Shown piece after piece: positions 1-50,685 of a stretch of 50,685 nucleotides of DNA. The notes under the pieces are model-generated. The model did not search any database. It was not told the DNA's origin and was given only the letters and a program-made list of their open reading frames with translations. Both the position numbers and the translations under genes were made by a program. The DNA is from Bacteroidota bacterium (GTDB lineage Bacteria > Bacteroidota > Bacteroidia > Flavobacteriales_D > Sanyastnellaceae), in the NCBI GenBank assembly GCA_002746975.1, contig NVXE01000005.1, positions 9,076 through 59,760 of the forward strand. The letters are read 5' to 3'. Position 1 is the stretch's first letter. Every line of letters begins with the position of its first letter.

Positions 1-2243
1 CCGAAGAAGCTGCACCAGTAGCTGAAGAAGCTGCACAAGTAGCCGAAGAAGCTGCACCAGTAGCCGAAGAAGCTGCACCAGTAGCTGAAGAAGCTGCACA
101 AGTAGCCGATATAGCAGTAAAAGATGAACCAAGGCCAACTGAACCTCGTGAAATCGCTGTTCCCACTGGAGATTTCGATTGGGATTCTTTTGAAGCGGAT
201 GTAGATGACTTTTCTGCTGAAGAACGTTTAAAGCTCGAAGAGCTTTACGAGTCAAACATTAACCTAATTGAAGATAAGCAAGTAGTTACAGGTACTGTAA
301 TTAATGTAAATAAAAAAGAAGTCGTTGTTAATATCGGCTATAAATCTGAAGGAGTTATTACTGCTTCGGAATTCAGATACAACCCAGATTTAAAACCAGG
401 CGACCAAGTAGCTGTTTTTGTAGAAAAGACAGAGGATTTAAATGGTCAGCTTGTTGTTAGTCATCGTACAGCTCGTGTTTACGAGGCTTGGGGTAAAATT
501 AATGAGGCTAAGGACGAAGATTTAATCATCCAAGGTACTGTTAAGTGCAGAACTAAAGGTGGGTTAATTGTTGATGTGTTTGGTCTTGAAGCATTCTTAC
601 CTGGATCACAGGTTGATGTTAAGCCTATTCGCGACTTTGATGAATATGTTGGAAAAGAGATGGAATTCAAAGTGGTTAAGATTAACCAAGAATTCAAGAA
701 CGTAGTTGTATCTCATAAAGCTCTAATTGAAGCTGAGCTTGAAGAGCAGAAGCGTTTAATCATCAAGGGTCTTGAAAAAGGACAAGTACTTGAAGGTACT
801 GTTAAGAATGTTACTTCATATGGAGTATTCGTTGATCTTGGAGGTGTTGATGGTCTTGTTCACATTACTGACATGAGCTGGGGCCGTGTAGGGCATCCTG
901 AAGAGTTAGTAGAACTAGATGCTAAAATCAATGTTGTTATACTTGATTTTGATGACGATAAGCGACGTATTGCTTTAGGTATGAAGCAACTTACTGCTCA
1001 CCCTTGGGATTCTTTAACTGAAGAGTTAACAGAAGGTGCTAAGGTTAAGGGTAAAGTAGTTGTTATGGCTGATTACGGTGCTTTCATCGAAATCGCGCCA
1101 GGAGTTGAAGGACTTCTTCACGTTAGTGAAATGTCATGGTCTCAGCACTTACGTTCTGCTCAAGATTTCTTAAAAGTAGGAGAGGAAGTAGAATGTGTTC
1201 TGTTAAGTATTGACAGAGAGGAGCGTAAGATGTCTCTAGGTCTAAAGCAAATGAGCATAGATCCATGGGCTGAAATTGATACTAGATACCCTCTCAATTC
1301 TAAGCAGAAAGGAAAAGTTCGTAACTTCACTAACTTCGGTTTATTCGTTGAGCTTGAGGAAGGAATTGATGGCTTAGTTCACATTTCAGATTTAAGTTGG
1401 TCTAAGAAGATCAAACACCCATCTGAATTCTGCAATGTTGGAGATGAGATTGAAGTTGTGGTTATGGAACTCGATAAGGAGAACCGTCGCATGAGTTTAG
1501 GACACAAACAAATCGAAGAGAACCCTTGGGAGGTATTCGAGTCAGTATTTTCTGTCGGATCTAAGCACCAAGCAACTGTAGTTAAGATAGACGGTTCAAA
1601 TGCAGTAGTAGCTTTACCTTACGGATTAGAAGGAACTTGTCATATTAAGCATATAAACAAAGAAGACGGAGAAGCTCTAAAAGTTGATGAATCTGCTGAA
1701 TTCGTAGTTCTAGAATTTAACCGTAATGCAAAGCGTATTACTGTAAGTCACCTACGTACTCATGAAGAAGGACCAGCTAAGAAGGAGCGTAAGCCTCGTT
1801 CAACAGGTGGTGGTTCAGGTTCATCTAAGATGATGGATTCTTTAAACCAAAATACTGAGAAGAGTACTCTTGGTGATTTAGACGTTCTTTCTCAACTTAA
1901 AGCTTCAATGGAATCTGCTTCTTTACCTCCAGAGGTTAAAAAGGATGCAGTGAAAGAGGAAAGTAAGCCTAAGAAGAAAGCAACTAAAGCTAAATCTGAG
2001 GATGCTCCAGTTGAGGATGCTCCAGTTGAGGACGCTCCAGTTGAGGACGCTCCAGTTGAGGACGCTCCAGTTGAGGACGCTCCAGTTGAGGACGCTCCAG
2101 TTGAAGAGGTTGAAAAGCCTGTAGCAAAAAAAGCGGCAGCTAAGAAGCCTGCAGCTAAGAAGCCTGCAGCTAAAAAGCCAGCGGCAAAAAAAGCTGCTAG
2201 TAAAGATACCAAAGCTGAGGATTCTGACGATGCTAAAGCTTAG
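1..2243 (+). CDS. rpsA: 30S ribosomal protein S1 (5' partial)
   Basis: S1 binds mRNA on the small ribosomal subunit and helps load transcripts, which matters in a phylum that rarely uses Shine-Dalgarno pairing. The frame is open from base 3, so the start lies upstream of the window; 746 codons are visible before the TAG. Six S1 (OB-fold) repeats can be read, among them GTVINVNKKEVVVNIG, GTVKNVTSYGVFVDLG, GKVVVMADYGAFIEI and GKVRNFTNFGLFVEL. The protein is longer than usual for the family because both ends are repetitive: five AEEAA-containing heptads at the visible N-terminus, seven EDAPV pentads near the C-terminus, then a basic AAKKP-type tail. A strong terminator follows. Identification is firm; the function of the tails is unknown. 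Confidence 0.96.
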   Translation, partial: EEAAPVAEEAAQVAEEAAPVAEEAAPVAEEAAQVADIAVKDEPRPTEPREIAVPTGDFDWDSFEADVDDFSAEERLKLEELYESNINLIEDKQVVTGTVINVNKKEVVVNIGYKSEGVITASEFRYNPDLKPGDQVAVFVEKTEDLNGQLVVSHRTARVYEAWGKINEAKDEDLIIQGTVKCRTKGGLIVDVFGLEAFLPGSQVDVKPIRDFDEYVGKEMEFKVVKINQEFKNVVVSHKALIEAELEEQKRLIIKGLEKGQVLEGTVKNVTSYGVFVDLGGVDGLVHITDMSWGRVGHPEELVELDAKINVVILDFDDDKRRIALGMKQLTAHPWDSLTEELTEGAKVKGKVVVMADYGAFIEIAPGVEGLLHVSEMSWSQHLRSAQDFLKVGEEVECVLLSIDREERKMSLGLKQMSIDPWAEIDTRYPLNSKQKGKVRNFTNFGLFVELEEGIDGLVHISDLSWSKKIKHPSEFCNVGDEIEVVVMELDKENRRMSLGHKQIEENPWEVFESVFSVGSKHQATVVKIDGSNAVVALPYGLEGTCHIKHINKEDGEALKVDESAEFVVLEFNRNAKRITVSHLRTHEEGPAKKERKPRSTGGGSGSSKMMDSLNQNTEKSTLGDLDVLSQLKASMESASLPPEVKKDAVKEESKPKKKATKAKSEDAPVEDAPVEDAPVEDAPVEDAPVEDAPVEDAPVEEVEKPVAKKAAAKKPAAKKPAAKKPAAKKAASKDTKAEDSDDAKA
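3..107 (+). repeat. 21-bp tandem repeat in 5' part of rpsA
   Basis: Five in-frame 21-base units encode E-E-A-A-[PQ]-V-A. They differ only by cca/caa (Pro/Gln) and gta gct/gta gcc. The array runs off the left edge: bases 1-2 fit the end of another GCC codon, so the true copy number is unknown. The coded segment is acidic and probably disordered. Confidence 0.95.
1998..2102 (+). repeat. 15-bp tandem repeat (EDAPV x7) in rpsA
   Basis: Seven consecutive 15-base units encode Glu-Asp-Ala-Pro-Val. The first two use gat for Asp. The last five use gac and are identical to one another, which suggests recent expansion by slippage or unequal recombination. A run of Lys/Ala/Pro repeats (about 2119-2199) follows in the same frame. 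Confidence 0.96.
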
Positions 2244-2280
2244 AAATAGATTTTAGTTAAAGACTATTTGAAATAAAAAG

Positions 2281-2308
2281 AAAGGGAGGCTTCGGCCTCC
2301 CTTTTTGT
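2281..2308 (+). terminator. Intrinsic terminator after rpsA
   Basis: A perfect 10-bp stem (aaagggaggc / gcctcccttt) is capped by a cUUCGg tetraloop and followed by T residues. It begins 37 bases after the rpsA stop codon and lies just before the pyrR promoter box. Confidence 0.93.
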
Positions 2309-2314
2309 TGTTCG

Positions 2315-2322
2315 TATCTTTG
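2315..2322 (+). promoter_or_regulatory. -7 promoter box of pyrR-pyrB
   Basis: TATCTTTG matches the Bacteroidota -7 consensus TAnnTTTG. It ends five bases before the pyrR ATG, so the transcript should begin at or within a couple of bases of the start codon. No good -33 TTG is visible, because the expected position falls in the rpsA terminator. Confidence 0.7.
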
Positions 2323-2327
2323 CACCC

Positions 2328-2873
2328 ATGGATTCTCAAGTCCTTATTAACGAGGAGCAGTTTGAGCTCATAATTGATAGACTCGCGCATCAACTGCTCG
2401 AGCATCATGACTTCACTAATACAGACTTAGTAGGCCTACAGCCACGAGGTATTATTTTGGCTCATAGACTTAAAGATAAACTACTTAAGTTGCTTGGTGT
2501 TAGTGAGATTAGGTGTGGTGAATTAGATGTCACTTTTCATAGGGATGACTTAATGATGCGAGACAAGCCCATCGCTCCTCAAGAAAATAATATGAATTTC
2601 TTAGTAGATGATAGAAACATTATTTTAGTTGATGACGTTTTCTTCACTGGAAGAACTATTAGAGCAGGTTTAGACGCGTTATTAGCTTATGGAAGACCTA
2701 AGAAAGTTGAGCTCGCAGTTCTTATTGATAGAAGATTTAGACGAGAGTTGCCAATTGAACCGACTTATATAGGAAAACAAATTGATAGTATCGTTGACCA
2801 ACACGTTAAAGTTGAATGGAAGGAAGAGGGTGGACTAGATAGAGTTCTTCTTTACAATTCGAAACCAGAATGA
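2328..2873 (+). CDS. pyrR: PyrR: uracil phosphoribosyltransferase / pyrimidine regulator
   Basis: PyrR-family phosphoribosyltransferase that converts uracil and PRPP to UMP; in Firmicutes it is also an RNA-binding attenuation protein. The PRPP-binding loop IILVDDVFFTGRT lies at about residues 98-110. The length of 181 aa is normal. It overlaps pyrB by ATGA, indicating translational coupling in a pyrimidine operon. The promoter box sits immediately upstream of the ATG, leaving no leader RNA, so classical PyrR attenuation of this operon has no room to act. Salvage enzyme activity is therefore the safer role here, though PyrR could bind other transcripts. Confidence 0.93.
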   Translation: MDSQVLINEEQFELIIDRLAHQLLEHHDFTNTDLVGLQPRGIILAHRLKDKLLKLLGVSEIRCGELDVTFHRDDLMMRDKPIAPQENNMNFLVDDRNIILVDDVFFTGRTIRAGLDALLAYGRPKKVELAVLIDRRFRRELPIEPTYIGKQIDSIVDQHVKVEWKEEGGLDRVLLYNSKPE

Positions 2874-3805
2874 GTGAATTATCAGTAGATCATCTCTTAG
2901 GAATTCGTGGTCTGACCCGCGACGATTTGGAATTAATTTTTAAAACTGCTTCTGAATTTAAGGAGGTTCTCAATAGGCCCATTAAGAAAGTACCATCACT
3001 TAGGGATTTAACTGTAGCGAATCTGTTTTTTGAAAACTCTACTCGTACCCGTCTTTCCTTTGAATTAGCCCAAAAACGCTTATCCGCAGATGTTGTCAAT
3101 TTTTCAGCTGCTAGTTCTTCTGTTAAAAAAGGAGAGACTTTAGTTGATACAGTAAATAATATATTGGCCATGAAAGTGGACATGGTGGTTATGCGTCACC
3201 CTCACCCAGGAGCACATCATTTCCTATCGGGTAAAGTAAGCACTACAATTATAAATGCCGGCGATGGAACCCACGAACACCCTACACAAGCTCTTCTTGA
3301 TGCATTTAGCTTAAGGGAGAAGCTTGGAAACGACCTAGAAGGAAAGAGGATTGCTATTGTAGGTGATATCAGGCATTCACGAGTCGCTCTGTCGAATATT
3401 CTAGCACTTAAGCTACTAGGAGCTGAAGTACGAGTCTGTGGGCCAGCCACGTTGATTCCGAAACATATGATATCGATGGGAGTTGAAATAAGTCACGATT
3501 TAGACGAGACATTAATTTGGGCTGATGTTGTTAATATGTTGAGGATACAGCTTGAGCGTCAAGGAGATGCGAACTCTATTCCTTTCTTCCCTTCGATAAG
3601 GGAGTATACCATGAATTTTGGCCTTACTCAAGAACGACTTAATAGGTTAGACAAACAACTAACAATTTTACATCCCGGTCCAATTAATCGAGGCGTTGAA
3701 ATTTCTAGCGAAATAGCTGATAGTGACCACTCATTAATACTAAATCAAGTAGAAAATGGTGTGGCAACTCGCATGGCTGTGATGTATTTACTGGCTAAGC
3801 GATAG
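2870..3805 (+). CDS. pyrB: Aspartate carbamoyltransferase catalytic subunit
   Basis: Catalyses carbamoyl phosphate plus aspartate to N-carbamoyl-aspartate, the committed step of de novo pyrimidine synthesis. The carbamoyl-phosphate motif STRTR is at residues 57-61, HPTQALLD at about 137-144 and HPGPINRG near the C-terminus. The length of 311 aa is typical of the catalytic chain. The ATG overlaps the pyrR stop by four bases, so it is probably translationally coupled. No pyrI regulatory subunit is present in the window. No terminator is obvious in the 70 bases after the stop. Confidence 0.96.
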   Translation: MSELSVDHLLGIRGLTRDDLELIFKTASEFKEVLNRPIKKVPSLRDLTVANLFFENSTRTRLSFELAQKRLSADVVNFSAASSSVKKGETLVDTVNNILAMKVDMVVMRHPHPGAHHFLSGKVSTTIINAGDGTHEHPTQALLDAFSLREKLGNDLEGKRIAIVGDIRHSRVALSNILALKLLGAEVRVCGPATLIPKHMISMGVEISHDLDETLIWADVVNMLRIQLERQGDANSIPFFPSIREYTMNFGLTQERLNRLDKQLTILHPGPINRGVEISSEIADSDHSLILNQVENGVATRMAVMYLLAKR

Positions 3806-3868
3806 CTACTAAATTACATCTGTTGAATAGTATTAGTGATTTTAACGCTATGAATGTTGTCAAGTAGT

Positions 3869-3876
3869 TATATTTG
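3869..3876 (+). promoter_or_regulatory. -7 promoter box of STAS gene
   Basis: TATATTTG is an exact TAnnTTTG match. It ends 20 bases before the ATG at 3897. A possible GTG start at 3879 would lie at or upstream of the transcription start, so this box argues for the ATG. Confidence 0.6.
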
Positions 3877-3896
3877 ACGTGAATACATTCCTACAA

Positions 3897-4268
3897 ATGA
3901 ATTTTTCTATAGAACAACGCGACAACGTCGCAATCCTTTCCTCTCACGTTGAAAAGCTAGATGCTCTTCAAGCGCCTGACCTTAAAGCTAAATTAGTCCT
4001 ACTAGGCAAGTCTGGAACGACTAACATCATTCTTAACTTATCTGAGACACGCTACTGTGATTCAAGCGGCTTAAGTGCAGTGCTTGTTGGGAAACGTATG
4101 TGTACAGATGCAGAAGGTGCTTTCGTGCTATGTGGACTTCAGCCTAGTGTTGAGAAGTTAATATCTATTGCACAACTAGATCGTGTATTAAACATTGTGC
4201 CTACAACTTCTGAAGCTGTTGACATGGTTTATATGGAGATTCAAGAAAAAGAAGTAGGAAAGGAATAA
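3897..4268 (+). CDS. STAS-domain protein (anti-sigma factor antagonist type)
   Basis: A stand-alone 123-aa STAS domain of the SpoIIAA/RsbV type. Such proteins are switched by serine phosphorylation and bind an anti-sigma kinase or another partner. The phosphorylation-site motif CDSSGLS is intact (about residues 54-60 from this start). I chose the ATG at 3897 over an in-frame GTG at 3879 because of the promoter box at 3869-3876 and because the STAS fold starts at MNFSIEQ. No cognate kinase or SpoIIE-type phosphatase lies next to it. The only kinase-like GHKL protein in the window is SiaB at 31 kb, and a link to it is speculative. The T9SS gene follows 32 bases downstream, so the two may be cotranscribed. 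Confidence 0.85.
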   Translation: MNFSIEQRDNVAILSSHVEKLDALQAPDLKAKLVLLGKSGTTNIILNLSETRYCDSSGLSAVLVGKRMCTDAEGAFVLCGLQPSVEKLISIAQLDRVLNIVPTTSEAVDMVYMEIQEKEVGKE

Positions 4269-4300
4269 AACACTTCTTTAACCCTAAAGAGCCCCATAAG

Positions 4301-5557
4301 ATGAACAGAATATACCTTTTAGTAGTAGCATTCGCATTAACGAGTACTGCATTTGGACAGTGTGTCGCAGATTTTGACTTCGGCGATGTTGGATTTGGCG
4401 TTTCCCCAGACCCACAACTAGGAGAAACCTTTGATTCAGGAGTTGTCGGTGAACCTTATGCGGATGTGCTTCACATTTTATTCCCTGCTTTAGCTTCGGA
4501 TATAGATGATACATACCCACCTACTTTACCTATAGATTCTGTTGAATTGATTAGTGTAGTCTTAACGGATACGCTAACACTACAGCAATACAGTCCGATT
4601 GAACTCGGCTTACAAGTTGTTTGTAATAACAATGGTGATTCGCCTAATCCATGTATGTTTATGGGAGATACGCAGTACTGTGCATCTCTTGAAGGTACAC
4701 CTCTAATACCCGGAGTATATAAAATAGATTTGAATATAATTGGTTGGTTGACTATTCAAATACCGTTTTCAGCACCGGCGGTGTTTTCAAATTTTATTCT
4801 TAATATTCAATGTGATATGGTTGACAGTATCGTAGTTACTGATGCCGATAGTGATTTGGGAACGAATGGAAGTATTGATGTAACTCTAGGAAATGGGGTT
4901 GTCGCCACTGAGTTTTCTTGGACTGATGCAGATGGAGTTGTCGTAGGTACTGAAGAAGACCTATTAGGAGTAGGGCCTGGTGTATATGATCTTATGATAT
5001 CAACGGCATCTTGCACAAGTTATTTTGAAGGTAATGTTGTGGTTGACGCCGCAATGTCTTGTGTTCTTGCTGCAGAATTTACCGTTACTAACGAGACTTC
5101 TGGCACATCTCTTGGAGGTATAGACGTTACTGTAACTGGCTCAAATGGTGTTTCATCATATGTATGGTTAAATTCAGATGGTCTAACTATTGGAACAGAT
5201 GAAGATTTAACAGATGTAAGTACAGGGTATTATTCTTTAACCATCACCGATGAGATTGGATGTGTTATCGAGTTAACTGATATTTTTGTTGACTTTGTAA
5301 TCAAAGTAGAAAACCTAAACGCTTCAACAAACTGGTCAATTTCACCTAATCCTACAAATAGTAATTTCACTATAACAAGTAACGATTTGATAGACGCTCA
5401 GATTAGTGCATTAGATGTCAGTGGAAGAGTTGTATTTAATGACTTATTTATACAAAATCAAATTTGGGATGTTTCTAGCTGGAATGAAGGAGTTTACTTC
5501 ATTCAGATTTCTGGAAAATATGGTACTACCACACGCCGTTTGATAGTTCAGCACTAG
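4301..5557 (+). CDS. Secreted protein with T9SS C-terminal sorting domain
   Basis: A 418-aa protein with a signal peptide (MNRIYLLVVAFALTSTAFGQ) and a C-terminal type-A Por secretion sorting domain: SISPNPTNSNFTI near residue 345, then G-V-Y-F-I and a final RRLIVQH. It should be exported by Sec, cross the outer membrane through the type IX system, and be released or attached at the surface. Two similar segments in the middle (roughly 178-245 and 258-325), both ending in G-x-Y-x-L and a Cys-containing phrase, resemble SprB-type repeats. No enzymatic motif is visible, so the role is unknown; an adhesin or structural surface protein is plausible. Low Lys/Arg and high Asp/Thr/Val fit a secreted marine protein. 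Confidence 0.88.
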   Translation: MNRIYLLVVAFALTSTAFGQCVADFDFGDVGFGVSPDPQLGETFDSGVVGEPYADVLHILFPALASDIDDTYPPTLPIDSVELISVVLTDTLTLQQYSPIELGLQVVCNNNGDSPNPCMFMGDTQYCASLEGTPLIPGVYKIDLNIIGWLTIQIPFSAPAVFSNFILNIQCDMVDSIVVTDADSDLGTNGSIDVTLGNGVVATEFSWTDADGVVVGTEEDLLGVGPGVYDLMISTASCTSYFEGNVVVDAAMSCVLAAEFTVTNETSGTSLGGIDVTVTGSNGVSSYVWLNSDGLTIGTDEDLTDVSTGYYSLTITDEIGCVIELTDIFVDFVIKVENLNASTNWSISPNPTNSNFTITSNDLIDAQISALDVSGRVVFNDLFIQNQIWDVSSWNEGVYFIQISGKYGTTTRRLIVQH

Positions 5558-5565
5558 ATTTCAGA

Positions 5566-6483
5566 GTGCGCAAATTTGAACTTACCGTTTTGGGGTGTGG
5601 TGCCGCGGCACCCACCCCTTATTTTTTGACGACATCACAGTTAGTCAATATCCACGATCATTTAATACTTATAGATTGTGGTGAAGGATGTCAACTTACT
5701 CTTCGGAAAAAGCGTCTGAAATTTCAACGAATTAAATACGTACTGATTAGTCATATGCATGCTGATCATGTTTTAGGTCTACCTGGCTTACTCGCCAGCA
5801 TGAACCTTCTCGGTAGAAAATCTGTAATAGAAGTTTATGGACCTCAAGAACTTGAAAGTTTTGTGAAAACGGTTTGGGATAAAACGGGCACACATATTGA
5901 TTTCGAAGTCAATTTCCATATTGTAGATTCTGAAATTCCAACGGAAATAATTAAAACAGGCAGTTATGTTGTCAAAGCATTCCCAACAAAGCATAGGGTT
6001 AAAACATGTGGCTTTAGAATAGAGGAATTGTCTGGTGCTTGGAATATCAAACCGTATGCAAAAGAAAAGTTTAACCTAAGCTATCACGAGATTAACCAGC
6101 TGAAAAGAGGTGAGAATGTTGTAAGAAAGGAAGGGGTAGAGGTAAAGCCAAGTGAGTGGTGTGTGGCGCCATATCCTAACAGATCTTACGTTTTTGCTGC
6201 TGACACAGCCTTTACTCCGAAAGTAGTGGAAGCTTCAAAAGGAGCTACTTTATTATATCACGAAGCTACTTTTATGGAGTCTGAAAAGGAAATCGCAAAA
6301 AAGACCATGCACTCCACTGCTGCTGATGCAGGCAAAGCAGCGAAAGAAGCTAAAGTTAGTAAGTTAATAATAGGTCATTTTTCTAATAGATACAGAGATT
6401 TAGAAGGCTTACTCAACGAAGCAAAGGCAGTTTTTGAAAATACTTATCTTGCAGCAGATGGAGATTCGATTTCTATAGACTAA
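5566..6483 (+). CDS. rnz: Ribonuclease Z (tRNA 3' endonuclease)
   Basis: Metallo-beta-lactamase-fold endonuclease that trims the 3' ends of tRNA precursors. The zinc motif SHMHADH is at about residues 63-69, followed by LGLPGLL. A later Asp (FAADTAF), HEATF, the family phrase MHSTAADAG and IIGHFSNRY complete the active site. The length of 305 aa fits the bacterial short form. The start is GTG at 5566, eight bases after the T9SS gene stop; the sequence RKFELTVLGCGAA is the expected N-terminus. The tRNA-Ser gene in this window lacks an encoded CCA, the class of precursor that RNase Z processes. Confidence 0.95.
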   Translation: MRKFELTVLGCGAAAPTPYFLTTSQLVNIHDHLILIDCGEGCQLTLRKKRLKFQRIKYVLISHMHADHVLGLPGLLASMNLLGRKSVIEVYGPQELESFVKTVWDKTGTHIDFEVNFHIVDSEIPTEIIKTGSYVVKAFPTKHRVKTCGFRIEELSGAWNIKPYAKEKFNLSYHEINQLKRGENVVRKEGVEVKPSEWCVAPYPNRSYVFAADTAFTPKVVEASKGATLLYHEATFMESEKEIAKKTMHSTAADAGKAAKEAKVSKLIIGHFSNRYRDLEGLLNEAKAVFENTYLAADGDSISID

Positions 6484-6489
6484 TTAGCC

Positions 6490-6497
6490 TAACTTTG
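6490..6497 (+). promoter_or_regulatory. -7 promoter box of response regulator gene
   Basis: TAACTTTG is an exact TAnnTTTG match, just after the rnz stop and 35 bases before the ATG at 6533. Confidence 0.55.
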
Positions 6498-6532
6498 CTA
6501 TCTGGAATCATTCCAAATAACGCAAGCTCATA

Positions 6533-7219
6533 ATGTCTAATAAATCTATAATCATTGCTGACAGTAGTACTGTGGGACGATTAGGCTTAAATGCCATCAT
6601 CAATCAAATGCAAGGATTCGATGTTGTAGGTGAGGCTGAGGATAGCTCGGAAGTTTTAGAGTTAATCGCAGTAAATTCACCTGACATCGTTATTATTGAC
6701 TTCTTAAGCGATGGCTTTGGTATAGATACTGTTGTTAACATCAGAAGGAATAATCCAAAGATTTTATTGCTTGCAATTACACCACTACAATCTGGAAGCA
6801 CATTAATCAGTGCTTTACGAGCTGGAATTGATAGCTATATTAAGAAGTCTTGCGATATGCCTGAAGTAATCGACGCTATAAAATCTACTGCAGAAGGCAC
6901 CAGTTTCTATTGTGGGCAAATATTAGAGAAAATACGAAAGGAGTCGATTGATATATCTGATTTGGAAGTTGTAGATTTTTCTTGTGAAGCTGTGGGCTTG
7001 AGTAGAAGAGAAAATGAAGTGTTATCTTTAATATCGGAAGGATACACTAATACGAAAATCGCCAAAATTTTATTCATAAGTTCACACACTGTAACTACGC
7101 ACAGAAAAAACATAATGTTCAAGTTAGGGGTGAAAAACACTGCCGGTATCGTTATGTATGCTGTAAAGTCGGGCATTGTGAGTCCTAATAAGTTTTTATT
7201 TCATTCCGATAGTCATTAG
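6533..7219 (+). CDS. NarL/FixJ-type response regulator (LuxR HTH)
   Basis: A 228-aa two-domain regulator. The receiver domain (about 1-120) has the phosphoacceptor Asp56 in DIVIIDF, the switch Thr83 and a Lys-Lys pair at 104-105. The acidic pocket near the N-terminus reads IIADSS, with one Asp where many receivers have two acidic residues. The C-terminal LuxR helix-turn-helix (about 155-215) contains LSRRENEVLSLISEGYTNTKIA and SSHTVTTHRKN. It should bind DNA as a phosphorylation-controlled dimer. No histidine kinase lies next to it, so it is an orphan whose partner is elsewhere. Target genes cannot be read from the sequence. Confidence 0.9.
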   Translation: MSNKSIIIADSSTVGRLGLNAIINQMQGFDVVGEAEDSSEVLELIAVNSPDIVIIDFLSDGFGIDTVVNIRRNNPKILLLAITPLQSGSTLISALRAGIDSYIKKSCDMPEVIDAIKSTAEGTSFYCGQILEKIRKESIDISDLEVVDFSCEAVGLSRRENEVLSLISEGYTNTKIAKILFISSHTVTTHRKNIMFKLGVKNTAGIVMYAVKSGIVSPNKFLFHSDSH

Positions 7220-7345
7220 TTTAACCTAAGGAATCTGTTGAGTTTATAATCTTTTATCTTTTAATACGTTACGTCTATGAAGTATCATTTGCTATACCTC
7301 TGATAATTGACGACCTTTGCACCCCAATTAAATGAAAGTGTAACC

Positions 7346-8413
7346 ATGCTAACAACTGACTCTACATTTGAAATAAAGCTATCAAAAACATCTTCTATTG
7401 AAAGTGTAGATTTTGATAATATTATGTTTGGACAAGTTTTTTCTGATCACTTGTTTTATATGGATTATATTGATGGTGAGTGGACTAGAGGAGTAATTGA
7501 ACCTTTTGGGCCTATGTCCATTAGTCCTGCCACGATGTGTATACATTACGGTCAATCTATTTTTGAAGGAATGAAAGCTTATCGTCAGCCTGACGGTAGC
7601 GTAAGTATGTTCAGACCAGGCGCGAATATTTCTAGATTCAATTTGAGTGCTCAAAGAATGTGTATGCCCGAGATTCCAGAGGATATATTTATGCAGGCTT
7701 TGGTTGAATTAGTTAAGATTGATCAGAAATGGGTGCCAAACAATGAAAATTCATCTCTATACATACGTCCATTCCTTTTTGCAACAGATGCTCATGTGGG
7801 AGTAAGACCTAGCAATTCTTATAGGTTCATGATTTTCACTTGTCCTGTTGGCCAATACTATAATAAGCCAGTAAGAGTGAAAATAGAACGAGAATACACA
7901 CGAGCTGCAATAGGAGGCACTGGAGCTGCAAAAGCTGCGGGAAACTATGCTGGATCTCTTCTGCCAACTAAACTGGCTAACGAAAAAGGCTATGACCAAC
8001 TACTTTGGACAGATTCGAAAACCCATACTTGTATAGAAGAATGTGGGACGATGAATGTTGCTTTTGTAATCGATGGAAAGATGATAATTCCTTCACCTAG
8101 CGACACTATTCTAAATGGAATTACTCGAGATAGTGCTATTAAATTAGCTCTAGATTTAGGTATAGAGGTTGAAAGTAGGACTGTTACAATTACCGAATTA
8201 GAAAAAGCTGCTGAGAATGGTACATTAAATGAAGCTTTCGGACTCGGAACTGCTGCGACTGTTTCATTAATGAGTACAATAGGCTTTGATAGTGGGGATT
8301 ATGATTTGCCAGACCTTTCAACTTGGACTGTTTCGTCTCGTATTAAAAAGGCACTTGACGCAGTAAGATTAGGAACAGGTGAGGATAAACACGGATGGAA
8401 TATCCCAGTATAG
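7346..8413 (+). CDS. ilvE: Branched-chain amino acid aminotransferase
   Basis: PLP-dependent fold-type IV transaminase that interconverts Leu/Ile/Val and their 2-oxo acids with glutamate. Family landmarks are HYGQSIFEGMKA, LYIRPFLFAT, the PLP-lysine region GAAKAAGNYAGSL (Lys about 196), ECGTMNVAF and GTAATVS near the C-terminus. From the ATG at 7346 it is 355 aa, the normal length of the longer BCAT group. A TTG at 7307 would add 13 residues, but a promoter-like GACCTTTG overlaps it (7308-7315), so I rejected it. msrA overlaps its end by 19 bases. With the HMG-CoA lyase at 28 kb it gives the first and last steps of leucine breakdown, but it equally serves synthesis. Confidence 0.95.
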   Translation: MLTTDSTFEIKLSKTSSIESVDFDNIMFGQVFSDHLFYMDYIDGEWTRGVIEPFGPMSISPATMCIHYGQSIFEGMKAYRQPDGSVSMFRPGANISRFNLSAQRMCMPEIPEDIFMQALVELVKIDQKWVPNNENSSLYIRPFLFATDAHVGVRPSNSYRFMIFTCPVGQYYNKPVRVKIEREYTRAAIGGTGAAKAAGNYAGSLLPTKLANEKGYDQLLWTDSKTHTCIEECGTMNVAFVIDGKMIIPSPSDTILNGITRDSAIKLALDLGIEVESRTVTITELEKAAENGTLNEAFGLGTAATVSLMSTIGFDSGDYDLPDLSTWTVSSRIKKALDAVRLGTGEDKHGWNIPV

Positions 8414-8934
8414 TATTTGGAGGAGGTTGTTTTTGGTGTATTGAGGCTGTGTTCGCTGAAATACACGGTGTAATTAGGTTAGAGCCTGGTTATGCGGGAG
8501 GACATACTGTAAATCCCACATATCAAGAAGTATGTTCAGGGGTTAGTGGTCATGCAGAAGTTATTAGAGTTTATTTCGATTCCGAAATTATTAATCTAGT
8601 GGATTTATACGAGGTTTTCTTCGCCACTCATGACCCAACGTCTATGAACAGACAAGGGAATGATATAGGGACTCAATACAGGTCTGCAGTCTTTTATAAT
8701 TCTATACTCCAAAAAGAGCAAGCAAAAGCAGCAATAAAGGCAGTTGATACGTCAGGAGCATACCCTTCGAAAGTGGTTACAACATTAGAAGCCTTGGAGG
8801 TTTTCTATCCAGCTGAAGATGGTCACATAGATTATTTCAATAGGAACCCAGAAACAGCATATTGCAGCGCTGTTATTTCACCGAAATTGCACAAGTTTAG
8901 AAAAGCTTTTAGAAAACTTTTGAAATCTAAGTAA
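8395..8934 (+). CDS. msrA: Peptide methionine sulfoxide reductase A
   Basis: Reduces methionine-S-sulfoxide in oxidised proteins and as the free amino acid. The catalytic motif GGCFWC is at residues 10-15 (Cys12), followed by EPGYAGG, the substrate-region phrase YQEVCSG and the THDPTSMNRQGNDIGTQYRS segment. The length of 179 aa is standard for a single-domain MsrA; there is no MsrB fusion. The ATG at 8395 overlaps the ilvE end by 19 bases, so the two are probably cotranscribed. It converges on the LPP20 gene with a 17-base gap and no strong terminator. Confidence 0.96.
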   Translation: MEYPSIVFGGGCFWCIEAVFAEIHGVIRLEPGYAGGHTVNPTYQEVCSGVSGHAEVIRVYFDSEIINLVDLYEVFFATHDPTSMNRQGNDIGTQYRSAVFYNSILQKEQAKAAIKAVDTSGAYPSKVVTTLEALEVFYPAEDGHIDYFNRNPETAYCSAVISPKLHKFRKAFRKLLKSK

Positions 8935-8951
8935 CTGTAAATTATCTTTAG

Positions 8952-9491
8952 TTACTCCGCTTCAAGTCTTTCTATTTCCCTGTCACACATATTTATGATT
9001 TGTGTTCTCACAAGAGGGTTAATCTTAGAATCTAATTTTGCTTTTTTCTTTAAAAAACGGAACATTGCTGCTTTCTTGATTTCAACGGCAACGTAAACAG
9101 CATAACTGCCGTCATCTTGAAGGAATTTCTTAGAACCTATTTCTCTAAGATCACCAATTGTAGTGCTAGTTATTTCTCTAGTTAAGCTTTCAAAACGTTC
9201 TATAGCTTCATTTACGTGCTCACCTTGAACATCTTTTAAATAGTTATCGGCAACTACATTTATTGAAGTTTTAACTTGTTGTGCAAGAGCTTTATGAGCT
9301 TCCATTACTGCTTTTGTTCTCGCTATTTGGTCTCTATTGCTAAGACCTTTTCCAGTAGCTCTAAAATATTTGGCGTTAGAGTGATAAGATTTACCTGAAA
9401 AAGGTTCCTTGACTTCAGTCCCCAAATTTGAGGAACAACCTAAAGAAAGCGTAGCTATAAAAATTAATAAAAGAGGAGCGAATATTTTCAT
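8952..9491 (-). CDS. LPP20-family lipoprotein
   Basis: A 179-aa predicted lipoprotein. The signal peptide MKIFAPLLLIFIATLSLGC ends in a lipobox (S-L-G-C), and the body resembles the LPP20 family of Bacteroidota and Campylobacterota (FRATGKGLSNRDQIARTKAVMEA near the start). It should be anchored to a membrane and face the periplasm. The longer ATG at 9536 adds 15 residues ahead of an otherwise perfect lipoprotein signal and would overlap the divergent gene, so I use the ATG at 9491. The function of LPP20 proteins is not settled. It is divergent from the DUF6913-dapA pair. Confidence 0.78.
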   Translation of the reverse strand: MKIFAPLLLIFIATLSLGCSSNLGTEVKEPFSGKSYHSNAKYFRATGKGLSNRDQIARTKAVMEAHKALAQQVKTSINVVADNYLKDVQGEHVNEAIERFESLTREITSTTIGDLREIGSKKFLQDDGSYAVYVAVEIKKAAMFRFLKKKAKLDSKINPLVRTQIINMCDREIERLEAE

Positions 9492-9546
9492 TGTAATTAT
9501 TTGTGGAAAAATAAGCATCAATCGTGCCATACTCACAATCTAGAAT

Positions 9547-9554
9547 TATCTTTG
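9547..9554 (+). promoter_or_regulatory. -7 promoter box of DUF6913-dapA
   Basis: TATCTTTG is an exact TAnnTTTG match that ends five bases before an in-frame GTG (9560). It lies inside the longer version of the ORF (GTG at 9524), which would then start upstream of the promoter. The box therefore fixes the start at 9560 and predicts a leaderless mRNA. Confidence 0.65.
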
Positions 9555-9559
9555 TTAAT

Positions 9560-10126
9560 GTGAATTGGAAAGAACGCATAGGTCATTACTTTTTATCTCG
9601 TATATCTGCCGATAGTAGAGAACCTAAAAGTTGTAATTTAAGAAATGCCAAAAGTGTTGGAATTTTATATCTAGAGCGAGATCATAATTTTTATACCACC
9701 ATTAAGGACTTATCTAAACATTTGAAAGATGAACTCGGTGTAAAAAGAGTTTCGATGCTATCTTATGTAGATGCGGATACAAAGACTACCCCAAGGTGGC
9801 TTATAAAAAAACTAGACAGTGGATATTTCTGTAAGTCAGATTTGAATTGGTATGGAAAACCTATTAAGGAGGTGCAAACTTTTATAGAATCTGAATTTGA
9901 TATTCTTATAGATTTAGAGATTAACCCTGTCTTGCCTTTAAAATATGTGCTACGAGCTTCTAATGCGAAAATGAAGGTGGGGCCTGAACAGCTAAATCAT
10001 TCAGGGGACTATGACATAAGAATAGGTTTGGCATTAAATACGGAGATTGAGGAGGATAATATGATAATTTGGAAAGAACAAACTGAGAGAACGTTTCAAT
10101 TTATTACTGAAGCAAACATTCAATAA
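9560..10126 (+). CDS. DUF6913-type conserved protein upstream of dapA
   Basis: A 188-aa protein that I recognise as the uncharacterised family found in Bacteroidota beside dapA (DUF6913). It has no signal peptide or membrane segment. Features include a basic N-terminal helix (NWKERIGHYFLSR), a beta-strand phrase SVGILYLERD, a central CKSDLNWYGKP motif and DILIDLEINPVLPLKYVLRAS. The GTG at 9560 is preferred over the one at 9524 because of the promoter box just upstream. One base separates its stop from the dapA ATG, so they form an operon. Conserved linkage suggests a role near lysine/diaminopimelate metabolism, but nothing in the sequence shows an enzymatic activity. Confidence 0.75.
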   Translation: MNWKERIGHYFLSRISADSREPKSCNLRNAKSVGILYLERDHNFYTTIKDLSKHLKDELGVKRVSMLSYVDADTKTTPRWLIKKLDSGYFCKSDLNWYGKPIKEVQTFIESEFDILIDLEINPVLPLKYVLRASNAKMKVGPEQLNHSGDYDIRIGLALNTEIEEDNMIIWKEQTERTFQFITEANIQ

Positions 10127-10127
10127 C

Positions 10128-11018
10128 ATGAGCATTTTAAACGGTTTAGGAGTAGCTATGATAACTCCCTTCAACACAAAAGGGGCCGTAGACTATCCTG
10201 CATTACAGAAGTTAACTGAATACTTAGTTAATAGTTCATGTGACTTTCTTGTAGTATTAGGAACTACCGCTGAAACTCCCACCTTGTCAGATGAAGAGCA
10301 GAGACGTGTGCTAGATTTCATACTTGAGGTTAATACCAAACGGCTTCCCATAGTTGTGGGCTTGGCAGGCAATGATACCGCTGCACTATGTAGGAGGATA
10401 AAATCTTTCGATTTAAAAGGAGTTGAAGCAGTGTTAAGTGCATGTCCGCACTACAATAAACCTACACAAGATGGCCTTATTGCCCATTTTAATGCTGTAG
10501 CGAATGCTTCTCCGAAACCTATAATTCTTTATAATGTTCCTTCAAGAACGGCTTGTAACCTTGAAGCGTCCTCAACAGTTTTGCTAGCTAAGCACGATAA
10601 TATTATAGGTGTTAAAGAAGCTAGTGGAGACTTAAATCAAGTAGATTTTATTTTAAAAAACCGTCCGACTAAATCTTTCCAGGTCTTCTCTGGTGATGAT
10701 GCTTTAACTCTTGCAATTATATCTAGTGGGGGAGATGGTGTTATTTCTGTTATAGGAAATGCTCTTCCAGATATGTTTGGACAAATGGTTCATCAAGCTT
10801 TGTTTGGACAGCTCAATGAGGCTAGACATACCCATTTATTACTAACGTCTATTATTCAATCTATTTTCAAGGAAGGGAATCCTGCTGGAATAAAAGCGAT
10901 GCTACAACATCTTAATATCTGTGAAGAACACGTTAGACTCCCTTTAGTTTCTGCTTCTCAAAATTTGAAAAATGAAATTTACTCACTAATTGCTGAATTA
11001 GATGTAACTCCAGTTTAG
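10128..11018 (+). CDS. dapA: 4-hydroxy-tetrahydrodipicolinate synthase
   Basis: Class I aldolase-like lyase that condenses pyruvate with aspartate semialdehyde, the first committed step to diaminopimelate (peptidoglycan) and lysine. Diagnostic segments are GTTAETPTLSDEE (Thr pair, residues about 44-56), YNVPSRT with the catalytic Tyr, and the Schiff-base Lys in GVKEASGD. The length of 296 aa is standard. Translation probably follows directly from the upstream DUF6913 gene (1-base gap). It ends four bases from the convergent transketolase C-half gene, with no room for a separate terminator. Confidence 0.97.
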   Translation: MSILNGLGVAMITPFNTKGAVDYPALQKLTEYLVNSSCDFLVVLGTTAETPTLSDEEQRRVLDFILEVNTKRLPIVVGLAGNDTAALCRRIKSFDLKGVEAVLSACPHYNKPTQDGLIAHFNAVANASPKPIILYNVPSRTACNLEASSTVLLAKHDNIIGVKEASGDLNQVDFILKNRPTKSFQVFSGDDALTLAIISSGGDGVISVIGNALPDMFGQMVHQALFGQLNEARHTHLLLTSIIQSIFKEGNPAGIKAMLQHLNICEEHVRLPLVSASQNLKNEIYSLIAELDVTPV

Positions 11019-11022
11019 ATTA

Positions 11023-11991
11023 TCATAGTGCAATTAACTCTAATGATTTAGCAACAATTGATTCTGCCGTTAGACCGTATTTCTTCATTAACTCTTTAGG
11101 AGTGCCACTTTCACCAAAACTATCCTGAACAGCAACCATGCGCATAGGTGTTGGAAAGTATTCCGATAGAACTTGCGCTACTGAGCCTCCCAGTCCACCT
11201 AGTTGTTGATGCTCTTCTGCTGTTACAACTTTACCAGTACGTGTAGCACTCTCTATAATTGCAGCGGCATCAAGTGGTTTTATAGTATGCATGTTAATCA
11301 CATCTGCGTTGATTCCCTGGTCCTTAAGGGTTAATGCAGCTTGTATTGCTTCCCAAACCATATATCCAGTCGCGATAATTGTCACATCATCACCTTCCAT
11401 TAATCTCTGTGCTGTACCTATTTCAAAAGGAGCACTTTCTTTATAAAAAACAGGAAGTTTCGGACGACCGAACCTTAGATAAACCGGTCCTTCCAGTTCC
11501 GCAATTGCTAAAGTGGCTTGACGGGTTTGTTCGTAATCAGCAGGACAAATAACAGTCATATTCGGTAGCATCTTCATCATACCGATATCTTCTAATATTT
11601 GGTGAGTTGCACCATCCTCACCAAGAGTAAGTCCAGCATGAGAAGCACATATTTTTACATTTTTCTCGCTATAAGCAATTGATTGTCTGATTTGATCATA
11701 AACTCTGCCTGTAGAAAAATTCGCAAAAGTACCAGTAAATGGAATCTTACCACCTATAGTCATGCCAGCAGCCATACTCATCATATTTGCCTCAGCAATT
11801 CCTACTTGGAAAAACCTGTCGGGATGAGCATTTTTAAAGTCTCCCATTTTAAGCGAACCCGTTAGATCAGCGCAAAGTGCAACCACATCTGGGTTTGAGT
11901 TTCCTAACTCTAAAAGGCCAGCTCCGAATCCAGATCTTGTGTCTTTAGAATCAGTTGGATTTAGTGTGATGAATTGAGAAGAATCAGTCAT
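11023..11991 (-). CDS. Transketolase, C-terminal half (split enzyme)
   Basis: Pyrimidine-binding and C-terminal domains of a transketolase that is encoded by two genes in many Bacteroidota. Recognisable parts are the early phrase [34 protein letters not shown] (TPP pyrimidine-binding side), [10 protein letters not shown], and a C-terminal domain with [13 protein letters not shown]. The length of 322 aa fits the stand-alone C half. The matching N half is at 13403-14245, but the VWA gene lies between them. This gene's start overlaps the VWA gene's end by eight bases, so all three appear to be one operon. Acts in the non-oxidative pentose phosphate pathway as a complex with the N half. Confidence 0.93.
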
Positions 11992-13399
11992 GGAGATTCA
12001 AATTAAGGGTTGCCCCCGATTTAATAGTAAAGGTGGATTGAATGCTATATTTAGAAGATCTAGCTCCGCGAGCTCGAAATATCACGGTATAAGTTCCAGG
12101 CTGTAAAGTATATCTGCCTGAAGGATTTCCATCAGAAAATTGAATGACGTGAGTTAGAGTTTTCGCGTCAACAATACTCCCATAACCTGGGGCTGAAGAT
12201 TGAAGCATTAAACTCCCAGGAGAAGAAATTATTACATCCGTTGGGGAATCGCTTCTAACTTCAATATTTTCAATACGAGTCAAAGGAGTAGTATGAAAGA
12301 CCAAATCGTATTTACCATTAATCAGTCTAGCCTTAGACCCTACAAGCATAGAATAGAACGGTTTACACTCACCCGATTCAAATAAATCTACATTAACCTT
12401 TCCATAGTCATTTCTATTTGAATTTGGAAATTGAGGACTTATTGTACCCTGACTCATGTTAGCTACAGATATAATATTATGCCTTCCAGGAGCTAAATGA
12501 ATAGAGTCCATCCCTTTTTGTGGAAGTGTATGGATAGATAGGTTATAAGTAGGGATAGGATCAAGATAAAAAGTATCAGTGGAATTCATATACCCAAGTG
12601 TGTGAACAACTTGAGGATGATGATTTCCTGCTCTAAGATCAGTAAAACTCAGAGGGACATTCGTAACAGTGGGCTTTCCATTTTCATCTAAAAGATTTAC
12701 TTCTACTGTGGTGTTATGAAGGGCTTGTTCTAAGACCAAATCAAGAACAGTCTCAAATGTAGCAGGATCGGCAGCATCATAAAAGTTCCCTATACACCTC
12801 AACGATTCCTTAAACTTGTCATCAAGACCTATACCTATAATAAATGGCTTTACAACTATGCCTTTTGCCTGAAGCATACGACTTACAGCACAGGGATCTT
12901 CATCACAAGCCTCAATTCCATCAGTAATTAGGATAATAATATTTCTCCCTGGAGAATCTGGAAAATCTTCTGACGCTCTTTCTAAAGACCTCGCTATAGG
13001 TGTAGTTCCACGAGCCCTTAGTTTACCTAATTCCTGCTTAATAAGAAGATTAGAACCTTTATTAATAGGGACTATAAGTTCGGTGTCATCACAATCTTGC
13101 TGCCCTTCAACATGTTTCGTTCCGTGACCATACGCTCTTAGCCCTAATTCTAAATCAGGAACGCCATAAAGTGATTCAAGCGAAGTGGATAATAATTTAG
13201 TTGCTAAAACAATTTTTCTTTGTCCACTCCAAAACGCATTCATGCTATTAGAAGCATCGAATACGAACAAAATTCTAGTAGGTCCCTTGTCTAATTCTTC
13301 GTTAGCATCATAACTTAACGTCGCCTGTCCAAAAAAAAGTGCAGGCAATAGCATAAACAGAGTTAAACACAGACTAGTATATTTAGAGGTGAGATGCAC
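11984..13399 (-). CDS. Secreted VWA-domain protein
   Basis: A 471-aa protein with a signal peptide (leader ending ALFFGQA) and a von Willebrand factor A domain (about 40-225). The MIDAS metal site is intact: DASNS at 48-52, the Thr in RARGTTPIA and the Asp in LITDGIEAC. It should bind a divalent cation and a protein ligand in the periplasm or outside. The rest (about 225-471) is beta-rich, of unknown fold, with repeated phrases such as LAPGRHNI and [10 protein letters not shown] that resemble carboxypeptidase-like or Ig-like beta sandwiches. It sits between the two halves of transketolase, three bases after the N half and overlapping the C half by eight. Its role is unknown, and its location in a cytosolic-enzyme operon is odd. 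Confidence 0.85.
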
Positions 13400-13402
13400 T
13401 AT

Positions 13403-14245
13403 TTAGTAATCACCTAAGGTTTCTTCGAGTTGAGATAGAGCGTCAGCTAATTGCTCATCGTTAGGGGCGATGCCGTGCCATTTATGTGTACCTTCCATAA
13501 AATCGACACCTTTTCCCATTTCAGTTTTCATAAGTACCACACAAGGAACCCCTAATCCTCTTCTAGATTTCGCCTCACTAATCACTCTACCTATATCATT
13601 TAAATCATGACCATCGCATTTTAATACGTTCCATCCGAAAGCTGACCATTTGGCGGCAAGATCTTTTAAAGAAAGAACGTCTTCAGTAGAGCCATCTATT
13701 TGCTGACCATTACAGTCAATAAAGCTAATGATATTGTCTATTTTATTGTGAGCGGCATACATCGCGGCTTCCCAAATTTGACCTTCCTGAAGTTCTCCAT
13801 CACCGTGTAATGTATATATCCAAGTATCTTCTCCTGCAAGTTTTTTTGTTATAGCAGCACCTATTCCTACGCTTAGACCTTGACCTAAAGATCCAGAAGC
13901 TATACGTATGCCTGGCAGCCCTTCTTCCGTTGCTGGATGACCTTGAACACGAGAATTGAGCTTGCGAAAAGTCGCTAGTTCTTCTAATGGGAAGAATCCA
14001 CGTCTTGATAGCACACTATACCAAACGGGGGAAATATGTCCGTTTGACAGAAAGAATAGATCTTCACCCTTACCATCCATTGTAAAGTTTTCAGCATCTA
14101 AGGTCATTTCATCAAAGTATAGCTTAACTAAAAGTTCAACACATCCTAACGATCCGCCTGGATGACCCGAAGAAACAGCGTGGACCATGCGAACTATGTC
14201 GCGACGAACTTGGGAACAAAGGGCGGGAGTGGCTTGTATACTCAT
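13403..14245 (-). CDS. Transketolase, N-terminal half (split enzyme)
   Basis: TPP diphosphate-binding domain of the two-gene transketolase. SGHPGGSLG lies near the N-terminus, and GDGELQEGQIWEA followed by FIDCNGQQIDG forms the TPP/Mg motif. The ATG at 14245 gives 280 aa starting MSIQATPALC, which suits the family; an ATG at 14293 would add 16 residues and pass upstream of the promoter box at 14277-14284, so I rejected it. First gene of an operon continuing into the VWA gene and the C half. Transfers two-carbon units in the pentose phosphate pathway together with the product of 11023-11991. Confidence 0.93.
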   Translation of the reverse strand: MSIQATPALCSQVRRDIVRMVHAVSSGHPGGSLGCVELLVKLYFDEMTLDAENFTMDGKGEDLFFLSNGHISPVWYSVLSRRGFFPLEELATFRKLNSRVQGHPATEEGLPGIRIASGSLGQGLSVGIGAAITKKLAGEDTWIYTLHGDGELQEGQIWEAAMYAAHNKIDNIISFIDCNGQQIDGSTEDVLSLKDLAAKWSAFGWNVLKCDGHDLNDIGRVISEAKSRRGLGVPCVVLMKTEMGKGVDFMEGTHKWHGIAPNDEQLADALSQLEETLGDY

Positions 14246-14276
14246 GAGTGTTTTAGAATAACGTTTTAAAGCAATG

Positions 14277-14284
14277 CAAAAGTA
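14277..14284 (-). promoter_or_regulatory. -7 promoter box of transketolase operon
   Basis: Read on the minus strand it is TACTTTTG, an exact TAnnTTTG match. It lies 31 bases upstream of the ATG at 14245 and is divergent from the ychF promoter 67 bases away. Confidence 0.6.
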
Positions 14285-14351
14285 CCTAAGCAAAGTTTTG
14301 TGGGGCAGAACTGTGGATAAAGTTTTGTAAGTCGTTGAGAGTTTAGTTTTC

Positions 14352-14359
14352 TACCTTTG
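14352..14359 (+). promoter_or_regulatory. -7 promoter box of ychF
   Basis: TACCTTTG matches TAnnTTTG exactly. A TTG at 14325-14327 is 24 bases upstream, slightly beyond the usual -33 spacing. The box is 24 bases before the ATG at 14384. Confidence 0.65.
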
Positions 14360-14383
14360 CAGCCCTTACGAAAGAATAATACT

Positions 14384-15481
14384 ATGGCATTACAATGTGG
14401 AATAGTCGGCCTCCCAAACGTCGGCAAATCAACTTTATTTAATTGTCTCTCTAATGCAAAAGCTCAGAGTGCAAATTTTCCATTCTGTACAATTGAACCA
14501 AACCTTGGAGTAATTACAGTGCCTGACCCAAGACTTAATAAGCTGGCAGAGCTTGTACAGCCTCAAAACACATTGCCTACTACAGTAGAAATTGTAGATA
14601 TAGCAGGTCTTGTAAAAGGTGCTAGTAAAGGGGAGGGCTTAGGCAATAAATTCTTAGGAAACATAAGAACAACGGATGCGATTTTACATGTTTTAAGATG
14701 TTTCGATGATGACAACATCATACATGTTGACGGTTCTGTTGACCCCATTAGAGACAAGGAAGTTATAGATATGGAGTTACAGCTCAAGGATTTGGAAAGT
14801 CTAGAGGGGAGGAGAGATAAAGCAAGTAAAGCTGCGAGAACAGGTGATAAGGCAGCTATCAAGGATCTAGAATTTTATGAAAGATTAAAATCACTTCTTT
14901 TACAGGGTGAAAATGCCAGAAAACTAGAATTAGAAGAAGCTGAAATACCATTGATGAAAGAGCTGCAACTTCTAACTTCTAAACCGGTTTTATATGTTTG
15001 TAACGTTGATGAAGCAAGTGTAGTAAACGGTAATCATTATGTAGATAAAGTACGTGAAATGGCCTCGTCTGAAGGAGCGAGCATCATGATTATTGGAGCT
15101 GCTATTGAATCAGATATCGCCGAATTTGAGGATCTCGAAGAACGAAGTATGTTCCTTCAAGATTTAGGTTTAGAAGAAGCAGGAGTTGCTCAACTTATTC
15201 GTAAAGCGTATGAGCTACTAGATCTTCAAACATATTTCACTGCTGGAGTTAAGGAAGTAAGAGCATGGACTGTTCACAAAGGAGCTACTGCTCCTCAAGC
15301 TGCAGGTGTGATTCATACTGATTTTGAAAAGGGATTTATTAGAGCTGAGGTAATTGCATACGAGGATTTTGTGTCATATGGTTCAGAAAATGCTGTCAAG
15401 GAGGCGGGTAAACTATCTGTAGAAGGAAAAGAATATATCGTTCAAGATGGTGATGTAATGCATTTCAGATTTAATGTGTAA
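14384..15481 (+). CDS. ychF: Redox-regulated ATPase YchF (OLA1 family)
   Basis: Obg-related P-loop NTPase that prefers ATP and associates with ribosomes. The G1 loop GLPNVGKST is near the N-terminus, followed by [16 protein letters not shown]3 [20 protein letters not shown], a central coiled-coil region, and a C-terminal TGS domain ([15 protein letters not shown] to VMHFRFNV). From the ATG at 14384 it has 365 aa, the standard length; the in-frame start at 14357 overlaps the -7 box and was rejected. The divergent transketolase operon lies upstream. The next gene starts eight bases after the stop. Confidence 0.97.
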
Positions 15482-15488
15482 TCTAATC

Positions 15489-15917
15489 ATGAATAAAATC
15501 TTTTTTATTGCTGGCTTTGCTTTGAGCTTCAATTCTCTTATAGCCCAAATCCATGTTTCTGGGATGCCGCAATCTGCGGCGAATATTATGTATCGACAAC
15601 AAGAAGCCTGGAATGCTGGTGACTTAGAGGGGTTTATGATAGGGTATTGGAATGCCGACAGCTTGCTATTTATAGGAGGGGGTGGAGTTACCACGGGCTA
15701 CGATGCTACTTTAGAACGATATAAAAAAGGATATCCCGATAAAGCTTCTATGGGACACCTTTTATTCACGAATCGTTCCTGGACTCCTCTAGGTCGAAAG
15801 TATGCGCTTTTAGTAGGAGAGTGGGAGCTTAATGACTCTACAGGAGGGATGTATTCACTCGTTTGGCGTAAAATTAAAAGAAAATGGTACATTGTAGCAG
15901 ACCATTCTAGCGACTAA
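15489..15917 (+). CDS. Secreted NTF2-like (DUF4440-type) protein
   Basis: A 142-aa protein with a signal peptide (MNKIFFIAGFALSFNSLIAQ) and a small NTF2/SnoaL-like fold of the DUF4440 type: RQQEAWNAGDLEGFMIGYW near residue 35, then a Gly-rich turn, and a final WRKIKRKWYIVADHSS strand. Such domains bind small molecules or act as accessory folds; no catalytic residue is certain. The ATG at 15489 places the signal peptide correctly; the one at 15474 adds five residues and overlaps ychF. It lies eight bases after ychF and three before the rhomboid gene, so the three may be cotranscribed. Exported to the periplasm by inference. Confidence 0.8.
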   Translation: MNKIFFIAGFALSFNSLIAQIHVSGMPQSAANIMYRQQEAWNAGDLEGFMIGYWNADSLLFIGGGGVTTGYDATLERYKKGYPDKASMGHLLFTNRSWTPLGRKYALLVGEWELNDSTGGMYSLVWRKIKRKWYIVADHSSD

Positions 15918-15919
15918 TC

Positions 15920-16510
15920 ATGTCAATTCTTCTTCCCATAATTGTAATTACTGCGGGCATTTCACTTTATGCTATGAAGAGACCCGAGGTCATTAATCAA
16001 TTAGTATTATCTCCTTATAAGATTATTCACAATAAGGAATATTACAGACTTTTGACTCATGGCTTTATACATGGCAGTGGAATGCATTTAGCTATCAACC
16101 TATTTGTTTTATGGGAGTTTGGTGAAATTGTTGAATATGAATTCGGTTCTGCTTTTCCTCTTTTATATATTGGAGGGTTGTTAATCGCTGCAATACCTGC
16201 TATTAAGAAACACAAAGATGATGTTACATACAACTCTCTTGGAGCCTCAGGTGCTGTAAGTGCGATATTGATGGCATTCATAGTAGCTCACCCAAGTCAT
16301 ACATTACTCTTGTTTTTTGTAATTCCTATACCGGCAATTCTTGCGGGGATATTGTTTTTCGTATTTGAAAGAATTATGTTAGCTAAAGGTAAAACGGGGA
16401 TAGCACATGACGCTCACTTGTATGGAGCAGCTTATGGTTTGGTTTTCGCCCTTATTTTAGATCCCAACGGGATTAACAGAATGATAACAGCACTGTTAGA
16501 TATTTTCTGA
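15920..16510 (+). CDS. Rhomboid-family intramembrane serine protease
   Basis: A 196-aa multi-pass membrane protein. The catalytic Ser is in the motif GASGAVS (about 113-119) and the catalytic His is probably in AHDAHLYGA (about 154-162). The HxxxN element upstream (HLAINLFVLWEFG, about 56-68) is also present. About five or six hydrophobic segments can be seen, fitting the compact bacterial rhomboid core. It cuts transmembrane segments of substrate proteins within the inner membrane; substrates are unknown. Start ATG at 15920, two bases after the preceding stop. It converges on the DivIC gene with an 11-base gap. Confidence 0.92.
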   Translation: MSILLPIIVITAGISLYAMKRPEVINQLVLSPYKIIHNKEYYRLLTHGFIHGSGMHLAINLFVLWEFGEIVEYEFGSAFPLLYIGGLLIAAIPAIKKHKDDVTYNSLGASGAVSAILMAFIVAHPSHTLLLFFVIPIPAILAGILFFVFERIMLAKGKTGIAHDAHLYGAAYGLVFALILDPNGINRMITALLDIF

Positions 16511-16521
16511 AGCTTAAACTA

Positions 16522-16848
16522 CTACTCAATTATCCTAAAAACATCCTCCTCGGGTAATTTCATAAAGTATCTCTCTCTAGCAACTCTCTCAAGTAGGGAC
16601 GGGTTCTTCTTTATCTCTTCTAATTCAATTGCAAGAGCTTTGTTTTTGGAACTAATTTCGTTCATTTCTATTTTCATCTCACCAAGCTCTATCTTCTCTT
16701 TTATGATATAAAACAAATCTACATCACTAATAAACATTGCCCAAACCAAAGCAATAATTGCTGTTGCAGAATATCTATTTCTAAATAAAGACAGTAAGAA
16801 TTTTACAGTCTTACTATTAAGAATTCTAGAAAAAAAATTATCACTCAT
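16522..16848 (-). CDS. FtsB/DivIC-family septum formation initiator
   Basis: A 108-aa bitopic membrane protein: a short cytoplasmic N-terminus, one membrane segment (about 28-46, ATAIIALVWAMFIS), a coiled coil (KEKIELGEMKIEMNEISSKNKA) and the family C-terminus ARERYFMKLPEEDVFRI. It is expected to join FtsL/FtsQ-type partners in the divisome and help trigger septal wall synthesis. Size and topology match the Bacteroidota septum initiators. It starts eight bases after the clpC stop, so it is probably read from the clpC transcript. It lies outside any cell-wall gene cluster. Confidence 0.88.
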   Translation of the reverse strand: MSDNFFSRILNSKTVKFLLSLFRNRYSATAIIALVWAMFISDVDLFYIIKEKIELGEMKIEMNEISSKNKALAIELEEIKKNPSLLERVARERYFMKLPEEDVFRIIE

Positions 16849-16856
16849 TACTACAC

Positions 16857-19511
16857 TTAGTCTTTTTTATCCGTGGTCTTCTTCGTGCTTTTCTTCTTTT
16901 TAGGCACCTTTGATGTGTTGGTGGTAGATGATGTTTCAAGTGCTTCAGTCGCACCTTTTGGCATTTTTAGCGATCCGCCTTTGACAACAGAAATTGTTAA
17001 CTCCTCATCTCCATCGTTGTATTCTGCAAGAAGTAAATCTCCTTCTTCAACAGCTGAGTTTATGATTTCTTCAGCAAATGGATCCTCGAGGTGTTTCTGT
17101 ATAGCTCTTTTTAGTGGTCTAGCTCCGTATTTCTCGTCATATCCTTTGTTAACAATGAAATCCTTTGCCTTTTCAGATACTTCAAAACCATAGCCCAAAC
17201 TCTTTACTCTCTCTGACAAAGCTGTGAGTTCAAGATCTATTATAGAGTGAATATGTTCTCTTTTTAATGACTTGAATAAAACGACATCATCTATTCTATT
17301 TAGAAATTCAGGTGCGAATGCCCTTGTCAATGCTTTCTGAATGATTCCAGCTTTATTACTCTCCTCGTTTTCTTCCCTAGATGAAGTTGTAAATCCAACT
17401 CCAGTTCCGAATTCAGCTAGTTGTCTTGCTCCAATGTTAGATGTGAGTATCATAACAGTATTTCTGAAGTCAATCTTACGTCCAAGTGAGTCAGTCATTC
17501 GTCCATCATCAAGAGCTTGGAGGAGAAGATTAAATACGTCAGGGTGAGCTTTTTCAATTTCGTCTAATAAAATAATAGAGTAGGGGCGACGACGAACTTT
17601 CTCTGTCAATTGACCACCCTCTTCATAACCGACATACCCTGGAGGTGCACCGATAAGTCTAGTTACGGCAAATTTCTCCATATACTCACTCATATCTATT
17701 CGAATAAGAGCATCATCACTATCGAACATAAACTTAGCTAATTCTTTTGCTAACTGTGTTTTCCCTACTCCAGTTGGGCCTAAGAAAATAAACGATCCTA
17801 TAGGCTTATTTGGATCTTTCAATCCTGCTCTATTTCTCTTTATCGCTCGTACAACTTTTTTAATAGCTTCTTCTTGTCCTATCACCCTTCCCTCTAAGTC
17901 TGTATCCATTCTAGCGAGTTTACCGCTTTCTTTCTCAGCAATTCTTTGTACAGGAATACCTGTCATCATCGCTACAACATCACCGACGTGATCTTCTGTC
18001 ACAGTAACACGCAAACCCTTACTATCTTCTTCCCACTTGCGTTTGGCAATATCAAGACGCTCATTTAGATTGCGCTCAGTATCTCTAAGCTTAGCAGCCT
18101 CCTCGTAGCGTTGACTTCTAACAACTCTGATTTTCTCTTCTTTAATGCGGTCTATTTCATCTTCAATTTCTAGAATCTCTTGAGGGACGTGTATATTATT
18201 AAGATGGACACGACTTCCTGCCTCATCTAATGCGTCTATAGCTTTATCAGGTAGATGTCTGTCTGTGATATACCTGTCCGTTAATTTAACGCAGGCTGCA
18301 ATCGCCTCATCGGTATACTTAACGCTATGATGCTCTTCGTACTTATCTTTAATATTATGCAAAATCTCTTTCGTTTCTTCAATAGAAGTAGGCTCCACAA
18401 GAACCTTTTGAAAGCGTCGTTCTAAAGCCCCGTCTTTTTCAATATGTTGACGGAATTCATCTAGAGTTGTAGCTCCGATACATTGGATTTCACCCCTAGC
18501 TAATGCTGGTTTGAACATATTTGATGCATCTAACGAACCACTTGCTCCTCCTGCACCTACAATTGTATGAATTTCATCGATAAATAAAATCACATCAGGC
18601 GATTTCTCAAGCTCATTCATTACAGCCTTCATCCTCTCCTCAAACTGCCCTCTGTACTTAGTCCCTGCAACAAGTGAAGCGATATCAAGAGTTACAATTC
18701 GTTTCCCATAAAGTACTCGACTCACATTTTTTTCAATAATTCTTAAGGCCAAACCTTCTGCAATTGCGCTCTTACCTACACCAGGTTCTCCAATAAGAAT
18801 AGGATTATTCTTTTTCCTACGTGACAGGACTTGCGAAACCCTTTCAATTTCTTTCTGTCGACCTACGATGGGGTCGAGCTTACCTTCCTCGGCCATTTTC
18901 GTTAAATCACGTCCAAAATTATCAAGTACTGGTGTTTTACTTTTCGTGTCAGTCTTTCTTTTTTGAGAGTTTCCAGATGAGCTTCCACTAGTCATACCAT
19001 CGTCGTCATCGCTAGTCATGTCATTTTCTGATTTAGGGGTGTCTGAAAGAGGGAAGTTTACAGACCCTTTCTTCTCAGAAAGCATGTTTTCAAATTCCTC
19101 TTTTGCAATTTCGTAATCTATATTAAATGCCTCTAATGATTTCGTAGCGACATTGTCTTCATCTTTAAGAATGCTTAATAATAAATGCTCTGTTCCGATT
19201 GCAGAATGCTTAAAAATTTTTGCCTCAAGAAAAGTGAGCTTAAGAATTCTTTCAGCGTTCTTAACTAAAGGCATGTTACCCGATACAACGGTACTACCAC
19301 TTAAAGGTTTAATTGAACTCTCAATTAATTTCCTTAGCTTCTGTACATCGCAATTTAATCCCTCAAGTATCCTTATTGCAGTCCCTTCACCTTCTTTGAT
19401 TATACCTAGAAGTAAATGTTCCACTCCAATATAGTTGTGTTCTAGACGTAAAGCTTCCTCACGACTGAACTCGATAACCTCTCTTACCCTTGGTGAAAAT
19501 TTTGCTTGCAT
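16857..19511 (-). CDS. clpC: ATP-dependent Clp protease ATP-binding subunit ClpC
   Basis: Hsp100/ClpC unfoldase that feeds proteins to ClpP. Order: two Clp_N repeats (FSPRVREVIEFSREEA...), a flexible acidic linker, AAA-1 with Walker A GEPGVGKSA and FIDEIHT, a UVR-type middle motif (QRYEEAAKLRDTE) typical of ClpC, AAA-2 with GPTGVGKTQ and LLDEIEKAH, a VGF tripeptide in the ClpP-docking position, and a Lys-rich C-terminal tail. From the ATG at 19511 it has 884 aa and begins MQAKFSPRV, like homologues. An upstream in-frame ATG at 19556 would add 15 residues and also lies downstream of the promoter, so it is not excluded. Divergent from gyrA. Confidence 0.95.
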   Translation of the reverse strand: MQAKFSPRVREVIEFSREEALRLEHNYIGVEHLLLGIIKEGEGTAIRILEGLNCDVQKLRKLIESSIKPLSGSTVVSGNMPLVKNAERILKLTFLEAKIFKHSAIGTEHLLLSILKDEDNVATKSLEAFNIDYEIAKEEFENMLSEKKGSVNFPLSDTPKSENDMTSDDDDGMTSGSSSGNSQKRKTDTKSKTPVLDNFGRDLTKMAEEGKLDPIVGRQKEIERVSQVLSRRKKNNPILIGEPGVGKSAIAEGLALRIIEKNVSRVLYGKRIVTLDIASLVAGTKYRGQFEERMKAVMNELEKSPDVILFIDEIHTIVGAGGASGSLDASNMFKPALARGEIQCIGATTLDEFRQHIEKDGALERRFQKVLVEPTSIEETKEILHNIKDKYEEHHSVKYTDEAIAACVKLTDRYITDRHLPDKAIDALDEAGSRVHLNNIHVPQEILEIEDEIDRIKEEKIRVVRSQRYEEAAKLRDTERNLNERLDIAKRKWEEDSKGLRVTVTEDHVGDVVAMMTGIPVQRIAEKESGKLARMDTDLEGRVIGQEEAIKKVVRAIKRNRAGLKDPNKPIGSFIFLGPTGVGKTQLAKELAKFMFDSDDALIRIDMSEYMEKFAVTRLIGAPPGYVGYEEGGQLTEKVRRRPYSIILLDEIEKAHPDVFNLLLQALDDGRMTDSLGRKIDFRNTVMILTSNIGARQLAEFGTGVGFTTSSREENEESNKAGIIQKALTRAFAPEFLNRIDDVVLFKSLKREHIHSIIDLELTALSERVKSLGYGFEVSEKAKDFIVNKGYDEKYGARPLKRAIQKHLEDPFAEEIINSAVEEGDLLLAEYNDGDEELTISVVKGGSLKMPKGATEALETSSTTNTSKVPKKKKSTKKTTDKKD

Positions 19512-19600
19512 AATTTCTACGATTCTTTCAATAATGTTATTACTAACCTCCCTCATTATAATAACGCTTCTAAACAGAAAACGTTGCCTCAGGACGTTTT

Positions 19601-19628
19601 CAAATATAGATAATTAGAATAAAGCCAA
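19601..19628 (-). promoter_or_regulatory. Promoter of clpC
   Basis: On the minus strand there is a -33 TTTGG core (complement of about 19625-19629), a 17-base spacer, and the -7 box TATATTTG (complement of 19601-19608). This is one of the best complete Bacteroidota promoter matches in the window. No CtsR or HrcA-type operator is evident. Confidence 0.72.
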
Positions 19629-19719
19629 ATAGAGGTCATTTCTTCGTTATTCACAAGATTATTACGCCTATTGTGAAGAATTGGAGAGGATTTAATAACC
19701 TAGAAACGTTTAGTCTTTG

Positions 19720-19727
19720 TATTTTTG
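19720..19727 (+). promoter_or_regulatory. -7 promoter box of gyrA
   Basis: TATTTTTG matches TAnnTTTG exactly and implies a 5' untranslated region of about 70 bases before the ATG at 19804. It diverges from the clpC promoter. Confidence 0.6.
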
Positions 19728-19803
19728 GGAACCCTGTGTGAGAACAGATTCTACGCACGTTTGCAAAGAACAAGACACAGTTATTTAGACTATTACGGAT
19801 ATT

Positions 19804-22344
19804 ATGGCAGAAGGAGAAAAGATCATCCAAATTAACATTGCGGATGAAATGAAATCAGCTTACATCGATTACTCGATGTCTGTTATTGTTTCAAGGGCAT
19901 TGCCCGATGTGAGAGACGGATTAAAGCCCGTTCACAGAAGAGTTTTATATGGAATGCTCGATTTAGGAGTACATTCAAATAGAGCGCATAAGAAATCTGC
20001 CCGTATAGTGGGAGAGGTGCTGGGTAAGTATCACCCACATGGCGATTCATCTGTATATGACACCATGGTTAGGATGTCTCAAGACTGGTCTCTGAGGTAT
20101 CCTATGGTAGATGGTCAAGGAAACTTCGGAAGTATTGACGGCGATAATCCAGCCGCTATGCGTTATACAGAAGCTAGGCTTAGAAAAACTGCTGAAGCTA
20201 TGCTTGGTGACCTCGAAAAGGACACTGTAGATTTCGCTCCTAACTTTGACGAAAGCTTAAAAGAGCCTACCGTTCTTCCTGCAAAACTACCTAATCTACT
20301 AATAAATGGTGCTTCCGGCATAGCTGTAGGTATGGCTACTAATATGCCTCCCCACAATTTGTCAGAGGTTTTAGATGGTGTAAACCACTATATTGAAAAC
20401 GAAGATTGTACGGTTGATGATTTAATGGATTTCGTTAAAGCTCCTGACTTTCCAACTGGAGGAATCATCCACGGTGTATCAGGTGTTCACGAAGCATTTA
20501 GGACAGGTCGAGGAAAGGTAGTGGTAAGAGGTAAAACTCGTTTTGAAGAAAACAAATCTGGCCGGGAGGTCATTATCGTTGAAGAAATACCATATCAGGT
20601 AAACAAAGCTGATATGGTTCGCAAAACGGCAGACCTAGTTAACGATAAAAGAATAGAGGGTATTAGTGAGATTCGTGATGAATCTGACAGGAATGGTATG
20701 CGCATAGTTTACGAACTTAAAAGAGATGCAATTCCAAATGTAGTTTTAAATAAACTATATAAGTACACCGCTCTACAAAGCTCATTTTCAGTAAATAACA
20801 TTGCACTTGTAAAAGGGAGACCTGTGTTGTTGAACTTGAGAGATATGATTCAATATTTCGTTGAACATCGTCATGAAGTTGTTGTCCGCCGTACTCAGTT
20901 TGAACTTAGAAAAGCTGAAGAACGTGCTCACATATTAGAGGGGCTGATTATAGCTCTTGACAATATCGATGCTGTAATTAAGTTGATTCGTGCAAGCTCT
21001 TCTCCAGAGGATGCTAGAAATGGCTTAATGGAAACGTTTAAATTAAGCGAACTACAGGCTCGTGCAATTTTAGACATGCGTCTCCAAAAGTTAACTGGAC
21101 TTGAACGAGATAAGTTACGTGCTGAATTTGATGAGTTAATGACTCTGATTACAGACCTTAAAGATATTCTCGAAAATAAGAGTCGAAGAATGACTATTAT
21201 TAAAGAAGAACTTCAAGAAGTACGTGAAAAGTTTGGTGATGAAAGACGTTCAGTTATTGAATTTAGTGGTGCTGAGGTAAGTATTGAGGATATGATTCCC
21301 GATGAGCAGGTTGTAATCACAATCAGCCATGCTGGGTATATTAAGCGTACTAAGTTAACAGAATACAGAAACCAATCTAGAGGTGGAGTAGGAGCTAGAG
21401 GCTCTACCACAAGACAAGAAGATTTCTTGGAGAACATTTTCACTGCGACGAATCACAATTGGTTGCTGATCTTTACTCAACAAGGCAAGTGCTTCTGGAT
21501 GAGAATATTCGAAGTTCCGGAGGGTTCTAAACTCTCGAAAGGTAGAGCTATTCAAAACCTAATTAATATAGGATTAGATGACAAGGTTTTGGCATACATT
21601 CCTGTCAAAGATATTAAGGATCCTGAGTACGCTAATGCAAATTATGTAGTTCTAGCCACTAAACTGGGGCTTATTAAAAAGACAAGTCTTGAGGCATACA
21701 GTCGTCCTAGAACTAATGGCATCAACGCTGTTACTATTCGTGAGGGGGATGAGCTACTTCAAGCTCGTTTAACTAATGGTGATAGTGAAGTTATTATAGG
21801 TCTTAAGTCAGGTAAAGCTATCAGGTTTAATGAATCTAAAACGCGTGCTGTAGGTAGAACAGCAATGGGAGTAAAGGGGATTACATTAGGAGGTCCTGAA
21901 GATGAAGTTATAGGTATGGTTTGTGTAAATGATGCAGAAAGCTCAATTCTTGTTGTTTCGGCAAATGGATATGGAAAACGTTCAGCTGTCGATGATTATA
22001 GAATTACAAACAGAGGTGGTAAAGGTGTTAAAACCCTTCAGGTAACGGAAAAAACCGGCAATTTGATTTCTATTTTAAATGTCACTGACGAACATGATCT
22101 AATGATTGTGAATAAATCGGGCATTACAATTAGAATGTCAGTTGAGGATCTAAGGGTAATGGGTCGTGCTACTCAAGGGGTGAGATTGATAAGCCTAAGA
22201 GGTAATGATGAAATAGCTTCTGTATGTAGAGTTCCGAAAGCTGATGAGGAGGAGAATATCGAAGATATTGATTCGTTGGACGAAACAAAGGATGGGAGTG
22301 ATAACAATATAGACGATTCTACAGAAAGTGAGGTTAGTGAATAA
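19804..22344 (+). CDS. gyrA: DNA gyrase subunit A
   Basis: Breakage-reunion subunit of gyrase, which introduces negative supercoils. The catalytic Tyr is at residue 121 in [10 protein letters not shown]. The quinolone-determining region reads [10 protein letters not shown], with Ser82 and Asp86 (equivalents of E. coli Ser83/Asp87) unmutated. The C-terminal beta-pinwheel follows, including GARGSTTRQ and NRGGKGVKT; the latter matches the GyrA-box position and marks gyrase rather than topoisomerase IV. The protein ends in a strongly acidic tail (about the last 35 residues). The length of 846 aa is normal. The start ATG at 19804 matches the family N-terminus ([19 protein letters not shown]). Confidence 0.97.
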
Positions 22345-22465
22345 TTAATCTTACTTTTTAACAACGGCATGACGTTTGTAAAGAGTACTAATAGGAATTA
22401 TTTGCAAATGTGTAATTACATTTACGACGTTAAATATCTTATAGAAAAATAAATCAATAGATTTT

Positions 22466-23617
22466 ATGAAACAGTTTTTAATAATTTTCGGTATTCTAAT
22501 TGCTGGTACAGCTTTAGGACAAAAGGAGGTTGTATCTGCTTATAACGCTAATAAAGAAGGTGATTATCGCGCAGCGGCTACCTATATAGATCAAGCTATA
22601 CAGATAGAAAAAGCTAACATTAAGGATAAAACATGGAGGTATAGAGGTGATATATATCTAAATATTGCTAAAGATTCATCGTACGCAATTGAATACCCGA
22701 ATGCTCTAAGAACAGCTATGGAGAGTTTTCTTAAAGCTCAAGAGCTTGATGTAAAAGCTAGATATACTGACGAGATTAAATTTGGATTAGCACAAGTTCA
22801 AAGTGAGGCGAATGGAAAGGGAATTGAAAATTACAACAATGCTACATTTGATGTTGCAGGACATCTGTTCGACTTAGCTTCTGAAGTTGCACGAGAATTC
22901 GAAATAGTTGACACTATGGCGATTTATAACGCAGCACTATGTTACGAAAAAGCTAATTTAACAGATTTAGCAATTGAACGTTATTCTGATTGTGCAGAAA
23001 TAGAATACCAAGTACCTAATGTTTTTCTATTTATAAGCACACTATATCGCAATGAGGACAATGATGAAGCTGCTTTAAAAACGTTACAAGATGCTCGTGT
23101 GTTATATCCTAGAGAGCAAAGCTTGATAATTGAAGAATTGAACATTTATCTGACAAACCAGGACTTTGAAAGAGCGAAAGCGAATTTAGAGATAGCTGCT
23201 GAGCAAGACCCTACAAATGAAATCCTTTGGTTTTCATTAGGTAGCGTATTTGACAATCTTGGAAATGTTGAAGAGGCTGTCGATGCTTATAAAAAAGCAA
23301 TAGAAGTTAAACCCGATTATTTTGATGCAAATTATAACCTTGGTGCAATGTATTTCAACCAAGCTGTACAGGGAATTAATAAAGCAAACGAGATGTGGAA
23401 ACCTCGTATGACCAAAACAGAAGCATCTAATCAAAAAAAATTAGAAACAGAATCTAAAGCACTGTTTGATATAGCTAAGCCTTATTTAGAGCAAGCTCAC
23501 AATGTTGATCCTTTAGATATTGAAACTATTCGTTCTTTAAAAGATATTTATGCTCGTACAGGAGATGATGACAAATATTTAGAAATGTCTTCTTTACTTA
23601 AGTCATTAACTAAATAG
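22466..23617 (+). CDS. Secreted TPR-repeat protein
   Basis: A 383-aa protein with a signal peptide (MKQFLIIFGILIAGTALGQ) followed by tetratricopeptide-like helices. The clearest TPR is at about 250-290 (ILWFSLGSVFDNLGN, AVDAYKKAIEVKPDYFDA). Others lie near 25-60, 150-185 and 190-250. Such periplasmic TPR proteins of Bacteroidota are protein-interaction scaffolds; the partner cannot be named. There is no catalytic motif. It is preceded by 121 bases without a gene, containing only a weak promoter-like GACGTTTG (22371-22378). It is probably monocistronic, since the next feature is the tRNA gene. Confidence 0.85.
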   Translation: MKQFLIIFGILIAGTALGQKEVVSAYNANKEGDYRAAATYIDQAIQIEKANIKDKTWRYRGDIYLNIAKDSSYAIEYPNALRTAMESFLKAQELDVKARYTDEIKFGLAQVQSEANGKGIENYNNATFDVAGHLFDLASEVAREFEIVDTMAIYNAALCYEKANLTDLAIERYSDCAEIEYQVPNVFLFISTLYRNEDNDEAALKTLQDARVLYPREQSLIIEELNIYLTNQDFERAKANLEIAAEQDPTNEILWFSLGSVFDNLGNVEEAVDAYKKAIEVKPDYFDANYNLGAMYFNQAVQGINKANEMWKPRMTKTEASNQKKLETESKALFDIAKPYLEQAHNVDPLDIETIRSLKDIYARTGDDDKYLEMSSLLKSLTK

Positions 23618-23766
23618 TCTATAATCGAGAGAGCTACGTAAGTATTGTGTTTGCTCGAAAGGCGATTTTACATAATATCTATTATCATTCAAAAGGGGTT
23701 ATTTTAAATGTTTGAAGTTTATTGAATTATTTAGTATTAATACAGCGTTAATTGAATTGAAGTATG

Positions 23767-23774
23767 TATTTTTG
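23767..23774 (+). promoter_or_regulatory. -7 promoter box of tRNA-Ser
   Basis: TATTTTTG matches TAnnTTTG, 14 bases before the mature tRNA 5' end. The preceding 150 bases after the TPR gene hold nothing else I can name. Confidence 0.65.
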
Positions 23775-23788
23775 CACCGTTGTTTTAA

Positions 23789-23873
23789 GGAGGTGTGGCA
23801 GAGTGGTCGAATGCACCGGTCTTGAAAACCGACGTACCTCACGGTACCGGGGGTTCGAATCCCTCCGCCTCCG
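23789..23873 (+). tRNA. tRNA-Ser (anticodon UGA)
   Basis: An 85-base class II tRNA. The acceptor stem GGAGGTG pairs with CGCCTCC (one G-U), the anticodon loop is cttgaaa with anticodon TGA, there is a long variable arm (gtacctcacggtac), and the T-loop is ttcgaat. The discriminator is G. The 3' CCA is not encoded (the next bases are CAA), so it must be added after RNase Z trimming. Confidence 0.96.
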
Positions 23874-23884
23874 CAACTAGATTA

Positions 23885-23910
23885 AACCCAGAGCTTGCTC
23901 TGGGTTTTTT
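23885..23910 (+). terminator. Intrinsic terminator after tRNA-Ser
   Basis: A perfect 9-bp stem aacccagag/ctctgggtt with a four-base loop, followed by six T residues, starts 11 bases after the tRNA. Confidence 0.93.
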
Positions 23911-23986
23911 CATGACCGAAAATTTGATAATGAAAAATAATTCTTACTTATATATAGCGTGAGCTGTAAAAACCTATTTTTACCAT

Positions 23987-25438
23987 ATGAAACGATTGTC
24001 TGGGATTATACTTTGCTTTCACTTTATTCAAGGATTATTAGCCCAAACCACTGGTATCGAAATCCTACGTTATCAATTACCTGACGAAGGTGCATATATA
24101 GATGTATGTATTGAAATTCCGGCAAATGAAATGAAGATTGAACTTATTGACTCAGTTTGGCATTCAAGTGCAGAAATAGCAGTAATATTAGAACAGGACG
24201 GTGAAACATTTTTAGTTAGAAAGACTCATTTAACGGGCCCAGAAACGAAAGATTCAACAGAAGCATGGTCATCTACTCACATTCATATCGAAAGAATTAA
24301 ACTAGACCCGGGTAATTACATAACAACAGTATTAATCGGCGGTCTCGACTCTGAGATCAGAGAAAACGTGTTAATCCCAGTTAGCGGTACACCCATGATT
24401 TCTGATATAATGCTGGTTGAAGCGTATACAAAAAGTATTACAGGAGAAGAAAACAAGTTCTCTAGATCTGGACTGAATCTGGTTCCCCTTGTAGATACAA
24501 GAATTTCTCCCTTAGCTAATAGAGTGAAATTTTATGCGGAACTATATAATATAGACCAAGTCGTAGGACAAGATTCATTATTCTTAATAAAGTTTGGTTT
24601 TACAGGCAGCGACGGACGTTTATCTCCTAATCACACTAGGTATTTAAGACTCAAAGCCGGTGTTGTAACCCCCGTTTTTGAAACTTTACCTATAGATGGC
24701 TCTGTTCCTCCTACAGATGGTGGAATATTGAAGATTGAGATAAGTACAAAAGATGGGCACTTAATTACCTCATTAGACTATCCTGTTAGTCGTTGGTCAG
24801 CAACTGATGCAATTGCGAATGAAGTGCCGTTATTAAACTTCGCTGCTCAATGGAATGACGTACATAAGCTATATCGACATCTTGAAGACCACTTACCCAT
24901 AGCTACCCCTTCTCAACAAAATACTATACTGAATACTTTTAAAAATTCAGACGATTTAGATATGATGCGGGGCTTTCTTGAATATTTTTGGATAAGTCGT
25001 AATCCAGAAAATCCATTAAAAGCTTGGCAGAATTACTCTCATGAAGTAATGGTAGTCGATAGCGTTTACGGAAATTGCAGAAGTAATCATGGCGCTGATA
25101 CTGATCAGGGATATGTATACCTTAAATATGGAAGACCAAACACTGTAGTTCAGCGACTTAATGGGACTGATTATTACCCTTATGAGATTTGGCATTATCA
25201 CCACACATTAGGGCTTTCAAATAGGAGAGTATTATTCTATGCACCTCATGTTGTAGCTGAGTGTTTAGAGATATTACAGTCTGACTTACCAGGGGAAATA
25301 CGAAACGAAGACTGGATAGAGATCTTGAAATCTAGAGAGAATAGATTGAGAGTAACAGAAACTCAACTAAATCGTTTAAATCCTAAAGACACCTTCTCAC
25401 GAGAAGAGCCTGAAGATCTTTATTATAACCCACGATGA
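23987..25438 (+). CDS. GWxTD-domain protein (variant motif)
   Basis: A 483-aa exported protein with a signal peptide (MKRLSGIILCFHFIQGLLAQ), a long beta-rich middle, and a C-terminal region matching the GWxTD family found mainly in Bacteroidota. That region reads FLEYFWISRNPENPLKAW, then SNHGADTDQGYVYLKYGRPN, then YEIWHYHH. The eponymous motif here is G-A-D-T-D, with Ala replacing Trp. The function of the family is unknown; an envelope location is inferred from the signal peptide. It overlaps the glycosyltransferase start by ATGA, so the two are translationally coupled. Confidence 0.85.
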   Translation: MKRLSGIILCFHFIQGLLAQTTGIEILRYQLPDEGAYIDVCIEIPANEMKIELIDSVWHSSAEIAVILEQDGETFLVRKTHLTGPETKDSTEAWSSTHIHIERIKLDPGNYITTVLIGGLDSEIRENVLIPVSGTPMISDIMLVEAYTKSITGEENKFSRSGLNLVPLVDTRISPLANRVKFYAELYNIDQVVGQDSLFLIKFGFTGSDGRLSPNHTRYLRLKAGVVTPVFETLPIDGSVPPTDGGILKIEISTKDGHLITSLDYPVSRWSATDAIANEVPLLNFAAQWNDVHKLYRHLEDHLPIATPSQQNTILNTFKNSDDLDMMRGFLEYFWISRNPENPLKAWQNYSHEVMVVDSVYGNCRSNHGADTDQGYVYLKYGRPNTVVQRLNGTDYYPYEIWHYHHTLGLSNRRVLFYAPHVVAECLEILQSDLPGEIRNEDWIEILKSRENRLRVTETQLNRLNPKDTFSREEPEDLYYNPR

Positions 25439-26457
25439 AGACTATTGTTGCAATACTAAATTGGAATGGAATAGAGCATCTAAAGACCTATCTACCCTCA
25501 GTTGTTGAGTTCTCTAAAATAAACATTTATGTTATTGATAATGGCTCTACTGATGATTCAGTATCTTGGATAAATGTGACATACCCTGAAATTGAAATAA
25601 TACAGCTTCCTCAAAATTTAGGTTTTGCAGGTGGATATAATGCCGGTTTAAGTAATATAAGTGCTGATAGATTTATTTTATTAAACTCCGATGTCAGGGT
25701 GACTGAGGGATGGGTCGAATCGGTGAATAAATCTATGAACGACAATAATTGGTCTGCGTGTGCACCAATAATTCTAGACGATAAAAATCCAGAATACTAT
25801 GAATATGCTGGTGCTGCAGGTGGGTTTATAGATAAGGATGGTTTTATGTTTTGTGCGGGAAGAGTTTTTGACTCAATAGAAAAAGTTAACGGACATTATA
25901 AGACTGATGAAGAAGTATTTTGGGCTTCTGGAGCAGCATTATTTGTTGATTCCAAGGTTTGGGATGAAGTAGAGGGTCTTGATTCGGATTTGTTCGCGCA
26001 CATGGAGGAAATTGATTTTTGTTGGAGGTTGAAGAACCGAGGGTATAAGATTGGAGCATGTAGAAATGCTTATGTTTATCATTACGGGGGTGGCACTCTT
26101 ACAACTTCAAGCCCTCGCAAAGTTTTTCTGAATTTCCGTAATAATTTGGTTATCATTTTAAAAAACCAAACAGGTTATCCCCTACTCTTCATATACAGAC
26201 GCCTTCTATTAGATGGAGTGGCGGCTTTAAGGTTTCTTTTACGAGGAGAGTTGATTTTCTTTTTATCTGTCGTGAAAGCTCACCTTGCGTTCTATAGAAT
26301 GATTCCATCTACTATAAAAAAGAGGCAGCTTGAACTTATCGCACGTGAAACGAATATTGCAAATAGGACAGGCATGTATAAAAAGAGTATTTTAATTGAA
26401 TACTTTTTAAACAAAGCAAAATCAATTTCAGACTTGTCGTTCAATGATTTTGAATAG
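25435..26457 (+). CDS. Family 2 glycosyltransferase
   Basis: A 340-aa GT-A fold enzyme that transfers a sugar from a nucleotide donor. VAILNWNG opens the fold at residue 5, followed by VIDNGSTDDS, the phrase NLGFAGGYNAGL, the DxD-like site LLNSDVRV (about 82-89) and a catalytic-region ED-type segment HMEEIDFCWRLKNRGYKI. This arrangement is typical of rhamnosyl- and related polysaccharide transferases. The C-terminal 100 residues include a hydrophobic helix that may associate with the membrane. It is coupled to the GWxTD gene by a four-base overlap, so a surface-glycan or glycoprotein role is plausible. Donor and acceptor are unknown. Confidence 0.9.
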   Translation: MKTIVAILNWNGIEHLKTYLPSVVEFSKINIYVIDNGSTDDSVSWINVTYPEIEIIQLPQNLGFAGGYNAGLSNISADRFILLNSDVRVTEGWVESVNKSMNDNNWSACAPIILDDKNPEYYEYAGAAGGFIDKDGFMFCAGRVFDSIEKVNGHYKTDEEVFWASGAALFVDSKVWDEVEGLDSDLFAHMEEIDFCWRLKNRGYKIGACRNAYVYHYGGGTLTTSSPRKVFLNFRNNLVIILKNQTGYPLLFIYRRLLLDGVAALRFLLRGELIFFLSVVKAHLAFYRMIPSTIKKRQLELIARETNIANRTGMYKKSILIEYFLNKAKSISDLSFNDFE

Positions 26458-26529
26458 ACGACAAGTTTACAAGCTACATCCGTGAACTTGTAATCTTAAC
26501 GAGTTCTATTCTTCATTGTTTCGCAATCA

Positions 26530-27993
26530 ATGAGGTTACATGCTCCACTATTACCCTATACAATATCTCTTTGGCTAGGGTGTACATACGGTTTAGACGG
26601 TATAGGTACGCTGACTTTTATATTCCTGACTTGGTTACTACTTGGTTGTTGGATAGGTTTTAATTGGGGGTATTGTATAACTGTTTCTAGATTGATATTG
26701 TTTGTTTGCTGTTCAGTGATAGGCATATTTAGGTCTTATTATGAAATAAATAATCGTCCTTTTCCTGATGGTGAATTACATAAGTTCACAATAACATCCT
26801 GCAGACCTATGCCTATTTCACATAGTAGAAATATCTATGGTTATGGGAGTACTAAAGAAATAGGTAAAACAGCATTTATTTGGCCTGAGGAATTTGATTT
26901 TCCTTCAAAGGAATTAGTTGTTTGGGGTATTTGGAATGACTTACCTGAAGTAAAACCAAACTCCACGTTTAACCTTAAAAAGTATTATTCATCCTTAGGG
27001 TGTAGAGGTGTTTTTAAACCTTTAATACAAGTTGGTGAAACAAAGTCACTTATTACACTTCCTGATAAATATCGTATTAGGATGAAGATGCTCATCGACA
27101 GTAGTGGAGTCAAACAACCGGCAGCTGGATTATTAATGGGGCTCTCCACCGGAGATAAAAGTTGGATTAATAAATCTACAAAATCTCTTTTCGCAAGATC
27201 GGGAATTGCTCATTTACTAGCTGTTAGTGGATATCATGTAGGGATAGTTGGGAGTCTTCCTCTTTTATTATTTAGAAGTCGAAGACGTGAAATAAGATGG
27301 TTTGGCGCCCTGGGTTTGGCTGCGATATGGGCCTTTATAACTGCCTGCGGAAGCCCTTGGTCAGCAGTAAGAGCAGGTTTAATGGTTACTGCTGGTTGTA
27401 TCGGAAAATGGTCAGGTAGAGCAATCCTACCTTGGCAAGGTCTCGCCGTTGCAGCATGGATAGTAGTTTGGATTGACCCATGGGCTCCACAACAATTAGG
27501 AACTCAATTAAGTTTTGCGGCTACTTCTGCAATATTAGCTACAGTTTCAAGTCCAAAATTTCTTTTATTTAGAATACCCATTGCTGCACAAGCGGCAACA
27601 ATGTCTTGGGCTGCTTCAATATTCAAGCAACTCCCAATATTCTTTTTGCCACTAAATATTATCGCTAGTGTTATTGTGACATTAATCGGGATTTCTTTAG
27701 GGATAGGCAGCGTAATTAATGAGGTTGCCCCATCACTAAGTAAAGTTTTGATTAAGTTTTCTGGTTATGTTGTAAATATATGCCTAGAGTATCTCCTAAA
27801 GTTGGACTTCATTACTCCTTTGGCAGTAGAAATAAAGTATGATAAATATTTTATTGTAATATCTCTGGCTGTTTGGGGATGGCTTTTACAATCAACAATA
27901 CCCAAAACTTTATCTAGATTACTATCAGCTACTTCATTACTATTTATTCTAGGTAGCTTATTAATGATCTTATTTGATATTAAATTTAGTTGA
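26530..27993 (+). CDS. ComEC/Rec2-family membrane protein without the hydrolase domain
   Basis: A 487-aa polytopic membrane protein. Two or three N-terminal membrane helices are followed by a soluble segment, then the Competence domain with its signature FARSGIAHLLAVSGYHVGIVG (about 223-243) and many hydrophobic segments. ComEC forms the inner-membrane channel for incoming single-stranded DNA. The C-terminal metallo-beta-lactamase-like domain of full-length ComEC is absent: the ORF ends after the last membrane helices, overlapping the convergent 84-aa gene by eight bases. No frameshift remnant is visible downstream. DNA uptake is inferred from the family. Confidence 0.9.
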   Translation: MRLHAPLLPYTISLWLGCTYGLDGIGTLTFIFLTWLLLGCWIGFNWGYCITVSRLILFVCCSVIGIFRSYYEINNRPFPDGELHKFTITSCRPMPISHSRNIYGYGSTKEIGKTAFIWPEEFDFPSKELVVWGIWNDLPEVKPNSTFNLKKYYSSLGCRGVFKPLIQVGETKSLITLPDKYRIRMKMLIDSSGVKQPAAGLLMGLSTGDKSWINKSTKSLFARSGIAHLLAVSGYHVGIVGSLPLLLFRSRRREIRWFGALGLAAIWAFITACGSPWSAVRAGLMVTAGCIGKWSGRAILPWQGLAVAAWIVVWIDPWAPQQLGTQLSFAATSAILATVSSPKFLLFRIPIAAQAATMSWAASIFKQLPIFFLPLNIIASVIVTLIGISLGIGSVINEVAPSLSKVLIKFSGYVVNICLEYLLKLDFITPLAVEIKYDKYFIVISLAVWGWLLQSTIPKTLSRLLSATSLLFILGSLLMILFDIKFS

Positions 27994-28240
27994 GCTTAAA
28001 TATTGAAGATAATACTTGATCTACATATCCTTCCCACTCTGGTATGTCGGCTATAGGTAAAATTGCGTTGACACGATTGTTTCTACGAGAATAAATAGCT
28101 TCAACAAAAAATTCATCTAGTTGAAAAATACAAAGAATATATCTGTTCTCAACGATACGTTGAGCTAAGCATATGCCATTATCCCACATATAACTAGTTT
28201 TTTCGTCGAGAGGTAATCGGTTGAATAAATTGAGTTCCAT
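27986..28240 (-). CDS. Small conserved-looking hypothetical protein
   Basis: An 84-aa soluble protein, MELNLFNRLPLDEK... with WDNGICLAQR, ILCIFQLDEFFVEAIYS and a C-terminal amphipathic helix. It has no signal peptide, membrane segment or known motif. Its composition and a strand-rich pattern (YILCIFQ, FFVEAIY, NAILPI) look like a real protein, and similar ~80-residue proteins occur in Bacteroidota, but I cannot name the family. It lies alone between comEC (8-base convergent overlap) and the divergent HMG-CoA lyase gene. Confidence 0.65.
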   Translation of the reverse strand: MELNLFNRLPLDEKTSYMWDNGICLAQRIVENRYILCIFQLDEFFVEAIYSRRNNRVNAILPIADIPEWEGYVDQVLSSIFKLN

Positions 28241-28336
28241 AATAATAGTTGTTAGATATACTTATCTACGTCACTTAATGAAAATAGGTTTCAATAAAAG
28301 ATAAAAAACATCTAAAGTTCCAACTACCTTAGCTTT

Positions 28337-29212
28337 ATGAATAGAATACATTTAGTGGAATGCCCCAGGGATGCCTTACAAGGATGGCCCTTCCCTATCT
28401 CTACTTCAGATAAAATCGCATATTACAGGACGCTTTTAGACGTCGGGTTCGATACTCTAGATTTAGGGTCATTTGTTTCTCCAAAAGCAGTTCCGTCAAT
28501 GGCTAACACTGATAAGGTGCTAAATGTTCTCGAAGATGAAGGTCTTTTAACTAAAGATGGTACAAGAGCTTTAGTTATAGTGGCAAATGAAAGAGGTGCA
28601 AAAAAAGCCTCAAATTTCGAATCTGTTAACGATATTGGGTTTCCCCTTTCATTATCTGAAAGTTTTCAGCAAAGGAATACTGGAGCAAGCATTGAAGAGG
28701 CTTTTATTCGGCTTGAAAAAATCCAAAACACATGTGTTAATCATTCGAAACGCCTAGTAGTTTACCTAAGCATGGGGTTTGGCAACCCTTATGGAGAAGC
28801 TTGGCATCCTGAAATGTTAACGGATTTTTCTCATCGACTTAACTCTGACTTAGACGTAAAAGTAATCGCCTTAAGCGACACAGTAGGTAATGCAGATGAA
28901 AAAACTGTAGAGAAATCTTTCTCTGTCTTGACTAAAGAATTACCAAACATTGAATTTGGGGCTCATATGCATCTACACGTAACTGCGGGATTAGGCAAAA
29001 TTGAGGCTGCACTTAGAGGTGGTTGTCTTAGGTTTGATGGAGCCATGAGAGGAATTGGGGGTTGTCCGATGGCACAAGATGATTTGGTTGGAAATGCTCC
29101 TACAGAGAGGATGGTTGAGTTGTTTACTCAGAACGGATTGTGGAATGTCGCAAACGATAGAGCTTGGAGTCAGGCACAAAGCATGGCTGCGTCTATATTT
29201 GCAGATCATTAA
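28337..29212 (+). CDS. Hydroxymethylglutaryl-CoA lyase
   Basis: Splits HMG-CoA into acetyl-CoA and acetoacetate, the last step of leucine breakdown. The N-terminal metal/substrate motif is ECPRDALQG (8-16), followed by DLGSFVSPKAVPSMAN, SLSESFQQRN, LSDTVG, the metal-binding cluster HMHLHVT (210-216) and the catalytic Cys243 in GIGGCPMAQDD. The length of 291 aa is normal. The nearest promoter-like sequence is TACCTTAG at 28325-28332, one mismatch from consensus. The acetoacetate product could feed the thiolase at 49-50 kb after activation. A 174-base gap without a gene follows. Confidence 0.92.
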   Translation: MNRIHLVECPRDALQGWPFPISTSDKIAYYRTLLDVGFDTLDLGSFVSPKAVPSMANTDKVLNVLEDEGLLTKDGTRALVIVANERGAKKASNFESVNDIGFPLSLSESFQQRNTGASIEEAFIRLEKIQNTCVNHSKRLVVYLSMGFGNPYGEAWHPEMLTDFSHRLNSDLDVKVIALSDTVGNADEKTVEKSFSVLTKELPNIEFGAHMHLHVTAGLGKIEAALRGGCLRFDGAMRGIGGCPMAQDDLVGNAPTERMVELFTQNGLWNVANDRAWSQAQSMAASIFADH

Positions 29213-29225
29213 TTATCTAGTAGTT

Positions 29226-29237
29226 TAGTTTAAACTA
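29226..29237. repeat. 12-bp perfect palindrome between convergent genes
   Basis: TAGTTTAAACTA is a perfect inverted repeat 14 bases past the HMG-CoA lyase stop, inside the 174-base gap before the ZIP gene end. There is no T-tract of terminator quality. The gap holds nothing else I can support. Confidence 0.5.
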
Positions 29238-29386
29238 TGATTAAATTCAATGAAACCGTATTTGGGTTGAAACAAGTAAATAGTTTCAAATCTTAGGACA
29301 GAAATATGTATTCGGTAATGTTTCATCTGAGTATTTTATACCCACACATACGCATACCTAAGGCGAAAGGTTACAAACAGTTACAA

Positions 29387-30160
29387 CTAAGTTAAAGTCA
29401 TATAAGCAATGCCCAATCCAAAAAGTGTTGCTATTAGTTTCTTAATATTAAAACTATGCCCCTCTTCGCTTTCGAAAAGGACAGTTGTTGACACATGCAG
29501 AAGTATTCCTATTACAAGTCCATTCGTTGCCGCTAATATTTGATCTACGCTGCCACTAGAAACAGATGCAGAGTGAATAATGCCATCATACAAATACATA
29601 CCTGCTAATGGCATTAAGCCAAATAGAGTGATCAAACTCCACCTTACTAGCTTTGTTGCTCCTGTAGATTTAATAAGCCCCATTAAAACTAATGCAACAG
29701 GTAGTTTATGAAGTGCCAAACCTACAAATAGAGCTGACCCAATGGCTGTAGTTGCATGTACATGTACGTGAACATGTCCCATTGTATTAACAGCAACGGC
29801 ACCTTCTGCTAGAGGCATTGATTCTAGGAATGCATGTACACAAAGGCTAGCAATAGCAGCCCATGGCATTACATTAGAACTGTTGTTGTTTTTTGAAATA
29901 TGAACATGTCCATGTTCAAGGCCTTTAGAAATATACTCAAGAAATATTTGGGCTAAAAAACCGATTAACACAAAAGTTCCAGCAATAGAATCAAAACTAA
30001 ATGCTTCAGGAATTAAATGTAGAAATAGTAACCCCATAATATAAGCTCCTCCAAAAGCTAGGATTAATGAGAGGTTGCGCATAGCCTTCTCCCCTAAAAC
30101 CTCAAGGGTAAGACCTCCAATGATTGCAACTAATAAAAGTGATAAACCTGTCAATAACAT
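29387..30160 (-). CDS. ZIP-family divalent metal transporter
   Basis: A 257-aa polytopic inner-membrane transporter (about eight hydrophobic segments) that imports Zn2+ or related metals. The family core is present: HLIPEAF (His in helix 4 region), CVHAFLESMPLAEGA, and ALHKLPVALVLMGLI. A His-rich loop GHVHVHVHATT lies between membrane segments, with another His cluster (GLEHGHVHI) earlier. The methyltransferase stop overlaps the start by one base (TAATG), so the two are cotranscribed, methyltransferase first. No Zur or Fur box is evident. Confidence 0.9.
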   Translation of the reverse strand: MLLTGLSLLLVAIIGGLTLEVLGEKAMRNLSLILAFGGAYIMGLLFLHLIPEAFSFDSIAGTFVLIGFLAQIFLEYISKGLEHGHVHISKNNNSSNVMPWAAIASLCVHAFLESMPLAEGAVAVNTMGHVHVHVHATTAIGSALFVGLALHKLPVALVLMGLIKSTGATKLVRWSLITLFGLMPLAGMYLYDGIIHSASVSSGSVDQILAATNGLVIGILLHVSTTVLFESEEGHSFNIKKLIATLFGLGIAYMTLT

Positions 30161-30936
30161 TATACTTCAGTTTTTCGAGCGACTAAAATACATCTTGGAG
30201 AGCTAGAACTGTACATACCTAAATTATAATCACCAAAAACAAACTCGACTTTTAATCCTACTTTAGCTAATAGTTCTTTTAAATCATGATGAGACCATGC
30301 ATAAACTTGTTCTACATGTGTCTGCCTATCACCATTAGAATCAATAAACGAAATTGATTTTTGAATAAAACCGTTGTGAATTCTACGATTAATTTCAAAA
30401 ACTACCCCTGCCCTATTGATTGATTCTGTTGCTACTAAATCATCGGTTATCTTCTGAAGATTAAGGTAATCTAAAATCAAAAGTCCTTTGGGTTTAAGAA
30501 CTCGGCTAAAACCCTCCACTACGTTTAGATGATCTATTTCTTCTGAGAAATAACCAAAGCTGGTAAATAAATTAGTCACTAAATCGAATTTCGTGTCCCA
30601 TATAGCTTGCTTCCTTAAATCCCTCATATCTAATACACTAAACTTTGTGTCTAGTTGTAATAATTCAGCTCTTTTGATTGCCAATTTGATACTTTCGGGG
30701 CTTAGGTCAAAACCTGATACTTCATATCCGAGTTGAGCCCATGCAAAAACATGCCTTCCTGCTCCACATCCGGCGTCCAGTATTTTGGATACTTCTTTAC
30801 CAAACATTTTATGCAGCCTATAAACTAACTCACTAGCTTCATTTTCATCACGATTACCGTATAATAAGTGGTATGCAGGAGAATTAAACCAAGAAGCAAA
30901 CCAATTAGCTTCTGTTTTCCACAGTTTATAATTCAT
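30160..30936 (-). CDS. Class I SAM-dependent methyltransferase
   Basis: A 258-aa soluble Rossmann methyltransferase. Motif I ILDAGCGAGRHVFAWAQLG (about 56-74) is followed by VSGFDLSPESI (motif II acidic residue), FDLVTNLFTSFGYF (motif IV region) and LKPKGLLILDYLN (motif V/VI). The substrate cannot be predicted; small-molecule or tRNA substrates are both possible. The N-terminal NWFASWFNSPAYHLLYGNRD is characteristic of a Bacteroidota subgroup. First gene of a two-gene operon with the ZIP transporter; divergent from siaB (52 bases). Confidence 0.88.
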   Translation of the reverse strand: MNYKLWKTEANWFASWFNSPAYHLLYGNRDENEASELVYRLHKMFGKEVSKILDAGCGAGRHVFAWAQLGYEVSGFDLSPESIKLAIKRAELLQLDTKFSVLDMRDLRKQAIWDTKFDLVTNLFTSFGYFSEEIDHLNVVEGFSRVLKPKGLLILDYLNLQKITDDLVATESINRAGVVFEINRRIHNGFIQKSISFIDSNGDRQTHVEQVYAWSHHDLKELLAKVGLKVEFVFGDYNLGMYSSSSPRCILVARKTEV

Positions 30937-30988
30937 TACTCTTTTTATTTATTGCAAATTTGAGGTATTCATCTCGTATTTTCGACTA

Positions 30989-31543
30989 ATGTCTGATTTA
31001 AACTTGTCTGACCCAAATGCTAACCCTCAATCTCGTATGCCACAGGGAGATACGATTGTCCTAGGATATAATGGGGTTTTCAAACCTGCCACAGCTGATT
31101 TTCTTTTGAGCTGGTTAGAGCGTCTAAACAATGAAAACTCTTCATTATCTAGAATAGACTCAAAAAGACTATTTCGAGCCACTGTTGAGTTAGTACAAAA
31201 CTTAATTCATCACTCTAAGTCTACTAAGTCTACATTTTTTGTTTCTAAATCTTCTGATAGCTCTGTCTACACCTTAATGTCTAGCAACCCCGTAAGTACT
31301 TCACAAGCAAGTCATTTAGCATCAGCTTTAAACTCTATTAAAGAAACTAAAGATGAAGAATTAAGAGGATTTAAAAAAAATGTCCTTGAAAATGAGTCAA
31401 GAAGTTCACATGGTGGTGGTGGAATGGGACTTTTAGATCTTACATTGGTTTCTAATGGGAATATTAGCTACGAATTCTTACCTTGCTCAGAAGATTTACT
31501 CCTTTTTTCCTTAACAGTTAAAATACATTCAATTCCTTCATAA
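30989..31543 (+). CDS. SiaB-family protein kinase (GHKL-like)
   Basis: A 184-aa protein of the SiaB family (DUF6272), whose Pseudomonas member phosphorylates SiaC. The N-box is ELVQNLIHHS (Asn71) and the glycine-rich lid HGGGGMGLLDL lies at 141-151; both are hallmarks of the degenerate GHKL ATP-binding fold. It has no membrane segment. The SiaC gene starts one base after its stop. The promoter-like TATTTTCG at 30973-30980 has one mismatch. No SiaA phosphatase or SiaD diguanylate cyclase is in the window, so the output differs from the Pseudomonas biofilm pathway or lies elsewhere. Confidence 0.82.
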   Translation: MSDLNLSDPNANPQSRMPQGDTIVLGYNGVFKPATADFLLSWLERLNNENSSLSRIDSKRLFRATVELVQNLIHHSKSTKSTFFVSKSSDSSVYTLMSSNPVSTSQASHLASALNSIKETKDEELRGFKKNVLENESRSSHGGGGMGLLDLTLVSNGNISYEFLPCSEDLLLFSLTVKIHSIPS

Positions 31544-31544
31544 A

Positions 31545-31916
31545 ATGGAGAATATTATTATTACCGGCACACCTAAAACTCCAGAAGTCGCGTTTCTTGC
31601 AGATTCTAGGACTATGAAGTTGTCAGGCAGGAGTATTCCAGAAAACTCTATCGATTTTTTTGCACCTCTTATACAGTGGGCGGATGGATTATGTTCAACT
31701 GCTGGATTTGTAGAAGTAAATATCCGTTTGGAATACTTTAATACGAGCTCGTCAAAATGTCTTATGGATTTATTAAAACGCATTGAAGCTTCAGCTGCTG
31801 ATGCATGTGTTAATTGGTATTATGAGGAAGAAGATGAAGATATGCTAGAGGCTGGAGAAGATTATGATGCTATAATTGACTTGCCATTTAAGCTTATTGC
31901 TACCGAGACACTTTAA
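31545..31916 (+). CDS. SiaC-family regulatory phosphoprotein (DUF1987)
   Basis: A 123-aa STAS-like partner of SiaB. The conserved segment LEYFNTSSSKCL (63-73) contains the Thr (about 67) that aligns with the phosphorylated Thr68 of Pseudomonas SiaC. The N-terminal ITGTPKTPEVAF and a C-terminal acidic stretch (WYYEEEDEDMLEAGEDY) are also family features. Unphosphorylated SiaC activates a target in Pseudomonas (SiaD); here no such enzyme is adjacent. It is cotranscribed with siaB (1-base gap) and ends inside the convergent ABC transporter gene (17-base overlap). Confidence 0.87.
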   Translation: MENIIITGTPKTPEVAFLADSRTMKLSGRSIPENSIDFFAPLIQWADGLCSTAGFVEVNIRLEYFNTSSSKCLMDLLKRIEASAADACVNWYYEEEDEDMLEAGEDYDAIIDLPFKLIATETL

Positions 31917-34821
31917 AGCTTTGGTCTTTACCAAAGGGCATCCAACGAAGAAACATCCAGGCAATAACTGTCATTAGCCACAAAATAATCACATTGTAGT
32001 ATAGAGTTTTGAGTTGAAACCCAAGTAATTCTTTTGAGGGTGAATAATATGGGGCGTTTAGACCAGTTACATTACGAGTATGGTGATGTATAGGAGAAGA
32101 TGTAGGTTGTAAACCTTCTTCTAAATCAAGAATTCTCACTGTGCGGTCTTCTTCAAGAACCCAATGTGCAATTTCCTCATTGTAGTTTCTATCTCTTAAT
32201 TCTTTAAGCTCATTATTTTCTTTAAGTCTATATTTAACAGCATCTTTTTCTTTAAATGCTGTATGATAAGCTTTTCGGAATGCTTCATTCCAAAGCTCCC
32301 TGTTTTCATTACCTTTTGGAGGAACTTCTACCCCCCAAGAAATAAGGTCATCACTAGCTCTCTCCCACTCTCTATTCTTCCATTTATCATCCTTATTTGA
32401 ATTACATATTGCTTCTAACCAAAAGTCACGCCTCCAAGCAGAATGCCTAATCACATCATCTAATTCTGCAAAATGAACTTCATATTGGTTCTCTCTGTAA
32501 GCATACACGGCAAGGGCCTCAAACCCCCACCTAGAAACCATAACATTTCCTAAAAATGGCACCTGTGTATTGTGAGTGAACCATGAGTTAAATCTATCAA
32601 ATCTAACAATAGCTCCACCAAAAATAATTTGAGGAATTATTAAAAGAGGGATTATCATATAGATGACTTTTGCAGACTTAAATGCCGCTGAAATATTGAG
32701 ACCTAATAAATTACCAAAAGTTGATACACTAAATAACACTAGTGCATGTACCCAGAAAAATCCAGGTATTTCTAAGATATAATGTGACACAGCAACAAAA
32801 CCTAATGTTTGAATAGCCGAAGCGATGAAAGTGATAGCAGTTTTTGCTTGTAAATAACATCTCCATTTTAAGTATAGAAACCTCTCCCTTCTAAGTAATG
32901 ACCTATCCTTATGTATTTCTTCTGCACTTACACTTAAACCCAAAAACAGTGATACTATTACAGATATAAATAAAAACTGAGGCATATTCTCACTAGTTCT
33001 ATATAAATATTCACCTCCGTCAGGTGTAAATTTCATGAATAGTGATAGAAGTGCAGCTAAAAGGGGTGCTTCAATTAAGTTAATTAATAAATATTGTTTA
33101 TTTGTCACTTTAGAAGCAAAATCTCTTGAAAAATAAGTTTTAAATTGAGATAAAGCAGATGGAACACTATTAGGAGCTTGTAGTGGAGGAAGTCCATTGC
33201 GTTCTGGCTCCTCTACTCTACCTATAATAACATTATAAAAATCATTCCACTCTTTAGCTTCAATTCTTCTCGTGTCAGTACGATTACCATATTCGTCAAC
33301 AACTTTCGATTCTATGATGTCGAAAATTTGTTCTGGGCTAATATTACCACATTGAATACAAGCTGCATGGTCTGGATCAACTTGATTTGTGAGTTCTTTA
33401 AAATAAGGAATTGTGGATATTGGATCACCATAATAAATTGGATACCCCCCCTGATCAAGAATAAAGAAATTATCGAATAGCTTAAAGATATCAGAAGAAG
33501 GCTGATGTATTACAGCAAAAACTAGTTTTCCTCTATGAGACATCTCTTTTAAGAGGTCCATAATTTGGATTGAGTCATGACTAGAAAGTCCAGAAGTAGG
33601 CTCATCAACGAATAACACCATAGGCTCTCGAATAAGCTCTAATGCTATGTTAAGACGTTTTCTTTGACCTCCAGAAATAGTTTTGTCAAGAATTGAACCA
33701 ACACGTAAGTCTTTTGTTTCCCAAAGCCCAAGACTCGCTAAAGTTGAATCAACTTTCTCATCAATATCATGATCAGACAAGTTTCCAAATGTTAACTTAG
33801 CACTATATCGCAAGTTTTCCCTTACAGATAATTCGGCAATTAAAGCATCTTCTTGAGCTATGTGCCCTATAGTTCCTTGTATGAGCTCATAGTCTTTATG
33901 AATATCAATACCATTTAGAAGTACTTTTCCAAACGAGGGCTTAATAGTACCGTTTAGAACATTAAGGAAAGTTGACTTTCCTGATCCACTGCCTCCCATA
34001 ATCCCAACTAAATTCCCCTCTCTCTCTGCAATATTAAACTGGTGAAGTGCTTGAGATTTAGGAAAGCTGAAATAATGAGACACGTCTTGAGCACAAAAGG
34101 ATATTTTCGGCAGGTCTGGACTGTCGAGAAATCTTCTAACTAAGTCACTGAAGAATACTCTAGTTGTTTTTGCTTCTTTTAAAACAGAACCAGGAACCAT
34201 AATTGCTATAGAACCTTGTGGTACTATCTGGCTATTTAAATAAACAGATTCTGAGCCGAAATATTTAACTAGGAATAAGGTTTCATTAGCAAGTTTATAG
34301 CCAACTAAAGACCCAGTAAGTGAGTTAGTTTTATCTTCTGCAGAAATCACGAAACTACCTTCAATAGATTCTATTAGTGGACCTTCGGAATTTACTAAAG
34401 CCTGAATACCTTCAATGTCATTATCGTCAAGTAAAAATGACGCACTTACCACATCTAAATACTCAACAGCATTAGGGTGTCCGTTTGTAGACTTCACAAA
34501 CTCTAGGAGTCTTAAGTAAACAATGCACTTGTCTCTATGAGCAAGTTCCTTATTAATATTAGTACAGGTACGTAAGACCTTTGTTGAAAGCTTTGCTAAT
34601 CTTTTTGCTTCGGAGAGTTTATTTAAATTCTTTTTTAACTGAAAAATATTTAAGTGCTCATCATATCTCGTGAGATAATGATCCACAACTTTTTTCGGCA
34701 ATCTTCCGCGTAGATATCTACTAGCCGCTTGTCGACCTATAAACTCTTCTTTTTCTGTGCGCCCTGATGCAAATAGAGCGAAGAGTTGAGTTAGTGCATC
34801 TAAGATACCTGTTGTCATCAT
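31900..34821 (-). CDS. Large ABCG-type ABC transporter with N-terminal TerB-like domain
   Basis: A 973-aa half-transporter. The N-terminal ~145 residues are helical and TerB-like. A beta-rich linker (150-235) follows. The nucleotide-binding domain has Walker A GGSGSGKST (276-284), signature ISGGQRKR (383-390), Walker B VLFVDEP (402-408) and the switch His in VIHQPSSD. A cytosolic segment with CIQCG leads into about six membrane helices from ~575 to the C-terminus, interrupted by a ~180-residue charged soluble insert before the last helix. The NBD-TMD order matches ABCG/White exporters. Substrate unknown. It converges on siaB-siaC with 3' overlap. The second Met is three bases downstream. Confidence 0.87.
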   Translation of the reverse strand: MMTTGILDALTQLFALFASGRTEKEEFIGRQAASRYLRGRLPKKVVDHYLTRYDEHLNIFQLKKNLNKLSEAKRLAKLSTKVLRTCTNINKELAHRDKCIVYLRLLEFVKSTNGHPNAVEYLDVVSASFLLDDNDIEGIQALVNSEGPLIESIEGSFVISAEDKTNSLTGSLVGYKLANETLFLVKYFGSESVYLNSQIVPQGSIAIMVPGSVLKEAKTTRVFFSDLVRRFLDSPDLPKISFCAQDVSHYFSFPKSQALHQFNIAEREGNLVGIMGGSGSGKSTFLNVLNGTIKPSFGKVLLNGIDIHKDYELIQGTIGHIAQEDALIAELSVRENLRYSAKLTFGNLSDHDIDEKVDSTLASLGLWETKDLRVGSILDKTISGGQRKRLNIALELIREPMVLFVDEPTSGLSSHDSIQIMDLLKEMSHRGKLVFAVIHQPSSDIFKLFDNFFILDQGGYPIYYGDPISTIPYFKELTNQVDPDHAACIQCGNISPEQIFDIIESKVVDEYGNRTDTRRIEAKEWNDFYNVIIGRVEEPERNGLPPLQAPNSVPSALSQFKTYFSRDFASKVTNKQYLLINLIEAPLLAALLSLFMKFTPDGGEYLYRTSENMPQFLFISVIVSLFLGLSVSAEEIHKDRSLLRRERFLYLKWRCYLQAKTAITFIASAIQTLGFVAVSHYILEIPGFFWVHALVLFSVSTFGNLLGLNISAAFKSAKVIYMIIPLLIIPQIIFGGAIVRFDRFNSWFTHNTQVPFLGNVMVSRWGFEALAVYAYRENQYEVHFAELDDVIRHSAWRRDFWLEAICNSNKDDKWKNREWERASDDLISWGVEVPPKGNENRELWNEAFRKAYHTAFKEKDAVKYRLKENNELKELRDRNYNEEIAHWVLEEDRTVRILDLEEGLQPTSSPIHHHTRNVTGLNAPYYSPSKELLGFQLKTLYYNVIILWLMTVIAWMFLRWMPFGKDQSFKVSR

Positions 34822-34899
34822 TTGTGAAGTTGCAGCATTTCATAAGGTAATACGAGAAATTAAGCAATAAGTTTCCTTCAAAAAGACAAACCTTTTGAA

Positions 34900-34907
34900 C
34901 AAACATA
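34900..34907 (-). promoter_or_regulatory. -7 promoter box of ABC transporter gene
   Basis: On the minus strand TATGTTTG, an exact TAnnTTTG match, about 78 bases upstream of the ATG at 34821. No convincing -33 element is seen. Confidence 0.5.
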
Positions 34908-34929
34908 AAATTCCCTGCTAAAGAACTAT

Positions 34930-36489
34930 CTATTGACGCTCATAACACCCCCTATCTGGACTAAAAGTTGACCTAGATATTCCGTCTAAATCTAACGAAA
35001 CGTCGGAAGCTTCAAACGGTGGGATTGAAGAGATACCGTTCCATACACTACTGTTTCCATCTAATCTAAAGTTTCTATTAATCGTAGAATTAAATGGAGG
35101 CTCAATATCTAATGTGCAATTATCCCCGATAAGGTTTAATGGAAATTCTTCATCTTGAACATCTACGCTGCAAGAAGTGAAAATAGGATTTGTATAAATA
35201 TCAGGTTCAAGTACACTAACTACAAGTTCATCAAAGTCATTTAACACGGCATTATTCCCCCATATCAAGCAATTTCTAAACTCAGTTTCGTTGTGGAATG
35301 GACGGTGTTGAATCACATTGCCTGAACTCATGTACCAATCACTTATATAAACAGTAGATCCTTGTCTAACGCTTCCACTGGTCCAATAATTAGCAAAAGT
35401 ACTGAGATGCATAATTATTTTACCACCTAAAGTAAAGGCTCCGCACGCTTCTCCACAATCAGTAAATAGGTTATTTACGCCACGTATATACCCGCCTTGT
35501 GAGAGCAGTCCAATTGATGACATGTTTGTTATTTCTGAATTTGCAATTTTAAGTGCATAATCTGCTCCTGCTGCTATACTGTCAACCCAAATCCCAACTG
35601 TTCCATTTTTGAAAACGGCGTGATTTATGGATGAATTTGAGGACCGATCAAGCCATACCCCTCCTCTACTTACTGTGAAATAAACATTTTCACCCTCGTA
35701 TTCAAACTCAATAGGAAATTCTAGCCCCCATTGTCCTGAATAATCGGAATAACCCGACTCTAATCGATCTCCTTGAAAAACAACTTTTTCAGTAAGTGTT
35801 CCATCAATTTGAAGAGTCCCACCTTGAACCCAAATTCCACTACCGGGATGTACATATACCTCTGCTCCAGCTTCAATAGTTAAGGAACACCCTGGGCTTA
35901 CCCTAATAGGACCGTAAATCACGTGTGGTAAATCGCTGCTCCATACTTCATCACATTCTAGAATATTCTCAGGAGGATTGCTTGAGTCAAACCAATTTCC
36001 AGGTTGATAGTGAAAAGACGCATTCCTACCGTATGCGATTAAATCAACAAATTGATCAGAACCATTACTGCGAAATCTAATTCTATCTTTATTTATAAAA
36101 GCTGAAGTATTATTTGTAGGATCAATAGTTACTTCTACAAAAATATATAAACTATCGTTAGGTAGAATGGTGACATCTTGAAGTTGTGTAAGAGGGTTTC
36201 CGTTTTCATCAACTCCTTGACCATCGATGTTGATCCTATAATCACTCCCTAAACCATCCTCTAGTTCTATTCTATCTATAAGAATAGCGTCCTCATGTGG
36301 ATTAACAACAGATAAATACAAGCTGATTGACCCAATAGTGGTAAAGACTGAATCAAATAGTAATGTGTCTTTTGAAAACTCAAGTTTGTCATTGGGGTTT
36401 GATGTGTAACTAATTTTAGTACAACTCTCAAGACCAACCCACATATAAAAAACTCCTACAAAAATTAATATTATACCTCTATTAGTCAT
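34930..36489 (-). CDS. Beta-helix type lipoprotein with Q-anchor-like C-terminus
   Basis: A 519-aa predicted lipoprotein: signal helix IILIFVGVFYMWVGLESC with a Cys at about residue 23, so membrane-anchored. Residues 40-160 form a beta-sandwich with DSVFTTIGS. The main part is a right-handed parallel beta-helix-like series of short strands (GAEVYVHPGSGIWVQGG, then VVFQGDR, HAVFKNGTVGIWVDS, NSEITNM). The end, DGISRSTFSPDRGCYERQ, resembles the choice-of-anchor Q ending (PDxGAYE), which has Ala where this protein has Cys. Such proteins often bind or cut polysaccharide, but no catalytic residues can be assigned. It lies downstream of rpoD on the same strand. Confidence 0.75.
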   Translation of the reverse strand: MTNRGIILIFVGVFYMWVGLESCTKISYTSNPNDKLEFSKDTLLFDSVFTTIGSISLYLSVVNPHEDAILIDRIELEDGLGSDYRINIDGQGVDENGNPLTQLQDVTILPNDSLYIFVEVTIDPTNNTSAFINKDRIRFRSNGSDQFVDLIAYGRNASFHYQPGNWFDSSNPPENILECDEVWSSDLPHVIYGPIRVSPGCSLTIEAGAEVYVHPGSGIWVQGGTLQIDGTLTEKVVFQGDRLESGYSDYSGQWGLEFPIEFEYEGENVYFTVSRGGVWLDRSSNSSINHAVFKNGTVGIWVDSIAAGADYALKIANSEITNMSSIGLLSQGGYIRGVNNLFTDCGEACGAFTLGGKIIMHLSTFANYWTSGSVRQGSTVYISDWYMSSGNVIQHRPFHNETEFRNCLIWGNNAVLNDFDELVVSVLEPDIYTNPIFTSCSVDVQDEEFPLNLIGDNCTLDIEPPFNSTINRNFRLDGNSSVWNGISSIPPFEASDVSLDLDGISRSTFSPDRGCYERQ

Positions 36490-36536
36490 AATGCAAATAT
36501 GACCATCTTTCAGTCAGATTTAATACTTATTACGGT

Positions 36537-37406
36537 TTAGCCGAGGTATCCCTTGAGGATTTTACTTCTACTTGTGTGCTTTAAGCGACGAATTGCCTTC
36601 TCTTTGATTTGACGAACTCGTTCTCTTGTTAGATCAAACCGTTCTCCAATTTCTTCTAGAGTCATAGGATGCTCACCATTCAAACCGAAGTATAAACGTA
36701 TCACATCAGCTTCTCTAGGCGTTAATGTTCTTAAAGAGCGTTCAATTTCTTTACGAAGACTCTCAGTCATTAATTCATCATCTGGAGATGGTGAATCGCC
36801 CGTTCTTAGAACGTCATACATCGTACTAGAACTTTCATCACCTTCCTTAAGAGGTGCATCCATACTGACATGACGACCAGCATTTTTTAAGCTTTGTTTA
36901 ACTTCGTCAAGTGTCATATCAAGAGACTCAGCAAGTTCAACAGCAGTTGGAGGCCTCTCGAATTCTTGTTCTAAACGAGCAAACGCTTTGTTTATCTTAT
37001 TGATTGACCCTATTTTATTTAAAGGGAGGCGTACAATCCTACTTTGTTCAGCAAGTGCTTGAAGTATACTTTGTCGAATCCACCAAACAGCATAAGAGAT
37101 AAACTTAAACCCTCTAGTCTCGTCAAATCTTTGAGCGGCCTTTATAAGTCCAAGGTTGCCTTCATTTATAAGATCGGGTAATGATAAACCTTGGTTTTGG
37201 TATTGTTTAGACACAGAAACAACAAAACGCAAGTTCGCTTTTGTCAACTTCTCAAGTGCGACTTGATCCCCTGCTTTAATTTTACGGGCTAGCTCTACCT
37301 CTTCTTCCGCGGTAATCAAGTCAACTCGACCGATTTCCTGGAGGTATTTATCTAGCGACGCGGTTTCCCTATTGGTTACCTGTTTCGTTATTTTTAGCTG
37401 CCTCAT
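36537..37406 (-). CDS. rpoD: Primary RNA polymerase sigma factor (RpoD/SigA)
   Basis: The housekeeping sigma of Bacteroidota: 289 aa, lacking region 1.1. Region 1.2 ([16 protein letters not shown]), region 2 ([39 protein letters not shown] in part, then [11 protein letters not shown]), region 3 ([14 protein letters not shown]) and region 4 ([14 protein letters not shown] and a helix-turn-helix [23 protein letters not shown]) are all in order. This phylum's sigma reads -33 TTG and -7 TAnnTTTG, matching the boxes found throughout the window, including one in front of this gene. It lies 76 bases downstream of pnp. Confidence 0.96.
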
Positions 37407-37427
37407 GTGCTTTATTTATACTTAATC

Positions 37428-37435
37428 CAAACTTA
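37428..37435 (-). promoter_or_regulatory. -7 promoter box of rpoD
   Basis: On the minus strand TAAGTTTG, an exact TAnnTTTG match, 21 bases upstream of the rpoD ATG (37406) and downstream of the pnp stop. Confidence 0.6.
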
Positions 37436-37482
37436 CTTTATAACGCATAAAACTGTTGATTTAGTCTGTCAATGACAAATCA

Positions 37483-39726
37483 TCAGTCACGACGCTCTCG
37501 ATTTTCACGTCGTTCACCACGATCTCGTCTATCATTACGACGATCTCCCCCACGATCTCCCCTATCACGACGAGGACGTTCCGCTGGTTCAACATAACCT
37601 TCTGGCTTTTCAAGTAACACCTTACGACTTAACTTAATTTTACCTGTTTTAGGATCACGTCCAACAACTTTAAACTTAACTTTTTCGCCTTCTTTTAGAA
37701 TTTCGTTTACGTCATCAACGCGTCTCCATTCTAACTCACTTACGTGTAGCAATCCATCAATACCTGGTAGTATTTCAACAAAAGCACCGTAAGGCATTAT
37801 GGTTTTCACCTTCCCCTCATATTCCTCTCCTATTTCCACAGTTGGTGGGAATGCTATAGCTTTAATTCTTGCTACAGCATCATCAATGGCTTTTTTATCC
37901 GAAGCAGCAACCTCAACACGGCCTTGGCCGTCTATATCTTCGATAGAAATATTTGTGTTTGTCTCTGCTTGAAGTTCTTGAATGATTTTTCCGCCAGGTC
38001 CGATAATAGCACCTATAGAGTCCCCTGGTACGTTAAATGCAACAATTCTAGGAGCATGTGGTTTGAAATCATCACGAGGTTCAGCAAGCACCTTAAGCAT
38101 TTCTTTTCTGATATGGTGTCGTCCATCACAAGCTTGGTTTAAAGCTTCACGTAAGACATCCATACTTATGCCTTGGATTTTCATATCCATTTGGCATGCA
38201 GTAATACCATCAGCAGTTCCTGTAACTTTAAAATCCATATCTCCAAGATGATCTTCATCCCCTAAGATATCACTTAGAATAGCATATTTACCTGATTCTT
38301 TATCTGTAATCAGACCCATTGCTATTCCGGAAACAGGAGCCTTTATCTGTATACCACCATCCATTAAAGCTAAAGTGCCTGCACAAACTGTCGCCATAGA
38401 AGACGAACCGTTAGATTCAAGTATCTCAGAAACTAGTCTTATTGTATAAGGGCAATCTTCAACAGGAGGTAGTACATGCTTTAAAGCACGTAAAGCTAAG
38501 TTTCCGTGTCCAACTTCACGACGGCTTGTTCCACGAAGTGGTCGCTCCTCACCAGTAGAGAAAGGAGGGAAATTATAGTGTAGAAGGAATTTCTCGGTTT
38601 TGCGAACAAGTGCTCCATCAATTAATTGCTCATCTTGCTTAGTTCCTAAAGTAAGAGTAGTTAACGACTGAGTTTCTCCACGAGTAAAGATTGCAGAACC
38701 ATGACAGCTTGGCAGGTAGTCTACCTCACCCCAAATATCACGTATATCAGTTGTTGAACGTCCATCAAGGCGAACACCATCAAGAAGTACAAGATCTCTA
38801 ATTGCTTTTTTCTGAACATCGTGTAAGTATGCTTTAAGCATAAAAGACTTAGAACTTTCCTCCTCAGATAAAGTAGCGACAAAATCATTAGCAATTTGCT
38901 TGAAGGATGCTTTACGTTCTGATTTTGAAGCCCCTTTTTGAGCGGCTTCATACATTGGTGCGTATAGAGTATCAAACACCTTTGCTTTTAGAACTTCATC
39001 GTGATCCTCATGAGAGTATTCGCGAGAAACTCCATGCTTACCTACAGCTTTTGCAAGTGCGATTTGTGCTTCACACTGAGTTGTGATTGCTTTAGCGGCT
39101 GCAATAATTGCATCAACCATTTCATTCTCACTAACCTCAGACATTTCTCCCTCAACCATAACGATACTATCTATAGTACCTGCAACCATCAAATCCATAT
39201 CAGCAGATTCTAATTCTGTTCTGTTTGGATTTATAATAAACTCTCCATCAATTCGAGCTACTCTTACCTCAGAAATAGGACCGTTAAATGGAACATCACT
39301 TACTGCAATACAAGCACTAGCTGCGAGCCCCACTAAACTATCAGGCAACACTTCGTCATCAGCAGACATAAGTTGAACCATGACTTGTGTTCCAGCGTGG
39401 TAATCACTAGGGAACATTGGTCTAAGAGCTCTATCTACAAGACGCATTACTAACACTTCAGAATCTGAAGGTCTTGCTTCACGTTTGAAGAAACCACCTG
39501 GGAATTTCCCTGCAGCTGCATATTTCTCACGATAATCAACTGTTAGAGGTAAAAAGTCAACTTCATCTCTTGCCTCTGAACTACTAACTATAGTCGCTAA
39601 CAGCATAGTGTTTCCCGAGCGTAGAACAATGGAACCATCTGCTTGTTTAGCAAGTTTACCCGTTTCAAGGGTGATCTCACGCCCATTGCCGAGATCTATT
39701 GTTTGATTGTGTACCGTGTAATTCAT
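37483..39726 (-). CDS. pnp: Polyribonucleotide nucleotidyltransferase (PNPase)
   Basis: Phosphorolytic 3'-5' exoribonuclease and degradosome component. Two RNase PH-like domains (first with [21 protein letters not shown], second with [20 protein letters not shown]) flank a helical domain. They are followed by the KH domain ([10 protein letters not shown]) and an S1 domain ([18 protein letters not shown]). The C-terminus ends in an unusual ~35-residue Arg/Asp/Gly/Asn tail of RDRGD- and RRE-type repeats. The ATG at 39726 (MNYTVHNQ...) gives 747 aa; the longer reading frame to 39753 would need a TTG start and was rejected. It lies downstream of rpsO as in many bacteria, followed by rpoD. Confidence 0.96.
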
Positions 39727-39910
39727 TTCTTCTTTATATATCTCTTGTGTCAATGGTTCTCAATCTTAAAGGGCTAGCAAGAGAATAACCCTCGCAATAA
39801 CATACAAAAATCAAGCCAAGTTTATCGTTTGTGAGTATGTGAGAAGACATAGCAATTCGCAAGTCCAATAAGACTTGACAAGTGGTGTCTAGTATTCTCA
39901 GCATTATGAA

Positions 39911-40183
39911 TTAGCGGCGTAGCCCTAATTCTTTAACAATAGCACGATAACGAGTCACATCTTTACTTATTAAGTAGTCAAGTGCCTTACGACGCTTAGC
40001 TACTAAAGCAATTAGTGCTCGTTGAGTGTTAAAGTCTTTTCTGTTTTCTTTTAAGTGCTCAGTAAGGTGAGCTATACGGTAAGAGTACATAGCAACTTGT
40101 GCTTCTGGTGATCCAGTGTCTGCTGCTCCCTTCCCGTGTTTTGCGAAGAATTCTTTCTTCTTTTCAGTATCTAAGTAGTACAT
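39911..40183 (-). CDS. rpsO: 30S ribosomal protein S15
   Basis: A 90-aa primary 16S rRNA-binding protein. The family pattern is complete: GKGAADTGSPEAQVAMYSYRI, the H-L-T-E-H-L-K motif (residues about 41-47), DFNTQRALIALVAKRRKALDYL and the end VKELGLRR. The gene order rpsO-pnp is the classical arrangement. The 184 bases between rpsO and pnp hold only a weak 6-bp hairpin (39860-39877), so readthrough into pnp is likely. Autoregulation by S15 binding to its own leader is known in other bacteria; the leader here (about 35-40 bases) shows no structure I can assign. Confidence 0.98.
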   Translation of the reverse strand: MYYLDTEKKKEFFAKHGKGAADTGSPEAQVAMYSYRIAHLTEHLKENRKDFNTQRALIALVAKRRKALDYLISKDVTRYRAIVKELGLRR

Positions 40184-40224
40184 GTCGAAATCTTTGATGT
40201 TCGTGATGCGAATAAATTATGGCA

Positions 40225-40257
40225 CAAAGGTAAGCAATTACTTTAGAAAAGAAACAA
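40225..40257 (-). promoter_or_regulatory. Promoter of rpsO
   Basis: On the minus strand a TTG (complement of 40255-40257), a 22-base spacer, and the -7 box TACCTTTG (complement of 40225-40232). The ATG is 41 bases downstream of the box. Confidence 0.65.
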
Positions 40258-40304
40258 CTCTAGTTCTTCTGAAATATCAACGTATGACAGTTAAAAAACT
40301 AAAC

Positions 40305-41150
40305 CTAGTGATGAAGCATTCTCAAAGAGAATTCAAGCTTTGATTTTAAGTTCTTTCTATGAACAATAGCATCCAAGAAGCCATGCTCTAAAAGAAATTC
40401 AGATCTCTGAAACCCCTCAGGCAAGTCCTTCCCTATCGTTTCTTTTACTACTCTAGGTCCAGCGAAAGCTATCAAAGCGTTAGGTTCTGCAATATTTAAA
40501 TCTCCAAGCATAGCAAAGGAAGCCGTAACCCCCCCTGTTGTAGGGTCTGTTAAGATACTTATATAAGGTAATCCTGCTTTTGCTAGCATAGAAAGTTTTG
40601 CGCTGGTTTTCGCCATTTGCATCAAACTTAGCCCTGCCTCCATCATTCTAGCTCCTCCTGATTTTGAGATACAAATAAAGGGAACGCCTTTTTTTATAGC
40701 ATGATCAATTCCTCTGGCAATCTTTTCACCAACGACAGAGCCCATTGACCCTCCAATAAAAGAAAAATCCATACATGCAATCACGACGGGTATTCCTTCT
40801 AATTCTCCAGATGCAACTCTTAATGCATCATTAAGTCCGGTTTTTTCTTTTGCTGCGGCTAGTCTGTCTGGATAAGACTTCGTGTCGACAAATTTTAGAG
40901 GATCTTTAGATATCATTTTAGGCGCAAGGCTTCGACACTTACCCTTGTCAAATAATATTGCGAAATATTCTGAACTACCTATACGTTCATGATGATCACA
41001 GTAACCACAAACCCATAAAGCATCTTCATGATCTTGAGCTGACACCACTGTTTTACAACTAGGGCACTTATACCATGCACCCTCCGGAATCTCCTTTTTT
41101 TCGGCAGATTTCGTCTTTATCCCCTCAGTATTTCTTTGGAACCAACCCAT
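40305..41150 (-). CDS. accD: Acetyl-CoA carboxylase carboxyltransferase subunit beta
   Basis: Beta chain of the carboxyltransferase that makes malonyl-CoA for fatty-acid synthesis. The N-terminal zinc ribbon has C29-x2-C32 and C48-x2-C51 (YKCPSC, VCGYC). The crotonase-fold catalytic domain shows [56 protein letters not shown] and [13 protein letters not shown]. From the ATG at 41150 it has 281 aa, the normal length; a longer ORF to 41237 runs through the promoter box and was rejected. accA is not in the window. It lies 26 bases downstream of the Omp85 gene but has its own promoter. Confidence 0.97.
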
Positions 41151-41162
41151 ACTTTTTTTTGA

Positions 41163-41170
41163 CAAAGTTA
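41163..41170 (-). promoter_or_regulatory. -7 promoter box of accD
   Basis: On the minus strand TAACTTTG, an exact TAnnTTTG match, 12 bases upstream of the accD ATG. The predicted leader is only about eight bases. Confidence 0.65.
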
Positions 41171-41176
41171 ATATGC

Positions 41177-43462
41177 TTAGAATGGATGACCTAAACCTAA
41201 ATGAAATGCACCAGAAGGCATTTTTTCTATCATCCATCTCTGACCTTTTATACGAGTCGGATCGTGTAATCTAACAGCATAATCAAATCGAACTAAAAAG
41301 AAATCGAAATCTAACCTTAAGCCTACACCTGTACTAACGGCTACAGACTCCCACCCTGATTCAATAAGGGAAACGTAATTTGAGAGAGATGTTTTATGTA
41401 GCCAGACATTACCTAAATCAGCGAACATTGCAACAGTTGCAAAAGGAGACCATTTAATTCTGAACTCTGCTGAAGCATCTAGCCGTATATCTCCTACTCC
41501 TCTCAAAACACCCTGAATAGGATCGGTTTCAGAATATAAACCTGGCCCCAATTCTCTAACTGGCCATCCTCGAACCCCATTAGCTCCTCCTCCGTAAAAT
41601 CCTCTGTCATATGGAATAGCCTCTGTTCCTTTCCCTAAAAAAGTACTTCCAAATCTAAAACGAGTAGCAAAAGTCTGGTCAGGTCTTTGATTAATCGCTT
41701 TCCTTACTACCCATGATCCATCGATTCTAGCGAACTTAATAATAGGCACATCACTTATTAGAACCCCCCCATTATCTGTCACTTGCAATCTTAATAATGG
41801 AGAAAGAGCTTTCGACAACACACCTGACCATTCAAAGCCCAATGCAACATTTCCTCCTTCTGAACCTAATAATGATGTCCAACCAACTCTACTTCCACTC
41901 AAGGCATAATCACTAAATCTATATCTCAACAAGGCATCATTTTCGCCGTCGAGCCATTCTTCAAAATCTGCTGAAATATTCATTTTTACATACGAAATAT
42001 GTAATACATCTACATTTATTTTACTGTTTCTCGATGCGTTCTCGACCCAATCAACTCTGTGAATATAATCAAATGAACTGCTCGTATATTCAGGTCTAGA
42101 CTCTTTTGCTGCTTGAATTATCCATTCAGTATAGGGAGATGTTGATTTAGGCAATGTCTTTAAACGTTTTGGTGGCAATCCTATTATTCGATATGACCCA
42201 ATAAAACCAAACTCACCACTGTTTGGCACTATGGATGTGGAGCTATATGAAAATGGTTGAGTTGATGCTACTGATGTAGAAACTGTTATGGAAATAACAT
42301 CACCTCGTCTGCTTACATTTCTGTCCGTCCATGTAAACTTACCCAATGGACCATAGCGCGTATCAGCTCTTGTCATATCAAATTCTAAAGCAACATTGTA
42401 TCTTGGGTTATCTTGAAGTTTAATTGTTACATCAACTGTTTGTAGGTCATCTCCTGAATTAATGGGGAAGTCCTTTTTAATTTCAACTCCTTTTAAGGCA
42501 GAAACTCTTGTCAACCTTCTGTAAGAGGACTCGAATTTTTCAGGGTCAAAGCCGACTCCTTCTTCAAGGGTGACTAAGTGTTCAAGTAAGGAATGTCTTA
42601 ACGGTCTCGTCATTTCACTTTGGTCGAAGAGAATCGACCCAATTTTCATCGCTACATGTTTGATGTTTGTTTCAGTACCTTCAAGACGTTGTCCTCTTAA
42701 AACAACCTCAAGATTTACACCTGTGTGTCTGTGAAGTGTGTCTAACGAAAATTTTATAAACCCCTCGTTAAAAGTTGCATATCCAAGACTTCCAGCAATT
42801 GTTGATATTCTGCTTCTCTCTAGTTGAAGAGTTTTCATACTTAACGGATCTCCCTTCTTAAGTAAAGTTGCCGATTTTATTTTATTTACAGGCAGGCCTG
42901 ATGTTTTAGTATTCCACGAAATTGAATCGATAGTCCATCGTTCTCCAAGATGGATACGGAATATAGCCCCCCAACCAGAAATATGTGAAGAATCCGGGTA
43001 AACGCCTGCTCGTGCTTGAAGATAACCCTCTTGATTTAAAATTTGAATCATTTTAGAGCTCGTTCGGGCGAGCTCGTCATTATCAAAATAAGCCGGAGGT
43101 TCTCCAAATAATTCCTTCACACCATAACGCAGTCCTCCAGGCTCTTTATTTTTGCGAGCTCGTCGTTCTAAGCTTTTTGAAAGTGAAGATGGTCGAATAG
43201 TTTTATATGCCCAAAGCCGCCATGTCATTCCAATGAATTTTCTATTTGGTCTAATTCTAAAAGCACCTTCAAGGGAAAGAAGTAAATCATCAGAAATAAC
43301 ATCAGACTGAGTGTCAATGATTTCAATTGATTGGGAAATTAGAAGGTGGTTATGAGATTGTGATAAAAGATTTGACGAGAACAGAAATGAGATAGTAATT
43401 ATCACAGTAGATGTGTAACTTGCCCTCGTGAATATTCTTACTAAGAACGAGCGAAATGCCAT
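41177..43462 (-). CDS. Omp85 (BamA/TamA-family) outer membrane protein
   Basis: About 761 aa. A hydrophobic export signal ([17 protein letters not shown]), POTRA-like periplasmic repeats (to ~390), and an Omp85 beta-barrel ending in Phe (LGLGHPF). The barrel contains the family loop phrase [19 protein letters not shown]. It should insert proteins or aid traffic at the outer membrane. Unlike TamL-type lipoproteins there is no clear lipobox. Start is uncertain: the ATG at 43462 gives a basic n-region but overlaps the divergent methyltransferase start by 35 bases. A GTG at 43405 would remove the overlap but leave a signal without positive charges. I list the ATG. Confidence 0.87.
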
Positions 43463-44207
43463 AAAAGGATTGCGCAACCGCGATAATAGGCAGAGAGAAA
43501 ACCGTATGGTGGTAGAGGGGAACAAAGGAGTTATTGAATTGCTAAGTAGTTCTACTGAGGCGGTACGAATTTACGTAACTAATAGCTTTGAGGTTGAAAA
43601 AATACGAAAACTTGCTCTAGTAAAAGACGTAGAAATAATTGAAGTCAATTCTAAAGACATGGCGATAATGTCTAGCCTAAGAACTGCACCTGGAGTCTTA
43701 GCTATTGGTAAAATACCCATTTTCAGAATTGAAGAAGTCGTAAGACTAGACAAAACAAAGAAAAATCACGTTCCTACTCTTCTAATTCTTGACGACTTAT
43801 CAGACCCTGGGAATGTTGGGACTCTTATAAGAACTGCTGACTGGTTTGGTTTAGCCGGCGTAATATGCTCTCCTAGAACAGCTGACATTTGGAACCCTAA
43901 GGTTATACAATCATCTATGGGTTCAGTTTTCAAAATACCTGTTTGCATATGTGACCCCTTAGATGTAATAAGAACATTCAATCTAACCACAGTAGCACTT
44001 GATTCAAGAGGTGATAATTTATATAAATCAAGTCTAATTCCCGATGCCTTTATCGTAGGCTCTGAATCGCATGGTTTGAATAAAGATCTATTAGAAGCAT
44101 GTAGTAGCACATGGGCTATACCTGGCACAGGAAGTGCCGAATCGCTAAACGCAGCTATCGCTGGAGCTGTAGTGTCTTCAGAGCTCTCTAGAAGGTGTGC
44201 GAATTAA
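43428..44207 (+). CDS. SpoU-family (TrmH-like) RNA 2'-O-methyltransferase
   Basis: A 259-aa SPOUT enzyme that methylates ribose in rRNA or tRNA using SAM. The substrate-binding N-domain starts [22 protein letters not shown] and FVVEG-like MVVEGNKG. The knot contains LILDDLSDPGNVGTLIRTADWFG (motif 1), FIVGSESHGLN (motif 2) and IPGTGSAESLNAAIAGAVV (motif 3), all three complete. The start is GTG at 43428, which fits the family N-terminus. The 5' end overlaps the divergent Omp85 gene (ATG form) by 35 bases, and the 3' end overlaps the convergent acyltransferase by 20. Confidence 0.93.
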   Translation: MNILTKNERNAIKGLRNRDNRQRENRMVVEGNKGVIELLSSSTEAVRIYVTNSFEVEKIRKLALVKDVEIIEVNSKDMAIMSSLRTAPGVLAIGKIPIFRIEEVVRLDKTKKNHVPTLLILDDLSDPGNVGTLIRTADWFGLAGVICSPRTADIWNPKVIQSSMGSVFKIPVCICDPLDVIRTFNLTTVALDSRGDNLYKSSLIPDAFIVGSESHGLNKDLLEACSSTWAIPGTGSAESLNAAIAGAVVSSELSRRCAN

Positions 44208-45339
44208 CAAGGCCACATTTTGCTTTTAGTGGCTGCATCATGATTTCACACCAAGTACGCATAACCTCTTCTCTGGTGCCCACATCCCTCCCCACTTGAT
44301 TTACGACTTCGTCTAATCTTTTTTGGAATAACACTTCATCATCTGATGTTACCTCTACTTCATCTGAACACACAATAAGGTCTGTTATTCCTAAATGTTT
44401 TGCTGCTAACACTTGATTAGGCCAAATCTTATATCCTCCATAAATAGCATCATCAACAAGAGATGCTATGACTCGTTCGGTTCTCTCTCCTTCAATTTCT
44501 TTCCAAGGAATGATATTACAGAATTCTAAATGAATTCTACCCTTCCACCCTGTCAAACCTAGTGCCATACTCATTTCATCCTCACCATCCGCTTTTACAT
44601 ATTTACCCTTCTCTCTTACCTTAATTAGCTCTTTTACTTTCATTGCATCACACGGGTCCCATTCGTAAGAAATGCTAACGGGCATTACATTTAAAGACTC
44701 CCATGCGTTCTTACCACCTTCTGAGATTAGCATTCTTATTAATGCTGGAGATGTTAAATCTATTCCATCTTTAGCTCTACCTTCTTTCTGTGCTAACCAA
44801 ACAGAATTTCCCTCTCCTACAACATGCCTAATGTAAGATGCAACTAATAGACTACTTTCCCACCTTTCTCTAGGCCCCCCACCTCTTTTGACGATAAAAC
44901 ATCTATTTAATCTAACTAGGTCTTCTACCCATTTTTTTGAAAGTAAGTTATCACCTATTCCAATTTCTGTAGAGGGGAAACCACTTCCCATTCTTGCAAC
45001 ATTAACTAATGATGGGTCAAGAACTATGTCTCTGTGGTTTGTAAGGTGAAGAGTGGGGTTTTCAAGGTCTGCTTCAGAGATACCATCTGAAAAACCGAGC
45101 GAAACTCCGTCGGTAGTAGACTCAATTAGAGCTTCCAGAAAAGGAAATGCTAGTTCATCTTGAAAGTCTTGAATACTGTCAACCGAGCACATGCCTTCGG
45201 CAATCTCCCTAGCGTTTTCCTCACCTATCAAAGGAGTTAAGAGAGCTTTCCAATCTAACTTTTCAGCTAAATCGCATGATGCCGGTCCAGCTTCAGAGTC
45301 ATTAAATGGACGAATATTTTCGAAGTCTACGTTTTGCAT
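44188..45339 (-). CDS. PlsC/PlsB-like glycerolipid acyltransferase
   Basis: A 383-aa acyltransferase predicted to acylate a glycerol phosphate or another lipid. The active-site segment is TNHRDIVLDPSL, where His and Asp are separated by five residues rather than the four of canonical HX4D. GGGPRERWESS and WLAQKEGRAKDG follow, the latter matching the PEGTRS-like substrate block. The variant NHRDIVLD is, to my knowledge, shared by a Bacteroidota subfamily. No strong membrane helix is visible, so peripheral association is likely. The ATG at 45339 (MQNVDFEN) is preferred; an ATG at 45351 adds four residues. Divergent from the helicase gene, overlapping the methyltransferase 3' end. Confidence 0.82.
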   Translation of the reverse strand: MQNVDFENIRPFNDSEAGPASCDLAEKLDWKALLTPLIGEENAREIAEGMCSVDSIQDFQDELAFPFLEALIESTTDGVSLGFSDGISEADLENPTLHLTNHRDIVLDPSLVNVARMGSGFPSTEIGIGDNLLSKKWVEDLVRLNRCFIVKRGGGPRERWESSLLVASYIRHVVGEGNSVWLAQKEGRAKDGIDLTSPALIRMLISEGGKNAWESLNVMPVSISYEWDPCDAMKVKELIKVREKGKYVKADGEDEMSMALGLTGWKGRIHLEFCNIIPWKEIEGERTERVIASLVDDAIYGGYKIWPNQVLAAKHLGITDLIVCSDEVEVTSDDEVLFQKRLDEVVNQVGRDVGTREEVMRTWCEIMMQPLKAKCGLVNSHTF

Positions 45340-45361
45340 GTGCGGGGGCAAGATACGCTAG

Positions 45362-45369
45362 TACCTTTG
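45362..45369 (+). promoter_or_regulatory. -7 promoter box of DEAD-box helicase gene
   Basis: TACCTTTG, an exact TAnnTTTG match, eight bases before the ATG at 45378. The predicted leader is about five bases. It lies inside the longer reading frame (start 45306), which I therefore rejected. Confidence 0.68.
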
Positions 45370-45377
45370 TCACCATA

Positions 45378-46673
45378 ATGAGTTTTGAAAAACTAAAGAT
45401 AACAAGGCAATTTTTAAATGCAATTGCTGACTCAGGATTCAAGGACCCCACTCCTATCCAAAGCAAGGCTATACCCCCAATTTTAGCTGGTCAAGACGTA
45501 ATAGGAATTGCACAGACAGGTACTGGGAAAACTGCAGCATTTGCACTACCTATACTATTAAAAGTAAAGTTTGCTCAAGGTAATGTACCCAGAGCACTAG
45601 TTCTTGTACCAACAAAGGAACTTGTAATCCAAATTCATTCAGTTTTTGAATCACTGGCGACATACACAAACCTTAGATGTTTGGCACTTTATGGTGGCGT
45701 AGGACCTAAAACTCAACTAGAAGAATTATCTAAGGGGTCTGATATATTAATCTCTACTCCAGGAAGATTTATGGATCTATACCTGAGAGGAGGTGTTGAA
45801 ACGAAGAAAATTAAGACTTTAGTCCTTGATGAAGCCGATAGAATGATGGACATGGGGTTTATGCCCCAACTCAGAAATATTCTAGAAGTCATTCCAAGTA
45901 AACGTCAAAACTTGTTGTTTAGCGCAACATTTCCTACTAGAGTTGAGGTATTGAGTGAGGAATTCCTTCTTTGGCCTAACAGAATAGAAGTAAGCCCACA
46001 AGCTACTCCCGTGGCTTCAGTCACTCAAATTAAGACAGCAGTTCCTAACCTTAGGACTAAATTGAATATGCTACGTCATCTTTTAGTAGATATATATCCT
46101 GACGATAGAGCACTTGTTTTCGTAAGGACTAAAGAACAAGCTGAAAGCATCGCTAAATTTCTTGAGAGAACGATTCCAGGAGGTGTTCGTGGTATGCACA
46201 GTAATAAAGCCCAAAACACAAGACTTTATGCTATGACCCTTTTTCGTGATGGAGCAATTCGTGTTTTAGTAAGTACAGATGTAAGTAGTAGAGGTATTGA
46301 CGTGCCTGAAACAAAACTTGTTATAAATTGTACTGTGCCAAGGAATTCTGCAGATTATGTACATCGAATAGGCAGAACGGGCAGAGCCTTTAGAGAAGGG
46401 GTTGCACACACTCTGTTTGACCCCAGTGAAGAGTCTTATTTAAAAGCTGTAGAATCACATCTCCCTGCTAAAAATGTTATCATAGAAGTGCCTTTACCAG
46501 ACTGTGTAACAATAGAAGAAACTCCACCGGCTGAGGCAAAACAAATGGCTAGAGACATTGACGCTCAAAAGAGAAAAGCAGACCCTGACTTTAAAGGTGC
46601 TTTTCACGATAGAAAGAGAAAGCGACCTATGGCAAAGTCACGACAACAACGCAGCGCTAGAAGGAGAAAGTAA
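45378..46673 (+). CDS. DEAD-box ATP-dependent RNA helicase
   Basis: A 431-aa SF2 helicase that remodels RNA. Q motif F-x17-PTPIQ (FKDPTPIQ), motif I AQTGTGKTAAF, Ia VPTKELV, Ib STPGRFMD, motif II DEAD (VLDEADRMMDMGF), motif III SAT, motif IV LVFVRT, V STDVSSRGID and VI HRIGRTGRA are all present. The C-terminal ~40 residues are basic (DRKRKRPMAKSRQQRSARRRK), probably an RNA-binding tail as in RhlE-type enzymes. The ATG at 45378 follows the promoter box. The tail coding region overlaps the convergent 96-aa gene by 36 bases. Confidence 0.95.
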   Translation: MSFEKLKITRQFLNAIADSGFKDPTPIQSKAIPPILAGQDVIGIAQTGTGKTAAFALPILLKVKFAQGNVPRALVLVPTKELVIQIHSVFESLATYTNLRCLALYGGVGPKTQLEELSKGSDILISTPGRFMDLYLRGGVETKKIKTLVLDEADRMMDMGFMPQLRNILEVIPSKRQNLLFSATFPTRVEVLSEEFLLWPNRIEVSPQATPVASVTQIKTAVPNLRTKLNMLRHLLVDIYPDDRALVFVRTKEQAESIAKFLERTIPGGVRGMHSNKAQNTRLYAMTLFRDGAIRVLVSTDVSSRGIDVPETKLVINCTVPRNSADYVHRIGRTGRAFREGVAHTLFDPSEESYLKAVESHLPAKNVIIEVPLPDCVTIEETPPAEAKQMARDIDAQKRKADPDFKGAFHDRKRKRPMAKSRQQRSARRRK

Positions 46674-46928
46674 ACTTACTCCATCTACCTCTAACACGTA
46701 TCCTTCCTCATAACACATGACAGCCATTTTCCCATTAGGTAATGGCTCAATATGAGTATGGTAGTTAAAATCAAAACCATTATTTCTTAGCCAAGTAAAA
46801 GATGTGTCGGCTAACATGTTTATTTTAGGTTGTTGTCTCAAACGTCTTAATAAAGAACGGTTTCTGTTTAGTACCACTCCTACTTTTCTTCTTTTAGTAG
46901 GGAAATCGAATAAGTCTTTTGCTTTCAT
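46638..46928 (-). CDS. Small hypothetical protein
   Basis: A 96-aa soluble protein starting MKAKDLFDFPTKRRKVGVVLN. It is basic in the first half (NRNRSLLRRLRQQPK) and has a beta-type second half (GKMAVMCYEEGYVLEVDGVSLL). I do not recognise the family. The ATG at 46928 is preferred over 47021, which would run back to the 3-hydroxyacyl-CoA dehydrogenase promoter region. The 3' end overlaps the helicase gene by 36 bases. No promoter box is evident on the minus strand, so expression is uncertain. The coherent strand pattern in the C-terminal half suggests a real gene rather than a shadow. Confidence 0.55.
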   Translation of the reverse strand: MKAKDLFDFPTKRRKVGVVLNRNRSLLRRLRQQPKINMLADTSFTWLRNNGFDFNYHTHIEPLPNGKMAVMCYEEGYVLEVDGVSLLSPSSAALLS

Positions 46929-47002
46929 AATAGCAATAACAGAAATATTATCAATTGGGGATATAAAAACTTTGTAGTTCACAACTCTGAGTTTGTAGGT
47001 GT

Positions 47003-47010
47003 TACTTTTG
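47003..47010 (+). promoter_or_regulatory. -7 promoter box of 3-hydroxyacyl-CoA dehydrogenase gene
   Basis: TACTTTTG, an exact TAnnTTTG match, ends five bases before the ATG at 47016. A GTG at 47010 overlaps the last base of the box and cannot be the start if the box is used. A leaderless transcript is predicted. Confidence 0.68.
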
Positions 47011-47015
47011 TGCCT

Positions 47016-48182
47016 ATGCAAACGAAATTAGTTGTGAATCAAGTAGGAATTGTCGGCGCAGGCGCAATGGGTTCCGGAATTGCTCAAATAGCCTCACAAT
47101 CTGGATGCTCTGTAGTACTTTTTGACTTAAAGCAAGAAGCTTTAGATATTAGCGAAGGAAAGCTTAATAAATTAATGGCACGCCTAGTTGAAAAAGGGCG
47201 AATCTCTGAAGAAGAGTCAAAAGACATAAGGGCTAGAATTCATAGAACTATTAAAATTTCGGATCTAAAGGATTGTGAATTATTAGTTGAAGCTGTAGTA
47301 GAAAATCTTGAAATTAAACACGTCGTGTTTAAACAAATCGAATCGGTGGTTAGTGAAACAGCCATAATAGCTTCTAATACTTCATCATTATCAATTACTG
47401 CCATTGCTGCTGGTTGTGACAGCCCTGAACGTGTTGTGGGTCTTCATTTCTTTAACCCTGCACCTTTAATGCCTTTGGTTGAAATAATTCCTGCAGTCCA
47501 AACCAGAGCTGACCTTCCTTCAAAATTAGTAGAATTAATGCTGTCTTGGGGGAAAACTCCCGTAATAGCCAAGGATACACCTGGTTTTATCGTAAATCGA
47601 GTGGCTCGTCCTTTTTATGGAGAAGCGCTTAGAATTCTAGATGAAGGAATTGCAGACGTACTTTATATTGATGAAGCAATGAGAAGGGCGGGATTTCGAA
47701 TGGGACCATTTCAACTTACCGATCTTATAGGTCATGATGTTAATTACGCAGTCACAGAGTCTGTGTTTAAAGCATTCTATTACGACCCTCGCTATATGCC
47801 CAGTATAACTCAATTAAAACTTGTTGAGGCGGGTTGGTTAGGTCGTAAAACTGGGCGTGGATTTTACAACTACAACGAACCTATTTCTGAAGTTCGAATA
47901 GAAAACGACCTACAAACATTAATCTCGCAACGAATTATTGCGATGCTAATAAATGAAGCAGCTGACGCTGTTTACTACGGAATTGCTAGTGCTAGTGATG
48001 TAGATACTGCAATGACAAAGGGAGTCAATTACCCTAAAGGATTACTAGTTTGGGCTGAAGAATTGGGGTTGGAAAAAGTAGTCCTACTAATTGACTCACT
48101 TAGAGATGCTTACGGTGAAACAAGGTATAGGTGCAGTCCGTTACTTAGAAAACTAGCTAAAGAAGGAGGCTCGTTTCACTAA
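47016..48182 (+). CDS. 3-hydroxyacyl-CoA dehydrogenase
   Basis: NAD-dependent oxidation of 3-hydroxyacyl-CoA to 3-oxoacyl-CoA in beta-oxidation or related CoA pathways. The dinucleotide motif GIVGAGAMGSGIAQ (about 11-24) opens the N-domain, SNTSSLSIT and HFFNPAPLMPLVEI carry the catalytic His, and DTPGFIVNRVARPF begins the first C-domain. A second 3HCDH C-domain (about 300-385, NEAADAVYYGIASASDVDTAM) makes it 388 aa, longer than the ~280-aa 3-hydroxybutyryl form and like PaaH-type enzymes. It converges (14-base gap) with the NlpC-thiolase operon; thiolase performs the next step of the same pathway. Confidence 0.93.
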   Translation: MQTKLVVNQVGIVGAGAMGSGIAQIASQSGCSVVLFDLKQEALDISEGKLNKLMARLVEKGRISEEESKDIRARIHRTIKISDLKDCELLVEAVVENLEIKHVVFKQIESVVSETAIIASNTSSLSITAIAAGCDSPERVVGLHFFNPAPLMPLVEIIPAVQTRADLPSKLVELMLSWGKTPVIAKDTPGFIVNRVARPFYGEALRILDEGIADVLYIDEAMRRAGFRMGPFQLTDLIGHDVNYAVTESVFKAFYYDPRYMPSITQLKLVEAGWLGRKTGRGFYNYNEPISEVRIENDLQTLISQRIIAMLINEAADAVYYGIASASDVDTAMTKGVNYPKGLLVWAEELGLEKVVLLIDSLRDAYGETRYRCSPLLRKLAKEGGSFH

Positions 48183-48196
48183 AACCATTTCTATTT

Positions 48197-48970
48197 TCAC
48201 ATATTTGGCAAACGCCTAATCTCAGTAAGTTGGTGAGTTAGTCCGCCTAGCTCTGCGTGTACAATCCCATCTGAGTTAAATCTATCCACACGTACTTCAC
48301 CAGATGCATGAACGACAGAATCTCGTGTAACAAGTATTGCTACGTGTGAGATATTTCCGTCTGCATTTTTAAAGAAAGCCAAATCATCTGCCTCTCTATC
48401 TTCCCATTTTATAGGTTCTCCAAATGTGATTTGCTCTGATGCATCTCTAGCCAATTCTCGTCCAGTAAGACGAGCTGCCAACATGGTTAATCCAGAGCAA
48501 TCAATCCCTGCGACCGTCCTGCCTCCCCACTGATATGGCGCGCCTAAAAGAGATAGTGCTGCATCTCGCATTGACTTCGGAAGTTTACCGAATGGGTCTA
48601 AAGTATTTGATTTGTCTGTAGTTTTATTAATACGAGTATCTGCAATATATAAAGCCCCGTCACGTTCTTCAATTAAAGCACAAGCGGGGAGCCATAGATG
48701 AGCTTTAGTTCGTTCATTTACCCACTCTGACATTGTTGCACTTAAGATAATCCTCTCTTGCGGCATTTTTAACCCAAATACGAACTGACGCCTATCTGCC
48801 CAGCCTTCATAGCCATCTTCTAAAGATTTTACTTTAAGCCAGTTACCGCGACCTTCTTCAAGTATAGAAATACACTCTCCAGCTAATATTTGGTTTACTT
48901 GTTCAGACCTATCATTAGGTAATGCTCTGAGTGGTATTACTGAAACAGATGCAATTCCGACAGAACTCAA
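48197..48970 (-). CDS. NlpC/P60-family (C40) peptidase with N-terminal SH3-like domain
   Basis: A 257-aa cysteine peptidase predicted to cut peptidoglycan stem peptides. An N-terminal bacterial SH3-like domain (VSVIPLRALPNDRSEQV to YEGWADRRQF) is followed by a linker and the C40 domain with catalytic Cys in YQWGGRTVAGIDCSGL and His in NISHVAIL. There is no signal peptide, although its substrate is periplasmic. This is, as I recall, common for the family in Bacteroidota. The start appears to be TTG at 48970 overlapping the thiolase stop (TTGA), indicating coupled translation; the N-terminus matches homologues of the form xxGIxxxSxxPLR. Confidence 0.88.
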   Translation of the reverse strand: MSSVGIASVSVIPLRALPNDRSEQVNQILAGECISILEEGRGNWLKVKSLEDGYEGWADRRQFVFGLKMPQERIILSATMSEWVNERTKAHLWLPACALIEERDGALYIADTRINKTTDKSNTLDPFGKLPKSMRDAALSLLGAPYQWGGRTVAGIDCSGLTMLAARLTGRELARDASEQITFGEPIKWEDREADDLAFFKNADGNISHVAILVTRDSVVHASGEVRVDRFNSDGIVHAELGGLTHQLTEIRRLPNM

Positions 48971-50145
48971 AGTGCTTCAATTACTATAGCAGATGCACCT
49001 CCGCCACCGTTACAAATACCGGCAGCTCCATATTTCAATCCCCTCTCTTTAAGAGAATGGGCAAGAGTTACTACAATTCTACAACCGCTAGAACCTAGAG
49101 GATGGCCTAGTGCAACTGCGCCACCATTTACATTTACTTTTGAAGGGTCTAATCCCAATTCACGGTTATTCACTATTCCTACAACACTAAATGCTTCGTT
49201 CAGCTCCCATAAATCAATATCCTCAACTTTCAGTCCTGCTCTATCTAAAGCAATAGGTAATGCAATAGAAGGCGCAGTAGTAAACCACTCTGGAGCGTGA
49301 GCAGCATCAGCGCACCCCAGTATTCTTGCTATAGGCTTAAGGCCATGTCGCTCGACAGCTTCTTCAGATGCCAAAATCATAGCACTAGCTCCATCATTTA
49401 ATGTCGAAGCATTAGCAGCAGTAACAGACCCTTCTTTATCAAAAGCAGGCCGTAAAGTAGAGATTCTATCCATCTTGACGTTTTTGTACTCCTCGTCTTG
49501 GGAGAAAATTATTGGATCACCTTTACGTTGAGGGATCTCTACCGAAACGACCTCTGCATTGAAAGCTCCTGAGTCCCACGCAGCAGCTGCCCTTTTATAG
49601 CTAGTAATTGCAAATTCGTCTTGTTCTTCTCTAGTAATTCCCTTTTCTCGAGCACAAAGTTCAGCACAATTGCCCATATGGGTTTTATTGTAAACATCTG
49701 TTAATCCATCGACAAGCATGCCATCTCGCATTTTTATGTCACCAAACTTATTTCCTTTCCGTGCATCAAGATAATGAGGTACTTGAGACATGTTTTCCAT
49801 ACCTCCTGCAATAACAATTTCTGCTTCGCCCATTGCTATAGTAGCCCTAGCAAGTGAAATAGCCTTCATTCCACTTGCACAAACCTTATTTACCGTCGTG
49901 CTAGGTACAGACTCTGAAAGACCTGCACCTAATGCTGCTTGACGTGCAGGAGCTTGCCCCATACCTGCTTGTAAGACATTACCCATGTAAACTTCTTCTA
50001 TCTCCTTAGGGTCTAAAGAAGCTCTGTCTAATGCGCCTTTGATTGCAATTGAACCTAATTTTGTAGCAGAGACACTTGACAATGACCCTAAAAAACTACC
50101 CATTGGAGTTCTTACTGCAGAAACTATATATACGTTTGATGACAT
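48967..50145 (-). CDS. Acetyl-CoA C-acyltransferase (thiolase)
   Basis: A 392-aa thiolase that condenses or cleaves acetyl-CoA units. The nucleophilic Cys is in VNKVCASGMKA (about 84-94), NEAFSVVG follows, then the catalytic His in GGAVALGHPLGSSG, and the second Cys in GICNGGGGASA. The sequence favours the biosynthetic/acetoacetyl-CoA type but does not decide chain-length preference. It is the first gene of an operon with the NlpC/P60 peptidase (four-base overlap). With the convergent 3-hydroxyacyl-CoA dehydrogenase and the HMG-CoA lyase it can account for part of fatty-acid or leucine-derived acetoacetate metabolism. No TAnnTTTG box was found upstream. Confidence 0.95.
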   Translation of the reverse strand: MSSNVYIVSAVRTPMGSFLGSLSSVSATKLGSIAIKGALDRASLDPKEIEEVYMGNVLQAGMGQAPARQAALGAGLSESVPSTTVNKVCASGMKAISLARATIAMGEAEIVIAGGMENMSQVPHYLDARKGNKFGDIKMRDGMLVDGLTDVYNKTHMGNCAELCAREKGITREEQDEFAITSYKRAAAAWDSGAFNAEVVSVEIPQRKGDPIIFSQDEEYKNVKMDRISTLRPAFDKEGSVTAANASTLNDGASAMILASEEAVERHGLKPIARILGCADAAHAPEWFTTAPSIALPIALDRAGLKVEDIDLWELNEAFSVVGIVNNRELGLDPSKVNVNGGAVALGHPLGSSGCRIVVTLAHSLKERGLKYGAAGICNGGGGASAIVIEAL

Positions 50146-50256
50146 GTTGAATATTTTAATACTGCGAAATTAACCTCTGTTGGCTCTAATAACACCTTTT
50201 TAGTCACACTTTGGCACACCCTTTGTAAAGATAACGATAGCAAGTAAAACTTGTAC
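50146..50256. other. Gene-free start of 402-base intergenic region
   Basis: Between the thiolase start (50145) and the minus-strand partial gene ending at 50548 there is no long ORF. This first part has no exact TAnnTTTG on either strand. The nearest matches are ACCCTTTG at 50218-50225 and ACACTTTG at 50206-50213 on the plus strand, both poor. The thiolase promoter must lie here but is not recognised. Confidence 0.5.
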
Positions 50257-50319
50257 ATGTTTTGGTTTTGGTTCAGTCAAATACATACGCCGGGAAACGT
50301 CCCGGCGTTTGTTTTGTAA
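50257..50319 (+). CDS. Possible leader peptide rich in Phe/Trp codons
   Basis: A 20-codon ORF beginning MFWFWF: three Phe and two Trp codons directly after the ATG. The last nine codons overlap a terminator-like hairpin (50287-50308). This resembles the layout of an attenuation leader for aromatic amino acids, but no aromatic biosynthesis gene follows on the plus strand within the window. It may be chance in a G/T-rich stretch (gttttggttttgg). Listed because the combination of aromatic codons and hairpin is striking. Confidence 0.35.
   Translation: MFWFWFSQIHTPGNVPAFVL
50287..50316 (+). terminator. Terminator-like hairpin
   Basis: A perfect 9-bp GC-rich stem acgccggga/tcccggcgt with loop aacg (50287-50308), then ttgttttg. 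It is oriented for plus-strand transcription; on the minus strand there is no T-tract. No plus-strand gene other than the possible leader ORF lies upstream, since thiolase is divergent, so an unannotated transcript is implied. Confidence 0.75.
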
Positions 50320-50324
50320 GAAAA

Positions 50325-50340
50325 CTTTTTTTAAAAAAAG
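50325..50340. repeat. 16-bp A/T palindrome
   Basis: CTTTTTTTAAAAAAAG is a perfect palindrome 16 bases after the terminator-like hairpin. It could be a bent or easily melted DNA segment, or a second weak termination signal. No function can be assigned. Confidence 0.5.
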
Positions 50341-50374
50341 CAACCTTTTATGACAAGTAATCGTATTTATCCGC

Positions 50375-50551
50375 ATGTCATTCTCTTTAATATCTTCTCC
50401 GAAAAAGTTGTCACATTTCCAACAACTGATTAGACATGTACATGATCAGCCTACACAATTAAGAAGAGCCCTTAGATTAGCCTGTAAAGAACTAACTAAA
50501 GATGAAGTTATTGCGTTAAGCAGTTGGGCTTCAGCACGGTATAGGCTTTAG
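50375..50551 (+). CDS. Possible 58-aa basic small protein
   Basis: ATG to TAG, 58 aa, starting MSFSLISSPKKLSHFQQLI and containing QLRRALRLACKELTKDEV and SSWASARYRL. The composition is protein-like (helical, basic, one Trp, one Cys) rather than shadow-like. There is no promoter box with the TAnnTTTG consensus upstream, and it overlaps the end of the minus-strand gene by four bases. It would be the first gene downstream of the leader-like ORF and hairpin. Family not recognised; whether it is expressed is unknown. Confidence 0.4.
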   Translation: MSFSLISSPKKLSHFQQLIRHVHDQPTQLRRALRLACKELTKDEVIALSSWASARYRL

Positions 50552-50685
50552 ACTTCCGTTTGTGGCGACTCTTTTTCAGAATCATCATTTCCACGAATAG
50601 GTTCAGTATTATCAGAGCTTTTTGTATGTCGCTTACGTTGTTTTAGTGGGCGTGCACCTCTGTCGGCATTACCGAACTTTACTTC
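50548..50685 (-). CDS. C-terminal end of an unidentified protein (partial)
   Basis: Open on the minus strand from the right edge to a TAA at 50548-50550: 45 residues visible, starting EVKFGNADRGARPLKQRKRH and ending ESPQTEV. The tail is highly charged and probably disordered, with a basic block (KQRKRHTK) followed by an acidic one (NDDSEKES). The rest of the gene lies beyond the window, so the family cannot be named. Confidence 0.6.
   Translation of the reverse strand, partial: EVKFGNADRGARPLKQRKRHTKSSDNTEPIRGNDDSEKESPQTEV

Follow-up and report, generated by a model that had tools for sequence, protein, structure and literature searches.

Qrr, GlmY/GlmZ and CrcZ are proteobacterial small RNAs (sRNAs) that depend on sigma-54, whose promoters are recognized by GG and GT ten bases apart (-24/-12), and several of them are linked to Hfq. 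In attenuation leaders of the trp and phe type, aromatic codons follow one another close to a terminator. To our knowledge, sRNAs of Bacteroidota have seldom been studied outside the gut genera. For Flavobacterium psychrophilum, one published account places sigma-54 promoters ahead of groES-groEL, dnaK, grpE-dnaJ, htpG, clpB, lon, skp and the putative regulatory RNA Rfp36 (PMC9723704). Chaperone and protease genes are enriched among the predicted sigma-54 targets of Flavobacteriia, according to a second, comparative study (PMC12316311). The FopS RNAs of Bacteroides are reported to act at the start regions of susC-like mRNAs, which they repress, to bind RbpB and to have been deposited in Rfam (PMC11697453).

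The window, by which we mean the whole 50,685-nt stretch of DNA analysed here, holds a locus that can be compared with all of these systems. We read positions 50238-50316 of its forward strand as a standalone sRNA gene of about 80 nt behind a sigma-54 promoter, with a probability of roughly 0.8; that the gene is transcribed we infer from its promoter and terminator. The putative promoter, TGGCAC-N5-TTGT (TGGCACACCCTTTGT, 50212-50226, forward strand), fits the -24/-12 pattern. Counting onward from its -12 position places the predicted +1 at 50238, 12 nt further on and two bases ahead of a 5' hairpin in the predicted folds (GCAAGU-AAA-ACUUGU, 50240-50254, forward strand). A U/G-rich block conserved in the cross-genus alignment, UUUUGGUUUUGGUUCAG (50260-50276, forward strand), comes next, followed by an intrinsic terminator with an AACG loop (50287-50316, forward strand), in whose T-tract the predicted RNA ends. 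A sequence-only reading of the same DNA had described a 20-codon ORF with a Phe-Trp run after its ATG, its last codons covered by a perfect, GC-rich 9-bp hairpin, then a T-rich tail and an A/T palindrome. ORF, hairpin and tail are present: the ORF begins at 50257, and the nine base pairs of the hairpin at 50287-50308 are unbroken, seven of them G-C, and enclose a loop of 4 nt; TTTGTTTTG comes after it. The sigma-54 site and the small hairpin at 50240-50254 lay beyond that reading. The fold of 50240-50340 scores 3.6 sd above its own shuffles, none of 200 equalling it, and an A/T palindrome at about 50326-50341, 3' of the T-rich tail, is absent from the aligned relatives. The locus is like Qrr, GlmY/GlmZ and CrcZ in combining a predicted intergenic sRNA, a -24/-12 promoter and an intrinsic terminator; it differs from them in belonging to another phylum and in matching no Rfam family.

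On the left, a thiolase-family gene (48967-50145, reverse strand; Pfam Thiolase_N and Thiolase_C) diverges from the RNA. On the right lies orf58 (50375-50551, forward strand), a conserved small protein of 58 aa for which a Pfam search returned no match, and beyond it an opposite-strand gene that, by reading alone, we take to be pseudouridine-synthase-like (RluA-like). Four relatives from the window's genus (G001, G002, G007 and G011) carry the element at the same site with 79-81% identity. In two other genera it is found beside the same genes (G036 and G026; the G026 contig starts at the element, so that only the right side is visible). In G007 (locus L046), the opposite-strand RluA-like gene downstream of the RNA ends in a long C-terminal tail built of AAKKVAKP-type repeats, presumably histone-H1-like; the window's copy lacks this tail, and the DNA of G001 and G002 is similar to that of G007.

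Occurrence within the genus is uneven, with the element present in five of 14 genomes and absent in six, while in three the contig ends too near the site to tell. At the six empty sites the thiolase gene directly adjoins the RluA-like gene, and the element is therefore dispensable. Loss of rpoN was considered as a cause and rejected, as all six of these genomes have rpoN. Of the 14 genus genomes, 13 encode the rpoN domain, G000 among them (the exception is 63% complete), and strong activator-domain matches (E below 1e-40) likewise occur in 13 of 14, again with G000; weaker activator matches were left uncounted, since every one of the 14 control genomes yields them too.

Block and terminator were described by a covariance model built from six sequences, the window and five relatives, so that block and loop are partly selected for, while the promoter was kept outside the model. 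It matches 85 of 114 genomes of the window's Flavobacteriales family. In a sample of the order 86 of 399 genomes match, 82 of them within the family, and none of the four weak matches outside it has a sigma-54 promoter. A sample of the class yielded 10 matching genomes in 395, three within the family and seven weak ones outside; no sigma-54 site was found in the five outside matches checked. Two families from beyond the order have block-like stretches accompanied by other terminators (L246, 1501-1563; L250, 1501-1564), which may be distant relatives of the module. A pattern scan of the named collection gave 38 stretches, titled Flavobacteriales, Crocinitomicaceae, Bacteroidetes, 'bacterium', Chryseobacterium gleum (MAGs) and, in one case, archaeal. 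This last match, L089, whose title is Woesearchaeota archaeon, falls within a 230-aa open ORF and was taken as chance.

The promoter divides the matches into two classes. The loci examined contained 145 matches, of which two antisense echoes (L046 and L209) were dropped; four of the remaining 143 (L209-L212) come from other families. A strict TGGCAY-N5-TTG site lies within 130 nt upstream of 58 of these 143, compared with 159 of 20,000 random 130-nt windows from the same loci (0.8%). Relaxing the pattern added no site among the 143 (control 368 of 20,000), and the sigma-54 and non-sigma-54 classes are thus distinct. One match counted without a site, L051 in G026, has only eight upstream bases in which a site could lie. 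Sixteen further family matches have no sigma-54 site, bringing the totals to 58 of 159 with the strict site and 101 of 159 without. After TTG the canonical C follows in only 10 of the 58 copies; the window has T there. The window also contains two other strict sites, both inside ORFs (418 and 387 aa). The 58 sigma-54-type copies come from 56 genomes in 15 genera and represent 55 distinct RNAs of 80-105 nt, and at 51 of them the nearest upstream ORF points away. Conservation across 15 genera makes it unlikely that the element is a remnant left after rearrangement, as the sequence-only reading had considered.

Upstream of 63 of 85 promoterless matches the nearest ORF lies on the same strand, the arrangement that 3'-end RNAs or mRNA terminators would show, and the 3' module is therefore shared more widely. 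This arrangement would also suit an explanation in which the conserved unit is only a type of terminator common in the family. We consider that highly improbable: among the 68 other terminators present in these loci, only two have the block (both at loci with further copies) and one has the AACG-type loop, compared with a nearby block at 86 of 100 terminators within matches and an AACG-type loop at 90 of 100. Since the model selects block and loop, these counts show rarity elsewhere rather than independence. The sigma-54 promoters, too, would be left unexplained by a mere terminator type. At L135, L147, L143 and L144, three to four copies of block plus terminator occupy a single intergenic region, without sigma-54 sites.

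The sigma-54-type RNAs follow a common plan of 5' hairpin, block and terminator. The 5' hairpin recurs in other genera with other sequences, and in the window's genus the predicted +1 falls within 3 nt of it. Its support across RNAs is partial: in 29 of 55 RNAs the first 34 nt outdo mononucleotide shuffles by over 1 sd, the window's own not being among them (z -0.3). The block is predicted to be mostly unpaired, with a mean unpaired probability of 0.65 in the window RNA and 0.58 over 55 RNAs; the value is at least 0.5 in 44 of the 55 and lower in 11. In genus g5, ATTTGGTTTAGGTTAAG is invariant in all 14 RNAs of an alignment that takes in 14 of 18 distinct RNAs, while the 5' part varies. The four g5 RNAs outside the alignment comprise two that agree (L057 and L068), one with TTAGG for TTAAG (L054) and one with TTTTTGG for AATTTGG (L126). 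For the terminator stem, 102 matches were reduced to 86 distinct rows, the L046 antisense echo still being among them. Compensatory changes affect both sides of each of the nine pairs, and pairing holds in 99.7% of cells, a figure that leans upward as the alignment was fitted to the stem; slid controls give 30-54%. A search of Rfam 15 with the end of the window and another 14 loci gave no family over its gathering threshold, the best match to the element reaching 29.7 bits against a threshold of 52.

The Phe-Trp ORF that first drew attention to this locus can be best explained from the RNA. Its 20 codons from ATG 50257 read MFWFWFSQIHTPGNVPAFVL, with a TAA stop at 50317-50319 (ORF 50257-50319, forward strand), and the block is the source of the FWFWF codons. 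Only the window's genus has RNAs in which at least four aromatic residues in a row come after an ATG, five among the 56 distinct RNAs; at the corresponding position G036 and G026 have no ATG and read TTTGGTTTAGGTT. Outside the genus, then, block and hairpin are kept and the aromatic run is lost, the very outcome that the sequence-only reading had named as speaking against its idea of an aromatic leader. Within the genus, the window and its relatives differ at two Leu/Pro codons, where the stem has U-A against C-G and G-U against G-C. The stem pairing is thus conserved and the peptide changed. The ORF is a by-product of the block and probably not a gene.

An aromatic attenuator was rejected on the same codon counts, five of 56 distinct RNAs in one genus. 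No aromatic-pathway gene follows on the same strand at the window locus, just as the sequence-only reading had remarked, orf58 being succeeded by an opposite-strand gene, and the minimum-energy folds of the window and homologous RNAs contain no competing antiterminator. The locus departs from trp and phe leaders in lacking an aromatic-pathway gene behind it, in its unconserved codons and in showing no alternative hairpin in these minimum-energy folds. A dual-function RNA, which in the window's genus would also encode a MIWFWF or MFWFWF peptide, might account for the ATG and W-F-W-F being kept in all five genus copies. However, identical letters of the block are conserved outside the genus without an ATG, the stop codon varies and is missing within 15 nt of the end in three of the five copies, and the Leu/Pro differences track base-pairing rather than peptide. 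We regard a second, coding role as very unlikely.

The neighbouring genes offer two further explanations. A thiolase gene like the window's lies near 47 of the 58 sigma-54-type copies, the window included. At 45 of them it is divergent from the RNA, 26 at a distance of 110-121 nt and 43 within 215 nt (the two L205 copies stand at 493 and 1809 nt); two copies lie upstream of a same-strand thiolase, and 11 have no thiolase in the 2-5 kb examined. Such steady company, 45 divergent and two codirectional neighbours, could mean that the locus mainly serves the thiolase, its divergent promoter sharing the control and the RNA being secondary. Against this, thiolase is missing from the stretch examined at 11 of 58 copies, the block is the best conserved part, and thiolase persists in the six genus genomes where the RNA is gone. 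We therefore hold this explanation to be unlikely.

On the other side, orf58 follows the RNA at 21 of the 58 sigma-54-type loci, the window included. Homologs with 39-50% identity to it were observed at the 20 other such loci and at L051. A leader acting in cis, governing orf58 either through translation of the ORF or through termination at the hairpin, would agree with these 21 loci, with the overlap of ORF and terminator and with the start of orf58 only 58 nt past the T-tail. At 12 further loci the nearest downstream ORF among those of 70 aa or longer is a different one that also runs on the same strand. However, orf58 is missing at 37 of the 58 copies, four same-genus relatives among them, and 25 have neither orf58 nor a same-strand ORF of at least 70 aa. 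The aromatic run confined to five of 56 distinct RNAs and the minimum-energy folds devoid of a competing antiterminator argue in the same direction. A cis leader for orf58 was rejected on the 37 copies that lack it, and control in cis appears hardly credible; with it falls out of favour the reversed-logic attenuator for the small downstream ORF that the sequence-only reading had suggested. We regard orf58 as a neighbour that is not required.

We return to the standalone sRNA gene. Its transcription would start from the promoter at 50212-50226, by an RNA polymerase that carries sigma-54 and is assisted by an enhancer-binding activator, and would yield an RNA with a 5' hairpin, a U/G-rich block predicted to be mostly unpaired and an intrinsic terminator. 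The block would most likely act in trans, either as a short base-pairing seed or as a handle for an RNA-binding protein. The earlier suggestion of a trans-acting leader RNA thus comes close to the evidence in its trans-acting part, and what has to be replaced is the leader, the RNA having a gene of its own. Targets with long complementarity were searched for and rejected, as the block's complements do not outnumber the controls. With at most two mismatches, four genus genomes hold 21 complements compared with 34 for a reversed-pattern control, four of the 21 being the sRNA itself; six g5 genomes hold 8 compared with 19, and six of the 8 are the sRNA itself. The lack of an excess makes a short seed or a protein-binding role likelier than a long duplex.

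By analogy with the sigma-54 regulon of F. psychrophilum, which belongs to another family, the RNA may be made under protein-folding or envelope stress. Rfp36 is alike in being a putative regulatory RNA of the same order behind a sigma-54 (SM4) promoter, and its regulon includes chaperones and exported proteins; the likeness is one of description (PMC9723704). FopS is the nearest functional model for the window RNA. FopS RNAs are likewise short RNAs of the same phylum with a single-stranded conserved block followed by a terminator, and they form many paralogs, one derived from a 3' end (PMC11697453). In contrast to FopS, a 5' hairpin precedes the block here and one class has sigma-54 promoters; none of the families in the Rfam copy used, which may lack FopS, matches here.

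Hfq is found in one of 114 family genomes and RRM proteins in 79 of 114. The sole Hfq, at L214 (G012:C40), lies on a contig with two further activator-domain matches, which is either an acquired island or contamination. We tentatively propose, as a possibility well short of an even chance, that the UUUGGUUWWGGUUWAG block and the AACG-loop terminator form a shared 3' module, serving as the handle of an sRNA-binding protein that replaces Hfq, perhaps an RRM protein. The RNAs sharing this module would be the sigma-54 sRNAs, the tandem arrays and probable mRNA 3' ends.

We classify the RNA as a new family within a known kind of sRNA; among the best-ranked matches listed in the literature searched, we noticed no RNA of this kind. 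The locus also illustrates how a striking leader-like ORF can arise as a by-product of an RNA motif. It looks as if many members of this family, mostly uncultured flavobacteria, have kept an sRNA gene next to the same neighbour. In a family that almost lacks Hfq, this sRNA may act in trans as a regulator, possibly one induced by stress. It thereby touches the wider question of Hfq-independent sRNA action in Bacteroidota, and with a defined promoter class, a conserved block, related RNAs and six empty-site relatives at hand, its function and its protein partner are testable.
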